Assembly (NCBI GenBank): GCA_021158465.1
Contig: JAGGUN010000052.1
Span: 38,189 to 102,188, forward strand
From: a bacterium
GTDB taxonomy: Bacteria > UBP14 > UBA6098 > 4484-93
Direction: 5' to 3'
DNA: 64,000 nucleotides
Position numbers and translations under genes: made by a program. The notes beneath the pieces are model-generated. The model did not search any database, had not been told where the DNA came from, and saw only the letters and a program-made list of their open reading frames with translations. The first letter of the stretch is position 1; each line of letters begins with the position of its first letter. Below are positions 1 to 64,000 of the stretch, piece by piece.

Positions 1-1514
1 AACTTCTGTTTGTTCCAGATAACCTGCCTGATGGAATGGCAGGACTTGTTATCGCAAAGGTTGACCAGCTCGACCCAAGCTCTCGAGCGGTGCTGAAGTC
101 CGCCGCAGTCGTGGGAGAACAGTTCACATACCCGGTCATACGCTTCCTCTCAAGGGAAAAGAACTGCTCCTTCTACCTCAAAAAACTCGAAAAGAACGGC
201 TTGATAAGACGGATAAATGGAGGATTCACCTTCACAACGAACACAATAAAGGAGGCAGTGTATTCCTCGATACTCGAGAGCCAGAGGAGAATCGCCCACA
301 GGATGGTGGCAGCATTTATGGAGGCAAACGAGAGTGATAAACTCGAAGCAATCGCCTTTCAATATAAATATGGTGAGAACTACCGAAAGGCATCTTTTTT
401 CTTCCACCTTGCAGGGAAAAAATACCTCTCCATCTCTGCAACACGCGAGGCGCTTTACTACTACAAAAACGCCTACCATGCATGGAACAAAGCAAAAGGC
501 AAGGAAGAAGACGGAGTTGAACTTCTCCTCTCGATGAGCAAGATGCACTGGATACTGGGCGAACTGGATGAAATGCTGCATTTCGGGGAGCTTGCACTTG
601 CCTTGGCAAAGAGAAGTGGACAGCAGGAATCCATCGCAAACGCTCTTTCTGCCATCGGGCTCGCTTACAACGAGATGAGAAAGTTCAAGCAGGCAGCCCT
701 GTATCATAGGAAAGCAGAAGTTATCTACCGTCAGCTCCACCAGTTCCCGAGGGTAATAGACGCCCTGAACAACCAGGGCATCACTGCATTGGATGCTGGC
801 AATACAACACTCGCAGAGAAAAAGTTCACCGAGGCTCTAAGGCTCGCAGAGAAAAGAAAGCTGGTGCAGGCATCCTTAGCAAATGTCCACGCAAGCCTCG
901 GATACCTCCTCTTTAGCCGTGGAGAGCTATCGAAGGCTCTTGAGTCCTATAAAAAGGCAGAGAAAATTGATGAGCAGTTCGGGAATATCAGAGGACAAGC
1001 AATAAACGGAATAAACATCGCCAACATTCTGATGGAAAAGGGAGAATATTCTTCCGAGGAGAAATATCTCACCCGTGCACTCGACATATTCACCAGGATA
1101 AGCGACATTCGCGGAATGCTGTTAGCGATGAACAACTTAGGTGAACTGAAACGCCTCACAGGGGATATAAACTCCGCCTGGAAGCTGCACAGAAAGGCAA
1201 AGAGACTCGCTGTTGCCCATAACAACACAGAAGCCCTAACCGATGCACTGAGGAATATGGGGCTTGATAAACTGGACACAGGGGATATTAGAAACGCAAG
1301 AAGGTATATACACAGCTCACTCAAACTTGCCAAAGAGCACAGAGACAAAAGCGGCGAGCTGGAGGCAGAGATCGCTCGGCTATTTTATGAGGTAAAGGTT
1401 GGAAAAGGAAACAGAGACGCTCTCCTCCGTAGGATAGAACAACTCTCAGCAGAAACGGGGAACAGATTTGCCATGGAAAGGGTCAAAGCTATTCTCCAAG
1501 AAGCGCCTGCTTGA
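1..1514 (+). CDS. ATPase/TPR regulatory protein, C-terminal part (5' end outside window)
   Basis: The frame is open to the left edge; the codons before the first ATG (position 36) read LLFVPDNLPDG and continue into MAGLVIAKVDQL, so this is the C-terminal part of a longer protein. The segment with DQLDPSSRAVLKSAAVVGE is the winged-helix/helical region that follows the P-loop ATPase in large AAA/STAND-type predicted ATPases, often fused to adenylate cyclase or kinase domains. From about residue 100 the chain is a run of tetratricopeptide helices (for example ALNNQGITALDAGNTTLAEK), a protein-binding superhelix. Role is likely signal integration, but the effector domain lies outside the window. 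The 3' end overlaps the convergent neighbour by 26 bp. Confidence 0.8.
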   Translation, partial: LLFVPDNLPDGMAGLVIAKVDQLDPSSRAVLKSAAVVGEQFTYPVIRFLSREKNCSFYLKKLEKNGLIRRINGGFTFTTNTIKEAVYSSILESQRRIAHRMVAAFMEANESDKLEAIAFQYKYGENYRKASFFFHLAGKKYLSISATREALYYYKNAYHAWNKAKGKEEDGVELLLSMSKMHWILGELDEMLHFGELALALAKRSGQQESIANALSAIGLAYNEMRKFKQAALYHRKAEVIYRQLHQFPRVIDALNNQGITALDAGNTTLAEKKFTEALRLAEKRKLVQASLANVHASLGYLLFSRGELSKALESYKKAEKIDEQFGNIRGQAINGINIANILMEKGEYSSEEKYLTRALDIFTRISDIRGMLLAMNNLGELKRLTGDINSAWKLHRKAKRLAVAHNNTEALTDALRNMGLDKLDTGDIRNARRYIHSSLKLAKEHRDKSGELEAEIARLFYEVKVGKGNRDALLRRIEQLSAETGNRFAMERVKAILQEAPA

Positions 1515-2145
1515 TATACATCAGTAGCGCCTCTTCACCCTGAGCACCAACGAACTCAGTCTTGTCGTTTATCACCGTCTTCGGGACACCAGTAACCTGA
1601 TACCTCCTCGAGAGCGCAGGAAATTCTGTCGCCTCAATCATATCCGCCCTGATGTTATCAGTGGCTATCGCAAATTTATGAGCAGCCCTAACGGCAGACG
1701 GACAATATGGACAGTTCGGTGTCACAAACACCTGTAAGTGAATCGGCTTACTATCCAAAACCCTCAACTCAGAGAGAACCTCCTCAGAGAGCAAAGTAGA
1801 ACCCCTCCCTATATCCTCGATGTCCTCCAAAAGTGAGATAAACTCATACCCAGCCGGTATCCCAAAAAACCTCACACCAGAATCCTCACCACGCTCATCA
1901 AGCAGAACGATCGCCGGCACCCTGCCTATCCCATATTTGTCCGCTATCCTCTTGTCCCCAATAAGATTGTAAACCTCAACCTCAAGATTATCCGATAGAC
2001 CAGCAACCTCCTTCAAGAGAAGCTCCTCTTGCCCACAGTAATCACAATCAAGCGCCCTCGTGAAGAACAAAATCTTGACCTTACCAGGAACAGCATCCAG
2101 CCTCCTCTTGACCTCTTGAGCATCCTGATCATTCAAAAAGCCCAT
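1489..2145 (-). CDS. Protein disulfide oxidoreductase (two thioredoxin-fold domains)
   Basis: The 218-residue protein holds two thioredoxin/glutaredoxin units in tandem, each with a CxxC redox site: C34-D-Y-C37 in the first and C145-P-Y-C148 in the second, each followed by a cis-proline loop (V76-P77, V187-P188). This is the layout of the PDO family, cytoplasmic dithiol-disulfide exchangers that are common in thermophiles and can work with thioredoxin reductase. No signal peptide is visible, so it should act in the cytoplasm. A GGGGGGA Shine-Dalgarno precedes the ATG and a clear promoter lies upstream, so it is probably a single-gene transcript. The stop lies inside the 3' end of the convergent TPR gene. 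Confidence 0.88.
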   Translation of the reverse strand: MGFLNDQDAQEVKRRLDAVPGKVKILFFTRALDCDYCGQEELLLKEVAGLSDNLEVEVYNLIGDKRIADKYGIGRVPAIVLLDERGEDSGVRFFGIPAGYEFISLLEDIEDIGRGSTLLSEEVLSELRVLDSKPIHLQVFVTPNCPYCPSAVRAAHKFAIATDNIRADMIEATEFPALSRRYQVTGVPKTVINDKTEFVGAQGEEALLMYIKQALLGE

Positions 2146-2178
2146 CCGTCCCCCCTTCTTTGTAAAAAATCGAACATT

Positions 2179-2206
2179 ATTATAAGCAAATTGGAGGAAA
2201 AGTCAA
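2179..2206 (-). promoter_or_regulatory. Promoter of the disulfide oxidoreductase gene
   Basis: On the minus strand TTGACT (2206-2201), a 16-bp spacer and a perfect TATAAT (2184-2179) lie about 34 bp before the start codon, with a Shine-Dalgarno in between. It sits in the 63-bp gap after gpsA. Confidence 0.75.
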
Positions 2207-2208
2207 AT

Positions 2209-3195
2209 CTATTCAAACTTGAGTTCCCGAGTCATAAGGTCATAGACACTCTTCTCTGGTGATTTACCTTCGTATATAACCTTGTAAACCTCGCTCGATA
2301 TCGGCATCTCAACACCCAAAGCGGATGTAAGCTTAACCACCGCCCGGGCTGTTTCAACCCCCTCCGCAACCTGCCCACCAAGAGAGAGGGTATCAACCGT
2401 TCTCCCCTCAGCAAACATAAGCCCCGCTCGGAAGTTCCTGCTAGTCCTGCTTGTTGCGGTCAGAACAAGGTCCCCTAACCCCGATATACCATAAACCGTC
2501 CGCAGGCTACCCCCCTTCGCCTCAACCAGTCGAGCCATCTCCGCAAGACCACGAACAATCAAGGCTGCACGGGTGTTCTCACCGAACCCAAGCCCCTCGC
2601 ACATACCAGCAGCAACCGCAATAACATTCTTCAACGCACCGCAAAGCTCAACACCGGTTATATCCCTCGATGCATATACACGAAGATGCTCATTAGAGAT
2701 GGCGTCACGGATAAAGAGAATTGAATCCACCCTATTTGACGCAAGCACAAGAACAGTCGGCTTGCCCAATGCAACCTCACGAGCAAAACTCGGACCAGAA
2801 AGAGCCGATAGAGAAACATCTCCCAGAATGTCTCCCAATATCTCCGTCGGAAGAAGAAGAGTCTCTCGCTCAATTCCCTTGGCAAGACTTACAAAAAACT
2901 TCCCGCTTAAGTCGACCGAAATAGCCTCAAAGACGGATCGAATAAATTGGGTAGGTACAGCAACAAAAATTACCCTGTTTCTCGAAATAATTTCGTTTAT
3001 ATTAGAGAAGAATTTTACACTCTCCGATAGAATAACCCCCGGAAGAAAAAGGCTGTTTCTGCGGTTGTTTCTGAGATCTTTAAGAAGTTCCTTCTCCCTT
3101 ACCCAGAGGTCAACCGCTATGCCACATCTCGCAAGATGACAGGAAAACGCGGTTCCCCAGCTTCCAGCGCCTATAACTGCCACCTTATCGAGCAT
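2209..3195 (-). CDS. gpsA: Glycerol-3-phosphate dehydrogenase [NAD(P)+]
   Basis: GpsA reduces dihydroxyacetone phosphate to sn-glycerol 3-phosphate, the backbone precursor of bacterial ester lipids. The 328-residue length is normal. The N-terminal dinucleotide-binding loop G9-AGSWG-14 is intact, the SGPSFARE block is at about 133-140, the catalytic lysine is K189 in GALKNVIAVAAG, and the NTRAA motif follows. The start overlaps the end of the upstream membrane glycosyltransferase/TPR gene by 11 bp, so the two are probably co-transcribed and translationally coupled. No anomalies were seen in the motifs. Confidence 0.97.
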   Translation of the reverse strand: MLDKVAVIGAGSWGTAFSCHLARCGIAVDLWVREKELLKDLRNNRRNSLFLPGVILSESVKFFSNINEIISRNRVIFVAVPTQFIRSVFEAISVDLSGKFFVSLAKGIERETLLLPTEILGDILGDVSLSALSGPSFAREVALGKPTVLVLASNRVDSILFIRDAISNEHLRVYASRDITGVELCGALKNVIAVAAGMCEGLGFGENTRAALIVRGLAEMARLVEAKGGSLRTVYGISGLGDLVLTATSRTSRNFRAGLMFAEGRTVDTLSLGGQVAEGVETARAVVKLTSALGVEMPISSEVYKVIYEGKSPEKSVYDLMTRELKFE

Positions 3196-5164
3196 CCATC
3201 CTCTCCTTGAAAAATCGATAATTCTTCTTTATCACAGGGTTCTCCGGATCGAGGGAGACAGCACGCTCATACTCTGCTCTGGCAAGCCTATACTTCCCCT
3301 CGAAAAAATATATCCCAGCAATGTTATTGTGGAGAATAGGATTATCCGGGAAGAGAGAAATACCAACCAACAGCAAGCTTTCCGCCTTTGCATAATCCCC
3401 TGCCTTCTGATATAAAATGGCGGCGTTTGAAAAAAAGGCAACAGAATCCGGGAACCTCTCCGCAAGCGATTCGTAAAGTCTGGCTGCCGCCAGAAAATCC
3501 CCGTTCTCCTCATAAAGCTCTGCCATACCGCGAATATCACCCTCATCTCTGAGAGAAAACATTCTCAGCTTATCATCGAGGCTTGTGTCAAACGGGAGAT
3601 AGAGCTTTGCCTTCTTGTAGCAATCGTAGGCGGATGCTGTGTCACCGCTCTGGATAAACAAAGCGCCCAGATTCTCCCAGGCTTGCCCATATGTGGAATC
3701 ACACTCGAGGGCACGCTCAAAGAACCCCCTGGCGGAGGCTATATCCCCCATAACAAGATGAACCGCTCCAAGATTCGTCAGCGCTTCAACAAGATCCCCC
3801 CTTATCTTGAGTGCAGACCTGAACCGCTCCTCAGCCAATTTATACTCCCCACGATAAAAGTGAAGAACCCCCCAGTTGTCATAACCAGAGGCAAGGTCAC
3901 GCTCAAAATAAGAGGAAAAAGTGAACCAGGAAACAGAGACAACAAACACAATAGCAAGGATGAGCGGAAAGACCTTCCGTAATCGAGGAGAGAACTCATC
4001 GAGGGAACAGGCAGCAAGAACTATCATCGCTCCTGATACCCCCACACGAAAGCGCCCAACAACAAAGAAAGGAAGAAGCGAGATAAAATATGTAATAACA
4101 AAACCTGGAATAAGCCAACTCCTTCTTCTGACAAATAGATAAATCCCATATATTACAAGCGGGGATATCCAGAAGAAAAACGGGTTATACAAAAGCATAG
4201 GAAACATCTTCCCTGCAAGGTAGAAATTCTCCACCCGTGGAACCTCATAAACAGACCAGAAGAAAGCAAGCTTCCTCAAAAGAAGGGAGAAAAATTTTCC
4301 CGGAGCATCAATGATAAACTGCAACGCCTTCTTTGCCCAGAAGGAAGATGCCTCAGAGTATGTGAGCTTACGACCTAAAATATATTCTGCTGCCTTTTTC
4401 CCAACGAGGTCATCACCGAGAGAAAGACCTGGTGGCTGACTATACCTGCCTGTTGCATTAGGATTGTTGCCGACAAACAGATTTATACCAACATTCGATG
4501 TTAAAAGCAGTTTCTCACCGTTCGCAATATTCCCAATAACCACGGGAGATATAACAACTGATACAGGAACGGCAAAAACGATAGCATACCTACGAAACTT
4601 ATCCGTTGTGAGAAGATACAGGAAGACAGCAGCCACGAAAAGGACCACATTCCCGCGGAGGAGAAGCGACAATCCAGCAGAGAGACCGGCGAAAAGAAAG
4701 CACCAGCAAGAATCCTTCCTGAACCCAACGAAAAGAAAAAACAGCGTAGCGAGGTTTGTCAGATTGAATAAAGCATCGGGCAAGAGAAGGGAAGAGTAAA
4801 ACAGAGATGGGGCATAAAGCGAGGCAAATATCCCGGCAAGATACGGAATCCATAACCTTCTTGTCAGCTTGTCCACCATAAGAAAAACAAGCACAGGAAC
4901 AAGGGATGTAAGAAGTATCTGAAAGAGTAAAACGGACCAGTCGCCGAAAAACCCGGATGTACCAGCAATGAAAAATGAGTAAAGCGGACTCACTGGAAAC
5001 ACAGGATGAGAACCGGATAATATACTTCTGGAGAGCAACCGATACAAGCTCGAGTCGGAAAGGAAGTTGGCATAGAACCCCTTAAGGTGAACAACACAGA
5101 AGAACCTCACAGCGAACGAGGATATGTAAAGAAAAAGGATAAAACCAAGTTTTCTCCTGCTCAC
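3185..5164 (-). CDS. Membrane glycosyltransferase-like protein with C-terminal TPR repeats
   Basis: The 659-residue protein begins with a basic N terminus and many hydrophobic segments (about the first 430 residues), laid out like GT39/PMT or ArnT-type polyprenyl-phosphate sugar transferases, with the expected extracytoplasmic SPLYSFF region early on. The rest is a series of TPR units (ALTNLGAVHLVMGDIASARG and similar). It probably transfers sugar or organises envelope assembly; donor and acceptor cannot be read. I chose the GTG at 5164 because it is preceded by a perfect promoter with the -10 six bases away, and because the much longer open frame to 5695 runs antisense through rfaE1. The message should be leaderless. 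Confidence 0.75.
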   Translation of the reverse strand: MSRRKLGFILFLYISSFAVRFFCVVHLKGFYANFLSDSSLYRLLSRSILSGSHPVFPVSPLYSFFIAGTSGFFGDWSVLLFQILLTSLVPVLVFLMVDKLTRRLWIPYLAGIFASLYAPSLFYSSLLLPDALFNLTNLATLFFLFVGFRKDSCWCFLFAGLSAGLSLLLRGNVVLFVAAVFLYLLTTDKFRRYAIVFAVPVSVVISPVVIGNIANGEKLLLTSNVGINLFVGNNPNATGRYSQPPGLSLGDDLVGKKAAEYILGRKLTYSEASSFWAKKALQFIIDAPGKFFSLLLRKLAFFWSVYEVPRVENFYLAGKMFPMLLYNPFFFWISPLVIYGIYLFVRRRSWLIPGFVITYFISLLPFFVVGRFRVGVSGAMIVLAACSLDEFSPRLRKVFPLILAIVFVVSVSWFTFSSYFERDLASGYDNWGVLHFYRGEYKLAEERFRSALKIRGDLVEALTNLGAVHLVMGDIASARGFFERALECDSTYGQAWENLGALFIQSGDTASAYDCYKKAKLYLPFDTSLDDKLRMFSLRDEGDIRGMAELYEENGDFLAAARLYESLAERFPDSVAFFSNAAILYQKAGDYAKAESLLLVGISLFPDNPILHNNIAGIYFFEGKYRLARAEYERAVSLDPENPVIKKNYRFFKERMDAR

Positions 5165-5170
5165 CTTGGA

Positions 5171-5199
5171 AAAATATCCAGAGGGTATGCAAAAGTCAA
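5171..5199 (-). promoter_or_regulatory. Promoter giving a leaderless GTG-start mRNA
   Basis: Minus strand TTGACT (5199-5194), 17-bp spacer, TATTTT (5176-5171), then TCCAAG and the GTG start at 5164. The predicted transcription start coincides with the start codon and there is no Shine-Dalgarno. Confidence 0.7.
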
Positions 5200-5227
5200 G
5201 GCAATTTCTACCATCTATTTTAATTAG

Positions 5228-5253
5228 TTGACAAAGTTCGTTCTTTTTATAAT
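5228..5253 (+). promoter_or_regulatory. Possible promoter of the rfaE1 run
   Basis: TTGACA (5228-5233) and TATAAT (5248-5253) are both perfect hexamers but only 14 bp apart, shorter than the usual 16-18, so one of them may be used with a different partner. An AAAGGAG Shine-Dalgarno follows before the rfaE1 ATG. Confidence 0.4.
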
Positions 5254-5285
5254 TTGATAAAGGTTTCCCTCGAGAAAGGAGAACG

Positions 5286-6293
5286 ATGAAGGTTGAATTA
5301 GGGAGGATAAAGGATATCCTTGGCAGGTTTGATGGCAGGCATATTGCTATCCTCGGCGATGTGATGCTCGACAGATATATCTGGGGAGATGTCAACAGAA
5401 TCTCCCCGGAGGCACCTGTCCCTGTGGTGGAGGTTCGTCGAGAGGAGATAACCCTTGGAGGAGCCGCAAATGTAGCCCACAACATAAAGGAACTGGGAGG
5501 TATCCCGTATCTCATCGGCGTCGTAGGGGACGACAATAGCGGTGAGAGCATAAAAGGGCTGCTCGCACAGCAAGAAATAGACCCGAGGTTCATCATCCTC
5601 GATGCATCGAGACCTACCACCACGAAGACTCGTGTCATAGGGCAGAACCAGCAGGTTGTCAGGATAGACAGGGAAACAACGGAGAACATAAGCAAGAAGA
5701 TAGCTCAAATGCTCCTCTCCCATCTACGAGTGGTTATAAATGAAGGGGCAGAAGCGGTCATTATCTCCGACTATGGGAAGGGAACAATTACCAGAGAGCT
5801 GCTCTCTCAGACCCTCAAGCTGGCTCGGGAAACGGAAATATTGACTGCCGTCGACCCGAAGGAAGACCATTTCCCTCTATACCGAGGGATAACTCTCATA
5901 ACCCCTAACAAGCATGAGGCAGAGAAGGCTGTCGGGTTCGAGATAACGGACGAGAGCAGCTTAGAAGCAGCTGGGAAGAAACTGCTCGATATGCTATCAC
6001 CAGAGATCGTGCTTATCACGCTTGGAGAGAATGGAATGGCAATATTTGAACCGAACAGATGTATGAAAAAGGTTCCAACATTCGCCAAAGAGGTCTATGA
6101 TGTCACTGGAGCAGGTGATACCGTTGTTTCAGCATACACGCTCGCCATCGCATCGGGAGCGACCGCATACGAGGCTGCAATCATCGCAAACCACGCAGCA
6201 GGCATCGTAGTCGCAGAGGTCGGAACGGCTACAGTAACTGTCCCACAACTCATCAACTATATGGAGAAGTATGGGCACTATATTGAGCATTGA
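5286..6293 (+). CDS. rfaE1: D-glycero-beta-D-manno-heptose-7-phosphate kinase
   Basis: This PfkB-family kinase phosphorylates heptose 7-phosphate at C1 in the ADP-heptose pathway for the LPS inner core. Family marks are the LGDVMLDRYIWGDVNRISPE block from about residue 23, the GGAANVAHN sugar-binding loop, and the DVTGAGDT motif at 273-280 with catalytic D279. At 335 residues it equals the N-terminal half of E. coli HldE; the adenylyltransferase half is a separate overlapping gene here. The gene opens a long plus-strand run and has its own Shine-Dalgarno. Its presence is the best single indication that the cell makes a heptose-containing LPS. Confidence 0.95.
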   Translation: MKVELGRIKDILGRFDGRHIAILGDVMLDRYIWGDVNRISPEAPVPVVEVRREEITLGGAANVAHNIKELGGIPYLIGVVGDDNSGESIKGLLAQQEIDPRFIILDASRPTTTKTRVIGQNQQVVRIDRETTENISKKIAQMLLSHLRVVINEGAEAVIISDYGKGTITRELLSQTLKLARETEILTAVDPKEDHFPLYRGITLITPNKHEAEKAVGFEITDESSLEAAGKKLLDMLSPEIVLITLGENGMAIFEPNRCMKKVPTFAKEVYDVTGAGDTVVSAYTLAIASGATAYEAAIIANHAAGIVVAEVGTATVTVPQLINYMEKYGHYIEH

Positions 6294-6756
6294 GCAGTTC
6301 AAACCGATACGGAAAAGGATAGAGGAAGAAGGGAAGAAGCTCGTCTTCACCAACGGATGCTTCGATATACTGCACACCGGACACATAAGATTGCTCAAAT
6401 GGGCAAAAACAACCGGTGATAAGCTCCTCGTCGGGCTAAACTCCGACAGCTCAACACGAAGGCTCAAAGGGGACGGACATCCAATCCTACCACAGGATGA
6501 AAGAGCAGAAATCCTCTCATCGCTTGCCTGCGTGGACTATGTTATCATCTTCGACGAGGACACACCACAAAATCTCATAAACGAGATTATCCCTGACATA
6601 CTCGTCAAAGGAGGAGACTACCGACCAGAAGAGGTTGTCGGAAGAGAAACAGTAGAAAATGCAGGCGGAAAACTCCTCATATTCCCACTCGTCAAGAACC
6701 ACTCCACAACAAAGATCATCCAAACGGTCATCGAAAGGTTCTGTGATGGGAAATAG
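6271..6756 (+). CDS. rfaE2: D-glycero-beta-D-manno-heptose 1-phosphate adenylyltransferase
   Basis: This nucleotidyltransferase joins AMP to heptose 1-phosphate, making ADP-heptose for LPS core synthesis. The 161-residue chain has the TNGCFDILHTGH signature at 27-38, whose H35-T-G-H38 is the HxGH nucleotide-binding motif. It corresponds to the C-terminal half of bifunctional HldE and overlaps the kinase gene by 23 bp, so production of the two should be coupled. Downstream it overlaps the RNase gene by 11 bp. Confidence 0.95.
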   Translation: MGTILSIEQFKPIRKRIEEEGKKLVFTNGCFDILHTGHIRLLKWAKTTGDKLLVGLNSDSSTRRLKGDGHPILPQDERAEILSSLACVDYVIIFDEDTPQNLINEIIPDILVKGGDYRPEEVVGRETVENAGGKLLIFPLVKNHSTTKIIQTVIERFCDGK

Positions 6757-7681
6757 CTCTTTCATCTCATCCCTCTCACCAGATGATTCAGTATCAGGTA
6801 AGTTTGCATTGAGAAGCTGCGAACTGAGAGAATACTCACGGGGACAGTATATCCAGATGGATATCGCCGATAGAAGCGGACACATCACAGCCACCTATTG
6901 GCTCGAGGATGCAAGGGAGGTGTATAATAGCATAAAGGATAGCGAGATAGTCCAGCTATCGGGTAGAATCAGCACCTACAAAGGGAAACTTACCGTCACT
7001 GTGGACTATATATCACCTGTCAAGGAGGGTGAATACGACCCAGAGGAGATAATCCCGTCGACAAAATTCAATCGGGAGAAACTCTGGCAAAGGGTCATCG
7101 AGATAAGCTCATCGGTGGAGGATACCCACCTGAAAACACTCCTTTTGAACATCTTTAGCGAGAAAAACAAGCAACAGATACTCACCGCGCCCGCTGGGAA
7201 GAGGTGGCATCATGCGTTCATAGGTGGACTTGTGGAACATTCCATCGCAGTTGCAAGTATATGCAATTACATAGCGGAACTGTACTCACTCGACAGAGAC
7301 CTGCTCGTCACAGGGGCACTGCTCCATGATATCGGTAAGCTCGAGGAACTCAAGGTTACAAGCTTCATCGACTACTCCACCAAAGGAAGGCTCTTGGGGC
7401 ACATCGTTCTGGGTATAAACCTTGTCTCTCGGGAGATAGAAAAGATAGGAGGGTTTCCTGAGGAGACAAAGTTTAAGCTCCTTCATCTCCTCGCGAGCCA
7501 TCAAGGGAAACAGGAACAAGGCTCAGCCGTCCCACCTATGACAAAGGAGGCGTTTGTCCTCTATCTCGTCGATGAGATAGACTCGAAACTGAACGCCCTT
7601 TCACATATCGAGGAAAAGAATAAAGGGAAAGACTGGTCGGAATATATCAAACTCTTAAACCGCTTCATATACCTGAAATGA
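6746..7681 (+). CDS. YhaM-like 3'-5' exoribonuclease (OB fold + HD domain)
   Basis: The N-terminal part (about residues 15-95) reads as an OB-fold nucleic-acid-binding domain and the C-terminal part as an HD metal-dependent phosphohydrolase, with H165 in VEHS and H194-D195 in LLHDIGKLEE; this is the YhaM family, 3'-5' exonucleases on RNA and single-stranded DNA. I start it at the ATG at 6746, giving 311 residues, near the family's usual length. The longer open frame from 6659 adds a serine/arginine-rich stretch that is only the shadow of rfaE2. It overlaps both neighbours and should be in the same transcript. Confidence 0.88.
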   Translation: MGNSSFISSLSPDDSVSGKFALRSCELREYSRGQYIQMDIADRSGHITATYWLEDAREVYNSIKDSEIVQLSGRISTYKGKLTVTVDYISPVKEGEYDPEEIIPSTKFNREKLWQRVIEISSSVEDTHLKTLLLNIFSEKNKQQILTAPAGKRWHHAFIGGLVEHSIAVASICNYIAELYSLDRDLLVTGALLHDIGKLEELKVTSFIDYSTKGRLLGHIVLGINLVSREIEKIGGFPEETKFKLLHLLASHQGKQEQGSAVPPMTKEAFVLYLVDEIDSKLNALSHIEEKNKGKDWSEYIKLLNRFIYLK

Positions 7682-8508
7682 TGGACTTAAAGGAATTTTT
7701 GGAAGAAGAGAAGAAGAAGGTTGAGCTGGCTTTAGACAAGGTTCTGCCTAAGCCTCACGGGAAGGTACGCCGCTTGGTTGAGGCGATGCGATATGCCGTC
7801 TTTGCTGGTGGGAAAAGGATAAGACCTATCCTCGTTGTTGTGGCTCACCGGTGGTGCGGAGGGAACGACCCGAACATATACAGATATGCTACCCCTGTGG
7901 AGGTAATTCACAACTATTCCCTCATCCACGATGACCTTCCCTGTATGGACAACGATGATCTGCGTCGTGGGAAACCGACCTGTCACAAGGTCTTTGGAGA
8001 TGCAATGGCAACACTTGCAGGGGATGCCCTGCACGCTATCGCGTTCGAGATACTCGCCGAGACCGGTAATATTGAGGCGGTAAGGCTTGTAGCAAGAAAT
8101 ATCGGAGCCAACGGGCTATGCGGTGGACAGGCTGTTGACATCGAGACAGAAGGGAAAAAGGCTGAACTCGACACAGTCAACTTCATACACAGAAACAAGA
8201 CTGCAGCACTGCTTAAGACATCGCTCCTTCTCGGAGCTCTCCTCGCTGACGCAACAACCGAGGAAAAAAATTCCCTCGAGGAGTACGGTGAAAACATCGG
8301 ACTATGCTTTCAGGTGACAGACGATATCGAGGATGCGATGCAGAAGTCCGACGAGAACAAGGCAACATATCCCGCCCTCTTTGGTCTGGAACGCTCAAAG
8401 AAGATTGCAGAAGAGCTTTACAGAAAGGCGGTTGCTTCGCTCCTCCCAGACCACGACAACGAACTGTTGGAAAAGATTGCCAAATTTATCTACACAAGGA
8501 AATTATAA
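7678..8508 (+). CDS. ispA: Polyprenyl (probably farnesyl) diphosphate synthase
   Basis: The enzyme condenses isopentenyl diphosphate with allylic diphosphates to make the isoprenoid precursor for undecaprenyl carriers and quinones. The first aspartate-rich motif is D85-D-L-P-C-M-D91, the two-residue-inserted bacterial form, and the second is D215-D-I-E-D219. An aromatic residue (Y80) five positions before the first motif is the usual limit on chain length, which favours C15; a C20 product cannot be excluded. Length 276 is slightly short of the typical 290-300. The start overlaps the RNase stop (ATGA). Confidence 0.9.
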   Translation: MMDLKEFLEEEKKKVELALDKVLPKPHGKVRRLVEAMRYAVFAGGKRIRPILVVVAHRWCGGNDPNIYRYATPVEVIHNYSLIHDDLPCMDNDDLRRGKPTCHKVFGDAMATLAGDALHAIAFEILAETGNIEAVRLVARNIGANGLCGGQAVDIETEGKKAELDTVNFIHRNKTAALLKTSLLLGALLADATTEEKNSLEEYGENIGLCFQVTDDIEDAMQKSDENKATYPALFGLERSKKIAEELYRKAVASLLPDHDNELLEKIAKFIYTRKL

Positions 8509-8512
8509 CCGT

Positions 8513-9016
8513 ATGAAGAGAGCTTTTCTCATACTCGGGTTCATCCTTCTTCTATCCCACCCTCTCCTCTCCGAGGAGGTAAACTGGCTCCCATTTCCCG
8601 AGGCACTGGATAGCGTCAACGGGAGCAACAAACATATGCTTGTTCTATTCTATTCCCCCGGATGTGGATGGTGTAAGAAATTATTTGCAACTACGCTCGC
8701 CGACAGCGAGATAACATTTTATATCAACGATAGGTTCTTCGCCTCAAAGATAAACATCGCATCGGATGAGCCCGTCCTGTGGGAAGAAGACACGGTCTCC
8801 GAACGGGCAATTGCAACGGCATTCGGAATATCAGGTGTGCCAGCATTTGTCTTCATCGACAGCGAGAGCAAATATGTGACGAAACTATCAGGGTATAAAG
8901 ACAAACTTGCTTTCAAGCTGATACTTGATTATATTTCTAAAAGCTGGTATGAGGATCTAACATTGGACGAGTATATCGAATCGGAGATGAGGCTTAAGAA
9001 ACAGGAAGCGAAATGA
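8513..9016 (+). CDS. Exported thioredoxin-like protein
   Basis: The 167-residue protein starts with a signal peptide (MKRAFLILGFILLLSHPLLS) followed by a thioredoxin fold whose active site reads SPGCGWCKKL, and a cis-proline loop SGVPAFVF. It resembles the SoxW/DsbE-like or thioredoxin_7 group that reduces or oxidises periplasmic cysteines. I use the ATG at 8513, which has an AAGGA Shine-Dalgarno and begins the signal peptide; the open frame extending back to 8333 is antisense-free but lies inside the synthase gene. The lysS start overlaps its stop (ATGA). Its redox partner is not visible here. Confidence 0.85.
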   Translation: MKRAFLILGFILLLSHPLLSEEVNWLPFPEALDSVNGSNKHMLVLFYSPGCGWCKKLFATTLADSEITFYINDRFFASKINIASDEPVLWEEDTVSERAIATAFGISGVPAFVFIDSESKYVTKLSGYKDKLAFKLILDYISKSWYEDLTLDEYIESEMRLKKQEAK

Positions 9017-10479
9017 GTTTACTCAAACCGACCGAACAGGAACGAGTTCGGATTGAGAAGCTAAAGCAACTGAAGTTGAAAGGGATAAACCCTTATCCTG
9101 CAAGGGTCCCTTATGAGATAAGTATCAAAGAGATACTGAGTGAGTTTAGGCAGTTCACCGAGACAGAGCTCTCAACAGCAGGCAGGATACTTTCCATCCG
9201 CTCACACGGCAAGAGCACCTTCATGGACATAGACGACGGCACGGGAAAGATCCAGATATACCTCCGCGTGGACGACCTCGGCGAGGATAGATATGGGCTT
9301 ATTGAGCTTTTGGATATCGGAGATTTTATATCCGTAAGAGGTATACCGTTTCTGACAAGAACAGGCGAGAGGACCATACGGGTGCACAGCTACATCTTAG
9401 CTGGAAAGTCACTACATCCGCTGCCTGAGAAATGGCATGGAATAAAGGACATCGAGACAAAAGCCCGCCAGAGATACCTCGACACTCTCGCGAACCCCGA
9501 ATCAAAGCTCCTCTTTCAGACGCGCTCGAAGATAATACAGGCAATAAGAAAGTTCCTTGATTCCAGAGGGTTCTTGGAGGTGGAAACCCCCATCCTTCAA
9601 CCGCTCTATGGAGGTGCATTCGCAAGACCTTTCATAACATACCACAACACACTCGAGATGAACCTATACCTCAGAATCGCAACAGAACTCTATCTGAAAA
9701 GGCTATTAGTCGGTGGTTTCCCGAAGGTTTACGAGATTGGGAAGAACTTCCGCAATGAGGGGATTGACCATAACCATAACCCCGAATTCACCGCACTCGA
9801 GGTGTACCAAGCTTTCTCTGACTTCGAAGGAATGATGAGGCTGACGGAGGAGCTCATCCGATTCGTCGCAAAGGAATCAATAGGAAAGGAAAGTATTTCG
9901 TATAATGAAGAAAATATCGATTTAGAACAACCCTTCAGAAGGCGGAAACTCACCGAGCTTATAAAGGAGAAAACAGGGATAAATGTTCCGGAGACAAAGA
10001 AGGAAGAAATTGCTGCATACTGTCAGAAGGAGAGGATCGAGTTCAACGAGAATGCATCCTATTGGAAGCTTGTCGATGAGATATTCAAGCACAAAGTCGA
10101 GCCAGAACTCATTCAGCCGACGTTCGTTGTCGAATACCCCGTGGAAACATCACCGCTTGCGAAAAGGACAGAAGAGAATCCGAACTTTGTCGAGAGGTTT
10201 GAACTATTCATCGCCGGTAGGGAGCTTGCGAACGCCTTCTCCGAGCTGAACAATCCGATAGAACAGGCTGAACGCTTCCTTGAGCAGCAGAAAGCTCGCG
10301 AATCGGGAGATGTTGCAACGGAGAGCTTCGATGAGGATTTCTTGCTCGCCTTAGAATACGGTATGCCACCGGCAGGAGGCATGGGGCTCGGTATCGACAG
10401 GCTCATTACGGTATTGACAGGCGCAAACTCAATAAGGGAGGTAATCCTCTTCCCGCTCCTGAGGAGAAAACAAAGATGA
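9013..10479 (+). CDS. lysS: Lysyl-tRNA synthetase, class II
   Basis: LysS charges tRNA-Lys. The 488-residue chain has an N-terminal OB-fold anticodon-binding domain (about 55-145) and the class II core, with motif 2 around FRNEGIDHNHNPEFTALE and motif 3 GMGLGIDRL near the C terminus. Length and order are those of bacterial LysRS2. It is embedded in the plus-strand housekeeping run, overlapping the exported thioredoxin gene upstream and ptsN downstream by 4 bp each. Two tRNA-Lys genes, its substrates, lie at 52.2-52.3 kb. Confidence 0.97.
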   Translation: MSLLKPTEQERVRIEKLKQLKLKGINPYPARVPYEISIKEILSEFRQFTETELSTAGRILSIRSHGKSTFMDIDDGTGKIQIYLRVDDLGEDRYGLIELLDIGDFISVRGIPFLTRTGERTIRVHSYILAGKSLHPLPEKWHGIKDIETKARQRYLDTLANPESKLLFQTRSKIIQAIRKFLDSRGFLEVETPILQPLYGGAFARPFITYHNTLEMNLYLRIATELYLKRLLVGGFPKVYEIGKNFRNEGIDHNHNPEFTALEVYQAFSDFEGMMRLTEELIRFVAKESIGKESISYNEENIDLEQPFRRRKLTELIKEKTGINVPETKKEEIAAYCQKERIEFNENASYWKLVDEIFKHKVEPELIQPTFVVEYPVETSPLAKRTEENPNFVERFELFIAGRELANAFSELNNPIEQAERFLEQQKARESGDVATESFDEDFLLALEYGMPPAGGMGLGIDRLITVLTGANSIREVILFPLLRRKQR

Positions 10480-10982
10480 AACTCTCACAGGTACTGAAAG
10501 AGGAGACAGTCAATCTGAATATAACCCAAGGGAAACTGCCGGACAAACCCGTTGAAGAATATACACACGCAGACCGCTGGAAGATGAAAGAAAATGTAAT
10601 CCGCCAGATTGTTGAACTTATCGACCGCTCGGGACTTGTTGGAAACAAAAAGAAACTCCTGCTCGACTTTATCAACAGGGAAAAACGGTGTACCACTGCC
10701 ATCGGAAGCGGGATAGCAATACCACATGTAAGAACGATGCAGGTAAGAGGGTTCGTCTTTGCAATCGGAATATCAAAGGAGGGGGTATATTTTGCCTCCA
10801 TAGATGGAGCACCAACACATATATTCTTCATCCTTGCCTCCCCTCCGTACGACGATTCCGACTACCTCCAGATATACCGGCGGATATCCGAACTTGTCCA
10901 GAATCGGAACATCTCCTTAGAGCTGACAACCACCGAGAGCCCAGGAGAACTAATAAGGGTTGTTAAGAGTTTCCTCGAATAG
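10476..10982 (+). CDS. ptsN: PTS EIIA domain protein (PtsN/fructose type)
   Basis: The 168-residue protein is a phosphotransferase EIIA domain of the fructose/nitrogen class, with the phosphorylatable histidine H84 in the conserved GSGIAIPHVR block. It lacks membrane segments, so it is a soluble phosphocarrier. No EI, HPr or EIIBC gene is in the window, so a regulatory role is more likely than sugar import, as for orphan PtsN proteins. The first 35 residues before the EIIA fold are a little longer than usual. It overlaps lysS and ends just before mutS2. Confidence 0.85.
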   Translation: MKLSQVLKEETVNLNITQGKLPDKPVEEYTHADRWKMKENVIRQIVELIDRSGLVGNKKKLLLDFINREKRCTTAIGSGIAIPHVRTMQVRGFVFAIGISKEGVYFASIDGAPTHIFFILASPPYDDSDYLQIYRRISELVQNRNISLELTTTESPGELIRVVKSFLE

Positions 10983-13334
10983 ATGGGGTTCGAGCACGCA
11001 ATAAAGGTCCTTGAGTTCCCAAGGCTACTTGAGATAATCGCCGAGACAGCAAGAACCGAAGCAGCAAGGGAAAAACTGCTCTCAATTTCACCACTCAACA
11101 ACATCGAGGATGCAAGAAGAAGGGAGAGGATTATCTCCGAGTGCAGGTCGCTTCTCGTGCGTTTCAACGAGCCGAACCTCTCACTCCTGCAGGATGTCCG
11201 AGCCGAGATCTCACACATAGGGAAGACTGACTCAATCCTTGAGCCTGAAAGGCTCAGAAAACTCGCTGATGTCGTGAAACTGTCTGAGGATATCATCATC
11301 AAGAGGAGAGAATGGAACGAGTTCCCAGCTATAAAAGAGCTGCTCTCACCGCTTGCATCCACAGGAAACCTGCATGAAACCATATACCACTATATCACAG
11401 AAGAAGGAAAGATAGACGAGAGGCAGTCAAATATCCTGCGAGAAGTCAGAAGAGAGAAGAAGTCCCTATACAAGCAGATAGACGACAGACTAAAAGAATA
11501 TATACATAAGCCTGGTTATCTGAAGATACTTCAGGAGAACCTTGTCACCATAAAGGATGGCAGGTTTGTTCTTCCTGTCAGGCAGGATAAGAAGCAGGAA
11601 ATAAAAGGGATAATCCATGGGCATTCCTCAACAGGGATGACCGTATTCATCGAGCCGATGGATATAGTGGATTTGAACAATAAACTACGCGAGCTGGACA
11701 TCGCAGAGGAGGAGGAGATAAGACGAATACTGCTTATGCTTTGCAACAAGGTCAGGGAAAAGCTCGATATTGTATCGACGAATACACTGATCCTTTATGA
11801 GCTTGATTTCTTCTCCTGTTGCGCATTCTTCTCTGCACGGTTCAACTGCACCGAACCAGAGATTGTGGAGAACGGAACACTTCTTCTCAAATCGGCTCGC
11901 CATCCACTACTCACGCTGGAGAAGGAGAAAGTCATCCCGCTGAACCTCTCTATGCCGGAATCGGTCAGAACCCTCATCATTACAGGTCCCAATACCGGCG
12001 GGAAAACTGTCGCATTGAAAACAATCGGACTCCTATCCCTTATGGCTATCTGCGGACTCCCTATCCCCGCCTCCCAGGGAAGTAGAATCCCGTTCTTTCA
12101 CGATATTGTCGTCGACATAGGAGACGAGCAATCACTCGAGTCAAACCTGTCAACATTCGCAAGCCACCTAAGACACTGGAAAGAGGCTATCGAGCTCTCA
12201 ACCACCGGAACGCTTGTCCTGCTGGATGAGCTCGGCTCATCAACCGACCCAGAAGAAGGTGTCCCCCTGGCAAGGGCAATAGCAGAAGTCCTGACAGAGA
12301 AAGGTAGTCTGAACTTTGTTACCACACATCTTGGTGAGCTAAAACTGCTCGCATCACAGAACACCGCAATAGAAAACGCCGGAATGGAGTTCGACGAGGA
12401 AGCCTTCCTGCCAACATACCATATGAAAATGGGAACACCAGGAAGCTCCTGGGCAATCAAGATAGCAGAAAAAAGCCAGTTCCCCGAAGAGGTAATAAAA
12501 AGGGCAAAAAACTTCCTACCAAAAGAGAAGCAGTCTTACGATGAGCTCATCGCCAAGGTGAAAAAGCTGAAATCCCAGCTGGAAAAGCAGGGGAAAAAAC
12601 TGCAAAACAGTATCGCGGAAGCCGAAGATAGGCGCACAATCCTCGCAAACCTGGAGGAAATACTATCAAGAAAAGAGAAGGAACTCTCCAAGCAACTGGA
12701 TGAATTCGAGGAGGAAAAGGACAAGAAGCTCGAGCAGCTCCTAAGCGAGGAGAAAAGAAGAATCGAGCAAATGCTCCGAAAAACAAGAGGAGAACCAGAA
12801 AGGATAAAAACCCTCCTGAAGACAATAGGAGAGAGGCAGAAGTCTGTCCGAAAAAGGATTCAGAAAAGGAGAAACAGAAGAAGTGTTACCGTAAAACGGG
12901 GAGATGCAGTGAGGATAAAACAGCTTCTATCAACGGGCGAGGTGATAGCCGGACCCGACAAGAACAACTTTTATACCGTACTTATCAAGGGTAAGAAAGT
13001 CAAGATAAAGACCGGAGATATTGTCGATAAACTAAAAATCAAGCAAAGAATAGAAAAGGAGATTTTATACGAGATCCCCGATGTGCCCGACAGGGTCGAT
13101 GTCAGAGGGATGACGTTCGAGGAGACAAGGAAACTACTCGATAAGCTGCTCGACAAGGCGGTTATTGCCGGTGTCTCCCCCATACGAATATACCACGGTG
13201 TAGGCAGGATGCGACTCGATATAAAGGTTCGAGAATACCTCAGGCAGAACCCGTATGTCCTTCGCTTCGAGACACCATCAGAGGAAGGAGAAACAGGGAT
13301 AACTATCGTCTGGGTAAAAGGCAAAAAAATTTAA
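10983..13334 (+). CDS. mutS2: Endonuclease MutS2
   Basis: The 783-residue protein has the MutS-type ATPase core with Walker A GPNTGGKT (around residue 340) and Walker B LVLLDELGSSTDP, a long charged coiled-coil clamp (about 515-625), and a C-terminal Smr nuclease domain beginning VDVRGMTFEE with the IYHGVGRM loop. MutS2 lacks mismatch-binding domain I; known members suppress recombination or split collided ribosomes. The latter role would fit with the RqcH gene at 57 kb, since in Bacillus MutS2/RqcU feeds RqcH. The start codon directly follows the ptsN stop. Confidence 0.95.
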   Translation: MGFEHAIKVLEFPRLLEIIAETARTEAAREKLLSISPLNNIEDARRRERIISECRSLLVRFNEPNLSLLQDVRAEISHIGKTDSILEPERLRKLADVVKLSEDIIIKRREWNEFPAIKELLSPLASTGNLHETIYHYITEEGKIDERQSNILREVRREKKSLYKQIDDRLKEYIHKPGYLKILQENLVTIKDGRFVLPVRQDKKQEIKGIIHGHSSTGMTVFIEPMDIVDLNNKLRELDIAEEEEIRRILLMLCNKVREKLDIVSTNTLILYELDFFSCCAFFSARFNCTEPEIVENGTLLLKSARHPLLTLEKEKVIPLNLSMPESVRTLIITGPNTGGKTVALKTIGLLSLMAICGLPIPASQGSRIPFFHDIVVDIGDEQSLESNLSTFASHLRHWKEAIELSTTGTLVLLDELGSSTDPEEGVPLARAIAEVLTEKGSLNFVTTHLGELKLLASQNTAIENAGMEFDEEAFLPTYHMKMGTPGSSWAIKIAEKSQFPEEVIKRAKNFLPKEKQSYDELIAKVKKLKSQLEKQGKKLQNSIAEAEDRRTILANLEEILSRKEKELSKQLDEFEEEKDKKLEQLLSEEKRRIEQMLRKTRGEPERIKTLLKTIGERQKSVRKRIQKRRNRRSVTVKRGDAVRIKQLLSTGEVIAGPDKNNFYTVLIKGKKVKIKTGDIVDKLKIKQRIEKEILYEIPDVPDRVDVRGMTFEETRKLLDKLLDKAVIAGVSPIRIYHGVGRMRLDIKVREYLRQNPYVLRFETPSEEGETGITIVWVKGKKI

Positions 13335-13343
13335 TTTTTTTTC

Positions 13344-13371
13344 TTGCACACATATTAAATAATATTAAATT
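13344..13371 (+). promoter_or_regulatory. Possible promoter before the ferredoxin-dnaG-rpoD genes
   Basis: TTGCAC, a 16-bp AT-rich spacer and TAAATT lie in the 84-bp gap after mutS2. The hexamers are imperfect. A GGAGGGAG Shine-Dalgarno follows before the ferredoxin ATG. Confidence 0.45.
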
Positions 13372-13418
13372 CTGGAAATCAAAAAGGCGGCAACCAAACA
13401 ACCAAGGAGGGAGCAAGA

Positions 13419-13607
13419 ATGACTGTTAAGGTTGACAGAGAGGTATGTATTGCTTGCGGTGTTTGCCAGGAGTTGTGCCCCGAGGTGTTTGGGGCGGATG
13501 AGGAGGGAAAAGCCTTTGTCCTCGAGGGGGCAGACTGTGATGCCGCAGGTTGCTGTGAAGAGGCAGCAGAATCCTGTGCGGTGGAGGCTATCACCATAGA
13601 GGAGTGA
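13419..13607 (+). CDS. Single-cluster 4Fe-4S ferredoxin
   Basis: The 62-residue protein has C10-xx-C13-xx-C16 plus C53 as likely ligands of one [4Fe-4S] cluster. C20 with C45 or C46 is placed like the structural disulfide of the Thermotoga-type 60-residue ferredoxin, and the second ligand is followed by Ala rather than Pro (SCAVEAI). It is a soluble low-potential electron carrier. It is placed immediately before dnaG, with which no functional link is evident. Partner enzymes cannot be assigned from context. Confidence 0.92.
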   Translation: MTVKVDREVCIACGVCQELCPEVFGADEEGKAFVLEGADCDAAGCCEEAAESCAVEAITIEE

Positions 13608-13608
13608 G

Positions 13609-15339
13609 ATGCCCGATGAACTCGCAGAGGAGATAAGGGAAAGAATAAGAATAGAGGAGGTAGTCCAGGAATATACTACCCTGAAGAGAAGCGGAACAAA
13701 GCTTAAAGGTCTATGTCCACTCCATCAGGAAAAAACCCCCTCGTTCTATGTCGACCCGGATAAGCAATTGTTCTACTGCTTTGGATGCGGCAAGGGTGGA
13801 GACCTGTTTACATTCCTGATGGAGGTCGAGGGGCTAACCTTTCCAGAAGCTGTGGAAAGGTTGGCAAAAAGAGCAGGAATCTCAATAGAGAAGAGAAGCT
13901 CCCGCTCTCGTTCTATAAGGTCGAAGCTCATATCTGCTTGTGAGTTCGCAAACGCATATTTCAGAAACATAATCGCATCACCAGAAGGAAAGAGAGCAAG
14001 GGAGTATCTCGAAAGAAGAGGAATACTTCCAGAGACCGCAGAGAAGTTCCAGCTGGGGTACTCCAACGGACGGCTACTGCAATACGCTAAGAACCGCTCA
14101 TTCCCGATAGAACACCTCGTATCAGCAGGGGTACTGATAAAAAAGGAAAAAACCTATGAGAGGTTCATAAGAAGGGTTATCTTCCCTATCAAGGATGTAG
14201 CTGGAAGGACCGTCGGATTCGCCGGAAGAACCCTGGATACAAGCAAGGATATAGCAAAATATATAAATTCACCGGAAACCCCGGTATACCACAAAAGCGA
14301 TATCCTCTATGGTCTCCATCTCTCCAAGAAGGAGATAGCCAGAAAAGACCTCGCAATCCTCGTCGAGGGATATTTTGACATCATTACCCTCTTCCAAGCA
14401 GGAATACAGAATGTAGTAGCGGCATCGGGAACAGCGTTCACAGAGAGGCAATCCCAGATACTCTCCCGCTTTACCAAGAATGTTCTCTTGCTCTTCGATG
14501 GCGATGAGGCAGGGAGAAAAGCTGCCCTCCGGATTATCCCATCACTCCTCTCTCAGGGGTTCAATCTAAAGGTGCTACTCCTGCCAGGAGGAAAAGACCC
14601 AGATGAGTTCGTAAGAAAAAACGGGGTCGACACCCTATCCAGGATGATTGAGGAAGCCCCCGATTTCTTCAATTTCCTTGTGGACGAAGCAAAAAGCAGA
14701 GGCTATGACACCTCAACACCAGCAGGGAAAAGATTCCTCATAAGCTTCCTGAAAGAGTATCTTTCACCGATAAAGAGTAAAGCAACCTTATTCATATATC
14801 TCCAGGAGCTATCACAGGTAACAGGCGTCCCTGTGGACATTGTGCGACAGGAGTTCACAGGCAGTATCCAGAAAGAAGCTACCGCCCCACCTGCGAAGAA
14901 AAAAATCCAGGGGGAACTTGACAAACAGGGTATATTAGAGATCACTTTTTTCCTTATCCTATCCTGCTTGCCTGAGGTAGCAAGAGAGGAGAAGAAAAGG
15001 ATCAAGTTGGAATATTTCTACCAGTATCCAGGAATTGCAAAAAGGGTTCTCGAAAGGCTTAATGAGGGGAGACCGATACCGAAAGAGAAACTGCCAGAGC
15101 TGTTCACTGACCTGGCAAGCAAGGCATACATTGTCAGGGAAATCTTCGCTGATGTTAAGTTTGAGAAGGCTTCATTCAACGAAACCCTAAAAATGCTGAA
15201 GCTGAATCATATAACCCGAAGGCTCAAAGCTATGGAAAGCCAGATAGAGGAGGCAGAGATAGCAGGCGACACCGCTAAACTTGAGGAACTTACAAGAGCT
15301 TACTCTCAGCTTTCCTCCGAGAAAGGAAAACTACTATGA
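13609..15339 (+). CDS. dnaG: DNA primase
   Basis: DnaG lays down RNA primers at the replication fork. The N-terminal zinc-binding domain has C36, H39, C57 and C60 ([11 protein letters not shown]...CFGCGKGG), followed by the RNA-polymerase domain and a Toprim fold with LVEGYFD and [13 protein letters not shown]. The C-terminal part (about 430-576) is the helicase-binding region and is divergent, as is usual. At 576 residues the length is typical. It overlaps rpoD by 4 bp, the classic dnaG-rpoD macromolecular synthesis pair, here without rpsU in front. Confidence 0.96.
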
Positions 15340-17012
15340 AAGATGCAAAACCACAGAAGCTCGAAGCGTTTGAGCGTATCCTCTCCCAGATTGAGGGGAA
15401 AAGGGAGATTACATACTCAGAGCTGATCGAGCTGGTGAAGCAGGAGCCAGGGGACATCGATATACACGAGATAGTCGACTATATCACCGCAAACGGGATC
15501 ACAATAATCGGACTACCTCATCGCAAGATCCCAACAACCGTAAAGTATAGCGACCCGCTCTGGCTGTACATCAAGGAGGCAGGAAAGGCACAGATACTCT
15601 CCAAGGAAGAAGAGATCAAGAAAGCCAAGCAGATGGTTCAGGCTCTCAGAAACATGGCAGAACTGCTACCGCTGAATATAGTCAATCTGGAACATTTTTG
15701 GCGCATAGCGGAGGAGTTCATCCAGGGGAAGATATCGCTCGAGGACTTCTCCAGAATACAGATAGGACAACCAAGTAGAGGGAAAAGCGAAGAGATAAGG
15801 GAAGATTTAATCTTCCTCCTCGATAGAGTGTGGATAAATACAAACGAGATACTCCAGCTCAAGAAAAAAAGCGTCCACAAGGGGCTTACCGACCGAGAGA
15901 AGAAAAAATATCGAATGCTTCTGGAAACAATAAATGAGGATATAAAGAAGATATCTCCAACATATAAAGTGCTCTCTGGTTTTGAGCCGATCTTCAAGAA
16001 ACAAAAGGAGTTCTACAAAAGGTACACCAGAGCTAAGCAACGTCTGGCAAGACAGCTCGATCTCGCCCCGGAAAAGCTATTTGATGTCTACTACTCCTGG
16101 AAACAAGGCAAGCTCTCCGAGGACGAGCTACTCTCCAGGTACAACATCTCCTCAATACTGTTGAAACATATGGGGAAAAACATCGAGCGCGTAAGAAGGG
16201 CACTAATGCGATTCGAGATAACCTGCCTGACAGACAAAGAGAAGATGTTCAAGCGGTACGCAGAGTTTGACAAGTATAGGAAAAGTTACCTCGAGGCAAG
16301 GGAATCGCTCATAGAGACGAACATACGGCTCGTGATAAATATCGCCAAGCCATACGCCAGCCAGGGCGTGGAGCTTCTCGACCTAATCCAGGAAGGGAAT
16401 AGCGCCCTTATAAAAGCGGTCGAGCGGTTCGACTACACACTTGGGTTCAAGCTCTCCACATACGCTATATGGTGGATACGACAGGCTATGATACGGCTTG
16501 TTAACTCCTTCGGACAGATAGTAAGGGTCCCAGCTCACATAGCCCAACTGGTAAGGAAGTATATGGCAATCAAACAGAGGCTTACCCAGGAGTTCGGCAG
16601 GACCCCAAGCATCGACGAGATCGCCGAGGAAATGGGTATCTCCACAAAAAAAGCGCTCAAACTTCAAGGGATAATCTCCAGGCAGGTATCTATCAATAAA
16701 ACCACAGAAGAAGGAGCCTCTCTCGGGAATATCCTACCCGATAAGAGTATCGCATCCCCTGCTTACTCCGCAGATATGAAGATAATGAAGGAGGAACTCA
16801 AAAAGATACTACATACACTCTCCAGGAAGGAAGAGATGGTCCTGACCCTGCGTTTCGGACTGAACGACAACTACCCAAGAACCTTAGAAGAGGTAGCAAA
16901 GATATTCGGGCTGTGCAGGGAAAGGATCAGACAGATAGAGGTGAAAGCACTCTCTAAACTCCGACAGCGCTCCAGAAGCGATATACTCCTACGCTACTGG
17001 AACGAAGAATGA
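15336..17012 (+). CDS. rpoD: Primary RNA polymerase sigma factor (RpoD type)
   Basis: The 558-residue factor shows region 1.1-like helices at the N terminus, a region 1.2, a long non-conserved insert, and regions 2-4 with the core-binding [29 protein letters not shown] and the final helix-turn-helix ending [16 protein letters not shown]. The position next to dnaG and the size support the housekeeping sigma. Region 2.4 departs from the family consensus: after WWIRQA the usual I-T-R is M-I-R, followed by [12 protein letters not shown]. The promoters in this window are nonetheless of TTGACA/TATAAT type. It is followed directly by a methyltransferase gene. Confidence 0.93.
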
Positions 17013-17714
17013 ATGAATCCAAGAATCTGGAAAAAGGCTCAAAAGAGCGAAAAATCCTGGTGGGAAAAAAGGATAAACTCACTTAACCTCGATTTCTATC
17101 GGCAGTTCGCAGAAGAGATTGTAAACGACATAAAGGAGCACCTCCCTCTATCCACCAAAACCCGTATACTCGAGATAGGTAGTGGAGCCGCAGGAAATCT
17201 AACATTCATCAAGACGGACTATCGGTTCGCGATAGACCCGCTCGAGCTGTTCTTTGCAAGCATCCCAAGATTCCAGGGGATAAGGGATAAGAATGTATCC
17301 TACCTCGCCGCCATGGGAGAAGCACTTCCATTCAAAGATAGCTCGTTCGACCTCGTGATTATCGACAATGTCCTCGACCATTGCCTCTCACCCGAGACAG
17401 TCATACAAGAAACAACAAGGGTAACAAAAAATGGTGGCATAATCCATTTGAAACAGAATATCTTCTCACCATACGGGAAATTCATAAGAATGTTTATCTA
17501 CCGTCTCGGACTGGACAGGAAACATCCGTTCGCTTTCACAGAAAACGATGTCGAAAAGGTTGTGATGAGGAACCAGCTAACTATCCTTACGAAGCAACGT
17601 AGGGGGTTCCTTCGTTCTCTTTACTATGCCTTCTCATCCCCAGAAAGCACAAGCAAAGGAAGCGCAATCCTCTTAGCTATGCGCGACCAGATAAAGATGA
17701 TCTTGAAAAAATAG
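17013..17714 (+). CDS. SAM-dependent methyltransferase (class I)
   Basis: The 233-residue protein carries a Rossmann-type SAM site: [10 protein letters not shown] (motif I, near residue 51), an acidic strand end, and [15 protein letters not shown] (motif IV/V). These mark the Methyltransf_11 group, which acts on small molecules, sugars or lipids; the substrate cannot be named. The ATG directly follows the rpoD stop codon, so it is the last gene of the plus-strand run. The 54 bases before the converging tRNA-Ser show no hairpin terminator. Confidence 0.85.
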
Positions 17715-17768
17715 CCGAGAATCGAGAAGCGGTCTGCCTCACCAGCACTGAAGAGGACCAGCAAAGAC

Positions 17769-17856
17769 TGGCGGAGAGGCGGGGATTCGAACCCCGGGAA
17801 CCTTACGGTTCAACGGTTTTCGAGACCGCCCCGTTCGACCACTCCGGCACCTCTCC
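17769..17856 (-). tRNA. tRNA-Ser (anticodon CGA)
   Basis: The minus strand folds as a class II tRNA with acceptor GGAGAGG/CCTCTCC, a long variable arm, T-loop GTTCGAAT and anticodon loop TCTCGAA (CGA). G discriminator and CCA (17771-17769) are encoded, unlike in the other tRNAs here. The first 47 bases also encode the last 15 codons and stop of tadA. It is the last member of the tRNA-Glu, tRNA-Arg, tadA unit. Confidence 0.95.
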
Positions 17857-18292
17857 GAATATCATCGAAAAAAACCCTCAATAGCTCCCTGCACTCACTG
17901 GCAAGAACCCCACCTGTTATCAGTATCCTGCCCGAAGGAAACGCACCCGTCGAAAGGAACGCATCAACGGATGGGAACCGTTCATCAGAAGCACCATAGA
18001 CAATCCTCGACACCCTCGCAACACAAAGAGCAGAAAGACACATAAGACAAGGTTCCTTGGTAACATAAACCGTGCACCCTGTAAGCCGCCAATTGTTCAA
18101 TTTTCTCGCCGCCTCCCTGATCACAAGTATCTCTGCATGGGCAGTCGGATCGCAAAGCTGCTCGACGAGATTATGGGCAGAAGAGAGCAACTGACCATCA
18201 CATACAAGAACAGCCCCAACAGGCACCTCACCTATCACCCTCGCTCGCTCCGCCTCCCCGAGGGCAATCCGCATAAAATACTCATCCCTCAT
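17810..18292 (-). CDS. tadA: tRNA-specific adenosine deaminase
   Basis: TadA converts A34 of tRNA-Arg(ACG) to inosine so that it reads CGU, CGC and CGA. Zinc site H52-A-E54 with P81-C82-xx-C85 (EPCLMC) is intact, and [14 protein letters not shown] is the typical start, so I begin at 18292 rather than at the upstream in-frame ATG inside tRNA-Arg. The 160-residue protein reaches the usual family end at VFFDDIR, and its last residues [14 protein letters not shown] are encoded by the 5' half of tRNA-Ser. Its start is 15 bases from the end of tRNA-Arg(ACG), its own substrate. It must be processed from, or compete with, tRNA maturation of the same transcript. Confidence 0.93.
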
Positions 18293-18307
18293 AAAGCCCA
18301 AATAAAA

Positions 18308-18381
18308 TGCGCCCGAGAGGATTCGAACCTCCAACCTACGGATTCGTAGTCCGTTGCTCTATCCAACTGAGCTACGGGCGC
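18308..18381 (-). tRNA. tRNA-Arg (anticodon ACG)
   Basis: Acceptor GCGCCCG/CGGGCGC, D-arm TAGCTCAGTTGG, anticodon loop CTACGAA (ACG), T-loop GTTCGAAT, A discriminator; CCA is not encoded. This is the tRNA whose A34 is deaminated by TadA, encoded just downstream. Confidence 0.95.
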
Positions 18382-18425
18382 CCGCCTATCACTATGTTCT
18401 GCCAGGCTCAGAAAAAACAAAAAAA

Positions 18426-18497
18426 TACCGCTAAGGGGAGTCGAACCCCTGCTGCCGGCGTGAGAGGCCGGTGTCCTAACCACTAGACGATAGCGGC
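18426..18497 (-). tRNA. tRNA-Glu (anticodon CTC)
   Basis: Acceptor GCCGCTA/TAGCGGT, D-arm with TCTAGTGGTTAGGA, anticodon stem CCGGC/GCCGG with loop CTCTCAC (CTC), T-loop GTTCGACT, A discriminator, no encoded CCA. First gene of the tRNA/tadA unit. Confidence 0.94.
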
Positions 18498-18510
18498 ATC
18501 TTCAAATGTT

Positions 18511-18538
18511 ATAGTATCTATTTTTAGAGCTCTGTCAA
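18511..18538 (-). promoter_or_regulatory. Promoter of the tRNA-Glu/tRNA-Arg/tadA/tRNA-Ser unit
   Basis: Minus strand TTGACA (18538-18533), 16-bp spacer, TACTAT (18516-18511), 13 bp before tRNA-Glu. Confidence 0.75.
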
Positions 18539-18598
18539 GAGAATTTTCGGGAAAAAACCATAACGCGCACTGCTCATCGTCGGAAATCTAAAATAAAC

Positions 18599-18627
18599 TT
18601 GACTTTAAGCGATAAGAGGATTATAAT
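18599..18627 (+). promoter_or_regulatory. Promoter of the two secreted-protein genes
   Basis: TTGACT, a 17-bp spacer and a perfect TATAAT lie in the 180-bp gap between the divergent tRNA unit and the secreted-protein pair; about 50 bases of AT-rich leader follow to an AGGTAGGG Shine-Dalgarno and TTG start. Confidence 0.78.
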
Positions 18628-18677
18628 TAATAAAAAGTTATAGCTAATAAGTTCAAACACAAAGGTAGGGCAATATA

Positions 18678-19916
18678 TTGAAAGAAAGTTCTGGTTTGAT
18701 CTTGCTTTTTCTTCTTTTTGTCGTTGGTTTCCTATCTGCTTCGGAGACTGATTGGATAATAAATTTCGAGTTCTACACGGCAGACACACTCATCTCAACA
18801 GACTTTTATAACAGAGCAGCAGTGCATCCTGACGCATCATTGGGACACGACATATTCGATGCGGAGGAGCTTTTCCCCCCTTTCATCTATTATGTGATGC
18901 TCTACTTCCCACATGATAACCCAGAAGACCTAAATACATACTGGGAACCACCATACAACTCCAAATACACCTTTGATTATCATCCGCCCGTCCTCGAGGG
19001 GGAAGATTCCTGGTATATGGAAGCGTATGTCGGACTGAGCTTCCCCACAGATGTCATACTGTCCTGGCAGAATATAGGCTCTGCCCCCTTCGATATGGGG
19101 CTCTTCCTTGTGGATACTGCCACATCAGACACGACAAACCTGAGAGCGGAACAGTTTTTCACCTTTCACACCGCCAGCATGCTGACCGGATATAATTTTG
19201 TTGTAAGGAGGGATGTGAACATAGATTTTAGGATAGTTCCTGTTTCAACAGAACTTACCACAGGGGTTGTTACCCACTTTTATCCCTACATCTACGATAT
19301 CTACGGTGACTCGGTTCTGGTTCCGGTCACATGGAGAACAAATCCAGACGGTATAGGTTACTTCCTCGACAACTTCCGGTTCGTTCCGACAGAAGAGAGA
19401 GATGCTTACATCATAGCAGATTACTATCATCTGAGGGAGGACAGCGTTCTTGTCCACATATCGGGTGAATACGATTCGATATCGGTTTCGCTTCGACCAG
19501 GATGGAATACAATAAGCTTGCCGGTAACGCCGGCAATTGCATCAGCCGACACAGCACTGGGTGACTCACTCAGCAATCTGTTATTCTCCTTTGACCCCAT
19601 TAGCTACGCGTATGAGAGGGCAGAAACTGTTGAGGTAGGCACAGGATATTTTGTCTACTCTGGGGAAGAAAGAAGTATAACGGTTTCTGGTGTTCCCGCA
19701 AGGGAGGTCAGCATACCGCTTTCTCCCGGCTGGAACCTTATCGGAGTGCCGTTCGGAGATGTAGAGGAAATAGTGGTCAGTCCACCTGGCGCTATCTGGG
19801 AAGAGTTCTTTTGGTTCAACCCAGATCTTAGGAGATACGAAACAGCCAGTTCACTTTTACCAGGCAGAGGATATTGGGTTGCAGCATTTGATGAGTGTGT
19901 TCTACTCATAAGATAA
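18678..19916 (+). CDS. Secreted protein with two PGWN modules, no sorting domain
   Basis: The 412-residue protein starts at a TTG with a good Shine-Dalgarno and has a signal peptide ending near FLSAS. The first 250 residues form an unrecognised aromatic- and aspartate-rich domain with many beta-strand-like segments. The C-terminal 140 residues contain two copies of a module that opens R-P-G-W-N or S-P-G-W-N (about 273 and 348) and closes with L-x-x-G-x-GYF/GYW. The same pair occurs in the next gene and in the gene at the right edge, but here the protein ends right after the second copy, without the FlgD-like C-terminal domain. It is probably periplasmic or secreted; function unknown. Confidence 0.7.
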   Translation: MKESSGLILLFLLFVVGFLSASETDWIINFEFYTADTLISTDFYNRAAVHPDASLGHDIFDAEELFPPFIYYVMLYFPHDNPEDLNTYWEPPYNSKYTFDYHPPVLEGEDSWYMEAYVGLSFPTDVILSWQNIGSAPFDMGLFLVDTATSDTTNLRAEQFFTFHTASMLTGYNFVVRRDVNIDFRIVPVSTELTTGVVTHFYPYIYDIYGDSVLVPVTWRTNPDGIGYFLDNFRFVPTEERDAYIIADYYHLREDSVLVHISGEYDSISVSLRPGWNTISLPVTPAIASADTALGDSLSNLLFSFDPISYAYERAETVEVGTGYFVYSGEERSITVSGVPAREVSIPLSPGWNLIGVPFGDVEEIVVSPPGAIWEEFFWFNPDLRRYETASSLLPGRGYWVAAFDECVLLIR

Positions 19917-19928
19917 GGGGATAAAAAG

Positions 19929-22900
19929 ATGAAAGAGAGAATGCGGACAGCTTTGTTATCATCGGCAATGCTCCTTACCCTATTGGGTGCAGGCTTCTCG
20001 GGTAACCTTTATAAGGAGCATTTCGAGAGCCTTCGTTATTGTGACATTCCACGGACCACAGGCGAGTGGAATATCTCCGATGGACAGGCGAACGCACCTG
20101 GGCATCTTGCAGAATCAACCTATGTTTCACTGAATGGAGCAAGCAAGAAAATCCAGATTGTGGATAGGTACGCTTACATTGCGACTGGCCGTGGGCTTGA
20201 GATAGTTGACCTTGCACCCAATCCACCTGCATTGGTTGGTTCACTTAATGTCGGGGATTGTGTGGACATCGGTGTTCTCGGTAAATACGCATATCTTCTA
20301 ACAACAGCCGGAGATGACAGCCTCGTCAAGGTCGATGTTTCAGCCCCGACATCTCCCTCGCATGTTGCAGATGCAAATGTATCCAGCCCATCTGGATTAA
20401 CCCTGACGAACAAGTATGCATATGTTGTCGCGGGAAACTCAATCTACTGCTATGACATATCCGGCACCGGGATAACAGCCGTCTCCAACCACACACTCTC
20501 TGGAACAGGTGTCGATGTCGACGCCTGTGGAAGGTATATGGTCGTTGTCGAGAGAAGCGGCAACCGGCTGGAGATTGTGAACGCATCAGATCCGGCAAGT
20601 ATGCTCCTCGAAGGGAGCTGCACGCTACCGACCGAGCCAAAACAGGTTATAATATCCGGGCAGATAGCGTATGTCGGAGCAGAGGACAGCGTCTATATGG
20701 TCGACATAACCGACCTGAGTTCTCCAACAGTGGTGCATTCATCCGCGATACAGGAGAACGCCAAAGACCTGTTCATGTGGGGGAGATGGCTCTTCATCGC
20801 CGACGGAACAGAAGGACTAACCGTCCTAAACCTGAACAAAGGGTATGAAAAGGCACACATCAAGCTAACGGAAGAGTTGCATACAGGGGGAACAAGCGCA
20901 ACGGGGGTTTCTGTTGGTAGCGCCTATGCGCTTGTCGCTGATTCAACATCCAGTCTGCAGGCATTCTTCATCGGTGATACGGCGGCACCGGCAGGAACCC
21001 TGTGGACAGACATAATATTCGCCGAAACAACTTATGTGAGCAAGAGTTCAAGCAGAACACTCCTCGATGTAGAAACCGTAGGAAACTTAGCTTACTTCTC
21101 TGTGCATATGTATGGAATTATAGTGGTTGATATTTCCGATCTGACAGATATGCGAGTGATCGATTCATTTGCTGTCAGCGGGGCGCCCTGCGGGCTCGAC
21201 ATAGACGGGAACGAACTCTTCCTCGCAGCGGGCGATGAGGGAGTATATGCATATACTATAGAGGATTCGGCACTGTCAAGTAATTGGCACACCAACGGCA
21301 TCAGCGAGATAATAGATGTCGCTGCAAGCGATTCGTTCGTCTATGCTGCGGTATCCAACGGCTCACTCGGCGTTAGGAAACTGCGAAGGAGCGACGGAGC
21401 TCTGCTCGCCTCCTACTCCACATCATCACCTGTCTTCGGGGTATATGTCTATGGCGACTATGTCTACGCGGCAGCAACAGCAATTGGAGTCATAAAGCTG
21501 ACCAAAGAGCTCTCAGCGGTTGATACATTCGCTACAACCGATGCTTGGGGCGTCTGCGCCGACGGACAATACATTTATGTCGCAGACAAGATAGACGGAC
21601 TAAAGGTGGTGGCATCCGATGATATGACAGAGATTACGACGGTGTCAACCTCCACCCTTGGTGGCGACCCACACGGTGTAATAGTCAAGAATAGCCTCGC
21701 CTATGTCGCACTGGATACCATTGTTACCATCTTGGATGTTACAAACCCCACAAACCCGAGTGTGTTTGACCATAGTCCACCAGGGATTCTGCCATCAGGA
21801 GTTGCACCAGTCGGAGATTACCTTATAGTCGCCGACAACGCAGGCGGCGCAAGGAGCCTGTACTACTTTAATAATATGATTTATACCAAGAAGACAAACT
21901 ATGTGTTTCACTCCACCGATGTCAGGGATACCTGCACCGGTGAGAACACCGAATATAACGGCGTATACTGGAGATGTTACCAGCAGAAAGATGCTGATAC
22001 AGACACAACCGACTACTATCTGGTATTTGTTAGCGCATCAGGTGACTCAGACACACTTTTCATCTTCAGGGACGAGTCGGAGCCAGAACCAGGACCAGGA
22101 GGCGAGATTACATACTATCCTCTCTCCGACACATTCACCGAACTTTACTGGTGCGGCACACACGAAGACAATCTGACCTCGCCGGATTTTGACCTCATAA
22201 TAGACTCCATCATCATCGGGGATACACTCGCTGACTTCTCCCGCAAGTGGCGCGTGCCGATAGAGGTTGAAGGGAGCGGTGGAGGGTTCGTCGAGCTGGA
22301 GCTTGCCGGAGACTCATCCGCAACATACGGATACGACGAAGGTATAGATACACTCTACATCCCAACAGGTGTATTCGATGCATACTTCCTCGTTGACGGC
22401 AGGATGCTCCAGAAAAACCATATCGGGCTATTCGAGAAACCAAAGGACATAATTCTGAAGGTCGAAGGGGATAATGCAACCATCCGCTGGGACCCGAGAG
22501 ACCTACCAGACGGGAATTTCTTCCTTTCCGGGGTCAATATGAAGGAAGACTCATCGTTCACTGCCACCGATGGCGAGGAACTTACCCTTGTTCAGGAACC
22601 AGTTTATAACCTGTTCTATCAGAGGAGGCTTTTCCCAGGATGGAACATCGCCTCACTCGTGGCAGACGGACCAGACAACTCTACCAGAAACATCCTCGGC
22701 GAAGAGGTGTTAGCATTCTCTTATGACCCCATCGGAAGAAGATACATTAGAACGGATACACTGAATCAAGGAGTCGGTTACTTCTGTTTGAACAACCAGG
22801 ACAGAATAAGATACTACTCCTACAACGGGATACCCATTATGCGCACAACTGTCCACCTATATCCTGGCTGGAACCTCATCGGGGGACTGAACATTGACAA

Positions 22901-23759
22901 TATAGATGTATCACTCATAACAACCGAACCAGCAGCCTCTCTCATCCCAGGGAGCTTTTTCAGATATGACCCGATTGCACGAGAATATGAAAACATCGCA
23001 ACGCTTACATCAGGCGAAGGCTACTGGGTGGCAGCAGAAACCGAGTGCGATATGACGATCGACTACACGATGCAAACGGAGACAAGAAAGCGGCCCCTGA
23101 AGACCCCAGATTGGTATGTTACGATGAGGGCAGGAAACAATACCATCGATTTCGGCTGTGGAAGAGGAGCTACAACAGGATACGACTACCTGTTCGACAT
23201 ACTCCTACCACCCGCCTTACCAGGTGAGGAGCAGATTGCAATCGTTGAGGATGTTCCTATTACACCAGAGTTCAAGCGAAGCATCCATCCGAGGAATAAA
23301 CCATCTTGGGAGGTCGTTCTACCAGAGGATAGAGTGGTAACCTTTGACACGAAACAACTTCCGAACAATCTCACACTTTACATCGAAGGAGAGGGAAGCA
23401 CAAATAGGATAGAAAGCAACCAAGAATTCACTCTCCCAGCCGGAAGATACAAGATATTCGCAAAACAGAGCAATCTACCAAAGAAGCTATATCTCGACCC
23501 AGCATCTCCCAACCCGTTCAACGCGAGCGTGAAACTGAGATTTGGTCTACCAGAAGAAGGAAAGGTGGAACTCGCTATCTACAACATCCTCGGTCAGAAG
23601 GTGAAAACGCTTGTGGACGAGACGCTCCCCGCTGGTGAGTACAGCGCCCTTTGGAACGGAAAAACAGCCGAAGGGAAGACCGCTCCATCAGGGATATACT
23701 TCTACCGGATTACATTCGACGAGGAAAAGATAACGAGGAAGATGCTACTTCTAAAGTAG
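19929..23759 (+). CDS. Large secreted beta-propeller protein with FlgD/T9SS-like C-terminal domain
   Basis: The 1276-residue protein has a signal peptide, then two sets of LVIVD-type propeller repeats (about 60-330 and 370-640; typical blade: KYAYVVAGNSIYCYDIS), a linker of beta-rich sequence, two PGWN modules (about 901 and 977), and a C-terminal FlgD-like immunoglobulin domain (about 1189-1276) opening SPNPFNASV and ending RKMLLLK. Such C-terminal domains act as export/anchoring tags or adaptors in type IX-like secretion; which applies here is unknown. It lies 12 bp after the previous gene, with an AAGGGGAT Shine-Dalgarno, so both are co-expressed. Likely a cell-surface protein. Confidence 0.82.
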   Translation: MKERMRTALLSSAMLLTLLGAGFSGNLYKEHFESLRYCDIPRTTGEWNISDGQANAPGHLAESTYVSLNGASKKIQIVDRYAYIATGRGLEIVDLAPNPPALVGSLNVGDCVDIGVLGKYAYLLTTAGDDSLVKVDVSAPTSPSHVADANVSSPSGLTLTNKYAYVVAGNSIYCYDISGTGITAVSNHTLSGTGVDVDACGRYMVVVERSGNRLEIVNASDPASMLLEGSCTLPTEPKQVIISGQIAYVGAEDSVYMVDITDLSSPTVVHSSAIQENAKDLFMWGRWLFIADGTEGLTVLNLNKGYEKAHIKLTEELHTGGTSATGVSVGSAYALVADSTSSLQAFFIGDTAAPAGTLWTDIIFAETTYVSKSSSRTLLDVETVGNLAYFSVHMYGIIVVDISDLTDMRVIDSFAVSGAPCGLDIDGNELFLAAGDEGVYAYTIEDSALSSNWHTNGISEIIDVAASDSFVYAAVSNGSLGVRKLRRSDGALLASYSTSSPVFGVYVYGDYVYAAATAIGVIKLTKELSAVDTFATTDAWGVCADGQYIYVADKIDGLKVVASDDMTEITTVSTSTLGGDPHGVIVKNSLAYVALDTIVTILDVTNPTNPSVFDHSPPGILPSGVAPVGDYLIVADNAGGARSLYYFNNMIYTKKTNYVFHSTDVRDTCTGENTEYNGVYWRCYQQKDADTDTTDYYLVFVSASGDSDTLFIFRDESEPEPGPGGEITYYPLSDTFTELYWCGTHEDNLTSPDFDLIIDSIIIGDTLADFSRKWRVPIEVEGSGGGFVELELAGDSSATYGYDEGIDTLYIPTGVFDAYFLVDGRMLQKNHIGLFEKPKDIILKVEGDNATIRWDPRDLPDGNFFLSGVNMKEDSSFTATDGEELTLVQEPVYNLFYQRRLFPGWNIASLVADGPDNSTRNILGEEVLAFSYDPIGRRYIRTDTLNQGVGYFCLNNQDRIRYYSYNGIPIMRTTVHLYPGWNLIGGLNIDNIDVSLITTEPAASLIPGSFFRYDPIAREYENIATLTSGEGYWVAAETECDMTIDYTMQTETRKRPLKTPDWYVTMRAGNNTIDFGCGRGATTGYDYLFDILLPPALPGEEQIAIVEDVPITPEFKRSIHPRNKPSWEVVLPEDRVVTFDTKQLPNNLTLYIEGEGSTNRIESNQEFTLPAGRYKIFAKQSNLPKKLYLDPASPNPFNASVKLRFGLPEEGKVELAIYNILGQKVKTLVDETLPAGEYSALWNGKTAEGKTAPSGIYFYRITFDEEKITRKMLLLK

Positions 23760-23784
23760 CTGTCGGACCCTTTCCCACCCTTCT

Positions 23785-26700
23785 ATGCTCGAAAGCCTGA
23801 AACAGATCGTTGCATCATCGGATACAGCAGGTCAGCTCATCAAAGAGATAAAGGAAGGGAGTTCGCTTTCCATTCAGCCTGCACCAGCCGGATTCCTCGC
23901 TATACTCATCTCCGCTCTCTTCCGCAGAACAAAAAGGACCATAGTCGTCATTGCACCAGAGAAGACAGAGGAGATATTAGCAGATATCGAACTTGTGGAG
24001 AAAAGAACACTCTATTTTCCTGCTTATGATATTCTGCCTTACGATACCAGCCGCCCCGACACCGAGATCGTCGCCAGAAGAATAGAAACGGTATACCGAA
24101 TGATGGAAACACCGAGGCATATAATCGTAACAAGCCCGAGGGCGCTTCTTGAGAAAACCATCCCAAAGCAGTTGCTGAAACCGATAAAAATCCACAAGGG
24201 CGAGACTGTTGAGCCGAAAGAATTAAAGGCAAAACTTATCGAAAACGGGTACAAAAGCTGCGATGCCACAGGATATATCGGTGAGTTCTCGTCGCGCGGA
24301 GGGATAATAGATCTCTTCACACCAGGGACAGTCGATCCAGTGAGACTCGAATTCTTCGGGGATACAGTCGAATCCATAAGGCTGTTCTCCGCAAGAAACC
24401 AGCGATCAATAAGAAAGATAAAGGAATGCACAATCCTCCCCTCAACCGAGGCGGTACCGCTCCTGAGAGCAGTAAGAGGTAACAGAATACAGGAGAACAT
24501 AAACCCAGATACTACTCGGAAAATCCCCAAAGAACGGTTAGAGAAGGTCATTGAGCGTCTCCAATTCGACCCAGAGTTCCCCGGATACCTTTGGTTTCTA
24601 CCGCTCTTCTTGCCCGAAGCAAACACACTCCAAGACTACCTCCCAGAGGATACCATCTTCGTCATTACAGAAGAGGAAGAATTTCACCGCCAGCTCTCCG
24701 AATTTGAATCGGAGGCAAACGAGCTCTACACAAGAAAACTAACAGAGAAAATACCACCTCTCCCACCGGAGCTAATATTCGCCAACAAGGATGAACTTAC
24801 CAAACAGATTGAACATAAACAGCTCATATCATTCGGATTGAAAGGAAAAGCGGTTCTTCCAGTCTCTCCACAGAACACCATAGGCGGTGATATAGCTCTT
24901 CTGCAGGAGACCCTGAAAAGATATAACAGGAACGGATATAAGACCTTTATCCTCTGTGACAATGTCGGGCAGGCAGAGAGGATGAAAAACCTCGTCGGAG
25001 GCATCCGTCTCACACTCGAGATTGCACCGCTCTCAGAAGGGTTCATATTCACTGAGGGAAGACTGGCAGTATTCACCGACAACGGAATATTTGCCCGATA
25101 CCGTAGACGCTCCAGAGAAAAACGCTACCACGAGGGAACATACAGCGAGCCTATCTCGCTCGAACCAGGGGACTACCTTGTCCATTTAGAGTACGGAATA
25201 GGAAGATTTGTCGGAATTGAGAACCTCACCGTCGGAGATGTAACAACCGAATGCATCGTGCTCGAATACGACAAGAGAGACAAGCTGTATGTCCCCTCTA
25301 CAGATTTTCACCTTCTCCAGAGATACGAAGGGAAAACCACAGATGTCAAGCTCGCCCGCCTCACAAGCGACCGCTGGAAACGGACAAAAAAGAAGGTCAA
25401 ACAGAAGGTTACCGAACTTGCAGGAGAACTGCTCGAAATATACACACTAAGACAGAAGCTCACCGGAATACAGCACAAAGGTGATGAAACCCTGTTCAAC
25501 CAGCTGGAAGCATCGTTCATCTATGACGAGACGGAGGACCAAGCACGGGCAACAGAAGAGGTGCTTCTGAATATGGAAGAACCACACCCGATGGATAGGC
25601 TCCTTACAGGCGATGTCGGCTTTGGGAAGACAGAGGTAGCCATAAGAGCAGCGTTCAAAGCAGTTCTGAGCGGGTATCAGGTGGCGGTGCTTGTCCCGAC
25701 AACAATACTGGCTGAACAGCACACAGCAACATTCAGAGAAAGACTGTCGGACTTCCCCGTGATAATCGAAACACTATCACGCCTCCAAACAAAAAGAAAG
25801 CAGAGCCAGATTATCGAGAGCCTAAGGGAAGGAAAGATTGACATTATCATAGGAACACATAGACTGCTATCTCCTGATGTCGATTTTAAGAAACTGGGGC
25901 TCCTTATAATCGACGAAGAGCAGAAGTTCGGCGTAAGGGATAAGGAGAAGATAAAGAGGCTGAAGCTGAATATCGATGTCCTCTCGATGAGCGCAACCCC
26001 GATACCGAGAACCCTCTATCTCGCACTATCAGGGGTGAGGGATATGTCGTTGATAAACACACCGCCACAGGAGCGGAAACCTGTCTACACACAGATAATC
26101 GAGTTTAATCCGAAGCTTTTCAAGATGATTATCCGCAGGGAATTGGACCGTGGCGGGCAGGTATTCTTCCTGCACAATAGGATAAACTCCGTCGGAACAG
26201 TGGCAAAACTCCTCAGAGAAGCAATGCCAGATGTAAGAATTGCCATCGTACACGGCAGAATGGACGAACAGAAGCTCGAAAAGACATTCCTCGACTTCCT
26301 CAACAGAAAATTCGACCTGCTCTTATCCACTACAATCATTGAGAACGGTATAGATATCCCAAATGTTAACACGATCATTATCAACCGTGCGGACAAACTC
26401 GGACTCGCAGACCTATACCAACTCCGAGGTAGAGTGGGACGCTCAAAGAGACAGGCATACTGTTACCTCGTTGCCCCACCATATCAAATGATGAGCTCAA
26501 AAGCAAGGGCACGATTGAAAGCGATACTCGAACACACCTCCCTCGCCAGCGGACTGAATATTGCTATGCGTGACCTGGAAATCAGGGGAGCAGGAAACCT
26601 GCTCGGTAAACAGCAGAGCGGCTTTATAGACGCAATCGGATTCGAACTTTACAACCAGCTTCTACTCGAGGCAGTGAAGGAAGCAAAAGGAGAGAAAACG

Positions 26701-27183
26701 GAGCCGTTTATCCCGGTACCATTCCAGACAAGCACCCCAGTCTCTATCCCGAAAGAATACATCCCGCATGTGGAGAAGAGAATACGATACTACCAGAGGA
26801 TCTACACAGCAGAAAGCATAGATAAACTCCATAGAATAAAGGAGGAGATGAATGATATATTCGGTTCCCTACCCGATGAGGCGAAAACCCTATTTGAATT
26901 CGCTGAAATAAGAATACTCGCCAAAATGGCCCCCATATCAAGAATAATGGAAAGATCGGGCAGGTTCAGAATATACTTTGATACAGACTTTATCCCTCCG
27001 TGGCACAAGATAAGCACAATGCTCGCCGATATTGCAAGCCTCCTCAATTTCAAAACACACCCTGCACCTTGCCTCATCATAGAACCAAAGAAAGAAGCGC
27101 CAACCCTCGAGAAGATGAAATTCCTCAAGCTCCAGATAAAGCGATTGGCTGATGGACTGACCTCCGAGCGATTTTTGGTTTGA
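23785..27183 (+). CDS. mfd: Transcription-repair coupling factor
   Basis: Mfd displaces RNA polymerase stalled at DNA lesions and recruits UvrA. The 1132 residues follow the usual order: a UvrB-like N-terminal module (about 1-350), the RNA-polymerase-interacting CarD-like domain (near 462, GDYLVHLEYGIGRFVGIENL), a RecG-type translocase with Walker A GDVGFGKTEVA (about 610) and DEEQ box, and the C-terminal TRCF domain. No strong Shine-Dalgarno is seen before the ATG, which is 25 bp after the propeller gene, so it may be read from the same transcript. Confidence 0.97.
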   Translation: MLESLKQIVASSDTAGQLIKEIKEGSSLSIQPAPAGFLAILISALFRRTKRTIVVIAPEKTEEILADIELVEKRTLYFPAYDILPYDTSRPDTEIVARRIETVYRMMETPRHIIVTSPRALLEKTIPKQLLKPIKIHKGETVEPKELKAKLIENGYKSCDATGYIGEFSSRGGIIDLFTPGTVDPVRLEFFGDTVESIRLFSARNQRSIRKIKECTILPSTEAVPLLRAVRGNRIQENINPDTTRKIPKERLEKVIERLQFDPEFPGYLWFLPLFLPEANTLQDYLPEDTIFVITEEEEFHRQLSEFESEANELYTRKLTEKIPPLPPELIFANKDELTKQIEHKQLISFGLKGKAVLPVSPQNTIGGDIALLQETLKRYNRNGYKTFILCDNVGQAERMKNLVGGIRLTLEIAPLSEGFIFTEGRLAVFTDNGIFARYRRRSREKRYHEGTYSEPISLEPGDYLVHLEYGIGRFVGIENLTVGDVTTECIVLEYDKRDKLYVPSTDFHLLQRYEGKTTDVKLARLTSDRWKRTKKKVKQKVTELAGELLEIYTLRQKLTGIQHKGDETLFNQLEASFIYDETEDQARATEEVLLNMEEPHPMDRLLTGDVGFGKTEVAIRAAFKAVLSGYQVAVLVPTTILAEQHTATFRERLSDFPVIIETLSRLQTKRKQSQIIESLREGKIDIIIGTHRLLSPDVDFKKLGLLIIDEEQKFGVRDKEKIKRLKLNIDVLSMSATPIPRTLYLALSGVRDMSLINTPPQERKPVYTQIIEFNPKLFKMIIRRELDRGGQVFFLHNRINSVGTVAKLLREAMPDVRIAIVHGRMDEQKLEKTFLDFLNRKFDLLLSTTIIENGIDIPNVNTIIINRADKLGLADLYQLRGRVGRSKRQAYCYLVAPPYQMMSSKARARLKAILEHTSLASGLNIAMRDLEIRGAGNLLGKQQSGFIDAIGFELYNQLLLEAVKEAKGEKTEPFIPVPFQTSTPVSIPKEYIPHVEKRIRYYQRIYTAESIDKLHRIKEEMNDIFGSLPDEAKTLFEFAEIRILAKMAPISRIMERSGRFRIYFDTDFIPPWHKISTMLADIASLLNFKTHPAPCLIIEPKKEAPTLEKMKFLKLQIKRLADGLTSERFLV

Positions 27184-27207
27184 TTTTTTACCCATAAATT
27201 TTATATT
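27180..27207 (+). promoter_or_regulatory. Promoter of the leuC-accC-kinase operon
   Basis: TTGATT (starting in the mfd stop), 16-bp spacer, TATATT; an overlapping TATTAT two bases on would give an 18-bp spacer. The leader has no strong Shine-Dalgarno. Confidence 0.55.
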
Positions 27208-27247
27208 ATTATTTATAAGGAATTTTCCTCCAACAGAAGAGCAAAAA

Positions 27248-28495
27248 ATGGGGAAAACAGCGGTCGAGAAGATATTCTCGAAGAGGCTTTCCAGAGATAT
27301 AGCGGCAGGCGAGATAGTTGTGGTAAAGCCGGATTTCGTCTTATCCCACGACAATACCGCGGCAATCATCGACCATTTCAGAGAGCTTGGGGTAAAGCAG
27401 ATAGAAAACCCAGAGCAGCCCGTAATAATACTTGACCACACTGTTCCAGCATCGACATCAAAATATGCTAACAACCATAAGAAGATTAGGGAATTTGTTG
27501 TCGAGCAGAAGCTCTCTCATTTCTTCGATATCGGTGAGGGAATATGCCATCAGGTTTTAGCTGAGCAAGGGTTCGCTGTTCCCTGGAGCATCGTTCTGGG
27601 CGCCGATAGTCACACGACAACATACGGAGCACTCGGCGCTTTCTCAACCGGGATCGGGAGGAAGGAGGTCGCTGCTATATGGGCAACAGGTGAGCTTTGG
27701 CTTCGCGTTCCCGAGACGATAAGATTCGTGATAACAGGAAGGTTTCAACCGTATGTCCTGCCAAAGGACCTTGCCCTCTACATTATCGGAAAAATCGGTG
27801 CAGATGGAGCGCTTTACAAATCCGTCGAGTTCACAGGAGAAACCGTAGAGAATATGAGCATCGCATCAAGGATGACACTCTCGAATATGTCTGTGGAGAT
27901 GGGAGCAAAGAACGGTTTTTGCGATGCAGACGAGAAGACAGCTTCATTCCTTGGAATAGATAGGATAACTCCTATTCTTCCAGACCCGGATGCAGATTAC
28001 GAGCAGGTCATAGATATCGATGCCTCCACAATTCCACCTATGGTCGCCAAGCCGCATACGGTGGACAATGTCTCCCCTGTCGACGATGTAGAAGGGATAA
28101 AAATAGACCAGGTATTCTTTGGCACCTGCACAAACGGCAGGGTCGAGGACTTCGAGATAGCAGCAAGGATACTGAGAGGGAAAAAGGTGGCAAGATCCGT
28201 TCGGGTACTTGCATTCCCGGCATCCAGAAAAGTCCTGCTTGAGCTTGTTAAAAGGGGGATATATGAGACACTGGTTGAATCAGGTGTAGTTATGATGAAT
28301 CCTGGATGTGGTCCCTGCCTTGGGGCACACGAGGGGGTATTAGCCGACGGCGAGCTCTGCCTATCGACCGCCAACAGGAATTTCAAGGGTAGAATGGGTA
28401 ACCCGGAATCATCCATATACCTCGCTTCGCCGGCGACCGCAGCAGCAAGCGCAATAACAGGGGTTATAACCAACCCACAGGAGATGAGAAGATGA
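27248..28495 (+). CDS. leuC: 3-isopropylmalate/homoaconitate dehydratase large subunit
   Basis: This aconitase-family large subunit holds the [4Fe-4S] cluster ligands C294 (GTCTNGR), C354 and C357 (NPGCGPCLG), plus the LGADSHTTTYGALGAFSTG substrate block. The 415-residue length is that of the archaeal-type LeuC/HacA group, which isomerises isopropylmalate, methylmalate or homocitrate derivatives. Substrate cannot be fixed from this subunit. It overlaps leuD by 4 bp. No leuA, leuB or other pathway gene is in the window. Confidence 0.9.
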   Translation: MGKTAVEKIFSKRLSRDIAAGEIVVVKPDFVLSHDNTAAIIDHFRELGVKQIENPEQPVIILDHTVPASTSKYANNHKKIREFVVEQKLSHFFDIGEGICHQVLAEQGFAVPWSIVLGADSHTTTYGALGAFSTGIGRKEVAAIWATGELWLRVPETIRFVITGRFQPYVLPKDLALYIIGKIGADGALYKSVEFTGETVENMSIASRMTLSNMSVEMGAKNGFCDADEKTASFLGIDRITPILPDPDADYEQVIDIDASTIPPMVAKPHTVDNVSPVDDVEGIKIDQVFFGTCTNGRVEDFEIAARILRGKKVARSVRVLAFPASRKVLLELVKRGIYETLVESGVVMMNPGCGPCLGAHEGVLADGELCLSTANRNFKGRMGNPESSIYLASPATAAASAITGVITNPQEMRR

Positions 28496-28992
28496 GGATA
28501 AAGGGTCGAGTGTGGAAATACGGCGACAATGTAAATACCGATGTCATCTTCCCAGGGAAGTACACATACTCGATATTCGATGAGGGGGAAATGGCAAAAC
28601 ATGCGCTCGAGGATCTCGACCCAAGCTTTTCTAAGGATGTAAAAGCAGGCGACATTATCGTTGCCGGGAAGAATTTCGGGTGTGGCTCATCCAGGGAACA
28701 AGCTGCTATCTGCCTGAAAGCCGCGGGCGTTAGCGCAGTAGTGGCAAAATCATTCGCAAGGATATTCTTCCGAAACGCCATAAACGCTGGGCTCTGGGCT
28801 ATTACAAACGACAAAGTTCAGGATATGGTCGAAAAATGGGATACTGTTGAGATCGACCTCGAGAAGGGAGAAATTATAGTATGTGACAGGCGCCTCCGTT
28901 TCCAACCATACCCCGAGCAGATCAAAAAGATTATCGAAGCAGGAGGACTTATCCCTTATATCAAATCAAGCACCAAAAGGAGAAGACAATGA
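28492..28992 (+). CDS. leuD: 3-isopropylmalate/homoaconitate dehydratase small subunit
   Basis: The 166-residue swivel-domain subunit has [12 protein letters not shown] near the N terminus and the GCGSSREQA signature at 63-71. The substrate-recognition loop after PGK reads Y-T-Y-S; homoaconitases of the archaeal type usually have an arginine here (YLRT), which is missing, so an isopropylmalate or methylmalate substrate is more likely. The stop overlaps the accB start by 4 bp. Confidence 0.9.
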
Positions 28993-29438
28993 ACCTCAAG
29001 AACATACAAAAGCTCATAAAGCTGGTAGAAGAAAGCGATATTGGAGAGATAGAAATAAGCTACTTTATGGGGAGGAGGATACGGATATCGAAGCATCCTA
29101 AGGCTGCTCCACAACCGCAAGAAAGGAGAGAAGAAAAGGTGGAAGAGAAACCTGCTCCTCCACCAGAAATAGATGAGAACATCGAGGAAAAGGAAGGGCT
29201 TGTTTCGATAAGTGCACCCATTGTTGGGACATTCTACCGGGCACCGGCACCGGACGCCGAGCCTTATGTCAAGGTCGGAGACCACATAGAGGAAGACACG
29301 GTCGTCTGCATCATCGAGGCAATGAAACTCTTTAACGAGATAAAAGCAGAGATAAGAGGAACAATAAAGCAGATCCTCGTGGAGAACGGTCAACCAGTGG
29401 AATACGGTCAAACACTCTTTCTGGTGGAACCTGACTGA
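28989..29438 (+). CDS. accB: Biotin carboxyl carrier protein of acetyl-CoA carboxylase
   Basis: AccB carries the carboxybiotin between biotin carboxylase and carboxyltransferase. The biotin attachment site is E110-A-M-K113-L, preceded by a proline/glutamate-rich linker (about 40-70) and a helical N-terminal segment, as in the AccB family; length 149 is normal. Partner accC is two genes downstream, with pilT in between. No carboxyltransferase gene is in the window, so a pyruvate or other carboxylase is also possible. Confidence 0.93.
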
Positions 29439-29453
29439 TAAAAGGGAGGGAAT

Positions 29454-30596
29454 ATGTATAATTTGCTGGAGCTTTTAAGATTTATGCAAGAGAAGGAAGC
29501 CTCTGACCTGCACCTAAGAGTCGGGATGCCGCCGATATACAGGATAAACGGAGAACTCGTCAGGGTGGGAACAGAACTGGTCACCCAGGAGGATATGCAA
29601 AAGATGGTATCCCGCATCCTTACTCCCAATCAAAGAGAAACCTTCGAGAGGGAGTATGAACTTGACTTCGCACTCTCCGTGTCAAAGATAGGTAGGTTCA
29701 GGGTGAACCTGTTCAAACAGAGGGGAACATACGGACTTGCGCTCCGCTCGGTAAAGATGGTGATCCCCTCGTTTAAGGAGCTGAATCTGCCAAAAACTAT
29801 GGAGAGGATAGCCGAGAACAGAAGGGGACTGGTTTTGGTTACCGGTATTACCGGGAGCGGAAAAAGCACAACATTAGCCTCCATTATAGACTACATCAAC
29901 TCAACAAGAGCAGTGAATATCCTAACTATCGAAGACCCGATCGAATATGTCCACAGAAACAAGAAGAGCGTCATAGGACAGAGAGAGATAGGTTCAGACA
30001 CGCTCTCGTTCTCGTCCGCCTTGAGACACGCACTGAGAGAGGATCCGGATGTCATCCTCATCGGTGAGATAAGGGATGCTGAGTCAATGCAGATAGCGCT
30101 CTCTGCTGCGGACACAGGACACCTCGTTCTCTCTACCTTGCACACGCTCGACTCTGTCCAGACAATATATAGAATCCTCTCCTTCTTCCCACCCTACCAA
30201 CACCAAGAGGTCAGGTTGCTCCTCTCAACAACACTAAAGGCGATAATTTCCCAGAGGCTCATCCCACGCTCCGATATGCCAGGAAGGGTGCCAGCTGTGG
30301 AGATACTCATAGGAACCCCTGCTATCTGTTCACGCATCATCGATCCAGAGAAAACATCGGAGATAAAAGACCTGATAGCAGAAGGTGCAGTTCAGTATGG
30401 AATGCAAACATTCGACCAGTCGTTGATGTGGCTCTACCGTCAAGGAAAGATATCGCTCGAGACTGCCCTACAAAACGCATCCAACCCTGACGACTTCAAG
30501 CTGAGGGTAGCTGGTATCGTCGGAGGCGCCGATAGAGGCTGGAAAGAGTTCGAAATAGAGAAGAAAGAGGAAACACAAGAAACAGAGAAGAAATGA
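29454..30596 (+). CDS. pilT: Type IV pilus retraction ATPase PilT
   Basis: PilT is the hexameric motor that disassembles type IV pili for twitching and DNA uptake. The 380-residue protein has ASDLHL and the PAS-like N-terminal domain, Walker [12 protein letters not shown], the [11 protein letters not shown] Walker B/aspartate box and the [10 protein letters not shown] histidine box. A GGAGGG Shine-Dalgarno precedes the ATG. It is an unusual occupant of the accB-accC interval and overlaps accC by 4 bp. No other pilus gene is in view. The tail after residue 360 is highly charged. Confidence 0.95.
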
Positions 30597-31945
30597 TAAA
30601 AAAACTCCTCATCGCCAATCGAGGAGAAATCGCACTGAGAGTGATAAGAGCCTGCAAAGAGCTCGGAATCACATCCGTTGCAGTTTTCTCCGAAGCAGAC
30701 AAAAACGCACTTCACACCATGTTTGCAGACGAGAGTATCTGCATCGGGAAGGCAGAATCGACCAAAAGCTACCTCGACCCAAGGCAGGTTATATCCGCTG
30801 CTGTGATAAGCGGAGCCGATGGCATACACCCAGGATACGGATTCCTCGCCGAAAACCCGGACTTCGCCGAGATGTGCGCCTCACATAATATAAAGTTCGT
30901 CGGGCCTGAGCAGAATATGATAAGAACTATGGGAAACAAATCCGAGGCAAAAAGGATTATGAAAAACTCGGATATCCCCGTCATCCCAGGAAGTGAGGGG
31001 ATCGTAACAGACGAGAAAGAGGCTCTGCTCATTGCTGAGGAGATAGGCTTCCCCATCTTGATAAAGGCAACCGCTGGAGGCGGCGGAAAGGGAATGAGGC
31101 TCGTAAGGGAGAAGAAAGAGTTCCACGAGGCGTTTATAACAGCCCAAGCAGAAGCACAAAAGGCGTTCAATAACCCAGGGGTTTACCTCGAAAAGTTCAT
31201 CGAAAATCCGCATCACATTGAGGTCCAACTCCTCGCCGACTCACACGGAAACATCATCGCCTTCCCCGAAAGAGAATGCTCCATCCAACGAAGACACCAG
31301 AAACTGGTGGAGGAATCTCCATCACCTGTCGTTGATAAGAAGCTAAGAAATAGATTGCAGGAGGCTGCAATAAAGGCTGCCAAAAGTATAGGATACGAGA
31401 GCGCAGGAACAATCGAATTCCTCCTGGATAACGATGAAAACTTCTACTTCATGGAGATGAACACCAGAATCCAAGTCGAACACCCGATAACAGAGACAAT
31501 AACAGGGGTCGACCTCGTGAAGGAACAGATAAAAATTGCTATGGGGGAAAAACTATCATACACTCAGGACAAGATACCGACCCGCGGACACGCTATCGAA
31601 TGCCGAATAAATGCAGAAGACCCAGAGAACAACTTTGCACCTTCTCCAGGGCTCATTGACGGATTTCACCTACCAGGAGGACCAGGTATCAGGGTGGATA
31701 GCCATATCTATGCAGGATACATTGTACCCCCCCACTACGATTCCCTCATCGCAAAGCTCATCAGTTGGGGAAATAACCGCCAGGAAGCGATAGAAAGAAT
31801 GAAACGCGCACTGGACGAGTTCATAATATCAGGCATTAAAACAACTATACCGTTGCACAAAGCCGTTATGAACGATGAGAGGTTCCTTAAAGGAAACTAC
31901 AACACCTCATTCCTTGAAGTGTACCTGAAAGGAGAACCTGCTTGA
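30593..31945 (+). CDS. accC: Biotin carboxylase
   Basis: AccC carboxylates biotin on AccB using ATP and bicarbonate, the first half-reaction of malonyl-CoA synthesis. The 450 residues follow the ATP-grasp pattern: [20 protein letters not shown] at the start, the glycine-rich loop [12 protein letters not shown], the [10 protein letters not shown] block and [11 protein letters not shown]. Length is typical. It is overlapped by pilT in front and by the TTG start of the sensor kinase behind. Confidence 0.96.
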
Positions 31946-34491
31946 GGTTAAAAAACTATATCCTCATTACCGCCGTCATCATAGGGATATTGAGCATATT
32001 TTATATGGGATATGTCCTGAAAAGCGTAAGAGAACGAGCTATCTCTACATTCTCCTCTGTCCAGATGACTTCATCGAGAGGCGCTGCCATCGGCATCGAA
32101 AGATACACCAACGGGATAATGAAGGACCTCCGCTACACTGTGAGAAACTATCCAGAACTCTACAAAAACCCACGGGAAAGAAGAAAAGCCCTCAAGACGC
32201 TCTGGGACATAGGAGAAGGAGAATATATCTCCTGCTCCTTCGTGAACAAAGACGGGATACTTACGGCAACATATCCACCAGAGTACTCAAGCGTGGAGGG
32301 AACAGACATCTCGTATCAGACACATATAAAAGAGATAAAAAGAGAGCATAAACCCACGGTATCCGACCCAATAAGAGCTGTCCAAGGGTTCGAGGCTCTC
32401 ATATTCCACCACCCTATATTCTCACCAGATTCAAACTTCGAAGGCTCAATCGCCGCTCTTATCCCCTTCAAGACCATATCAGAAAAGTTTATAACACCTA
32501 TGTACAAACGAGGGATTCAGTCCATCTTCATCGTGAATCAAAGGGGAACTGTAATAGAGGCTCCCGACACACAGATGGTAGGGGAACATTATAAAAACAG
32601 CCGGTTCTTTCAATCTATCGCTGACAAAGACAAGACCTTACTGGAAACAGCCCTCAAAGGAGCAAGTGGAACAGCGGTTATCTCCGATACCACAGGTCAC
32701 AAGTTTATCGTCGCATACGCACCCATCAAAATAAACAGATATCTCTGGGAGGTATTTGCAGTCAGCTCACAGGATGCCGCACTTGCACCGATCAAAAAGA
32801 TAATACACTACGGCATCGGATGGCTGGTTACCTTACTTGCCATATACTTTGTCATCTCACTTATAATAATCGAGCTTTATAAGCACATAAGCATTACCGA
32901 GGAGAGAGCCAAGATAATAAGCCTGCTTGAGGAAGAAATCTTGGCAAGAACAGCCTCACTATCCAAGACGACAGGATTCTTGAACAACATCCTCGAGAAC
33001 TCCATCGAATACGGGATCATCTCTCTCAACGAGGATGGAGAAATCGTTATCTGGAACAAGGGAATGGAAAATATCACAGGGTATTCAAAGGATGAAATAA
33101 CCAGTGCCGCTACCTCTGACCTTCCCAAAGAGTTTCAGAAACTCTTCGAAATCGCAAACTCCGTCAGCAAGAAGCACAAACCTTGGAAAGGAGAATGCGA
33201 GCTTGTAGCAAAAAATGGTGATAACATTACCTGCGAAGTAACTGTGAGCAATATCACCGACTCTGGGGGAAAAGAATACGGAGTCCTCGTGCTTATGAGG
33301 AATATCACTCAGGAAAAGAAGCTTAAAGAAAAGATAAGGCAGTATACAGAGAATCTCGAGCGTCTCGTTGCAGAAAGGACAAAGGAACTCGCCGAGAGTG
33401 AAGAAAAATATCGTGCACTGTTTGAAAAAGCACAGATAGGTGTCCTTGTTCATACAAACGGTATCGTTGAGGCTGCTAATCCAGCGATGTGTGAGATGGC
33501 TGGAATAGACGCTGAAACAGCCATCGGAATGTCTATCTTCGATTTCATCCCATACGAAGAGGACAGAGAAAAGGTCAGGGAAGGAATGAAGAAAAGGCTC
33601 TCGGGAGAACCCGTCTCCGCATACACCATCAGGATAAGAAAAACAACAGGCGAACTCTTCTACGGCTCCATCAACGCAAGCCTCATCTCTCCGGCTGAAA
33701 AGAGATTCTTGGTCAATGTTGTCGATGTCTCCAGGGATGTTGAATTAGAGAAGGAAAGAAAAAGGGCACAGGAGCAATTATGGCAGGCATCAAAGCTCGC
33801 CTCCATAGGAGAACTTGCCGCAGGAATTGCTCATGAGATTAACAACCCACTTATGGGCATCATTAACTACGCTCAACTCATCGCAGACGAGCTAACAGAA
33901 GGTTCTGAGGCAAAGCGGTTTGTTAACGGGATAATAACCGAGGGAAAACAGATAGCCTCAACCATCCGAAACCTGCTGTTATTCGCACGCCAGGAAAAAC
34001 AAGATTTTTCCCCAGAAGAGATTACCGATGTAATCGAATCTTCTCTATCACTTGTAGAACGCCAGCTTGAAAAAGACGGAATTACCATTATACGGGAGTT
34101 CCAGGATAACCTACCCTTAGTAAACATCAAAAGCAACCGGATAAAAGAGGTGTTCGTGAACATACTCTCAAACGCCAGATACGCCCTAAACGAAAAATAC
34201 CCGCTACCCGATGAAAACAAGATCATAAAGATACATACGGATACCATCACCGAAGACGGGGAAAAGAAGGTAAGGGTACAGTTCTATGATTCGGGGACTG
34301 GAATAAAGAACGAGGATATTCCAAAGCTGTTCGACCCGTTCTTTACCACGAAGAAAGGAGGCGAGGGAACAGGTCTCGGTCTCTCCATAAGCTACGGCAT
34401 TATCAAGGAACACAAAGGAAATATCGAGGTCGAAAGCGTCTATGGGGTCTATACCGTGGTTAGTATCACCCTACCAGTAGCAAGGGCGTAA
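31942..34491 (+). CDS. Membrane sensor histidine kinase (Cache, two PAS)
   Basis: The 849-residue kinase has a first membrane helix (about 7-26), an extracytoplasmic Cache-like sensor (about 30-285), a second helix (about 292-312), two PAS domains (about 341-450 and 487-600), a HisKA domain with phospho-acceptor H631 in [12 protein letters not shown], and a HATPase with the N-box [10 protein letters not shown] and [12 protein letters not shown]. The TTG start overlaps the accC stop. No response regulator is nearby, so it is an orphan and its signal is unknown; co-expression with accC and pilT suggests a metabolic or surface input. Confidence 0.9.
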
Positions 34492-34499
34492 ATTTTTAC

Positions 34500-34527
34500 T
34501 TGATTTCACCCCATTTTCGCTTATAAT
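34500..34527 (+). promoter_or_regulatory. Promoter of rpsF-rpsR-rplI operon
   Basis: TTGATT, 16-bp spacer and perfect TATAAT, about 75 bp before rpsF, directly after the kinase gene. Confidence 0.75.
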
Positions 34528-34543
34528 GAATGGTTGATTTTCC

Positions 34544-34593
34544 CCTATTCTATTCCGGACGGTGAATAGGATCATCTAAAGTCCGAAGGGAGG
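34544..34593 (+). promoter_or_regulatory. Candidate S6:S18-binding autoregulatory leader
   Basis: The leader forms a perfect 7-bp stem CCTATTC (34544-34550)/GAATAGG (34564-34570) around a 13-base loop containing TTCCGG. CGGAC in the loop (34556-34560) can pair with GTCCG (34581-34585), which lies just before the GGGAGG Shine-Dalgarno (34588-34593). The CCG-in-a-loop and pseudoknot layout resembles the known rpsF leader motif bound by the S6:S18 complex. Confidence 0.6.
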
Positions 34594-34601
34594 CAATAAA
34601 G

Positions 34602-34955
34602 TTGAAGAGAACCTACGAACTGGTGGTTATCACTCCCCCACACCTTGAGACCGATGAGCGAGAGGCTCTCCTTGAAAAGATTCGGGGCTACATCTCATCC
34701 AGCAACGGAAAGATTATAGGAGAAGAGGACTGGGGGCTGAGAAAATTCTGTTACCCTATCAAAAGGTCCGACAGCGGATACTACACGCTGTTTGTCTTCG
34801 ATGGGAAGGAAACATCCCCGAAAAGGATAGATGAAAGCCTTCGACTCAACGAGAATGTCCTAAGACACCTTATTGTCCATAGGGAAAAACCCTACTCACC
34901 GTCGCCAATGGCACCAAAACCAGAGGAGCCCGATGAAGAAGCGGAAGAAAGCTAA
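34602..34955 (+). CDS. rpsF: Ribosomal protein S6
   Basis: The 117-residue protein binds the 16S rRNA central domain as a pair with S18. Family marks are the [11 protein letters not shown] opening and the [19 protein letters not shown] core, with an acidic C-terminal tail ([11 protein letters not shown]). It starts at a TTG behind GGGAGG. The usual ssb gene between rpsF and rpsR is absent; rpsR overlaps instead by 23 bp. Confidence 0.95.
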
Positions 34956-35193
34956 AGCCAAAAAAGGTCAGGAGACAAAGAGGAGGAAACCCTGCCGGTT
35001 CTGCCAGGACCCGTCTTTAGAAATAGACTACAAAAACATTGAACTCCTGAGACAGTTCGTCTCCGAGAGGGGGAAGATTAAGGCTCGCAGGGTTACAGGC
35101 ACCTGTGCCAAACATCAGAGGAAACTCGCCATCGCTATAAAGAGAGCCCGCTTCCTTGGTCTACTCCCCTACCATGTCTATGTCTATAGGTGA
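34933..35193 (+). CDS. rpsR: Ribosomal protein S18
   Basis: The 86-residue protein has the family core [19 protein letters not shown] and [15 protein letters not shown], followed by [10 protein letters not shown] basic lysine-rich N terminus precedes a CRFC pair. I start at the ATG at 34933; the longer open frame from 34873 lies inside rpsF. It overlaps rpsF by 23 bp, which with the leader suggests joint regulation of S6 and S18. Confidence 0.94.
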
Positions 35194-36088
35194 ACCAAAG
35201 GGAATTTACGCCGCCTTCATACTCAGTATGCTATTGCCAGTCCTATACGCAGCAGGAGTAGGTGGTAGTATAGGGGTGGTGATATGGGAGATAGCGGGAA
35301 CAACAGCATTCACCATATCAAGCCATTTTATGGGAATAAAATCAGCGGTCGGCATCCTACCAATTATGGTTGCCATACCGTTCTCCGGATTCTTTGACTA
35401 TGTCTACCTTCCACTCCTGAACATATTTGTAATCGGCTTCGCTATGGGGATATACACAAGGATGTCAAGCAAGCCCAAAGCCATCATACTTACGGGTGTT
35501 GCTTCTGCAGCGGTCGGGGTCGCCGTATTCGCTGGAGATTTCTCACTCCGCCTGACGGGAATTAGAGAACTTGCGAAATCAGAGCTCCTGTCCGTCGTCT
35601 CTTACCCACAGGAAATGGAAAAAATTGCCTCAAGGGCTGTAGAGATCACAACAGAAAGCTTGCCCGCAATCTTCATATTCTCATCCATCATAAAGGTGAT
35701 CCTGGTTTATTACTTGGCATCAAAGCTCGTAAGCTCACTCAAACCACTACCGAAACTTGCAAAATGGCATCTGCCAGTATGGACCCTCATCGTCCCTGTA
35801 ACAGGAGTAACCCTCATCTCATCCGGATACGATAGCATTATCCACATCATATCAGAGAATATACTTGTGTTCTCACTCCTCCTATTCGCTATGGGAGGTG
35901 TGTTCTTTCTGGAATCCATCTTTGAGAGAAGGAATGTGGCAGTGATCAGCCGAGCCATCGGATACGTTGTTATGCTCTTTTTGCAGGGGATATTCATCCC
36001 TATCCTGGCATTGGTCGGAATAAGCGATACCGCATTCAACCTCAGAAAACTCACAAAAGGAGAAGAAGATGAAGGTGATACTGCTTGA
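35174..36088 (+). CDS. DUF2232 (YybS-like) membrane protein
   Basis: The protein of about 304 residues has some eight hydrophobic segments and ends in a charged tail ([13 protein letters not shown]). It matches the DUF2232 family, which is repeatedly found next to rplI; Bacillus YybS belongs there. The function is unknown. Starts at 35156, 35174 and 35180 are all in frame without a clear Shine-Dalgarno; I chose 35174. Translation is probably coupled to rpsR, which it overlaps, and it overlaps rplI by 20 bp at the other end. Confidence 0.75.
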
Positions 36089-36515
36089 GCGGGTACCAAA
36101 GCTTGGTGATGTGGGCGATGTTGTCACCACAAAGGATGGCTACGCCCGAAACTACCTCGTCCCGAAAGGGCTCGCTATACCAGCAACCAAGAAGAACCTC
36201 AAACAGATTGAAAAGATTAAACGCTTCAAGGCAGGGATTGAGGAGAAGAAACGCGCCCGACTGCAGGATGTTGCTGAAAAACTGGAGAATACTTCCTGTG
36301 AGATTGTCGTTAATGTGGACGAGGAAGACCATCTGTTCGGTTCGGTCACGGCAGGTATGATTGCAGAGGCAATAAACAAACAGGGGTTTGCTATCGACAA
36401 GAAGCAGATACAGCTGGACGAGCCGATAAACTCCCTCGGAATCTATTATGTTACCGTAAACCTCCACAGGGAGATCCAAGCAAAGCTTAAGGTATGGGTT
36501 CTTAAGAGCGAGTAA
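36069..36515 (+). CDS. rplI: Ribosomal protein L9
   Basis: L9 binds 23S rRNA domain V through its N-terminal domain and limits frameshifting. The 148-residue chain starts [19 protein letters not shown] with the GYARNYLVPKGLA block, then a long connecting helix, then the C-terminal domain with HLFGSVTAG. All is as expected. A GAGAAG-rich Shine-Dalgarno lies within the end of the DUF2232 gene. Confidence 0.96.
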   Translation: MKVILLERVPKLGDVGDVVTTKDGYARNYLVPKGLAIPATKKNLKQIEKIKRFKAGIEEKKRARLQDVAEKLENTSCEIVVNVDEEDHLFGSVTAGMIAEAINKQGFAIDKKQIQLDEPINSLGIYYVTVNLHREIQAKLKVWVLKSE

Positions 36516-36516
36516 T

Positions 36517-37176
36517 ATGGCGATATTTTACAGACTACTATTAGCCCACCTTCTGGCAGATTTTCCACTACAGACAAGGGAGCTGTATAGTTTGAGGTCT
36601 AAGGGGATAATAGGTGTTCTACCCCATGGGGGCGTCTTTCTCTCCACCGCATTCTTTGTTCTCTTCCCTTACTGGGATGTGCCTGTATATCTCTTGCTGA
36701 TACTTGCGCTTGCGCTTTCGCATGTTGCTGTGGATTATGCAAAGGTAAAGCTCGAATCGAGGAGGAAGGATTCTGCACTCCTCTTCTTCGGCGACCAAGG
36801 GATACACATCCTCCTGCTCTTCATCGGCAGTCTCGTTGTTCCACCTATACCAGATAAAGGGATGGTCAAGTTCGAGCTGTTATGTTTGGCTGTCTTTGTT
36901 ATATGGGTTCTCCCATACATTGAGCATTACCTCAGGGTTGCAAGAGTGAGCAATGTCTCTGTGGGGTTCATCCGCCTTGGGATATTCGAGAGGGGAATGT
37001 TCTTTCTTGGTGTAATCATCTCAGGGTGGTATCTCTTGCTTATACCGGTAGGCGTCTTACCGAGGATATGGAGAGCCTTAAACATACCGGGGACAAAATT
37101 TCCACTGCTCGATTGGCTGATAGCCCTGGGAGCAACTGCCCTCGGGAAGAAGGTGATACTCGGGTTCTTAGTCTAA
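36517..37176 (+). CDS. DUF3307-family membrane protein
   Basis: The 219-residue protein has about five to six hydrophobic segments and the markers of DUF3307: HLLADFPLQ near the N terminus, HVAVDYAKV in the first third, and FFGDQGIHILLL. The histidines and aspartates near membrane faces hint at metal binding, but no activity is known. It begins one base after the rplI stop, so it is read with the ribosomal operon. Confidence 0.75.
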   Translation: MAIFYRLLLAHLLADFPLQTRELYSLRSKGIIGVLPHGGVFLSTAFFVLFPYWDVPVYLLLILALALSHVAVDYAKVKLESRRKDSALLFFGDQGIHILLLFIGSLVVPPIPDKGMVKFELLCLAVFVIWVLPYIEHYLRVARVSNVSVGFIRLGIFERGMFFLGVIISGWYLLLIPVGVLPRIWRALNIPGTKFPLLDWLIALGATALGKKVILGFLV

Positions 37177-37191
37177 AAAGAGAGGTAGGAT

Positions 37192-37647
37192 ATGCTTCCT
37201 GCTCAGGTAAGAATGCTTGCTTTTGACATCAAGGCAAATACGCCTGTTATCGTACTGGAGGTTGGAAAGAACAGTATTGTTCCTATCTGGATTGGAACAG
37301 CCGAGGCGAGGGCAATTGCTATGGCGCTTGCAGGACTAAAACCAGTCCGTCCAATGAGCCATGACCTTATAAAGGAGATAGTAGAAGGGCTTGATGCAAA
37401 GCTCGAGCGGGTGGTCATAACCGGGATCAGAGAGGATATCTACTACGCCTTGCTACACATAAACCAGCAAGACAAGACTATAGTCATTGACGCGAGACCA
37501 TCCGATTCCATTGCACTTGCACTGAGAACCAACTCGCCCATCTTCGTGAGCGATGATATTCCTGTCGTCGAAGAGACAGAAGAGAACAAACTGTTTCTCG
37601 AGCTCAAAAATAGGCTAAGAACTATAAGACCCGAGGATATAGCGTAA
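37192..37647 (+). CDS. Bifunctional nuclease family protein (DUF151)
   Basis: The 151-residue protein fits the BFN/DUF151 family: VIVLEVGKNSIVPIWIGTAEA in the first third, the PVRPMSHDL turn, and DARPSDSIALALRTNSPIFV. Plant members have DNase and RNase activity; bacterial members are common in thermophiles and are mostly untested. A GAGGTAGGAT Shine-Dalgarno precedes the ATG. It is followed after 9 bp by the hexapeptide-repeat gene. Confidence 0.88.
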   Translation: MLPAQVRMLAFDIKANTPVIVLEVGKNSIVPIWIGTAEARAIAMALAGLKPVRPMSHDLIKEIVEGLDAKLERVVITGIREDIYYALLHINQQDKTIVIDARPSDSIALALRTNSPIFVSDDIPVVEETEENKLFLELKNRLRTIRPEDIA

Positions 37648-37656
37648 GGGAGAAGT

Positions 37657-38160
37657 ATGCCGATTATAAGCTTCGGTGGGAAAACACCTGTGATAGAAAA
37701 AGGGGCTTTTGTCGCAGAAAATGCAACACTCATCGGCGATGTCGTCGTACGAAAGGGTGCCAGCATCTGGTTTGGTGCCGTTCTGAGAGGAGACATAAAT
37801 AGGATCGAAATTGGTGAATACACCAGCATCCAAGATAACTCCGTTCTGCATGTGGACTATGAGAAGCCAGTCATAGTAGGAAACTATGTCACCGTTGGAC
37901 ACAACGCTATTCTGCACGGATGCACCATAGAGGATTTCTGCCTCGTCGGAATGGGCGCTGTTGTACTCGATGGGGCAAGGGTAAAGAGAGGCTCCGTAGT
38001 TGCAGCAGGAGCAGTCGTTAGAGAACATTCAACCGTTCCACAACTTACACTCGTCGCTGGCATCCCCGCAGCGGAAAAGAAGAGATTCGATGAGAATATA
38101 ATAGAACACCTAAGGCAACATGCAGAGGAATATGCCAAGCTGGCTAAGAAATACATGTAG
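37657..38160 (+). CDS. Gamma-carbonic anhydrase-like hexapeptide protein
   Basis: The 167-residue protein is a left-handed beta-helix of hexapeptide repeats with histidines H65, H82 and H87 placed as the zinc ligands of gamma-carbonic anhydrase/YrdA proteins (NSVLHV, VGHNAILHGC). It should trimerise in the cytoplasm. Whether it hydrates CO2 is uncertain, since many YrdA proteins lack activity; supply of bicarbonate to the accC biotin carboxylase is a reasonable guess. The next gene starts within its last 41 bases. Confidence 0.85.
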   Translation: MPIISFGGKTPVIEKGAFVAENATLIGDVVVRKGASIWFGAVLRGDINRIEIGEYTSIQDNSVLHVDYEKPVIVGNYVTVGHNAILHGCTIEDFCLVGMGAVVLDGARVKRGSVVAAGAVVREHSTVPQLTLVAGIPAAEKKRFDENIIEHLRQHAEEYAKLAKKYM

Positions 38161-39925
38161 TGTTACCCTTCTTTTCCTGACAGTTGCATCCGCCCTTGCT
38201 GCTGACACGGACAAAACGCGCTTCGAGTCCGCTTTGGCTCTCTACAGGAGAGGTTCATATGGTGAGGCTCAAGCAGCGTTCAAGTCCATTTCAAAAAGCA
38301 TCTCATCTCCGTACACCCATAAGGCAACCTTTCTCTACGCATATATAGCGTACAAAACCGAAAACTATCCAGAGGCTCTCCGCTGGTTCGAGGATTTCGT
38401 CTCATCCGGAAAGGAGCCAGAATACCTTCCATACGCTCACTTCTTCCTCGGAAACTTGTATTTCTTCCGAAAGGAATATCCAAGAGCAGCAATAGAGTAT
38501 GGGCTCGCCTACTCACTAACCGACAAGCCTACCCTCTGCTCAGCCGCGAAGACAGCACTCGAGAGAATCCTGTGGGGGTATTTAACACTGCGCCAGCTAC
38601 AAACACTCTCGCGACAGCCACTCAGCAAATTCTGTGAGGAGGAGGTTGCATACTTTCTCACCAAGCGCTACAGACATGCAAACAAGAAGGCAAAGGCTTT
38701 AGGAGAGGCAAAATCATACCTTGCCCACTTCCCTCGAGGCGCTCATAGGGAAAAGGTGGAACAGCTTGCCAAGGAGCTCGAAGAGGAGCTCAAGCAGAAC
38801 ATAGTCATAGGTGTGCTCGTGCCGACATCAGGAAAGTATAAACCATACGGCAAGAAAATCCTGAAAGGCGTAAAGCTCGCCGCCAAGGAAGCAAAAAGAA
38901 AATGGGGGCTGAATATACTCCTCTCCGTTAAGGATACCAAAGGTGATCCGCTCATCGCTGCAGACGCCGCCCGCGAGCTAATCTCCGAGGATATGCCGAT
39001 AGGCATCGTGGGACCACTAAGGAGCGAATGCGCTGTGGCTGTGGCAGCCTTCGCACAGGCAGAGAAGGTACCGCTTATAATACCAACCGCCACCAGAGAC
39101 GGGCTGGCAAGCATCGGAGAATACATCTTCCAGCTGGCGACAAGCCCGGAAATAGGCGGAAGAAATATCGCATTGTTTGCTGTCGATTCCCTCAAGCTCA
39201 AACGGTTCGTTGCAATCGGACCAGACGACATCTGCGGAATGGGGATACTCGATATATTCGAGAAAACCGTGACCTCACACGGCGGAGAAATTGTCGCCAA
39301 GGAGACATTCTCCGAGGGCGAAATAGACCTGAAACCGCAGTTTATGCGACTGAGAGAGCCGTTTATGCCGGAACTAAAGAGATTGCTTACAAAGGTCGAT
39401 TCCACAGATACCATCTTCCACAAGAAAAACGGCAAACTGAAGGAAGAGGAAGAATGGCCCATCTTCGTCGATGGAATATTCGCGCCAGTGTATTCCGACC
39501 AGATACAGACCGTGCTACCAACAATAGCAGCCTTCCACATGAACGGAACCGTTATCGGGGCGAACGGATGGCAAGAAGAAGATGTACTCGAATATGCCGC
39601 AGGATACCACGACTCGCTCTACTTTATTCCACATGACTTCTTCGTCGACGCTGACAATCCAAAATGGAAAAGCTTCAAGAAGGGCTACGAGAAACTATAC
39701 AACGAAGAGGCAGACAAAATAGCAAGCCAGGGATACGACGCTCTATCCATAATCGCGGACGGAATCCATAAAGGAGCTGTCTCTCACCTACTCATTGTGG
39801 ACTATATCTCCGGGCTCCGTGAATACAACGGCGCATCAGGGAAGATCCTGTTCAATCGCTACGGCGCAAACGAATATACCCCTATACTCAAACTAGACGC
39901 AGGAAAGATCATCAAGGTGAAATAG
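38120..39925 (+). CDS. Exported TPR protein fused to a periplasmic-binding (type I) domain
   Basis: The 601-residue protein has an N-terminal signal peptide (ending near ASALAAD), TPR-like helices (about 30-225) and a branched-chain amino-acid-receptor-type ligand-binding domain (about 228-601) opening IVIGVLVPTSGKYKPYGKKI. TPR plus this fold is the layout of LpoA/LppC, an outer-membrane activator of penicillin-binding proteins, but no lipobox cysteine is seen, so similarity is of architecture only. No ABC permease is adjacent. A second in-frame ATG at 38132 with AGAGGA before it could be the true start. Confidence 0.78.
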   Translation: MQRNMPSWLRNTCSVTLLFLTVASALAADTDKTRFESALALYRRGSYGEAQAAFKSISKSISSPYTHKATFLYAYIAYKTENYPEALRWFEDFVSSGKEPEYLPYAHFFLGNLYFFRKEYPRAAIEYGLAYSLTDKPTLCSAAKTALERILWGYLTLRQLQTLSRQPLSKFCEEEVAYFLTKRYRHANKKAKALGEAKSYLAHFPRGAHREKVEQLAKELEEELKQNIVIGVLVPTSGKYKPYGKKILKGVKLAAKEAKRKWGLNILLSVKDTKGDPLIAADAARELISEDMPIGIVGPLRSECAVAVAAFAQAEKVPLIIPTATRDGLASIGEYIFQLATSPEIGGRNIALFAVDSLKLKRFVAIGPDDICGMGILDIFEKTVTSHGGEIVAKETFSEGEIDLKPQFMRLREPFMPELKRLLTKVDSTDTIFHKKNGKLKEEEEWPIFVDGIFAPVYSDQIQTVLPTIAAFHMNGTVIGANGWQEEDVLEYAAGYHDSLYFIPHDFFVDADNPKWKSFKKGYEKLYNEEADKIASQGYDALSIIADGIHKGAVSHLLIVDYISGLREYNGASGKILFNRYGANEYTPILKLDAGKIIKVK

Positions 39926-39934
39926 AAGAGAAAG

Positions 39935-40138
39935 ATGAAAAAAGAGAATGACGCTATAACCGTTATTATGGATGGGAAAAAGGTCAAGATAACCTACAAG
40001 CAGCTTGTCCTAACAAACAACTTAACGCTACAGGCACTCATAACGCTCCTGGTGAAAAAGGGGATTGTATCCCCTGAGGAACTCTTAACAGAACTACAAT
40101 CAAAGGAGAAGGAAAGATTAAAAGAACCAGAAGATTGA
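39935..40138 (+). CDS. Small hypothetical protein (67 aa)
   Basis: I do not recognise this protein. It opens with a short beta-rich segment (ITVIMDGKKVKITYK), then a helical part NNLTLQALITLLVKKGIVSP and a charged tail. The final portion looks like a helix-turn that begins many SP/EE helices. It follows the exported TPR protein by 9 bp, ahead of two further small unknown genes and the MutL-like gene, with a GAAGAG-type Shine-Dalgarno. Confidence 0.6.
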   Translation: MKKENDAITVIMDGKKVKITYKQLVLTNNLTLQALITLLVKKGIVSPEELLTELQSKEKERLKEPED

Positions 40139-40142
40139 GAGG

Positions 40143-40553
40143 ATGGAAAAGGAATCTATCGAGTGGGTATTCTTCCCGATAAAGGAAAGACCTGAAAAGG
40201 GTGTAATAGGGGTTCTTATCCTTCTGTTTGTCTTCTTCTTCTCCACCTGGTATATGGAAAACATCGCTTTTGGGGGAATATTTAGCCTTGTTGCATTCCT
40301 CTCACTTTTGAACCTATTCTTCCCAACAAGGTTCACCTTAACAAAGGACGGGGTGAAGAAAAGGCTTATCGGGATAGTGCAGTTCAAAGAATGGAAGCAT
40401 TTCAAATCATTCTACCCAGACAAGAACGGTGTACTCTTGAGCCCATTCAAATCGACCTCCTGGCTCGAGAATTTCCGAGGGATGTACCTTAACTTCTCCG
40501 GAAATAGAGAAGAAGTGATTGAGTTCGTCAAAGCACATATAAAGGAAGATTGA
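40143..40553 (+). CDS. Hypothetical membrane protein (136 aa)
   Basis: Two hydrophobic helices (about 22-36 and 41-60) are followed by a soluble C-terminal region with FKSFYPDKNGVLLSPF and SWLENFRGMYL. The layout resembles short bacterial PH-like membrane proteins but I cannot assign a family. The start is 4 bp after the previous gene's stop and the end is 1 bp before the next, so the three form one transcript. Confidence 0.6.
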   Translation: MEKESIEWVFFPIKERPEKGVIGVLILLFVFFFSTWYMENIAFGGIFSLVAFLSLLNLFFPTRFTLTKDGVKKRLIGIVQFKEWKHFKSFYPDKNGVLLSPFKSTSWLENFRGMYLNFSGNREEVIEFVKAHIKED

Positions 40554-40554
40554 T

Positions 40555-40938
40555 ATGTTCCCATACTACCACCGTTTCAACGAAGAGGATTGGAAGCGTG
40601 AGATGACCGATGAGCTTGTTCCCGAGGAGCTTGGCGTCCTAAGGAAGATAGCAAAGAAGGTTGTCGAGTGGAAGATGACCGTGCCTGCGATACTTATGCT
40701 TGAGATGTCAAGACCAGTCAACTTCGTGTCGAGTCAACTCCTACTCTTCCTTGAACCATATGTCCAGCTGTTCCTAACGGGTAAGGATTTCGCCCTCTTC
40801 CGAAGCGCACTCTCAAAAAGAGAATCGATAGAAAAATTGCTTGAATTTATCGAAGAAGAGGATAATATAAAGAAGGTCGAAGAGGAGAAAAGAAAGAAAC
40901 GGGGGAAAAGATGCCAGTCAGAAAACCAGAAGATATAA
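40555..40938 (+). CDS. Hypothetical protein (127 aa) upstream of MutL-like gene
   Basis: I do not recognise a named family. The protein is largely helical; a central block VPAILMLEMSRPVNFVSSQL leads into LLLFLEPYVQLFL and a helix with SALSKRESIEKLLEF. Its C-terminal tail is strongly charged and overlaps the start of the MutL-like gene by 28 bp, suggesting translational coupling and a shared function. Confidence 0.6.
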   Translation: MFPYYHRFNEEDWKREMTDELVPEELGVLRKIAKKVVEWKMTVPAILMLEMSRPVNFVSSQLLLFLEPYVQLFLTGKDFALFRSALSKRESIEKLLEFIEEEDNIKKVEEEKRKKRGKRCQSENQKI

Positions 40939-42737
40939 GGGTTATTGTGGCAACAGATTGCGGAAGCACAACTACCAAGGCAATCCTCATAGAAGAACAC
41001 GAGGGTGAGTACAGGCTCATCGTTCGAGGGGAAGCACCAACAACAGTCGAGGCACCGTTCGAGGATGTAACAATGGGTGTTCTGAACGCCATCTCTGAGG
41101 TAACCGATCTGACAGGACGGAAGCTCATAGACGAAAGCGGGCAGATTATCCGCCCAGCAAGAAACGAGAAAGAAGGAACAGACATCTATGTTTCCACCTC
41201 GTCAGCAGGCGGCGGGCTCCAGATGATGGTGGCAGGTGTTGTCAGAACAATGACAGCAGAATCCGCCGAAAGGGCAGCCCTCGGCGCCGGCGCCATCGTC
41301 ATGGATGTTATAGCATCAAACGATAAGAGGCTACCACACGAGCAGATAGAACGGATAAGACGACTCCGCCCCGATATGATCCTACTATCCGGCGGGGTAG
41401 ACGGCGGAACAACAACCCACGTAGCCGAACTCGCAGAGATCATCGCAGCCGCCGACCCAAAACCACGACTCGGGCATAGCTATAAACTCCCTGTGATATA
41501 CGCAGGAAATAAGGACGCAAGGGAGATCGTTAAAAATACCCTAAGGGATAAGGTCGAGTTGTCCATCGAGGAAAATATAAGACCTGTGCTCGAAAAGGAA
41601 AACCTTGGACCCGCGAGAGAGAAGATACACGAGCTCTTTATGGAGCATGTTATGGCACAGGCGCCAGGCTATCCCAAACTTATGAGCTGGACAGATGCAC
41701 CGATTATGCCAACACCAGGAGCGGTAGGGAAGATAATGAAAACGATCGCTGACCTCGAACATATCGAGATAGTCGGCGTCGATATCGGCGGTGCAACAAC
41801 CGACATATTCAGCGTCTTCCAAGGGGTATTCAATCGAACCGTGTCTGCAAACCTTGGAATGAGCTACTCTATATCCAATGTCTTCAAGGCAGCTGGACTC
41901 GCCAATGTCCAGAGATGGATACCGTTCCATCTGGATGAGCGTGAGGTGCGAAACCGCATCAAGAACAAGATGATACGCCCCACAACCATCCCCCAAACCT
42001 TAAATGACCTTGTCTTCGAGCAGGCAGTGGCAAGAGAGGCTCTTAGACTTGCATTTATCCAGCATAAGTCGTTCGCAACAAGGCTCAAAGGTGTGCAGAC
42101 AGCACGAACAATATCCGAGGCGTTTGAGCAGGAACAGGCAGAAACCATCGTCAATATGATGACGCTCGATATGCTCATAGGCTCAGGTGGAGTACTCTCA
42201 CACGCACCAAGAAGAGCTCAAGCCGCTCTCATGCTCATCGACAGCTTCCAGCCCGAGGGGATAACACGACTCGCAGTCGACTCCATATTTATGATGCCAC
42301 AGCTCGGTGTGCTCTCCGTTGTCCACCCGAAAGCAGCAACGGAGGTATTCGAAAAGGATTGCTTGATACACCTTGGCACCTGCATCGCCCCAGCAGGACA
42401 AACAAACAGAGAGAAACCTATCCTTACCTACCGGTTCGAACTCCCCGACGGAAGGGTAGAGGAAGGAGAACTGCTCTATGGTGAGATGAAGAAGTTCACA
42501 CTTGCTGTCGGCGAGAAGGCAAAAGCAAAACTAAAACCAGCAAGAGGGTTCGACCTCGGGCAAGGAAAAGGAGAAGAAGTCAACTGCGAGGTATCAGGTG
42601 GCGTGGTCGGTCTAATCCTTGACGGTAGAGGAAGACCGCTCCTCCTACCCGAAGACAAGGATGAAAGAGTACAAAAACTCGTCGAATGGTACCGGGCAAT
42701 TGATATATACCCCGAAAAAGTCTATAGGATGAAATAA
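40911..42737 (+). CDS. MutL/GlmL-family ASKHA ATPase
   Basis: The 608-residue protein fits the family named after glutamate mutase component MutL: a phosphate-1 loop ATDCGSTTTKA (from about 14), the AGGGLQMMVAGVVRTMTAES block, and a phosphate-2 loop VGVDIGGATTDIFSV. Members are thought to reactivate adenosylcobalamin-dependent mutases by swapping damaged cofactor, by analogy with other ASKHA reactivases. No mutase is in the window. A GGGGGAAAAG Shine-Dalgarno precedes the ATG, inside the previous gene. Confidence 0.88.
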   Translation: MPVRKPEDIRVIVATDCGSTTTKAILIEEHEGEYRLIVRGEAPTTVEAPFEDVTMGVLNAISEVTDLTGRKLIDESGQIIRPARNEKEGTDIYVSTSSAGGGLQMMVAGVVRTMTAESAERAALGAGAIVMDVIASNDKRLPHEQIERIRRLRPDMILLSGGVDGGTTTHVAELAEIIAAADPKPRLGHSYKLPVIYAGNKDAREIVKNTLRDKVELSIEENIRPVLEKENLGPAREKIHELFMEHVMAQAPGYPKLMSWTDAPIMPTPGAVGKIMKTIADLEHIEIVGVDIGGATTDIFSVFQGVFNRTVSANLGMSYSISNVFKAAGLANVQRWIPFHLDEREVRNRIKNKMIRPTTIPQTLNDLVFEQAVAREALRLAFIQHKSFATRLKGVQTARTISEAFEQEQAETIVNMMTLDMLIGSGGVLSHAPRRAQAALMLIDSFQPEGITRLAVDSIFMMPQLGVLSVVHPKAATEVFEKDCLIHLGTCIAPAGQTNREKPILTYRFELPDGRVEEGELLYGEMKKFTLAVGEKAKAKLKPARGFDLGQGKGEEVNCEVSGGVVGLILDGRGRPLLLPEDKDERVQKLVEWYRAIDIYPEKVYRMK

Positions 42738-42738
42738 A

Positions 42739-44220
42739 ATGTCATACCTCGTCCTCGCAAGAAAATGGAGACCACAAAGGTTCGAGGAAGTCGTTGGACA
42801 GAAGCACATAACACAAACGCTCACAAACGCCATCCTCAAGAACCGGGTTGCCCATGCATACCTGTTTGCAGGTCCAAGAGGTGTCGGAAAGACAACAACA
42901 GCCAGGATCCTCGCTAAAGCATTAAACTGTGAAGAGGGACCAACCCCTACACCATGCAACAGATGCATCCCCTGCCGCGAGATTACGGAATCGAGAAGCC
43001 CTGATGTTATAGAAATCGATGGAGCAAGCAATCGAGGAATAGACGATGTTAAAGCGCTCCGCGAGAGGGTCCAATATGCACCACAGGGACGCTTTCGAAT
43101 CTTCATCATCGATGAGGTGCATATGCTCACCAGAGAAGCGTTCAACGCACTCCTAAAAACACTCGAGGAACCACCAGATAATGTTGTCTTCATCTTCGCA
43201 ACAACAGAACCACACAAACTCCCTCCAACTATCCTATCAAGATGCCAGAGGTTCGATTTCAAAAGGCTACCTATGAAGCTTGTAAAGGAAAAGATCACGA
43301 ATATCGCCGAAAATGAAGGGAAACCGCTGTCCGAGAAGGCAGCTATCACTATTGCCAAGCACGCCAACGGAGGAATGAGAGATGCCCTCTCCGCCCTCGA
43401 CCAGATACTCGCATATTCAAAAGAAAAGACCATCACAGAGGAAGATGTATTCAATGTTATAGGTATCCTACCACAGGAAATATATCTCAAACTCATCGAA
43501 CATATATTCCTCAAACGGACAAAAGAGGCAATATCCCTTCTCAAAGAGACCATCCTCCGCGGCGCCGACCCAAAAGAGATAGCCAGAGGCTTATTAGACG
43601 AGATGAGAAATATCCTCCTCGCCAAGCTCAATGTCGATATCTCCGAAGAGATTGCAGAGGAACTTATTCCAAAGGTAAAAGAGCTCGCAGGAAAGAAAAA
43701 CTTAGAAGACCTCTACCGTGCCTTCAACATACTGCTCTCATCAAACCAGAAGATGAAATACTCCCCTAACCCCATGTATGTTCTCGAGGAGGAGATGGTA
43801 AAGCTCTCAAGACTGGAATCGGTCGTACTAATAGAGGATCTCATAAAGGGAGTCAAGGCACCCGAATGGGTCGAACCCCCCGCACCGAAAGATGAAGAGA
43901 TATCGGAGGTGGATAGGTTTCTTAGACTCCTGAAGGAAAAAGACAGCCAGGCATGGGGAATCATTAGGCAAGCAAGGATCTTAGCGAAAAAGGAACAGAT
44001 AAGTATCGAATTCTCGGAGAGGGACAAAGCCAACCTTAACTACATCCAGAAAACCCCCGAACACCAACAGGCAATCAACTATGCAAAGAACCAGATATTC
44101 GGTGAAAAAATTCCTCTGAAGTATACCATAAAACAGGAGAAGGAAAACAGAGTGGAGACCATCCCAGAATCCGTCCAGAAGATAGCACTAATGTTCAAAG
44201 CAAAGAGGTTCAACGGATGA
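42739..44220 (+). CDS. dnaX: DNA polymerase III subunit gamma/tau
   Basis: DnaX is the clamp-loader ATPase. The 493-residue protein has Walker A GPRGVGKT (45-52), zinc ligands C64, C73, C76 and C79, the IIDEVHMLT box, and SRCQRF. Length is short compared with E. coli tau (643), leaving a C-terminal domain of about 130 residues. I looked for an A6G-type slippery sequence for gamma production and saw none. It is followed by ybaB and recR, the usual order, with 4-bp overlaps. Confidence 0.95.
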   Translation: MSYLVLARKWRPQRFEEVVGQKHITQTLTNAILKNRVAHAYLFAGPRGVGKTTTARILAKALNCEEGPTPTPCNRCIPCREITESRSPDVIEIDGASNRGIDDVKALRERVQYAPQGRFRIFIIDEVHMLTREAFNALLKTLEEPPDNVVFIFATTEPHKLPPTILSRCQRFDFKRLPMKLVKEKITNIAENEGKPLSEKAAITIAKHANGGMRDALSALDQILAYSKEKTITEEDVFNVIGILPQEIYLKLIEHIFLKRTKEAISLLKETILRGADPKEIARGLLDEMRNILLAKLNVDISEEIAEELIPKVKELAGKKNLEDLYRAFNILLSSNQKMKYSPNPMYVLEEEMVKLSRLESVVLIEDLIKGVKAPEWVEPPAPKDEEISEVDRFLRLLKEKDSQAWGIIRQARILAKKEQISIEFSERDKANLNYIQKTPEHQQAINYAKNQIFGEKIPLKYTIKQEKENRVETIPESVQKIALMFKAKRFNG

Positions 44221-44534
44221 AGATTACCGAACTTATGAAGGCTCTCTCTGGAATGAAACAAAAACTTGAGGAACTCCAGGAAAAGCTGGCGGATATTACT
44301 GTCAAAGGGACATCCGGCGGAGGTGTTGTGAAGGTGACCGCCAACTGCAAACAGGAGCTACTCGATATAAAGCTCGATCCGTCACTCTTCGACCCACCAG
44401 ACAGGGAACTCATAGAAGACCTTGTGATCGCAGCAGTGAACGATGCAATAAAAAAGAGTACAGAAAAAGCTGCAGAACAGTTCTCGAGTGTACTCGGCGG
44501 GATCGACCCATCAATCCTGAAAGGGCTACTATGA
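44217..44534 (+). CDS. ybaB: YbaB/EbfC nucleoid-associated protein
   Basis: The 105-residue protein binds DNA as a dimer in known family members. The sequence fits the family with MKQKLEELQEKLADITVKG, GGGVVKVTANCKQELLDIKLD and a helical C-terminus. It sits between dnaX and recR, the conserved recombination/replication cluster, with 4-bp overlaps at both sides. Confidence 0.95.
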   Translation: MKITELMKALSGMKQKLEELQEKLADITVKGTSGGGVVKVTANCKQELLDIKLDPSLFDPPDRELIEDLVIAAVNDAIKKSTEKAAEQFSSVLGGIDPSILKGLL

Positions 44535-45136
44535 GCGCTTATCCGAAGGTTGTCGAGGAGGCTATCGACCTCTTCCGAAGGTTCCCCGGCATCGGGACAA
44601 AAACGGCAAAAAGGCTCGTCCTTTTCCTCCTAAAACAGGACAAAACATTCGTCGAAACCTTCGCCAACAAGCTCACCGAGATGAAAGAAACAGTTCACCC
44701 CTGTCCCATCTGCTTCAACATAACGGATGAAAAGATCTGCCACATCTGTGCATCAGACACACGGGATAAGACCAAGATATGCGTTGTAGAGGAAACAGGG
44801 GACCTCATCGCTATCGAAAGCACAGGAAAATACAATGGGGTCTACCATGTCCTGGGTGGCGTTATATCACCGATGAGAGGAGTCGAGCCGGGAGACCTCC
44901 ATATCGACGAACTCCTCAACAGGATCACAAAAGCAGAACCAAGGATAGAGGAGATTATAATCGCCACCAATCCCAATGTTGAGGGGGATACAACCGCACT
45001 CTATCTCGAGAACAAGCTAAAACCACTGGGAATCCTCATAACAAGGATAGCACGGGGACTCCCACAGGGTGGGGACCTAAAGTATGCCGACTCGAAAACC
45101 CTGGCAAAAGCAATAGAAAACAGAAGACCAGAGTAA
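44531..45136 (+). CDS. recR: Recombination mediator RecR
   Basis: RecR acts with RecO and RecF to load RecA at gaps. The 201-residue protein has an N-terminal helix-hairpin-helix (RFPGIGTKTAKRL), the zinc site C58, C61, C70 and C73 (CPICFN...CHIC), and a Toprim domain (CVVEETGDLIAIE). Length is normal. Its stop is only 6 bp from the end of the convergent DUF362 gene, and no hairpin terminator is visible. Confidence 0.96.
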   Translation: MSAYPKVVEEAIDLFRRFPGIGTKTAKRLVLFLLKQDKTFVETFANKLTEMKETVHPCPICFNITDEKICHICASDTRDKTKICVVEETGDLIAIESTGKYNGVYHVLGGVISPMRGVEPGDLHIDELLNRITKAEPRIEEIIIATNPNVEGDTTALYLENKLKPLGILITRIARGLPQGGDLKYADSKTLAKAIENRRPE

Positions 45137-45142
45137 TACCCT

Positions 45143-46273
45143 TCAATTGGAGATAAGCCTGGCAAGCGGACTCATCCTAAGCTCGATCGCATCCTCCGGA
45201 CACATCTCATGACAGCATAGACAGAGAATGCACTTCTTGTAATCCCAGATCGGAACCTCCCTACCAGCTGATATCGCGTTCACAGGACAAGCAGAGGCAC
45301 ACACAAGGCAGTTCTTGCACCTACCAACAACAGGAGTAGGTCTAACCCGAACAAGCGGTGCAAGAAGCCTCGGCAAAAAAGGGGGAATAAAACCGTAAAA
45401 CGATGTCGATGGCTTTTTGAAGTTGTGGATGTAAGACCCGTCGAGGCTATCACCAACTATCTCAATCCTGTCGAGATCCGTTTCACCGAGCCCGAACCGC
45501 TTCGCCCACTTGTATGTGGGAACACGGGATTTCTTATAACCTGCTACAGTCAAGGCGACCGTATCAACCGCTACACCATCGGTCGATACAAAAAGCTTCC
45601 CATAACGGCGAAGTTCCCCTGAGGCAGGACCATTACCTTCCATTACTGTAACCGCATCCATCACAACGAGATGCGGCTTGACAACCGAATAAAGAGCAGC
45701 CAACATCCTGCCAAACTCATCAGGGAGGGGAAACCTCTTATGCCCCTCCGTCTTGCCAAGACCAGGTATAACACCATACATATTCTTGACCGCACCGGTG
45801 AAGGAGGCAAAAGAGTGGCTCTTAAACCTCGGAATATCCACTATGACATCGAAGTCGAAGACAGCGCTCGATATGGAGAATCGAAAACCAAAAGCCTCCT
45901 TCACTCTGATACCAGATGTCTCAAAGTTGACAAGCTCAACACCCTTGCTTCTTGCAACATCGAGCATACCGGTATTCTTCCAGACCCTCTCAACCCCCCT
46001 GTATGCTGCTCCCGAACTGTCACCTATAGCAGGAATAGCACCATATTCACGGACAATGTCAATGAGTGCTGACACAACAGCAGGATGCGTTGTTATCCCA
46101 CGCTCCGGGGGCTTCGCAGAAAGCAGATTCGGCTTCAGAAGAACACGCTTGCCCCGGGAAATTATATCACCTACACCACCTATAAGTTCAATGCCCCTCT
46201 TAACAGCACCATAAACATCCGCATAGCTCGGCGAACTAACTATGGCAACCCGCACTACCTTAGCAGTTCCCAT
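45143..46273 (-). CDS. DUF362 protein with C-terminal dicluster ferredoxin
   Basis: The 376-residue protein has the DUF362 domain (about 10-290, LLKPNLLSAKPPERGITTHPAV) and two C-terminal 4Fe-4S motifs: CKNCLVCASACP and CILCLCCHEMCP. It is probably a cytoplasmic iron-sulfur protein in electron transfer; members of the family are common in anaerobes and no reaction is established. It is the last gene of a minus-strand block and its start overlaps the end of the HTH gene by 19 bp. Confidence 0.85.
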   Translation of the reverse strand: MGTAKVVRVAIVSSPSYADVYGAVKRGIELIGGVGDIISRGKRVLLKPNLLSAKPPERGITTHPAVVSALIDIVREYGAIPAIGDSSGAAYRGVERVWKNTGMLDVARSKGVELVNFETSGIRVKEAFGFRFSISSAVFDFDVIVDIPRFKSHSFASFTGAVKNMYGVIPGLGKTEGHKRFPLPDEFGRMLAALYSVVKPHLVVMDAVTVMEGNGPASGELRRYGKLFVSTDGVAVDTVALTVAGYKKSRVPTYKWAKRFGLGETDLDRIEIVGDSLDGSYIHNFKKPSTSFYGFIPPFLPRLLAPLVRVRPTPVVGRCKNCLVCASACPVNAISAGREVPIWDYKKCILCLCCHEMCPEDAIELRMSPLARLISN

Positions 46274-46911
46274 GCCTCAAGATACCTTTTATACTTGCTG
46301 TTCCTCTGGTAGTTAGAGCGTAGTGTGAGAAGAGATAATCCCTTTATCTCCTCGTAAGGAATTATGTAAACTGGGAAATTATGCTTCGGGTCGTCGAGGA
46401 CAAACACACAGAAGTCACACTCCCGCCTCGGAACAGCAAAGCGATAATAGTAGGATGGTTGCCTGCCACGAGGAAAATGATAAACGGTGCAACTCGCAGA
46501 ACCAGCAATGTGAACCAGCTTACCGTTCACATAAACATCCACAAAGGAAGAACCACCCGACAAAAAACTAACCGAAAAGGAGCGAAGCCTTAACCTTTCC
46601 ACAACAAAGTTGACATAAGAAAGCCTCTTGTAGCTCCGTTTTTTACCCTCCAGAAGGCAGCGGATAAGCTCGGACTCGATATCAAAAACGCCAGAAGCAA
46701 GCTTCCTCATACGCCTCGCCCTCGCAACATCCGAATAGCTCCCACCAAAAAACGACCGATAAAGCATCTCCGCGTTCTGACGACTGAAACCAAAATGCCG
46801 ACCAATCGCCTCAAGCGTCTCCAGGTTATTTACCATCTCCTTGAACTTCTTAAAACCACCTTTCGACCTATACTTCTTGTCAAAACGGCTTATCTTCTGC
46901 TCTAAATCCAT
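46255..46911 (-). CDS. HTH protein with a C-terminal nuclease-like segment (unrecognised)
   Basis: I cannot name a family. The 218-residue protein has a helix-turn-helix at about 31-52 (ETLEAIGRHFGFSRQNAEML) and a C-terminal segment (about 120-218) with FVDVYVNGKLVHIAGSA, a CDFCVFVLDD strand and an IIP turn ending KYKRYLEAWELL. The D125-x-VNGK-x-V order resembles a PD-(D/E)xK endonuclease core, but the expected E-x-K reads H-I-A (134-136), so a nuclease would be inactive. Eight-gene context is metabolic, and it overlaps folD by 32 bp. Confidence is for a real gene. Confidence 0.7.
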   Translation of the reverse strand: MDLEQKISRFDKKYRSKGGFKKFKEMVNNLETLEAIGRHFGFSRQNAEMLYRSFFGGSYSDVARARRMRKLASGVFDIESELIRCLLEGKKRSYKRLSYVNFVVERLRLRSFSVSFLSGGSSFVDVYVNGKLVHIAGSASCTVYHFPRGRQPSYYYRFAVPRRECDFCVFVLDDPKHNFPVYIIPYEEIKGLSLLTLRSNYQRNSKYKRYLEAWELLR

Positions 46912-47761
46912 CCGAACCTCCTGAAAGCAAGCAGTAAGAATAATATGCGTTCAGAAATATCGCAGAACTTGTAACAACACCGACCCCTCCAGGGACAGGC
47001 GTAACAGCTGATGCCTTCCCCACAACAGACTCCGTGTCCACATCACCCGTCAACCTCCCATCAACATAATTTGTCCCTACATCAATAACAACACTGCCTT
47101 CCTTAATATGCTCGCCTGTGACAAGATGAGGCTTGCCCACGGCAGAAATAACAACATCGGCACGGGAAAGCAAAATATTAAGGTTACGGCTCTTCGAGTG
47201 AGCAAGCGTAACCGTGGCATCCCCAAGATCTCCACCCCGAATAGAAAGCATACTTGCAAGAGGCTTGCCAACCGTCAGACTCCTCCCAACAACAAGAACC
47301 TCGCGACCGGAAACAGGTATCCTGTAATAATCGAGTATCTTCAGAACAGCAAGCACCGTAGCAGGAACAAATCGAGGTGAACCCGAAAAAAGCCTGCCAA
47401 GGTTATCATAACTCACACAATCGACATCCTTCAACGGAGATATTACACCCCTGATATAAGAGAAATCAACCCCTCTGGGAACAGGCTCCTCAACAATTAT
47501 CGAGCTTACCTCTGGGTCTGCGTTGAGCTTCTCTATGCAGGAAATAAAGCCGTCGGTGTCGATATCTTCGGGAAGATGTATCTCACGGAAGGAGATACCA
47601 AGCGATGAGGCTTTCTTCGTCTTGCTCCGAAGATAGGACATCATCGATGGGTCATCTGTGGATACCACAGCAACAAGGGTTATCCCCTTCCCTGCGATAC
47701 GGGACCGAAGGAAGGAATCTATACCCTCAGCCACTGGGGAACCGCGAAGTATATCCGTCAT
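46880..47761 (-). CDS. folD: Divergent FolD (methylenetetrahydrofolate dehydrogenase/cyclohydrolase)
   Basis: The 293-residue protein has the FolD fold with Y43-x-x-x-K47 intact, a dinucleotide-binding VGRSLTVGKP block, KDVD114 with the catalytic Asp, and TPVPGGVG at the end. Other marks are altered: the usual Q of QLPLP is E91 in VEEPVP, and PCTPxG reads P133-A-T-V. The cyclohydrolase step may be weakened or the substrate changed. I start at the ATG at 47761, which has GTGGAG before it; the ATG at 47794 is in frame but lacks a Shine-Dalgarno. A promoter lies about 25 bp before 47761. Confidence 0.82.
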   Translation of the reverse strand: MTDILRGSPVAEGIDSFLRSRIAGKGITLVAVVSTDDPSMMSYLRSKTKKASSLGISFREIHLPEDIDTDGFISCIEKLNADPEVSSIIVEEPVPRGVDFSYIRGVISPLKDVDCVSYDNLGRLFSGSPRFVPATVLAVLKILDYYRIPVSGREVLVVGRSLTVGKPLASMLSIRGGDLGDATVTLAHSKSRNLNILLSRADVVISAVGKPHLVTGEHIKEGSVVIDVGTNYVDGRLTGDVDTESVVGKASAVTPVPGGVGVVTSSAIFLNAYYSYCLLSGGSDGFRAEDKPF

Positions 47762-47785
47762 AGCCACTCCACAAAACGAGTGGAC

Positions 47786-47813
47786 AATAAACATTATTAT
47801 CTCAATTTGTCAA
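47786..47813 (-). promoter_or_regulatory. Promoter of the folD-DUF362 unit
   Basis: Minus strand TTGACA (47813-47808), 16-bp spacer, TTTATT (47791-47786), 24 bp before the folD ATG. Confidence 0.6.
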
Positions 47814-47821
47814 GGATTTCT

Positions 47822-48763
47822 TTATTCGTGGTAGTCTTCATAGAAGAGCTGCGACATCTCCTCGAAAAATTCATCACCGGTGAGCCTGTGAAGCTGGAGA
47901 AGCTGGCTGATATGCATCAGGTGATACTTTGGTTCCTGGTTCCTGAACTTCAGGCAATAGTAGCTAATATCACCGGGAACTCTGAAATCGTTTAGATAAT
48001 GCTTTATAGTCGTCATAGATGCAAGGAAAAGTCTTCTTGCTGTGGGGTTCTGCGTGGCAAGATAATACTCGTATAGACCAAAGCTTGCAGTTATAAAGCC
48101 GTTCAGGACATGGCTCGGCTCATCCGCCGGGTATTCCTCTATCCAGAAATAGCCGAGGTTATCGACAGTGGTAATCCAGACAGGAGATTGCTCCTTAAAG
48201 GTCAGGAAACTCACAAAAGTTCTATCAGCAAGCTCGAGATAATGCTTGTTCCCTGTGAAATTGTATAGCCTGACAAATAAAAGCAGAGCCTCACCCTGGG
48301 TTATACCGGAATACCATGGTGGAGAGAGTAGATCCGAAAAGAAGTTTACCTCAAATGAGTAAGGGAAATATAACGCTCCGTTATGCTCGTCTGCTATCTC
48401 CTCCAGCTTTCTGGCGTGTGCCTCCGCACGCTGAAGGTAGTACTCATCCCCTGTCGAATAATAGAACGCAACGAATATAATCCCCATCTCATCGAGAACA
48501 AGAGGATGTAGAACAGTATCCCCACGATACACAAATAAATAGATGCTATCCTCACCCATCGGATAGTCAAGCTCATCCAGTATCGACTCGGAGTAGTGGG
48601 TTCGTGGGAGCTGGTCAAACGGGAGAACATTTATGTCAAAATAATCTATATTAAAACCGGGATCCACCTGTGGCTCGGTCGGCGACATGTCACAAGAAAA
48701 CCCTGCAAAACCAACAAGTGCAAGAAATAGGAGATAAACCCACCGCCACCTGAATTTATTCAT
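47822..48763 (-). CDS. Glucuronyl C5-epimerase-like lipoprotein, copy 2
   Basis: This protein of 313 residues has a lipoprotein signal (GFAGFSC with Asp at +2), then a domain similar to the C-terminal domain of D-glucuronyl C5-epimerases: SPPWYSGITQGEALLLFVRLYN, WIEEYPADEPSHVLNGFI, and a final YHLMHISQLLQLHRLTG. Such enzymes invert glucuronate at C5 in heparan-type polymers; I infer envelope polysaccharide modification. I start at the ATG at 48763, behind GGGAGGAT. It overlaps the upstream paralogue by 8 bp and shares a nearly identical 40-bp end with it. Confidence 0.75.
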   Translation of the reverse strand: MNKFRWRWVYLLFLALVGFAGFSCDMSPTEPQVDPGFNIDYFDINVLPFDQLPRTHYSESILDELDYPMGEDSIYLFVYRGDTVLHPLVLDEMGIIFVAFYYSTGDEYYLQRAEAHARKLEEIADEHNGALYFPYSFEVNFFSDLLSPPWYSGITQGEALLLFVRLYNFTGNKHYLELADRTFVSFLTFKEQSPVWITTVDNLGYFWIEEYPADEPSHVLNGFITASFGLYEYYLATQNPTARRLFLASMTTIKHYLNDFRVPGDISYYCLKFRNQEPKYHLMHISQLLQLHRLTGDEFFEEMSQLFYEDYHE

Positions 48764-49676
48764 GGTAATCCTCCCAGAAGAGCTGCGACATCTCCTCGAA
48801 GAATTCATCACCGGTCATAAGGTAAAGCTTGTGGAGTTGGTCTATGTGAACAAGATGATACTTACGACTCTGCGCCCTGTGCCTCAGGCAATAATAACTG
48901 TATCCTCCAGGACAGCGAAAATCGGGAATATACCGTTTCAGTGTCGTGAAGGAGGCAAGGAGGATATTTCTGGCATCACTATTTCCGGTCAAGAGGTAAT
49001 ACTCGTATATCCCATAAACGGCATAGATAAAACCGTTCAAGGTATGATTAAGCTCCTCCATAGGGTATTCCTCTATCCAGAAGTATCCTAAACTGTCCAC
49101 GGCAACAACCCACACATCGGATTGCCCCCTGAAGATGGAAAAGCTTGAGAATATCTCATCCGCTACCATAAGATACCTTCTGTCTCCTGTCTCATTGTAA
49201 AGTCTCACAAAAAGCTGAAGAGCCTCTCCTTGAGCCAGTCCAGAATACCAGGGAGCATACATCGTCTGTGTTGTATCACCATGCAGAGGGAAATCAAACG
49301 GGTAAGGGTAAAAAGGAACACCGCAAGAGTATCTCATTATCTCCTGCAGCTTGTTCGCATGCTTTCTCGACCAATTGAGGTAGTATTCATTTCCCGTTGA
49401 GTGATAGATGTCGAGCAGGATAAGCCCAATCTGTGCAAGAAAAACAGGATGATAATAAACCCCACCGTGGGAGTTATCCATATAAACGCTGTCATCATCA
49501 ACAGGATAAGCACGGTACGCCGAAGACTCGGGGAAACCCGTGAACGAAAGGGAATCATAAGGTAGCGAGACAATATCAAACTGCTCCACACGATACCAGA
49601 CACCTTCCGTGGGAGCATCAGAACCCCTGCCGCAGGAAAGAAAAAGCAGAGCAGATACTAAAATTCCCTTCCTCAC
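48756..49676 (-). CDS. Glucuronyl C5-epimerase-like lipoprotein, copy 1
   Basis: The 306-residue protein has a lipoprotein signal peptide (LFLSC) and the same epimerase-like domain as its downstream neighbour: YAPWYSGLAQGEALQLFVRL, FWIEEYPMEELNHTLNGFI and YHLVHIDQLHKLYLMTGDEF. The start is GTG with an AAGAAGGA Shine-Dalgarno. The two proteins are clear tandem paralogues, similar throughout and nearly identical at the C terminus. Without the N-terminal domain of true epimerases the activity is not assured. Confidence 0.77.
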   Translation of the reverse strand: MRKGILVSALLFLSCGRGSDAPTEGVWYRVEQFDIVSLPYDSLSFTGFPESSAYRAYPVDDDSVYMDNSHGGVYYHPVFLAQIGLILLDIYHSTGNEYYLNWSRKHANKLQEIMRYSCGVPFYPYPFDFPLHGDTTQTMYAPWYSGLAQGEALQLFVRLYNETGDRRYLMVADEIFSSFSIFRGQSDVWVVAVDSLGYFWIEEYPMEELNHTLNGFIYAVYGIYEYYLLTGNSDARNILLASFTTLKRYIPDFRCPGGYSYYCLRHRAQSRKYHLVHIDQLHKLYLMTGDEFFEEMSQLFWEDYHE

Positions 49677-49729
49677 AATCAGTCCTTCTTCCCTTTAGAT
49701 GATTTGTTCTTCAAAAACCAAAAGAAAAA

Positions 49730-50728
49730 CTAAACAATGGATTTATGGAGGTGAGCCTTCGCCTTCAGCTTGGCAATCTCAAGGGCAATCTCAGGCATCT
49801 TCTTATTTATCTTGCTCTTTATCGTGCATATCATCCAGCAGCCATTTTTGCAATTATCCACCATAACCCTCGCCCGCTCTGCCTTAGCCGAGTTCCAGAT
49901 ATCCTCCCACGGAGTATCCTTTATGTTGCCGATAGGGACAGGAAGAATATGGCAGGGATACACATTCCCTTTCGGGTCGAGATAGAAAAATCCTCGCGCC
50001 GCATCACATTTCCAGTCCTTGCCTGTGCCAAGTGCATACTCGAGCAGCCCCTTCTCAAACCAGCCCCTGAATATCCGCTTGATGTTCCAGCTGGTCATCT
50101 CCGAACGGATAAGATGGTTAAACTGACACGAAAGCTCCTCATCCCGGTTGCTAAGAAGCCTGCTCTTGTCTCTGCCAAAGTATATCTCGGAATCGGTAGC
50201 AACGGATATCGAGAACTCAACACCGAGTTCATTTGCAAGCTCATACACGCTCGATATCTCAGGGATGTTCTGGTCAACAACCGTCATCGCTATCCCAAGG
50301 TCACGAACACCCACAGACTTAAGCCCCTCAACCGTCCGCATCGCACGGTCAAAAAAGCCCGGAACCCCACGAATATCATCATGGGTCTCCCTTAACCCAT
50401 CGATGGAAATCCTAACAGCAGCATTCTTTGAAAACCTCAGTATCTGCCTCATATCGTCGATGGTCTTCCCCGTCAAGCTACCGTTGGATGAGATAACAAA
50501 ACGGGGCGAAGAAACCTTATGCATCTCATAGATAACATCTACAAGATCCTCTCTTATGAACGGCTCTCCGCCTGTGATGTTAACATCGACAAGGTTCCTC
50601 GGCAAGTTCCTATAATCCCTTGGGGCAAGTTCAGGAGAGTGTGGGGGGTTTTTCCAGATATCACATATCTTACAGCGAGCATTACACTTGTAGGTAACAG
50701 CTACAATCGCCACTTTCGGTGGGTTCAT
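49730..50728 (-). CDS. Radical SAM protein with SPASM-like C-terminal cluster region
   Basis: The 332-residue protein has the radical SAM motif C15-x3-C19-x2-C22 (YKCNARCKICDIW), the GGEP SAM-binding loop (NITGGEPFIRED), and a C-terminal cysteine-rich region (CDAARGFFYL, YPCHI, NCKNGCWMIC) that fits an auxiliary-cluster SPASM/twitch domain. This group makes peptide- or enzyme-modifying chemistry; the substrate is unknown and no peptide substrate is encoded nearby. I start at 50728, where GGAGGAATGG precedes ATG; the longer frame to 50821 runs into the tRNA-Gly gene, with which it is co-transcribed. Confidence 0.88.
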   Translation of the reverse strand: MNPPKVAIVAVTYKCNARCKICDIWKNPPHSPELAPRDYRNLPRNLVDVNITGGEPFIREDLVDVIYEMHKVSSPRFVISSNGSLTGKTIDDMRQILRFSKNAAVRISIDGLRETHDDIRGVPGFFDRAMRTVEGLKSVGVRDLGIAMTVVDQNIPEISSVYELANELGVEFSISVATDSEIYFGRDKSRLLSNRDEELSCQFNHLIRSEMTSWNIKRIFRGWFEKGLLEYALGTGKDWKCDAARGFFYLDPKGNVYPCHILPVPIGNIKDTPWEDIWNSAKAERARVMVDNCKNGCWMICTIKSKINKKMPEIALEIAKLKAKAHLHKSIV

Positions 50729-50744
50729 CCATTCCTCCAGTTCA

Positions 50745-50817
50745 AGCGGGAGACGGGACTCGAACCCGCGACCAACAGCTTGGAAGGCTGTGACTCTACC
50801 AACTGAGTTACTCCCGC
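50745..50817 (-). tRNA. tRNA-Gly (anticodon TCC)
   Basis: Acceptor GCGGGAG/CTCCCGC, D-arm AACTCAGTTGGTAGAG, anticodon loop CTTCCAA (TCC), T-loop GTTCGAGT, T discriminator, no encoded CCA. Third of the Thr-Tyr-Gly cluster, with its own promoter in front. Confidence 0.95.
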
Positions 50818-50838
50818 ACAAAACAATCTATTTTGCTC

Positions 50839-50867
50839 AAAATAATAAGTTAACTCAACAATGTCAA
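50839..50867 (-). promoter_or_regulatory. Promoter before tRNA-Gly and radical SAM gene
   Basis: Minus strand TTGACA (50867-50862), 17-bp spacer, TATTTT (50844-50839), 21 bp before tRNA-Gly. Confidence 0.7.
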
Positions 50868-50883
50868 GAACTTTATTAGCATC

Positions 50884-50965
50884 TGGTGAGGGGAGGATTC
50901 GAACCTCCGAAGGCTGAGCCGGCAGATTTACAGTCTGCTCCCTTTGACCACTCGGGAACCTCACC
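50884..50965 (-). tRNA. tRNA-Tyr (anticodon GTA)
   Basis: A class II tRNA with long variable arm; acceptor GGTGAGG/CCTCACC, anticodon loop CTGTAAA (GTA), T-loop GTTCGAAT, A discriminator, no encoded CCA. Confidence 0.95.
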
Positions 50966-50978
50966 ATACTTCCACTCA

Positions 50979-51051
50979 AGCTGGCGGAGGGACTTGAACC
51001 CCCGACCGGCTGATTACAAATCAGCTGCTCTACCAACTGAGCTACGCCAGC
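50979..51051 (-). tRNA. tRNA-Thr (anticodon TGT)
   Basis: Acceptor GCTGGCG/CGCCAGC, D-arm TAGCTCAGTTGG, anticodon loop TTTGTAA (TGT), T-loop GTTCAAGT, T discriminator, no CCA. First of a Thr-Tyr-Gly cluster. Confidence 0.95.
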
Positions 51052-51063
51052 AGACTTGTTTTC

Positions 51064-51091
51064 AATATAAAGATTATGCCGTTATTGTCAA
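51064..51091 (-). promoter_or_regulatory. Promoter of the tRNA-Thr/Tyr cluster
   Basis: Minus strand TTGACA (51091-51086), 16-bp spacer, TATATT (51069-51064), 12 bp before tRNA-Thr. Confidence 0.78.
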
Positions 51092-51102
51092 CAAAATTTC
51101 TG

Positions 51103-51591
51103 CTAAAACTTATACCCTATCCTTCTCAGGAAATCGTGTCGCCATTTCCTGTCAGCTTCACCCTCGACACCAACAGGAGCAGATCCATCTATCACACCGA
51201 GTATCGCTCCTCCGTCACCAGAGCGAGCAACAACAACTCTCACGGGGTTAGCTGTCGCACAGAAAATGTTTACGACCTCAGGAACATCTTTCAAACGGGT
51301 AAGGATATTTATCGGATACGCATTGCGCAGAAGTATCACAAGTGAATGCCCCGCCGAAATACGCTTGATATTCTCAACCGCGGCATCGATAAGCTCGGTA
51401 TCGTTCCCCTCGTAGCGGATAAGGCGAGCACCAGAAGCTTCCGAAAAGCCGATGCCAAACTTCGCATCGGGAACCGTGTTCACTATCGCCTCACAAACAT
51501 CCTCAACCGTCTTTATGAAATGCGCTTGAGCAAGGATAACATTTGCACCATCAGGGAGAAGTAACTTCACCTCTTCTATCTCAAGAGCCAT
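51103..51591 (-). CDS. Adenosine-specific kinase
   Basis: The 162-residue protein matches the small PF04008 family, shown in archaea and thermophiles to bind or phosphorylate adenosine: LEIEEVKLLLPDGANVILAQ at the start, SEASGARLIRYEGND in the middle, then VNIFCATANPVRVVVA and a final GVIDG. Length and order agree with the family. The ATG at 51591 has a GGAGGAATTAGG Shine-Dalgarno; the ATG at 51645 would add an unlikely hydrophobic extension. It appears to be transcribed alone, and could support nucleoside salvage together with apt at 55.6 kb. Confidence 0.9.
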   Translation of the reverse strand: MALEIEEVKLLLPDGANVILAQAHFIKTVEDVCEAIVNTVPDAKFGIGFSEASGARLIRYEGNDTELIDAAVENIKRISAGHSLVILLRNAYPINILTRLKDVPEVVNIFCATANPVRVVVARSGDGGAILGVIDGSAPVGVEGEADRKWRHDFLRRIGYKF

Positions 51592-51610
51592 CCTAATTCC
51601 TCCTTTGTTA

Positions 51611-51639
51611 TAAATATAAAAAATAGAAAAAATTATCAA
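51611..51639 (-). promoter_or_regulatory. Promoter of the adenosine-specific kinase gene
   Basis: Minus strand TTGATA (51639-51634), 17-bp spacer, TATTTA (51616-51611), 19 bp before the ATG with a Shine-Dalgarno in between. Confidence 0.6.
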
Positions 51640-51660
51640 GGGCAATTAAAAAAATATTGA

Positions 51661-51783
51661 AATAAGTTCGGATTCGACAAGACAGAGATAACGACAGAGC
51701 TTGGTATCGCAGCTACCTTCACTGGACCAAAGGAAACAACAGCTGGTATGCACGACCCAAGCTTACCATTTGAAATGATATAA
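51661..51783 (+). pseudogene. Possible gene remnant beside the tmRNA 3' end
   Basis: This stretch has 40 open codons between stops (reading KFGFDKTEITTELGIAATF and on to PSLPFEMI), with composition like coding sequence but no start codon with Shine-Dalgarno. It stops 37 bp from the 3' end of tmRNA. It may be a leftover of a gene brought by an element that integrated at ssrA, or chance; I recognise no family. Confidence 0.3.
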
Positions 51784-51819
51784 TTAGGATGGAAACAGTT
51801 CAATGAATGGATAATCTAC

Positions 51820-52168
51820 TGGAGGCGGCGGGAGTCGAACCCGCGTCCGATGAAGCCCCAAAAAGCCTTCCTACGAGCGTAGCCAATCCTTTATTTTTCG
51901 CCGGATATGCCCCCGATTGGCAGGGTTCCTATCCGGTATAACCTGCTTATCTCATCCCTCCATCCGCAGGTAAGAAAGAGGGAAGTCCTCAGGTTTTTCG
52001 GCGCCCTGGATGCCCTCCCCTGAGGAGCGGATGGCAACCGGACGGCAGCATTTAAGCTGCTAACGCCAAATTAGCGTCGTTTCTTTTTCTCTGTGTGTTT
52101 AACGAGGACACAGAACCTCGGCTCGCAGACTTCTTCGGCACATTCACCGTCGAGACCCGTTCGCCCCC
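51820..52168 (-). ncRNA. ssrA: tmRNA (transfer-messenger RNA)
   Basis: The minus-strand ends form the tRNA-like part, with 5' GGGGGCG pairing with 3' CGCCTCC and T-arm CGCGGGTTCGACTCCCG at the 3' end. The reading frame ends DANLALAA and a TAA stop (52052-52054), a typical tag ending LALAA. The resume codon cannot be fixed by eye; the frame upstream reads LNTQRKRN. tmRNA frees stalled ribosomes with SmpB and tags the product for proteolysis. It lies 7 bases downstream of tRNA-Lys(CTT), so these are co-transcribed. Confidence 0.95.
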
Positions 52169-52175
52169 AAGATAT

Positions 52176-52249
52176 TGCCCCATGAAGGACTCGAACCTTC
52201 GACCCACTGATTAAGAGTCAGTTGCTCTACCAAACTGAGCTAATGGGGC
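52176..52249 (-). tRNA. tRNA-Lys (anticodon CTT)
   Basis: Acceptor GCCCCAT/ATGGGGC, D-arm TAGCTCAGTTTGGTAGAG, anticodon loop CTCTTAA (CTT), T-loop GTTCGAGT, A discriminator, no CCA encoded. Confidence 0.95.
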
Positions 52250-52269
52250 ATCTTTCTTCCTTTATCAAG

Positions 52270-52342
52270 TGAGGGTGGAAGGACTTGAACCTTCGGCCCA
52301 CGGCTTAAAAAGCCGTTGCTCTACCACCTGAGCTACACCCCC
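52270..52342 (-). tRNA. tRNA-Lys (anticodon TTT)
   Basis: Acceptor GGGGGTG/CACCCTC with one G-T pair, D-arm TAGCTCAGGTGG, anticodon loop TTTTTAA (TTT), T-loop GTTCAAGT, A discriminator, no CCA encoded. First gene of the tRNA-Lys/tmRNA transcript. Confidence 0.94.
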
Positions 52343-52356
52343 TCAAAGCAATCTAA

Positions 52357-52384
52357 AATATATCGAAATCGCCCAGATTGTCAA
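52357..52384 (-). promoter_or_regulatory. Promoter of the tRNA-Lys/tRNA-Lys/tmRNA unit
   Basis: Minus strand TTGACA (52384-52379), 16-bp spacer, TATATT (52362-52357), 14 bp before tRNA-Lys(TTT). Identical in design to the tRNA-Thr promoter. Confidence 0.78.
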
Positions 52385-52404
52385 GAATAATTCTCCGATT
52401 TTAC

Positions 52405-52432
52405 TTGACATCAGTTTGACAAAAGATAAATT
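52405..52432 (+). promoter_or_regulatory. Promoter of the class V aminotransferase gene
   Basis: TTGACA, 16-bp spacer and TAAATT, about 40 bp before the ATG; a strong AAGGAGGTG Shine-Dalgarno follows. Confidence 0.6.
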
Positions 52433-52472
52433 TTTGAAGCTCAACTAAAATCCCATAAGGAAGGAGGTGAAA

Positions 52473-53537
52473 ATGCGCTTGAAACTTTTTATTCCAGGAC
52501 CAACCGAGGTCAGAGATGAGGTGCTCAGATCTATGGCAAATCCTGCTATCGGACACCGCTCAAAACAGTTCTCAGAACTCTACGCAAGGGTTCAGCCGAA
52601 ACTCCAGAAGGTGCTTTACACAAAGAATATCGTCTTTATCTCCACATCGTCATCAACCGGGCTTATGGAAGCAGCTGTCAGGAACTGCTCAAACAAGAGG
52701 ATCGCAAGCTTCATCTGCGGAGCGTTCTCTAATAGATGGCATCAAATAGCCGTCGCAAACGGCAAGGAGGCTGATAGATACGAGGTAGAATGGGGAAAAC
52801 CTATTACTCCCGAGATGGTTGATTCTGCCCTTTCTACGGGGAAATACGACGCGATCACGCTCGTCCACAACGAAACATCGGTCGGGCTTATGAACCCACT
52901 CGAGGAAATCGCCGAGGTGATGAAGAAGTATCCCGATGTTATGTTCCTCGTTGATTCTGTCTCATCGATGATGGGTGTGAAGATCGAAACGGATAAGCTG
53001 GGAATAGATGTTCTGCTTGCCGGCGTCCAGAAAGCCTTGGCACTACCACCAGGACTCGCTGTTGCATCCGTATCAGAGAAAGCATTGAAAAAGGCAGAAA
53101 CAGTCGAGAACAGGGGATACTATTTCGACTTCCTAACATTCCTCAAATATCACAACAAGAACCAGACACCGACAACGCCAAGCATACCGCACATCTACGC
53201 ACTCGACCTCCAGTTGGACAGGATACTTGAAGAGGGACTGGAGACTCGTTTCGCAAGACACCACGAAATGGCTGAATATACAAGAAACTGGGCAAAGAAG
53301 CATTTTGCATTATTCCCCGAACCTGGATACGAATCGGAAACACTCACCTGCATCAAGAACACAAGAGGCGTGAGCATCGCCGAGCTGAACGAAGAACTCA
53401 GCAAAAGAGGAATGACTATCTCCAACGGATATGGAAAGATGAAGGAGAAAACATTCCGAATCGCTCATATGGGAGACCTGACAATAGGTGAGGTAAAGGC
53501 GCTGACAGCAAATATCGAGGATATTCTCGGACTGTAA
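52473..53537 (+). CDS. Class V aminotransferase (serine-glyoxylate/phosphoserine type)
   Basis: The 354-residue PLP enzyme opens with the LFIPGPTEVRDEVLRSMANP block, has the substrate loop HNETSVGLMNP, the DSVSSMMG acid, and the PLP lysine in AGVQKALALPPG. It is close to serine-glyoxylate, alanine-glyoxylate and phosphoserine aminotransferases; exact substrate is unclear, and a serine-linked role is likely. I start at the ATG at 52473; the GTG at 52467 is inside the AAGGAGGTG Shine-Dalgarno. It is followed by an exported lipoprotein gene. Confidence 0.85.
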   Translation: MRLKLFIPGPTEVRDEVLRSMANPAIGHRSKQFSELYARVQPKLQKVLYTKNIVFISTSSSTGLMEAAVRNCSNKRIASFICGAFSNRWHQIAVANGKEADRYEVEWGKPITPEMVDSALSTGKYDAITLVHNETSVGLMNPLEEIAEVMKKYPDVMFLVDSVSSMMGVKIETDKLGIDVLLAGVQKALALPPGLAVASVSEKALKKAETVENRGYYFDFLTFLKYHNKNQTPTTPSIPHIYALDLQLDRILEEGLETRFARHHEMAEYTRNWAKKHFALFPEPGYESETLTCIKNTRGVSIAELNEELSKRGMTISNGYGKMKEKTFRIAHMGDLTIGEVKALTANIEDILGL

Positions 53538-53547
53538 CCCAGCAGAT

Positions 53548-54099
53548 ATGAATCAGATCTTGTCCCTCTTTCTTGCCCTGAGTCTATTACTTTCATCCTG
53601 CCAAAAGAAGGAAAAGGAGGTTCCGTCAGAGTATCACCTAAGGGTACTCGGTCCTATCTCAGAGATCCAGCCAAAGGAGTACGGAGTTCGGGCAAATGCA
53701 ATCCTCACCTCAAAACTGGGGAACAAATTCGCTGAGGCAAAAAGCGGTGCCGGGGTGCTTGTCATTCTCCCAACCACAAAAGGCGGGAAACTGACCTTTT
53801 CTGCATATACCTATGTTCCAAAAGGGAAGAGCCCAAAACTGGAAACAAGGGTAGCGGTTTTTCTGGGAGTGGCAAGAGGTCCTAAGACCGAAGTAGGTAG
53901 AAAGCTATCCGAGACAAATCTTACCCTGCTCTCCGAGAATCCGTCCGTACTCGAGCTTGGAGAAGGAGGAGCCATAGTTCCTCAAACAGCACGAGAGATT
54001 ACTGTTGATATTCCGAAGGGTGTTTTCAGGCTCATTGTACTCTCAGACGGCAACGCCGCAACGACCAATTTCACCTTCTACCCCGCAGAACAAGGCTGA
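53548..54099 (+). CDS. Putative lipoprotein (unknown function)
   Basis: The 183-residue protein has an N-terminal lipoprotein signal (LLSSC followed by QKK) and a beta-rich mature domain. It contains no recognisable catalytic motif. It follows the aminotransferase gene by 10 bp and converges on the amidase gene, with 32 bp between stops. Likely an outer-membrane-anchored periplasmic protein. Confidence 0.7.
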   Translation: MNQILSLFLALSLLLSSCQKKEKEVPSEYHLRVLGPISEIQPKEYGVRANAILTSKLGNKFAEAKSGAGVLVILPTTKGGKLTFSAYTYVPKGKSPKLETRVAVFLGVARGPKTEVGRKLSETNLTLLSENPSVLELGEGGAIVPQTAREITVDIPKGVFRLIVLSDGNAATTNFTFYPAEQG

Positions 54100-54131
54100 T
54101 ATCCAACCTACAAGGGAAAAGCAAGCTGTTT

Positions 54132-55196
54132 TTACTTCACCCTTTCCCTGAAGATTCTTAGACCCTTTGCAATAGATTCGGCAATCCTGCTCTGAAAGGC
54201 GGATGTCCTGAGTAGTCTTTCCTCCTTTGGGTTGGAGATGAATGCCGTCTCAACAAGGACAGACGGCATAAACGCACCAACAAGAACATAGAACCCAGCC
54301 TGTGATACTCCTCGTCTCCTTAGATGGGGAAGCTCCTCACCCACCGCCTCGTCGATACAGGTAGCAAGCTCGTTACTCTCGTATAAGAACTCATTCTGTA
54401 TCATCTTCGTGATGATGAACTGAAGGTCATCCAGATTATCGGTAGGTGGATTGTCCTCCAGGAGAAGAACGGAGTTCTCAAGTTGTTCAGCTGCCCGTGC
54501 CTCATCGGTCTTCGCCACCGAGAGAAAGAATACCTCAAACCCCTCGGAACTCCTCCGCTTTGACCCGTTGCAGTGAATCGATATAAATATATCCCCGTGA
54601 AGCCTGTTTGCCATCTCACTCCGCTCGGATAGTGGAAGAAACCTGTCATCCTCACGGGTGAGATAAACCTCCCAGCCATCCTTCTCGAGAATAGGCTTGA
54701 GCTTACGAGCTATGGAAATGGTTATATCCTTCTCGTATGTCCCCAACGGTCCTATCGCACCCGGGTCCTTCCCTCCATGCCCAGGGTCGATTATAACCCG
54801 CTTGAAATCAAACTTCTTTTGAACAGGCGTTGTATCTCTCGGTTTGACCTCAGTTTCCTCAGATAGATTGTAACCCTTCGACGCCAAAAGCTCAAAAAAA
54901 CCCTCCTTGGGCAGAAATATATCACCAGCATAGAAGACAGCATGGGATTTAAGCTCGTATGTTTCCCCGTTGAAAACAACGAATTCACTGCCAAGCGTCA
55001 CAATGAGCGTGTCGGGACGCGAGCCAAAGATGAATACCCCTTTCTGCTTAAAGTGCGACCAGAAGCAACGCAGTCCAAAGGGCTCAAGACAATGGGAAGC
55101 AGCAACAAACTCCTCCCCATCAATAAGGACAGTATTCAACGAGGCAGCAGAGACTAACGCAGGGATGAGCAGCATCAGAAGGATGAACCTCTTCAT
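54132..55196 (-). CDS. N-acetylmuramoyl-L-alanine amidase
   Basis: The 354-residue exported enzyme cuts the amide bond between muramic acid and the peptide stem. A signal peptide (ending LVSAAS) is followed by a domain like the copper-amine-oxidase N-terminal repeat (about 20-115), then the Amidase_3 domain with zinc ligands H140, E155 and H208 (DPGHGGKDPG, TYEKD, SIHCNGS) and catalytic E316 (LVETAFISN). A segment of about 40 residues (near 235-275) sits where AmiA/B/C-type enzymes carry a blocking helix. It overlaps the RidA gene by 4 bp. Confidence 0.9.
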   Translation of the reverse strand: MKRFILLMLLIPALVSAASLNTVLIDGEEFVAASHCLEPFGLRCFWSHFKQKGVFIFGSRPDTLIVTLGSEFVVFNGETYELKSHAVFYAGDIFLPKEGFFELLASKGYNLSEETEVKPRDTTPVQKKFDFKRVIIDPGHGGKDPGAIGPLGTYEKDITISIARKLKPILEKDGWEVYLTREDDRFLPLSERSEMANRLHGDIFISIHCNGSKRRSSEGFEVFFLSVAKTDEARAAEQLENSVLLLEDNPPTDNLDDLQFIITKMIQNEFLYESNELATCIDEAVGEELPHLRRRGVSQAGFYVLVGAFMPSVLVETAFISNPKEERLLRTSAFQSRIAESIAKGLRIFRERVK

Positions 55197-55552
55197 ATCC
55201 TTGCAATCGCCTCTACTTCAATTCTTGCACCCTTCGGCAGGGATGAGACCTCGACCACTGCCCTTGCCGGTTTATGCGAGCCGAAGAGATATTCATATAC
55301 AGAATTCACCACAGGGAAATTGGCAATATCGGTCAGGAAAACCGTGGTCTTGACAACAGATGCTGAACCACCTCCCGCTGCTCTAACGATGGTAAGAACG
55401 TTTGCAAGAGCCTGTCTCACCTCCTCCTCAAATGAGGATGGTTTGGGTTCTATCCCCAGTTGCCCCGAGACAAAAAGAAGCCCTTCAGAAAGAACTGCTT
55501 GACTATAATGCCCGAGAGCCTGTGGAGCATCAGCCGTGCTTATAAATTTCAT
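55193..55552 (-). CDS. ridA: RidA-family enamine/imine deaminase
   Basis: RidA hydrolyses reactive imines made by PLP enzymes such as threonine dehydratase. The 119-residue chain has KFISTADAPQALGHYSQAV, the GQLGIEPKP turn and the conserved Arg in PKGARIEVEAIARI. I start at the ATG at 55552, with a GGAGGAG Shine-Dalgarno; a GTG two codons earlier is in frame. It sits between apt and the amidase gene in the same transcript. Confidence 0.92.
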   Translation of the reverse strand: MKFISTADAPQALGHYSQAVLSEGLLFVSGQLGIEPKPSSFEEEVRQALANVLTIVRAAGGGSASVVKTTVFLTDIANFPVVNSVYEYLFGSHKPARAVVEVSSLPKGARIEVEAIARI

Positions 55553-55565
55553 CGGCACTCCTCCC

Positions 55566-56087
55566 TCAGTCTACATCGTACTTTACAACAGAGAAAAATG
55601 GCACATTAGCAATTTTCTCCCTGCCAGCAAGAGGTGTAAGCTCTATCAAACAGGATATTTCGTATATCCTACCGCCAAGGCGCTCAATGAGGTTCATCGC
55701 TGCCCGCAATGTCCCACCGGTGGCGATGAGGTCGTCGAACAGAACCACACGCTCGCCAGGAGAGATTGCGTCTTTATGTATCTCCATATAATCCGTTCCA
55801 TATTCGAGCTCGTATGACTCTTCTATCGTTTCAGCCGGGAGCTTGCCCTTCTTTCGAATAGGAACAAATCCGATCCCGAGAGCATAAGCTATCGCCGAGC
55901 CAAAGATAAAACCCCTCGCCTCAATGCCGACAATCTTAGAGATACCCTTCCCACGGTACCGCTCAACAAACAGGTCAACAGCAGAGCGAAACACCTCGCC
56001 ATTCCCAACAAGCGTCGTTATGTCCCTGAAAAGTATCCCCTTGCGCGGGAAATCAGGAATTGTGCGAATGTAGTCAGAATAATCCAT
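55566..56087 (-). CDS. apt: Adenine phosphoribosyltransferase
   Basis: Apt salvages adenine to AMP with PRPP. The 173 residues match the family: YIRTIPDFPRKGILFRDITT near the start, GIEARGFIFGSAIAYALG, and the PRPP-binding motif VVLFDDLIATGGTL. No anomalies. It is followed, after 13 bp, by ridA and preceded by the acylphosphatase gene. Confidence 0.95.
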   Translation of the reverse strand: MDYSDYIRTIPDFPRKGILFRDITTLVGNGEVFRSAVDLFVERYRGKGISKIVGIEARGFIFGSAIAYALGIGFVPIRKKGKLPAETIEESYELEYGTDYMEIHKDAISPGERVVLFDDLIATGGTLRAAMNLIERLGGRIYEISCLIELTPLAGREKIANVPFFSVVKYDVD

Positions 56088-56097
56088 CCTTCTCCTT

Positions 56098-56379
56098 TCA
56101 AAACCTCACCTCGAACGAATCGAACTCACCCGTCGGCTCACCAAAAGAGACGACAACATCCTTTACCCAAGCAGAACGAGGGCCAATCCTCAACTGCTTG
56201 ATAAGCTCGTTCAACAAGCCACGCTCACCCTCAACAACCACCTCGACATCACCCGTGGGAAGGTTGCGAACATATCCTTCTGTGATGTTTAAGCGACGGG
56301 CATTCACAAGAACAAAGTGGCGAAAGCCAACCCCCTGAACAATCCCCTTAACCAAGATATTTGCCCTTACCCGTTTCAT
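56098..56379 (-). CDS. acyP: Acylphosphatase
   Basis: The 93-residue enzyme hydrolyses carboxyl-phosphate bonds. R20 in GIVQGVGFRH and N39 in EGYVRNLPTGDVEVVVEG are the catalytic pair. Length matches the family. It overlaps the LOG-like gene by 4 bp and is followed by apt. Confidence 0.94.
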   Translation of the reverse strand: MKRVRANILVKGIVQGVGFRHFVLVNARRLNITEGYVRNLPTGDVEVVVEGERGLLNELIKQLRIGPRSAWVKDVVVSFGEPTGEFDSFEVRF

Positions 56380-56837
56380 CTGAGAACCGAGTATATGTAA
56401 TCCATCGCCTCCTGTGCAGTCTCAAAAGGGCGAACTCCCGGAATATCCCAGGTGGAGATACCAGCAACCGTCCTCCCAAGACGGAGAGCCGCCGCAATCT
56501 CTGTGAGCGTTCCATACTTCCCATCGATAGCAACCAAAGCATCAGATGTGTTCACTATAATGAAGTTGCGAGCCTCGCCTATATTTGTCGCAATAGGAAA
56601 ATCGATATAAGGGTTAGCAGTTCCTGGGTCAGACGACGGAAGTATCCCTATGGTTATTCCGCCTGCTGATTTTGCTCCACGAGCCGCTGCCTCCATCACC
56701 CCACCAAGACCACCACAAACGAGGATGTCGCCGTTTTCGGCTATTATCCTGCCGAGCTTCTCCGCCTTACGAAGAAGACCCTTCGTAGCAGAGCTACCAC
56801 CAATAACACCTATCCGATGCTTGTGTGAAAAATCCAT
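56376..56837 (-). CDS. LOG-like/TIGR00725 nucleotide-binding protein
   Basis: The 153-residue protein has a Rossmann-like fold with IGVIGGSSAT, CGGLGGVMEAAARGA and DGKYGTLTEI, the pattern of the TIGR00725 group related to LOG cytokinin-activating and DprA-like proteins. Enzymatic function is unproven. I use the ATG at 56837, which starts 8 bases after a TATTTT box of a perfect promoter; the ATG at 56858 would lie upstream of the predicted transcription start. It heads the operon to the amidase. Confidence 0.85.
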   Translation of the reverse strand: MDFSHKHRIGVIGGSSATKGLLRKAEKLGRIIAENGDILVCGGLGGVMEAAARGAKSAGGITIGILPSSDPGTANPYIDFPIATNIGEARNFIIVNTSDALVAIDGKYGTLTEIAAALRLGRTVAGISTWDIPGVRPFETAQEAMDYIYSVLR

Positions 56838-56845
56838 CGAAGCTA

Positions 56846-56874
56846 AAAATAGCATCAAAAATCGTAATTGTCAA
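56846..56874 (-). promoter_or_regulatory. Promoter giving a near-leaderless mRNA for the TIGR00725 gene
   Basis: Minus strand TTGACA (56874-56869), 17-bp spacer, TATTTT (56851-56846), then 8 bases to the ATG. No Shine-Dalgarno. Confidence 0.72.
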
Positions 56875-58409
56875 CTATGAAAATCGGGTTTTCTCGGCTC
56901 AACGAGAATAGTCTTGTACCTCACAAGAACAACCTTTCCTCCAACGGCTGACTTTGTCCTGTGGACCCACTTCCGCTTCGTGTATGCCACCTCAACAGTC
57001 GAAAATGTGCGACCCTTTGAGAAGTAAGCAGCAATTGATGCAACACGCTCAATCGTCCTACGAGGAACATCCTTGCCGTTCGTCTTGAGTATCAGATGAG
57101 AGCCAGGGATGTTGTGCGCATGAAAAAACATATCCTCCTTCCCGCCGATGGAGAAGGTAACATAATAGTTCTCCTTCGCCGAGCGACCAACAAACAACTC
57201 AAACCCATCTACAACAAAGCGATAAAACGGCTTTCTCGACGGCTGGGAATGTGGCATCAGAGATCCAGATGCAGACTCACCCTCCGCTACCTCATTCAGT
57301 GAGAATTCGATACGACGCTCAAGCTCCTCGATGCGAGATTTCACCTTCCCTAACCCACGCCGGAAGCGTCTCGCAAGTGAAAAATAGCGCTCAATGTTCC
57401 TCTGAAGCGGAACGGATGGATCAAGCTCAATCTCTACCGTCTTATCATCCGAATAAAGCGAAGGGAAGACAACCTTTCTTGCATCCCTCGGAATATCCAT
57501 CCTGTGAACGCTGAGTAGTTCCGCCTTTTCCTGAAGAAGTCGCCACTTGCTGAGATGCTCAATCTGTGAGCGAAGTGAACGAAGCGCACGCTCGATATAA
57601 GCCCTTTTCGGAGAAAAGGTTCTCTTGTGTCTCTTCAAATACTCGAGGAAGCCCGGCTCAAACGCGAAGCGAATCGCCTCATTTATGTCAACAAAACCGC
57701 TCGCTCGTGCAGGAGCAAACAGATCGAGAGGAAAAACAGAAACATAGCTACCATCAACGACAGACGGTGTTAGCTCAAGATGACATGCCTTCTCAAGAAG
57801 AAGCGAAGCACACTCCCCAAAAGAAGATGAGAGCTTCCTGCTTTCGGATAAAATGAATTCAAGCTCAAGCGGGTGAAAGAGCTCCTTTCTCTTCTCAAGC
57901 ATCCGCGGTGAAGCGGAGAGGAGATTGAACGGGACAATCGGCTCAGGCTCGTGGTATGGAAATCCTGGGAACACAGGTCGCACCAGCCCAGCAGAACGCT
58001 GTCTGAGAGAAGAGAGTATCCGACCATTCTCAACCAGAACAAGGTTCGCCTGACTGCCAAGAAGTTCAATATAAACGGTTATCTTGCGGACTGATAACCC
58101 CTTCCTAACGGCAGTATCCAGCCTAAGCACCCTATCACCAGGAAGACAGGAAACAGACTCAACAACCCCACCCTCTATGCACTTTATCCACCCTTCACGG
58201 AAAGGATGAGGCGATGATTCGCCCCTCAGATATACAGAGACAAAACGAACAGGAGAGTATATAAAACGAAGGCAGCCTCCACTGGAAAGGTAAATATCGA
58301 GGCAGTGAGACAGGACCTTGCCACCCGTCACCCGTGCACCCAGAACCTCCCCAGAGAGAAACGAGGCAAATACAGCCGCAACCTTTATATCGAAACAAGG
58401 AGGAGACAT
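56871..58409 (-). CDS. rqcH: Ribosome quality-control protein RqcH (NFACT family)
   Basis: RqcH binds 50S subunits carrying stalled peptidyl-tRNA and adds alanine tails. The 512-residue protein has the NFACT-N domain with the conserved D92-R93 pair (GDRVLRL, tRNA-related DR motif), coiled-coil and helix-hairpin regions, and NFACT-R at the end (FFHAHNIPGSHLILK, KTILVEPRKPDF). Length is at the low end of the family. The ATG follows a TATTTT box by six bases. It is divergent from the DUF5683 gene with a 49-bp gap. tmRNA, a parallel rescue system, is in the same window. Confidence 0.92.
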   Translation of the reverse strand: MSPPCFDIKVAAVFASFLSGEVLGARVTGGKVLSHCLDIYLSSGGCLRFIYSPVRFVSVYLRGESSPHPFREGWIKCIEGGVVESVSCLPGDRVLRLDTAVRKGLSVRKITVYIELLGSQANLVLVENGRILSSLRQRSAGLVRPVFPGFPYHEPEPIVPFNLLSASPRMLEKRKELFHPLELEFILSESRKLSSSFGECASLLLEKACHLELTPSVVDGSYVSVFPLDLFAPARASGFVDINEAIRFAFEPGFLEYLKRHKRTFSPKRAYIERALRSLRSQIEHLSKWRLLQEKAELLSVHRMDIPRDARKVVFPSLYSDDKTVEIELDPSVPLQRNIERYFSLARRFRRGLGKVKSRIEELERRIEFSLNEVAEGESASGSLMPHSQPSRKPFYRFVVDGFELFVGRSAKENYYVTFSIGGKEDMFFHAHNIPGSHLILKTNGKDVPRRTIERVASIAAYFSKGRTFSTVEVAYTKRKWVHRTKSAVGGKVVLVRYKTILVEPRKPDFHS

Positions 58410-58415
58410 CCGTTA

Positions 58416-58443
58416 AAAATAGTTTGACACAACGGGAAACCAA
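58416..58443 (-). promoter_or_regulatory. Leaderless promoter of rqcH
   Basis: Minus strand TTGGTT (58443-58438), 16-bp spacer, TATTTT (58421-58416), six bases, then ATG at 58409. It overlaps the divergent DUF5683 promoter; the -35 is weak. Confidence 0.55.
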
Positions 58444-58452
58444 GCATAATTT
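58424..58452 (+). promoter_or_regulatory. Leaderless promoter of the DUF5683 gene
   Basis: TTGACA (58424-58429), 17-bp spacer, TAATTT (58447-58452), six bases, then ATG at 58459. No Shine-Dalgarno in the gap. Confidence 0.72.
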
Positions 58453-58458
58453 TACCTT

Positions 58459-58953
58459 ATGAGAAAATTTATGCTATTTTTCGTTTTGATAATCCTTCTA
58501 CCGGAGGCTCTCTTGCCCCAGGACACAACATCTTCAATCCCCGCGAAAAACTCGACAAAAGCATTATTATTAAGCCTGATCCTCCCAGGAGCAGGGCAGG
58601 TCTATAACGGAGAATATATAAAGGCAGGAGCGTTTGCCACAGCAGTTTCCGCCTTTGCCTACGGAAGCTTCTATGAAAATAACCAGGCATCAAAGCTACT
58701 CGACAAACGGGAACTATACAGCGAAGGGTCAAGCGAATATCTCGAGCTGAAGGAACGGTTCAACAATCACATATACAGAAGGAACCAGTATATCTGGTTA
58801 TGGGTCGGCACAACCATATTGGCGGGTTTAGATGCATACATCGAGGCAGAGCTCTTCAACTTCGACACACATCTCGAAATGAAAGAACCAGTGGTCACCT
58901 TCTATCTCTCGCTCCCATTAGCTGGGAAACATAAACCGCTCGAAGCTCCTTGA
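58459..58953 (+). CDS. DUF5683 small exported or membrane protein
   Basis: The 164-residue protein has an N-terminal hydrophobic signal, the DUF5683 block SLILPGAGQVYNGEYIKAG, a second hydrophobic stretch (IWLWVGTTILAGLDAYIEAE) and a short tail. The family occurs in FCB bacteria and is unstudied; likely inner-membrane or envelope. Its 3' end overlaps the convergent DUF4416 gene by 59 bp. Confidence 0.82.
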   Translation: MRKFMLFFVLIILLPEALLPQDTTSSIPAKNSTKALLLSLILPGAGQVYNGEYIKAGAFATAVSAFAYGSFYENNQASKLLDKRELYSEGSSEYLELKERFNNHIYRRNQYIWLWVGTTILAGLDAYIEAELFNFDTHLEMKEPVVTFYLSLPLAGKHKPLEAP

Positions 58954-59437
58954 AGAAACTAAGAGCAACATCGCATCTGTAGTCGGGGTATGTCCACGGC
59001 AGGGGTTCAAACCGACCGCGGTGATACATAAGCTCAATCTCAGCGTGGATACCACTGCCAAGATAAACCCTCTGAGGTGCAAACTTCGCTGAGGCAAGAA
59101 CAACATTCAAAAGGGTCAGCACTCCAGGGTCGATATTGACAACCCTACTACCACCGACGGACAAACATTCCTCAACAGAGTTAGTGAAAAGCTTGGCATC
59201 TGCAAGCCTACCATAATCGAAGAGGTTTTTGAAGGAAACCCACAGACGCCAAAGCGGAGCCCCCATCTCCTGCTCATAATAGTCGGTGAAATCAAAAGGG
59301 ATAACAGAAGAGAGTCTCTCAATCTCGCCAAACTCAGAAGATAAACGCGGTAGCACAGATGAAAGGTTCTTCTCCGGCTCGAAAACTATCAGCCCAACAA
59401 AGAGCTTCACAGGATCAGGGAAGAAAGGTTTTGCCAT
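58895..59437 (-). CDS. DUF4416 protein
   Basis: The 180-residue protein fits the DUF4416 family (VKLFVGLIVFEPE, PFDFTDYYEQEMG, KLFTNSVEECLS, RRVNIDPG-type block reads VVNIDPGVLT, LPWTYPDYR). Nothing is known of its biochemistry. It is the last gene of the GlcD-GlcF-LDH2 unit and touches the LDH2 stop by one base. Confidence 0.82.
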   Translation of the reverse strand: MAKPFFPDPVKLFVGLIVFEPEKNLSSVLPRLSSEFGEIERLSSVIPFDFTDYYEQEMGAPLWRLWVSFKNLFDYGRLADAKLFTNSVEECLSVGGSRVVNIDPGVLTLLNVVLASAKFAPQRVYLGSGIHAEIELMYHRGRFEPLPWTYPDYRCDVALSFFKELRAVYVSQLMGARDRR

Positions 59438-60522
59438 CAGCTTACCTCAAACGGAACCCCGACGGATTCTCCGATGGAAACAAGTGTTTTAACCACCTTT
59501 TCCGGGAGCAAAATGCCCTCGATAGCTCTTTTCTCCGCTTCCTCGAACTCCTTCTCGCCGTGAATGTATATCCGCCCAGCTCCAACCTGTCTGGGAGAGT
59601 TTTTCAACATATCGATAAGCCGCCTCATCCTCGACTTAAACTCATCAACGGGCATAATCATACGGATATCCAAGGCAGCGAGGAAATGCCCAACATTGTG
59701 ATGTGAAGAATCAGGAGAGCCTACATCAAGTCCAAAGGCGGCACCGGAGAGAACGCCAGAGAGGATATCAACGAGCATCGCAAGACCATACCCTTTATGC
59801 CCGCCAAGCTCCTCCTTATCACCACCGAGCGGGAGCAAACCACCTTGCCTCCTCGAACGGATTGAGTCAAGAACAAAAGCAGGGTCAACCGCAGGTCTGC
59901 CATCAGCATCCACACACCAGCCAACCGGCATCACCCTCGAAAGACGCTCATACACCTCCACCCTGCCAGAGGTTATAACACTCGTCGCCATATCCAGAAC
60001 AAACGGATAGCGCCACCCTGTAGGGACAGCAACACTTATCGGGTTTGTCCCGAGAACAGCCCGGCGGGAAAATGTGTGAACGACAAGCGGTCTGGCATTG
60101 GTCATACAAATACCTATCATACCCTCCGAAAGAGGCTTCATAGCATAATATCCTGCTATACCAAAATGATTGCTATCCCTGACGAACGACAACCCAACAC
60201 CAGATACCCTCGCTTTCTCTATCGCCTGCTCCATTGCAAAGTTAGCCGCCACCTGACCAAGACCGTTCCCTCCGCTTATGACCGAGACTGTCGGCGTACT
60301 TACAAGAACGGAAGGATGCGCCCTGGGGTCTATCTTGCCCGAACGGATACCATCGACATAACGGGAAAGTCGACCTATGCCGTGCGACGCAATCCCTCGA
60401 AGATCAGCAGTAATAAGCACATCTGCAAACCTATCAGAATCAGGCTCACTCACACCCAAGGAGAGCATTACACGCTTAGCAAAGTCGAAAAGATACTTAT
60501 CTGAATACCTCCCAGCACTCAA
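59437..60522 (-). CDS. LDH2/malate-sulfolactate dehydrogenase family oxidoreductase
   Basis: The 361-residue protein is of the Ldh_2 (MDH2) family of NAD(P)-dependent 2-hydroxyacid dehydrogenases, with LITADLRGIASHGIGRLSRY containing the catalytic His, and RDSNHFGIAGYYAM, and the LGTNPISVAVP block. Substrates known for the family are malate, sulfolactate, ureidoglycolate and 2,3-diketogulonate; which is used is unknown. It overlaps the GlcF-like gene by 4 bp, suggesting a shared 2-hydroxyacid oxidation. Confidence 0.9.
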   Translation of the reverse strand: MSAGRYSDKYLFDFAKRVMLSLGVSEPDSDRFADVLITADLRGIASHGIGRLSRYVDGIRSGKIDPRAHPSVLVSTPTVSVISGGNGLGQVAANFAMEQAIEKARVSGVGLSFVRDSNHFGIAGYYAMKPLSEGMIGICMTNARPLVVHTFSRRAVLGTNPISVAVPTGWRYPFVLDMATSVITSGRVEVYERLSRVMPVGWCVDADGRPAVDPAFVLDSIRSRRQGGLLPLGGDKEELGGHKGYGLAMLVDILSGVLSGAAFGLDVGSPDSSHHNVGHFLAALDIRMIMPVDEFKSRMRRLIDMLKNSPRQVGAGRIYIHGEKEFEEAEKRAIEGILLPEKVVKTLVSIGESVGVPFEVS

Positions 60523-61418
60523 CCTTCCATAACCTCCCGATGTATAAAATCGATTATGTGATAGGAACGCACATCAGGGAAAAGAGAACGAAAAACCGCC
60601 AAATTATGAAACGACTCAAAAACGAGTGTATCCCTTCCTGCATCTCGGATAACCCTTTCAAAAATGAGGCGAACCATACCAGAATCCTGCTGGAAAACTG
60701 ATAAAAGGTCACCGGGGGAGGGAATTTGCCTATCAACCACAACAAGCCCCAAAGACCTACTTGCCTCCTCTTGAAGAAAAACTGCATTGGCAGGCAATCT
60801 AACAGGAAAGATGTTTTCAAAAAAGGATAAAAAATACTTTATCCCAGCAACCTTTCTAAGAGAGATATACGCCGAAGAACAGACAACATAAAATCCTGTT
60901 CTCTCCTTCACCGGTGAGCGTATCTTGCCACCCCTAAACCAATCGTGATAGTTACAGCAGGCATCGACTATCGCAAAAGGGATATCGAGGTGAGCGAGAA
61001 GCTCCGTCAACCTCTCAAGTGTATCACCGAAGTTATCGACAACCAGACAGCCAGGGAAAAGGAGAACCGAACCGTTGCCTCTTGACATCTTCCCCTTATA
61101 CACTTCTCCCTTGTAGTCGATGCCGAAGTCAGAGAGCGAAAAACGGGAACGGGATTCATTCCTCACAAAAAATTTCTCCCTGACTTTGTGAACCACCTCA
61201 ACTATATCCAACCCAACGGGACAGACAAGGTTGCATAGGTAACAATCGGTGCAGGAAAGAAAGGGTTTTACAACATCAGGTGTGGCAGAAATCCTATCAG
61301 AGAGGAGCTCTTCTCCGAGGAGATACCTTCCTCTGGGTGAAAAGAGCTCATTACCACAGACCCTGTATGTCGGACAGACAGGATTACACTTGCCACATCG
61401 AACACATCTCTCACTCAT
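60519..61418 (-). CDS. GlcF-like iron-sulfur subunit (short form)
   Basis: The 299-residue protein has two 4Fe-4S motifs, CVRCGKCNPVCPTY (near the N terminus) and CTDCYLCNLVCPVG, then a CCG-type region with FPGCLVVDN and DACCNYHDW. Full-length glycolate-oxidase iron-sulfur proteins have about 400 residues and two CCG domains; here the second is degenerate or missing. I start at the ATG at 61418, overlapping the glcD stop by 8 bp. It probably passes electrons from the FAD subunit. Confidence 0.85.
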   Translation of the reverse strand: MSERCVRCGKCNPVCPTYRVCGNELFSPRGRYLLGEELLSDRISATPDVVKPFLSCTDCYLCNLVCPVGLDIVEVVHKVREKFFVRNESRSRFSLSDFGIDYKGEVYKGKMSRGNGSVLLFPGCLVVDNFGDTLERLTELLAHLDIPFAIVDACCNYHDWFRGGKIRSPVKERTGFYVVCSSAYISLRKVAGIKYFLSFFENIFPVRLPANAVFLQEEASRSLGLVVVDRQIPSPGDLLSVFQQDSGMVRLIFERVIRDAGRDTLVFESFHNLAVFRSLFPDVRSYHIIDFIHREVMEG

Positions 61419-62763
61419 CAAATATCTTCCCCGGGTTGAGGATTCCGCGAGGATCAAGTATGCGCTTCAACTTCCTCTGAAGCCTGATGGACTCCTCTGA
61501 TAGATAAATGTTAAGAAACCGCTTCTTTGCGATACCAACTCCATGCTCACCGGAGAGAGCACCCCCAAGCGAAACAGTTTTCCTAAACAGTGCCTCAAGC
61601 AGCTGCTCAAGCTCCCTTTCGGGGAACAACTCATCATAGCAGATGTTAACATGGAGGTTACCATCCCCGGCATGCCCAAAGCTGAAAATCTTGACTGGAA
61701 ACTCATCAGGGAGATTCTCGAGGAACTGCAACATCTCAGGAACAGAAGCAGGCGGGACGACTATATCCTCGCTCACTCCACAGGCACAATTTGCCCGAAT
61801 AATAGGGGAGATATTCCGGCGAATATCCCATAGACGCTCACGCTCAGCCTCATCCCGGGCAACGAAAAAACTCACCCCACTGAACGAGGAAAGCATCAAA
61901 TCAAGCAGTCGCCTCGGCTCATCACCAAAACCATCAAATTCAATAAGAATAAGATACCTCGTCTCCGGCGGAAGTGGCAACTGAAACTCCCTCATCAGAA
62001 CGGGAACAATGTTCTTGCCAATAAGCTCGCAAGCAGAAGCAGAAATAGAGCGGATAGTTGATGCAAGACGACGAATGGAAGAGAGGTCAGGAAAACCGAC
62101 AAGGGCTGTTGCATAAGCCTCAGGAGCAGGAATCAGCTTAAGCACCGCACGGGTTATCACTCCCAGTGTCCCCTCGCTGCCAACAAATATATCGCGAAGA
62201 TCGTAGCCCGTGACATTCTTGTATAGCTTATCGGCGAAAGATATCACCTCTCCCGTCGGCAGAACAACCTCAAGCCCAAGGAGATAATCCGCCGTTACAC
62301 CGTACTTGACCGCATGGATACCGCCTGCGTTCTCCGCAATATTTCCACCGATGGTCGAGAACGCATAGGACGCCGGGTCAGGAGGATAATATAACCCAAA
62401 CCTTGCTACATAGCTCTTTATATCCCCTGTAATTGCCCCTGGCTCGACGGTAAGCGTGAGATTCTCACAGTCAAGCTCAAGGATATGGTTCATACGCTCA
62501 AGCGACAGAACTACACCACCTTCCACAGGGACGCTTCCCCCCGTTTGACCCGTGCCAGCCCCTCTCGGCACAACAGGGAACCCCTCCTCTGTCGCAAGGG
62601 AGAGAAGACGCGATACATCATCGGAATTCACAGGGAAAACAACTGCATCAGGAGTCCGTTCAAACTTGGCATCGTACGAATAGACAAAAAGCAACCCAGT
62701 CTCATCAGAAAACCTATCGCCAAATATCTCCCGAAGGGAAAGCTTCGCACTGTGGGACATCAT
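61411..62763 (-). CDS. glcD: FAD-linked glycolate/D-lactate oxidase subunit
   Basis: The 450-residue protein has the FAD_binding_4 domain with VVPRGAGTGQTGGSVPVEGG and VTADYLLGLEVVLPTGEV, and the C-terminal FAD-linked oxidase part with FSFGHAGDGNLHVNI and LSGEHGVGIAKKRF. It oxidises a 2-hydroxyacid, with D-lactate or glycolate the commonest. The start at 62763 (next ATG 62760) is just after a promoter, with no Shine-Dalgarno; the open frame to 62802 covers the promoter and is rejected. Confidence 0.9.
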   Translation of the reverse strand: MMSHSAKLSLREIFGDRFSDETGLLFVYSYDAKFERTPDAVVFPVNSDDVSRLLSLATEEGFPVVPRGAGTGQTGGSVPVEGGVVLSLERMNHILELDCENLTLTVEPGAITGDIKSYVARFGLYYPPDPASYAFSTIGGNIAENAGGIHAVKYGVTADYLLGLEVVLPTGEVISFADKLYKNVTGYDLRDIFVGSEGTLGVITRAVLKLIPAPEAYATALVGFPDLSSIRRLASTIRSISASACELIGKNIVPVLMREFQLPLPPETRYLILIEFDGFGDEPRRLLDLMLSSFSGVSFFVARDEAERERLWDIRRNISPIIRANCACGVSEDIVVPPASVPEMLQFLENLPDEFPVKIFSFGHAGDGNLHVNICYDELFPERELEQLLEALFRKTVSLGGALSGEHGVGIAKKRFLNIYLSEESIRLQRKLKRILDPRGILNPGKIFDE

Positions 62764-62771
62764 ACGAAACA

Positions 62772-62799
62772 AAGTTAAGAGCAAATCCACAAATGTCAA
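62772..62799 (-). promoter_or_regulatory. Near-leaderless promoter of glcD
   Basis: Minus strand TTGACA (62799-62794), 16-bp spacer, TAACTT (62777-62772), 8 bases to the ATG at 62763. The -10 is weaker than in the other leaderless cases. Confidence 0.5.
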
Positions 62800-62816
62800 C
62801 AAAAAACCCCACAGAA

Positions 62817-62842
62817 TAAAAAGGGGAGCCTGAAGGCTCCCC
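62817..62842 (-). terminator. Rho-independent terminator
   Basis: A perfect 8-bp GGGGAGCC/GGCTCCCC stem with TGAA loop (62823-62842) is followed on the minus strand by TTTTTATT. It ends the secreted protein gene. It is the only clear intrinsic terminator in the window. Confidence 0.88.
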
Positions 62843-62867
62843 CAAATACCCCTGATAACGGCTCGGG

Positions 62868-64000
62868 CTACTTCATAAGCAGCACCTTCCTCACGGCACT
62901 GAAACTGCCCGCCCGCATCCTGTAGAGATACACTCCAGAGGAAACAGGGACACCCGAATCATCATTGCCATCCCAGACGATACTATGCACTCCAGCCGGA
63001 TACTTACCCTCAGCAAGTGTTCTGACACGCTCACCAAGGATATTGTAGACCTCGAGTGTCAGCTCGCTCTCCTTTGGAAGCTCGAACCTTATCGCTGTCG
63101 CTGAATTGAACGGATTAGGACGAGGATCGTCAAGGGCAAACCTACTCGGTAAGCCACCAACTACCAACTTATAACTGCCAGCAGGAACCAAGACCCTACC
63201 ATCGAGAGAGATTATCTCCCCATCCTTCTCGAGTGAAACAGCGAGATTACCTGCCGCGGAGACAACAGCCTTCTCCGTAAGCACAAGCTCACAATCATAG
63301 CCAGATGGAACTGCGATGTATCTTCCCTCACCATCTGTCAGGTAGGCATCGGGAACAGCCGGTGGAACAGGCGGCATAAGGAGCGGCTCACCAGATTCTG
63401 CCAGCATAAGGCTAAGTGAGAACTCACCGAAGTTCACCGAAATCTCCAACAAAGAGGAAATCTCCTCAAATGGACGAACCTTGGTAATCGGATGGTTCCC
63501 AAGTGTGAGTAGCGCCTCGGAGCGGGAAGCGAGGAAATAACCTTTGCCAGGCTCAACAGTGTGTGAAGGATAATATGCCCCTTCAGCATAGTTGTAAAGG
63601 ATGCCATCATAGAGTGCATCCTCGGGAACGACATCCGGTGCGGTGAAATCATCGTTGTTATAGACACTCCCAATCAGGTTCCAGCCGGAGTGAAGCTCGA
63701 TATCCACCGTTCTCACCGGTGAGCCCCAGAGAGTGTAGCTGACCTCATCGAGCCATAGACCAAGATAACCTTTGCCTGGCTCAGGGGTTGTCTCGCGGAC
63801 ATAAGTGCATTCCACAGGGTCATACCAGTAGACATCAACAACATCAGGGAATAGCTCGGAGAATGTCCAACCGGGTAGCTCAACAGGTAGCGAGAACATA
63901 TTCCAGCCAGGAATAAATGCAATCTCGAACGGAACAAGACCGGTGCGGTCATAAGATATAACAAGCGTATCGTTGTCCAAGAAATGATAGCTGTTGACAA
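62868..64000 (-). CDS. Secreted PGWN protein with FlgD-like C-terminal domain (5' end outside window)
   Basis: The frame is open to the right edge; the codons before the in-frame TTG at 63980 read VNSYHF and continue the protein, so the start lies outside. The visible 377 residues contain two PGWN modules (near 63917, FIPGWNMFSLPVELPG, and near 63693, LHSGWNLIG), a beta-rich region, and a C-terminal FlgD-like domain (63140-62868) with PNPFNSATAI and ending RKVLLMK. Same architecture as the propeller protein at 19.9-23.8 kb. A hairpin terminator follows. Likely secreted or surface-bound; function unknown. Confidence 0.82.
   Translation of the reverse strand, partial: VNSYHFLDNDTLVISYDRTGLVPFEIAFIPGWNMFSLPVELPGWTFSELFPDVVDVYWYDPVECTYVRETTPEPGKGYLGLWLDEVSYTLWGSPVRTVDIELHSGWNLIGSVYNNDDFTAPDVVPEDALYDGILYNYAEGAYYPSHTVEPGKGYFLASRSEALLTLGNHPITKVRPFEEISSLLEISVNFGEFSLSLMLAESGEPLLMPPVPPAVPDAYLTDGEGRYIAVPSGYDCELVLTEKAVVSAAGNLAVSLEKDGEIISLDGRVLVPAGSYKLVVGGLPSRFALDDPRPNPFNSATAIRFELPKESELTLEVYNILGERVRTLAEGKYPAGVHSIVWDGNDDSGVPVSSGVYLYRMRAGSFSAVRKVLLMK

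Follow-up and report, generated by a model that had tools for sequence, protein, structure and literature searches.

Organization of the tRNA-tadA unit

Within the window, which is the whole stretch of 64,000 nucleotides that was analysed, a compact set of four genes was located on the minus strand by ARAGORN, Rfam, and a reading of the open reading frames, in the order tRNA-Glu(CTC), tRNA-Arg(ACG), tadA, and tRNA-Ser(CGA) (Table 1). The tadA message has a tRNA at either end, at a spacing of 15 nt before it and -47 nt after it. Its stop codon, TGA, coincides with nucleotides 45-47 of tRNA-Ser(CGA), and the 47-nt overlap is made up of two nucleotides of the Arg146 codon, 14 whole codons, and the stop. 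The initial annotation had reported that tadA ends inside a tRNA-Ser gene on the same strand, and its coordinates and frame were right; the "last 15 codons" that it counted are obtained only if the stop is included, the tail itself being 14 codons long. Among the 43 tRNA genes found in the genome, tRNA-Ser(CGA) and tRNA-Arg(ACG) are present in one copy each. An alternative tadA start, the TTG at 18334 inside tRNA-Arg, is in frame, but homology with other TadAs starts at the ATG at 18292, and the TTG was rejected.

Table 1. Features of the tRNA-tadA unit in window coordinates, listed in the direction of the minus strand.
Feature	Position	Strand	Basis and remarks
Promoter-like TTGACA-16-TACTAT	18511..18538	minus	Consensus scan, 10/12 matches; end of second hexamer 12 nt ahead of tRNA-Glu
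tRNA-Glu(CTC), first gene of the unit	18425..18498	minus	ARAGORN, Rfam
tRNA-Arg(ACG), expected TadA substrate	18308..18381	minus	ARAGORN, Rfam; 15 nt from its end to the tadA ATG
tadA, predicted tRNA adenosine-34 deaminase, 160 aa	17810..18292	minus	ATG 18292, TGA 17812-17810; HAE and PCxxC conserved
R146 codon CGG, invariant Arg	17855..17857	minus	Second and third bases shared with tRNA-Ser nt 1-2; Arg invariant across 31 aligned TadAs
Predicted canonical RNase P cut	between 17857 and 17856	minus	Placed from the tRNA-Ser 5' end
Overlap	17810..17856	minus	First 47 nt of tRNA-Ser: end of R146 codon, R147-R160, and TGA
tRNA-Ser(CGA), CCA encoded	17769..17856	minus	ARAGORN, Rfam; 3' end 17769 or 17772, depending on the tool

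The unit is flanked by a divergent plus-strand ORF starting at 18678 and by a convergent plus-strand ORF ending at 17714. Downstream of tRNA-Ser no intrinsic terminator was found, and Rfam gave no SRP RNA adjoining the unit in the window. The promoter-like site ahead of tRNA-Glu was also located in the congener described below, where TTGACA is intact and TACTAT reads TACTTT. Because this site precedes tRNA-Glu and the flanking genes are divergent and convergent, a single transcript for the whole unit is likely. Another promoter-like site, at 18197-18170 within tadA, is a candidate start for tRNA-Ser and was counted against the single-transcript view. A T-rich spacer, TTTTTTTGTTTTTT (window 18383-18424), lies directly 3' of tRNA-Glu and is partly kept in the congener; it could have a role in termination or 3' processing. 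A candidate stem pairing tadA's UUUUUUUUCG with the tRNA 5' end was rejected (mainly G-U pairs, z-score -0.53).

The TadA protein and the authenticity of the overlap

The product of tadA is predicted to be TadA, the tRNA adenosine-34 deaminase. Its top PDB matches were the tRNA adenosine deaminases 2b3j (residues 2-147) and 1wwr (residues 2-146), the latter of which we take to be the Aquifex sequence. Pfam and NCBIfam agreed on TadA, the best NCBIfam model being NF008113 at 134.7 bits, which is under its curated 150. The zinc-site residues H52-A53-E54 and P81-C82-C85 are invariant in 31 aligned TadAs, as is R146, the Arg that closes FFxxxR, and the substrate expected of a TadA is encoded directly upstream in the genome as tRNA-Arg(ACG). 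An AlphaFold model had a mean pLDDT of 90.8, with the last helix at residues 131-146 and an average of about 49 for residues 151-160. By this model, tRNA-Ser begins exactly where the TadA fold ends, and the 14 residues after R146, which are pure tRNA sequence, are predicted to be disordered. The description of the tail in the initial annotation as tRNA sequence read as protein agrees with the sequence. Its statement that the body of tadA is complete before the overlap is accurate for the fold, which ends with the helix at 131-146 ahead of a tail of low pLDDT, and inaccurate for the coding sequence, in which the overlap starts within the R146 codon.

In bacteria, the only tRNA on which TadA acts is tRNA-Arg (PMC10027721). 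The enzyme is essential in E. coli and dispensable in B. subtilis (PMC10027721, PMC10454642), and tight dosage control therefore cannot be assumed. Besides tRNA-Arg(ACG), tRNA-Arg(TCG) and tRNA-Arg(CCG) are encoded (G000, L141), so that the decoding of CGA and CGG need not rely on inosine; with them present, a large supply of TadA may be less necessary.

The unit was compared with that of a congener (G001; NATO01000004.1, labelled Zixibacteria bacterium 4484_93), the TadA of which is 82% identical. The overlap, its frame, the stop, the tail, the 15-nt spacing from tRNA-Arg, and the upstream tRNA-Glu are all shared, and the layout is conserved within the genus to this extent. The tRNA-Ser genes of the two congeners have 2 differences, both past the tadA stop; a comparison for selection on the tail thus has very small numbers, 0 changes in the overlapped part versus 2 in the free part. 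The initial annotation had named a sequencing error at the stop, or a separate tadA copy elsewhere, as grounds for doubting the reading. The overlap is not a sequencing error, because the separate congener assembly has the same frame, stop, and overlap, and no second tadA was found in the genome, where the only other match (31% identity in a 365-aa frame) looks like RibD and was rejected as a tadA.

The frequency of such overlaps was determined tRNA by tRNA in three genomes picked for having the tadA overlap, an overlap being scored where an ORF had 300 nt or more upstream of a tRNA and entered it by at least 3 nt. ORF-tRNA overlaps were rare in these three genomes: 1 of 43 tRNAs in the genome studied here, 1 of 36 in G065, and 3 of 32 in G036. 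In each, tadA supplied one case, the only one common to all. Chance was rejected on the strength of the congener and of this genome-wide check, in which tadA was the sole case among the 43 tRNAs. The remaining G036 cases were a doubtful frame and an IspE-like frame that stops at nt 10 of tRNA-Gln(TTG) (L284, G036:C14:125792-125863); the latter is a CDS-tRNA overlap of the same kind, so that tadA is not alone in having one.

Distribution of the cluster and of the overlap

TadA loci were collected from 60 relatives, three phylum-centred samples, the genomes of which share only the domain with that of the window, and a broad sample of 251 genomes, giving a usable set of 192 loci in 110 family codes. 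A tRNA-Ser on the same strand no more than 160 nt downstream of tadA was present at 98 of the 192 loci, representing 55 of the 110 families; tRNA-Arg(ACG) was located upstream of tadA in 28 families, and both tRNAs flanked the gene in 19. The fuller form of the cluster is tRNA-Ser(UGA)-tRNA-Ser(GCU)-tRNA-Arg(ACG)-tadA-tRNA-Ser(CGA)-tRNA-Ser(GGA), which is sometimes followed by SRP RNA or tRNA-Ala(CGC). From this spread among families, the tRNA-Arg(ACG)/tadA/tRNA-Ser cluster appears to be old. Several near-complete f16 genomes of the G028 phylum (e.g., G069 and G072-G074) gave no TadA match and have close relatives with one; a loss of tadA or a limit of sensitivity is possible.

A tadA stop inside the tRNA was found at 43 loci in 14 families, and 41 of the 55 families with a downstream tRNA-Ser showed none. 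For these counts, three tRNAs that ARAGORN had started one base early were corrected. In the comparison with related genomes that the initial annotation had proposed, the overlap and the flanking tRNAs were kept in the congener, and the overlap recurred in these 14 families. The stop is located after tRNA nucleotide 14, 22-25, 47, 48, or 57, and all three frames are used; the nt-14 stop of many species is the TGA of the common tRNA-Ser sequence GGCTGAG. The stop-to-tRNA distance ranged from -57 to +141 nt, and the distance from the end of the conserved helix to tRNA-Ser formed a continuum from -5 to +156 nt without a clear break. The tRNA contributes some or all of the conserved Arg codon in 7 families. 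G167, a genome with a TadA end matching the 1wwr sequence, belongs to the same phylum as the -25 group.

A TadA tree was generated with the tails left out; it is based on a short alignment of 147 columns and has many open forks, and on it overlap versus gap needs at least 14 changes, at least 5 of them on starred (well-supported) branches. Within family f13, which belongs to the phylum of the Aquifex-like genome G167, some species have the overlap and others a gap of 1-7 nt. In f50, the overlap was present at all 13 parsed loci, and uniform overlap within such groups could hint at a use. The frame reading xGG AGA GGN (Arg-Arg-Gly) was used in 9 of 15 family-by-frame cases, several of which share a phylum; given this preference, protein sequence may matter to some degree for the overlap. 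In some cases the overlapped tRNA is tRNA-Ser(GGA), and at the sampled loci it was never a TadA substrate. At one locus of a distant family (L155, G285), a TadA that is 48% identical carries nearly the same 14-residue tail and the same 47-nt overlap, a likeness that was assigned to convergence forced by the tRNA-Ser sequence. The tadA/tRNA-Ser overlap appears to have arisen repeatedly in distant bacteria.

Origin, consequences, and alternative explanations

The layout is probably that of a compact unit derived from the old tRNA-tadA-tRNA cluster and squeezed until the tRNA came to supply the end and the stop of tadA. The four genes from tRNA-Glu to tRNA-Ser(CGA) would form one transcription unit descended from the older cluster, in which the spacer 3' of tadA has been lost, tRNA-Ser now starts within the last conserved codon, and the first in-frame tadA stop is supplied by tRNA-Ser. 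Since TadA places little constraint on its C-terminal tail, such an overlap would be tolerated. An origin by loss of a spacer is supported by three observations: spacings form a continuum, every frame is used, and the tail can vary freely.

Transcription would start ahead of tRNA-Glu, and tadA would be translated on nascent or unprocessed RNA, with ribosomes terminating past the anticodon of an unfolded tRNA-Ser, the 5' half of which would be held open by the ribosome at the stop. Ribosomes follow the polymerase closely, so translation could precede cutting. Once tRNA-Ser folded, RNase P would cut its 5' end, and the tadA message would lose its stop and the R146 codon. The cut RNA would end after the first base of that codon and yield no further complete TadA; judged by its sequence, the processed message, without the stop and the R146 codon, cannot encode the whole protein. 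Any ribosomes left on the cut RNA would have to be rescued, and the genome encodes tmRNA for this. The tmRNA gene was identified by Rfam (173 bits) at window positions 51817-52168 on the minus strand, six bases downstream of tRNA-Lys(CTT), and was unreported by ARAGORN.

From the anatomy of the locus it would follow that complete TadA comes only from transcripts uncut by RNase P, and with TadA made on each transcript only before processing, the output of enzyme would be kept low. This limit is best regarded as a by-product of the layout rather than as a demonstrated regulatory device. The initial annotation had predicted that a cut at the canonical site would remove the tadA stop, which is sustained, the cut being expected also to split the R146 codon. 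It had further proposed that translation and tRNA maturation exclude each other on one transcript; this applies once the RNA is cut, after which no complete TadA can be made from it, and does not apply before, since translation of a transcript can come first and its cutting later.

The same observations were weighed for a coupling selected as dosage control, a sharper form of the possible feedback suggested in the initial annotation, in which ribosomes on tadA are set against folding of, and RNase P action on, tRNA-Ser, and abundant free RNase P or slow translation stops TadA synthesis and releases the tRNA. Recurrence of the overlap in 14 families, its retention in the congener pair and in all parsed f50 members, the conserved Arg codon that the cut would break in 7 families, and the location of the substrate tRNA-Arg(ACG) within tadA's own unit are in keeping with such a coupling. 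It is nevertheless rather unlikely: 41 of the 55 families with the cluster do without the overlap, f13 is mixed, frames and stop positions differ and the overlap is gained and lost while the cluster stays, the overlapped tRNA-Ser (sometimes GGA) is never the substrate of TadA, and every tRNA precursor is cleaved by RNase P. The proposal that tadA is a repeatedly evolved self-limiting message, inactivated irreversibly when tRNA-Ser maturation cuts through the R146 codon, in a switch between translation and processing that sets the dose of an enzyme sharing a transcript with its substrate, is likewise considered unlikely.

A function for the tRNA-encoded tail in TadA, for example in aiding tRNA binding, might be read from the identical tails of the two congeners and the nearly identical one in the distant family f163. 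This identity is enforced by the tRNA itself, however, and with unrelated tails in other frames in other lineages, predicted disorder of the tail, and near-tailless TadAs being common (median tail of 3 aa at loci lacking a downstream tRNA-Ser), such a function is quite improbable. With the genome available as a fragmented 54-contig draft, an error of sequencing or annotation, or a tadA that is no longer functional, might be suspected; against this stand the congener assembly, the intact zinc-site motifs, and the single tadA copy lying alongside tRNA-Arg(ACG), and an error of this sort is extremely improbable. The compaction of an old cluster, with loss of the spacer, is accordingly the preferred explanation.

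Mixed mRNA-tRNA operons of E. coli (tufB and secG-leuU) are produced as one transcript that is cut by tRNA-processing enzymes, as is proposed here. To our knowledge, the coding sequence in those operons ends before the tRNA, unlike that of tadA, and the present case can be regarded as a variant in which an overlapping CDS and tRNA lie within a mixed operon. In mitochondrial tRNA punctuation, messages with no encoded stop arise when the tRNAs on either side are excised (Ojala et al. 1981, as summarized in PMC9674279). Animal mitochondria resemble the unit in having a tRNA-flanked message with nearly no spacer, in which excision sets the ends, can remove or split the stop, and gives non-stop messages, and differ from it in that polyadenylation completes the stop and the processed message is the translated one. 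In the window, by comparison, a bacterial tRNA contains the tadA stop and takes in part of the last conserved codon, and processing would do nothing to the message but destroy it. We know of no rescue by polyadenylation for a bacterial tadA layout of this kind. The B. subtilis order yaaJ (tadA)-scr (SRP RNA)-dnaX likewise sets tadA beside structural RNA genes (PMC10454642), and several of the sampled loci have SRP RNA after the tRNA-Ser genes downstream of tadA, as in the B. subtilis neighbourhood. That locus differs in that its description mentions no overlap between tadA and an RNA gene and in that the downstream genes have their own promoters (PMC10454642).

The locus points to an old tRNA-Arg(ACG)-tadA-tRNA-Ser cluster, and no paper describing this cluster, or a tadA overlapping a tRNA, was found in the limited open-access literature covered. 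In annotation pipelines where a CDS may not overlap a tRNA, tadA could be shortened or lost. One stretch of DNA would serve both as a functional tRNA and as the end of a conserved enzyme, an arrangement repeated in unrelated bacterial lineages. Making tRNA-Ser would have to destroy the TadA message, and the order of translation versus tRNA processing thereby becomes testable on one transcript.
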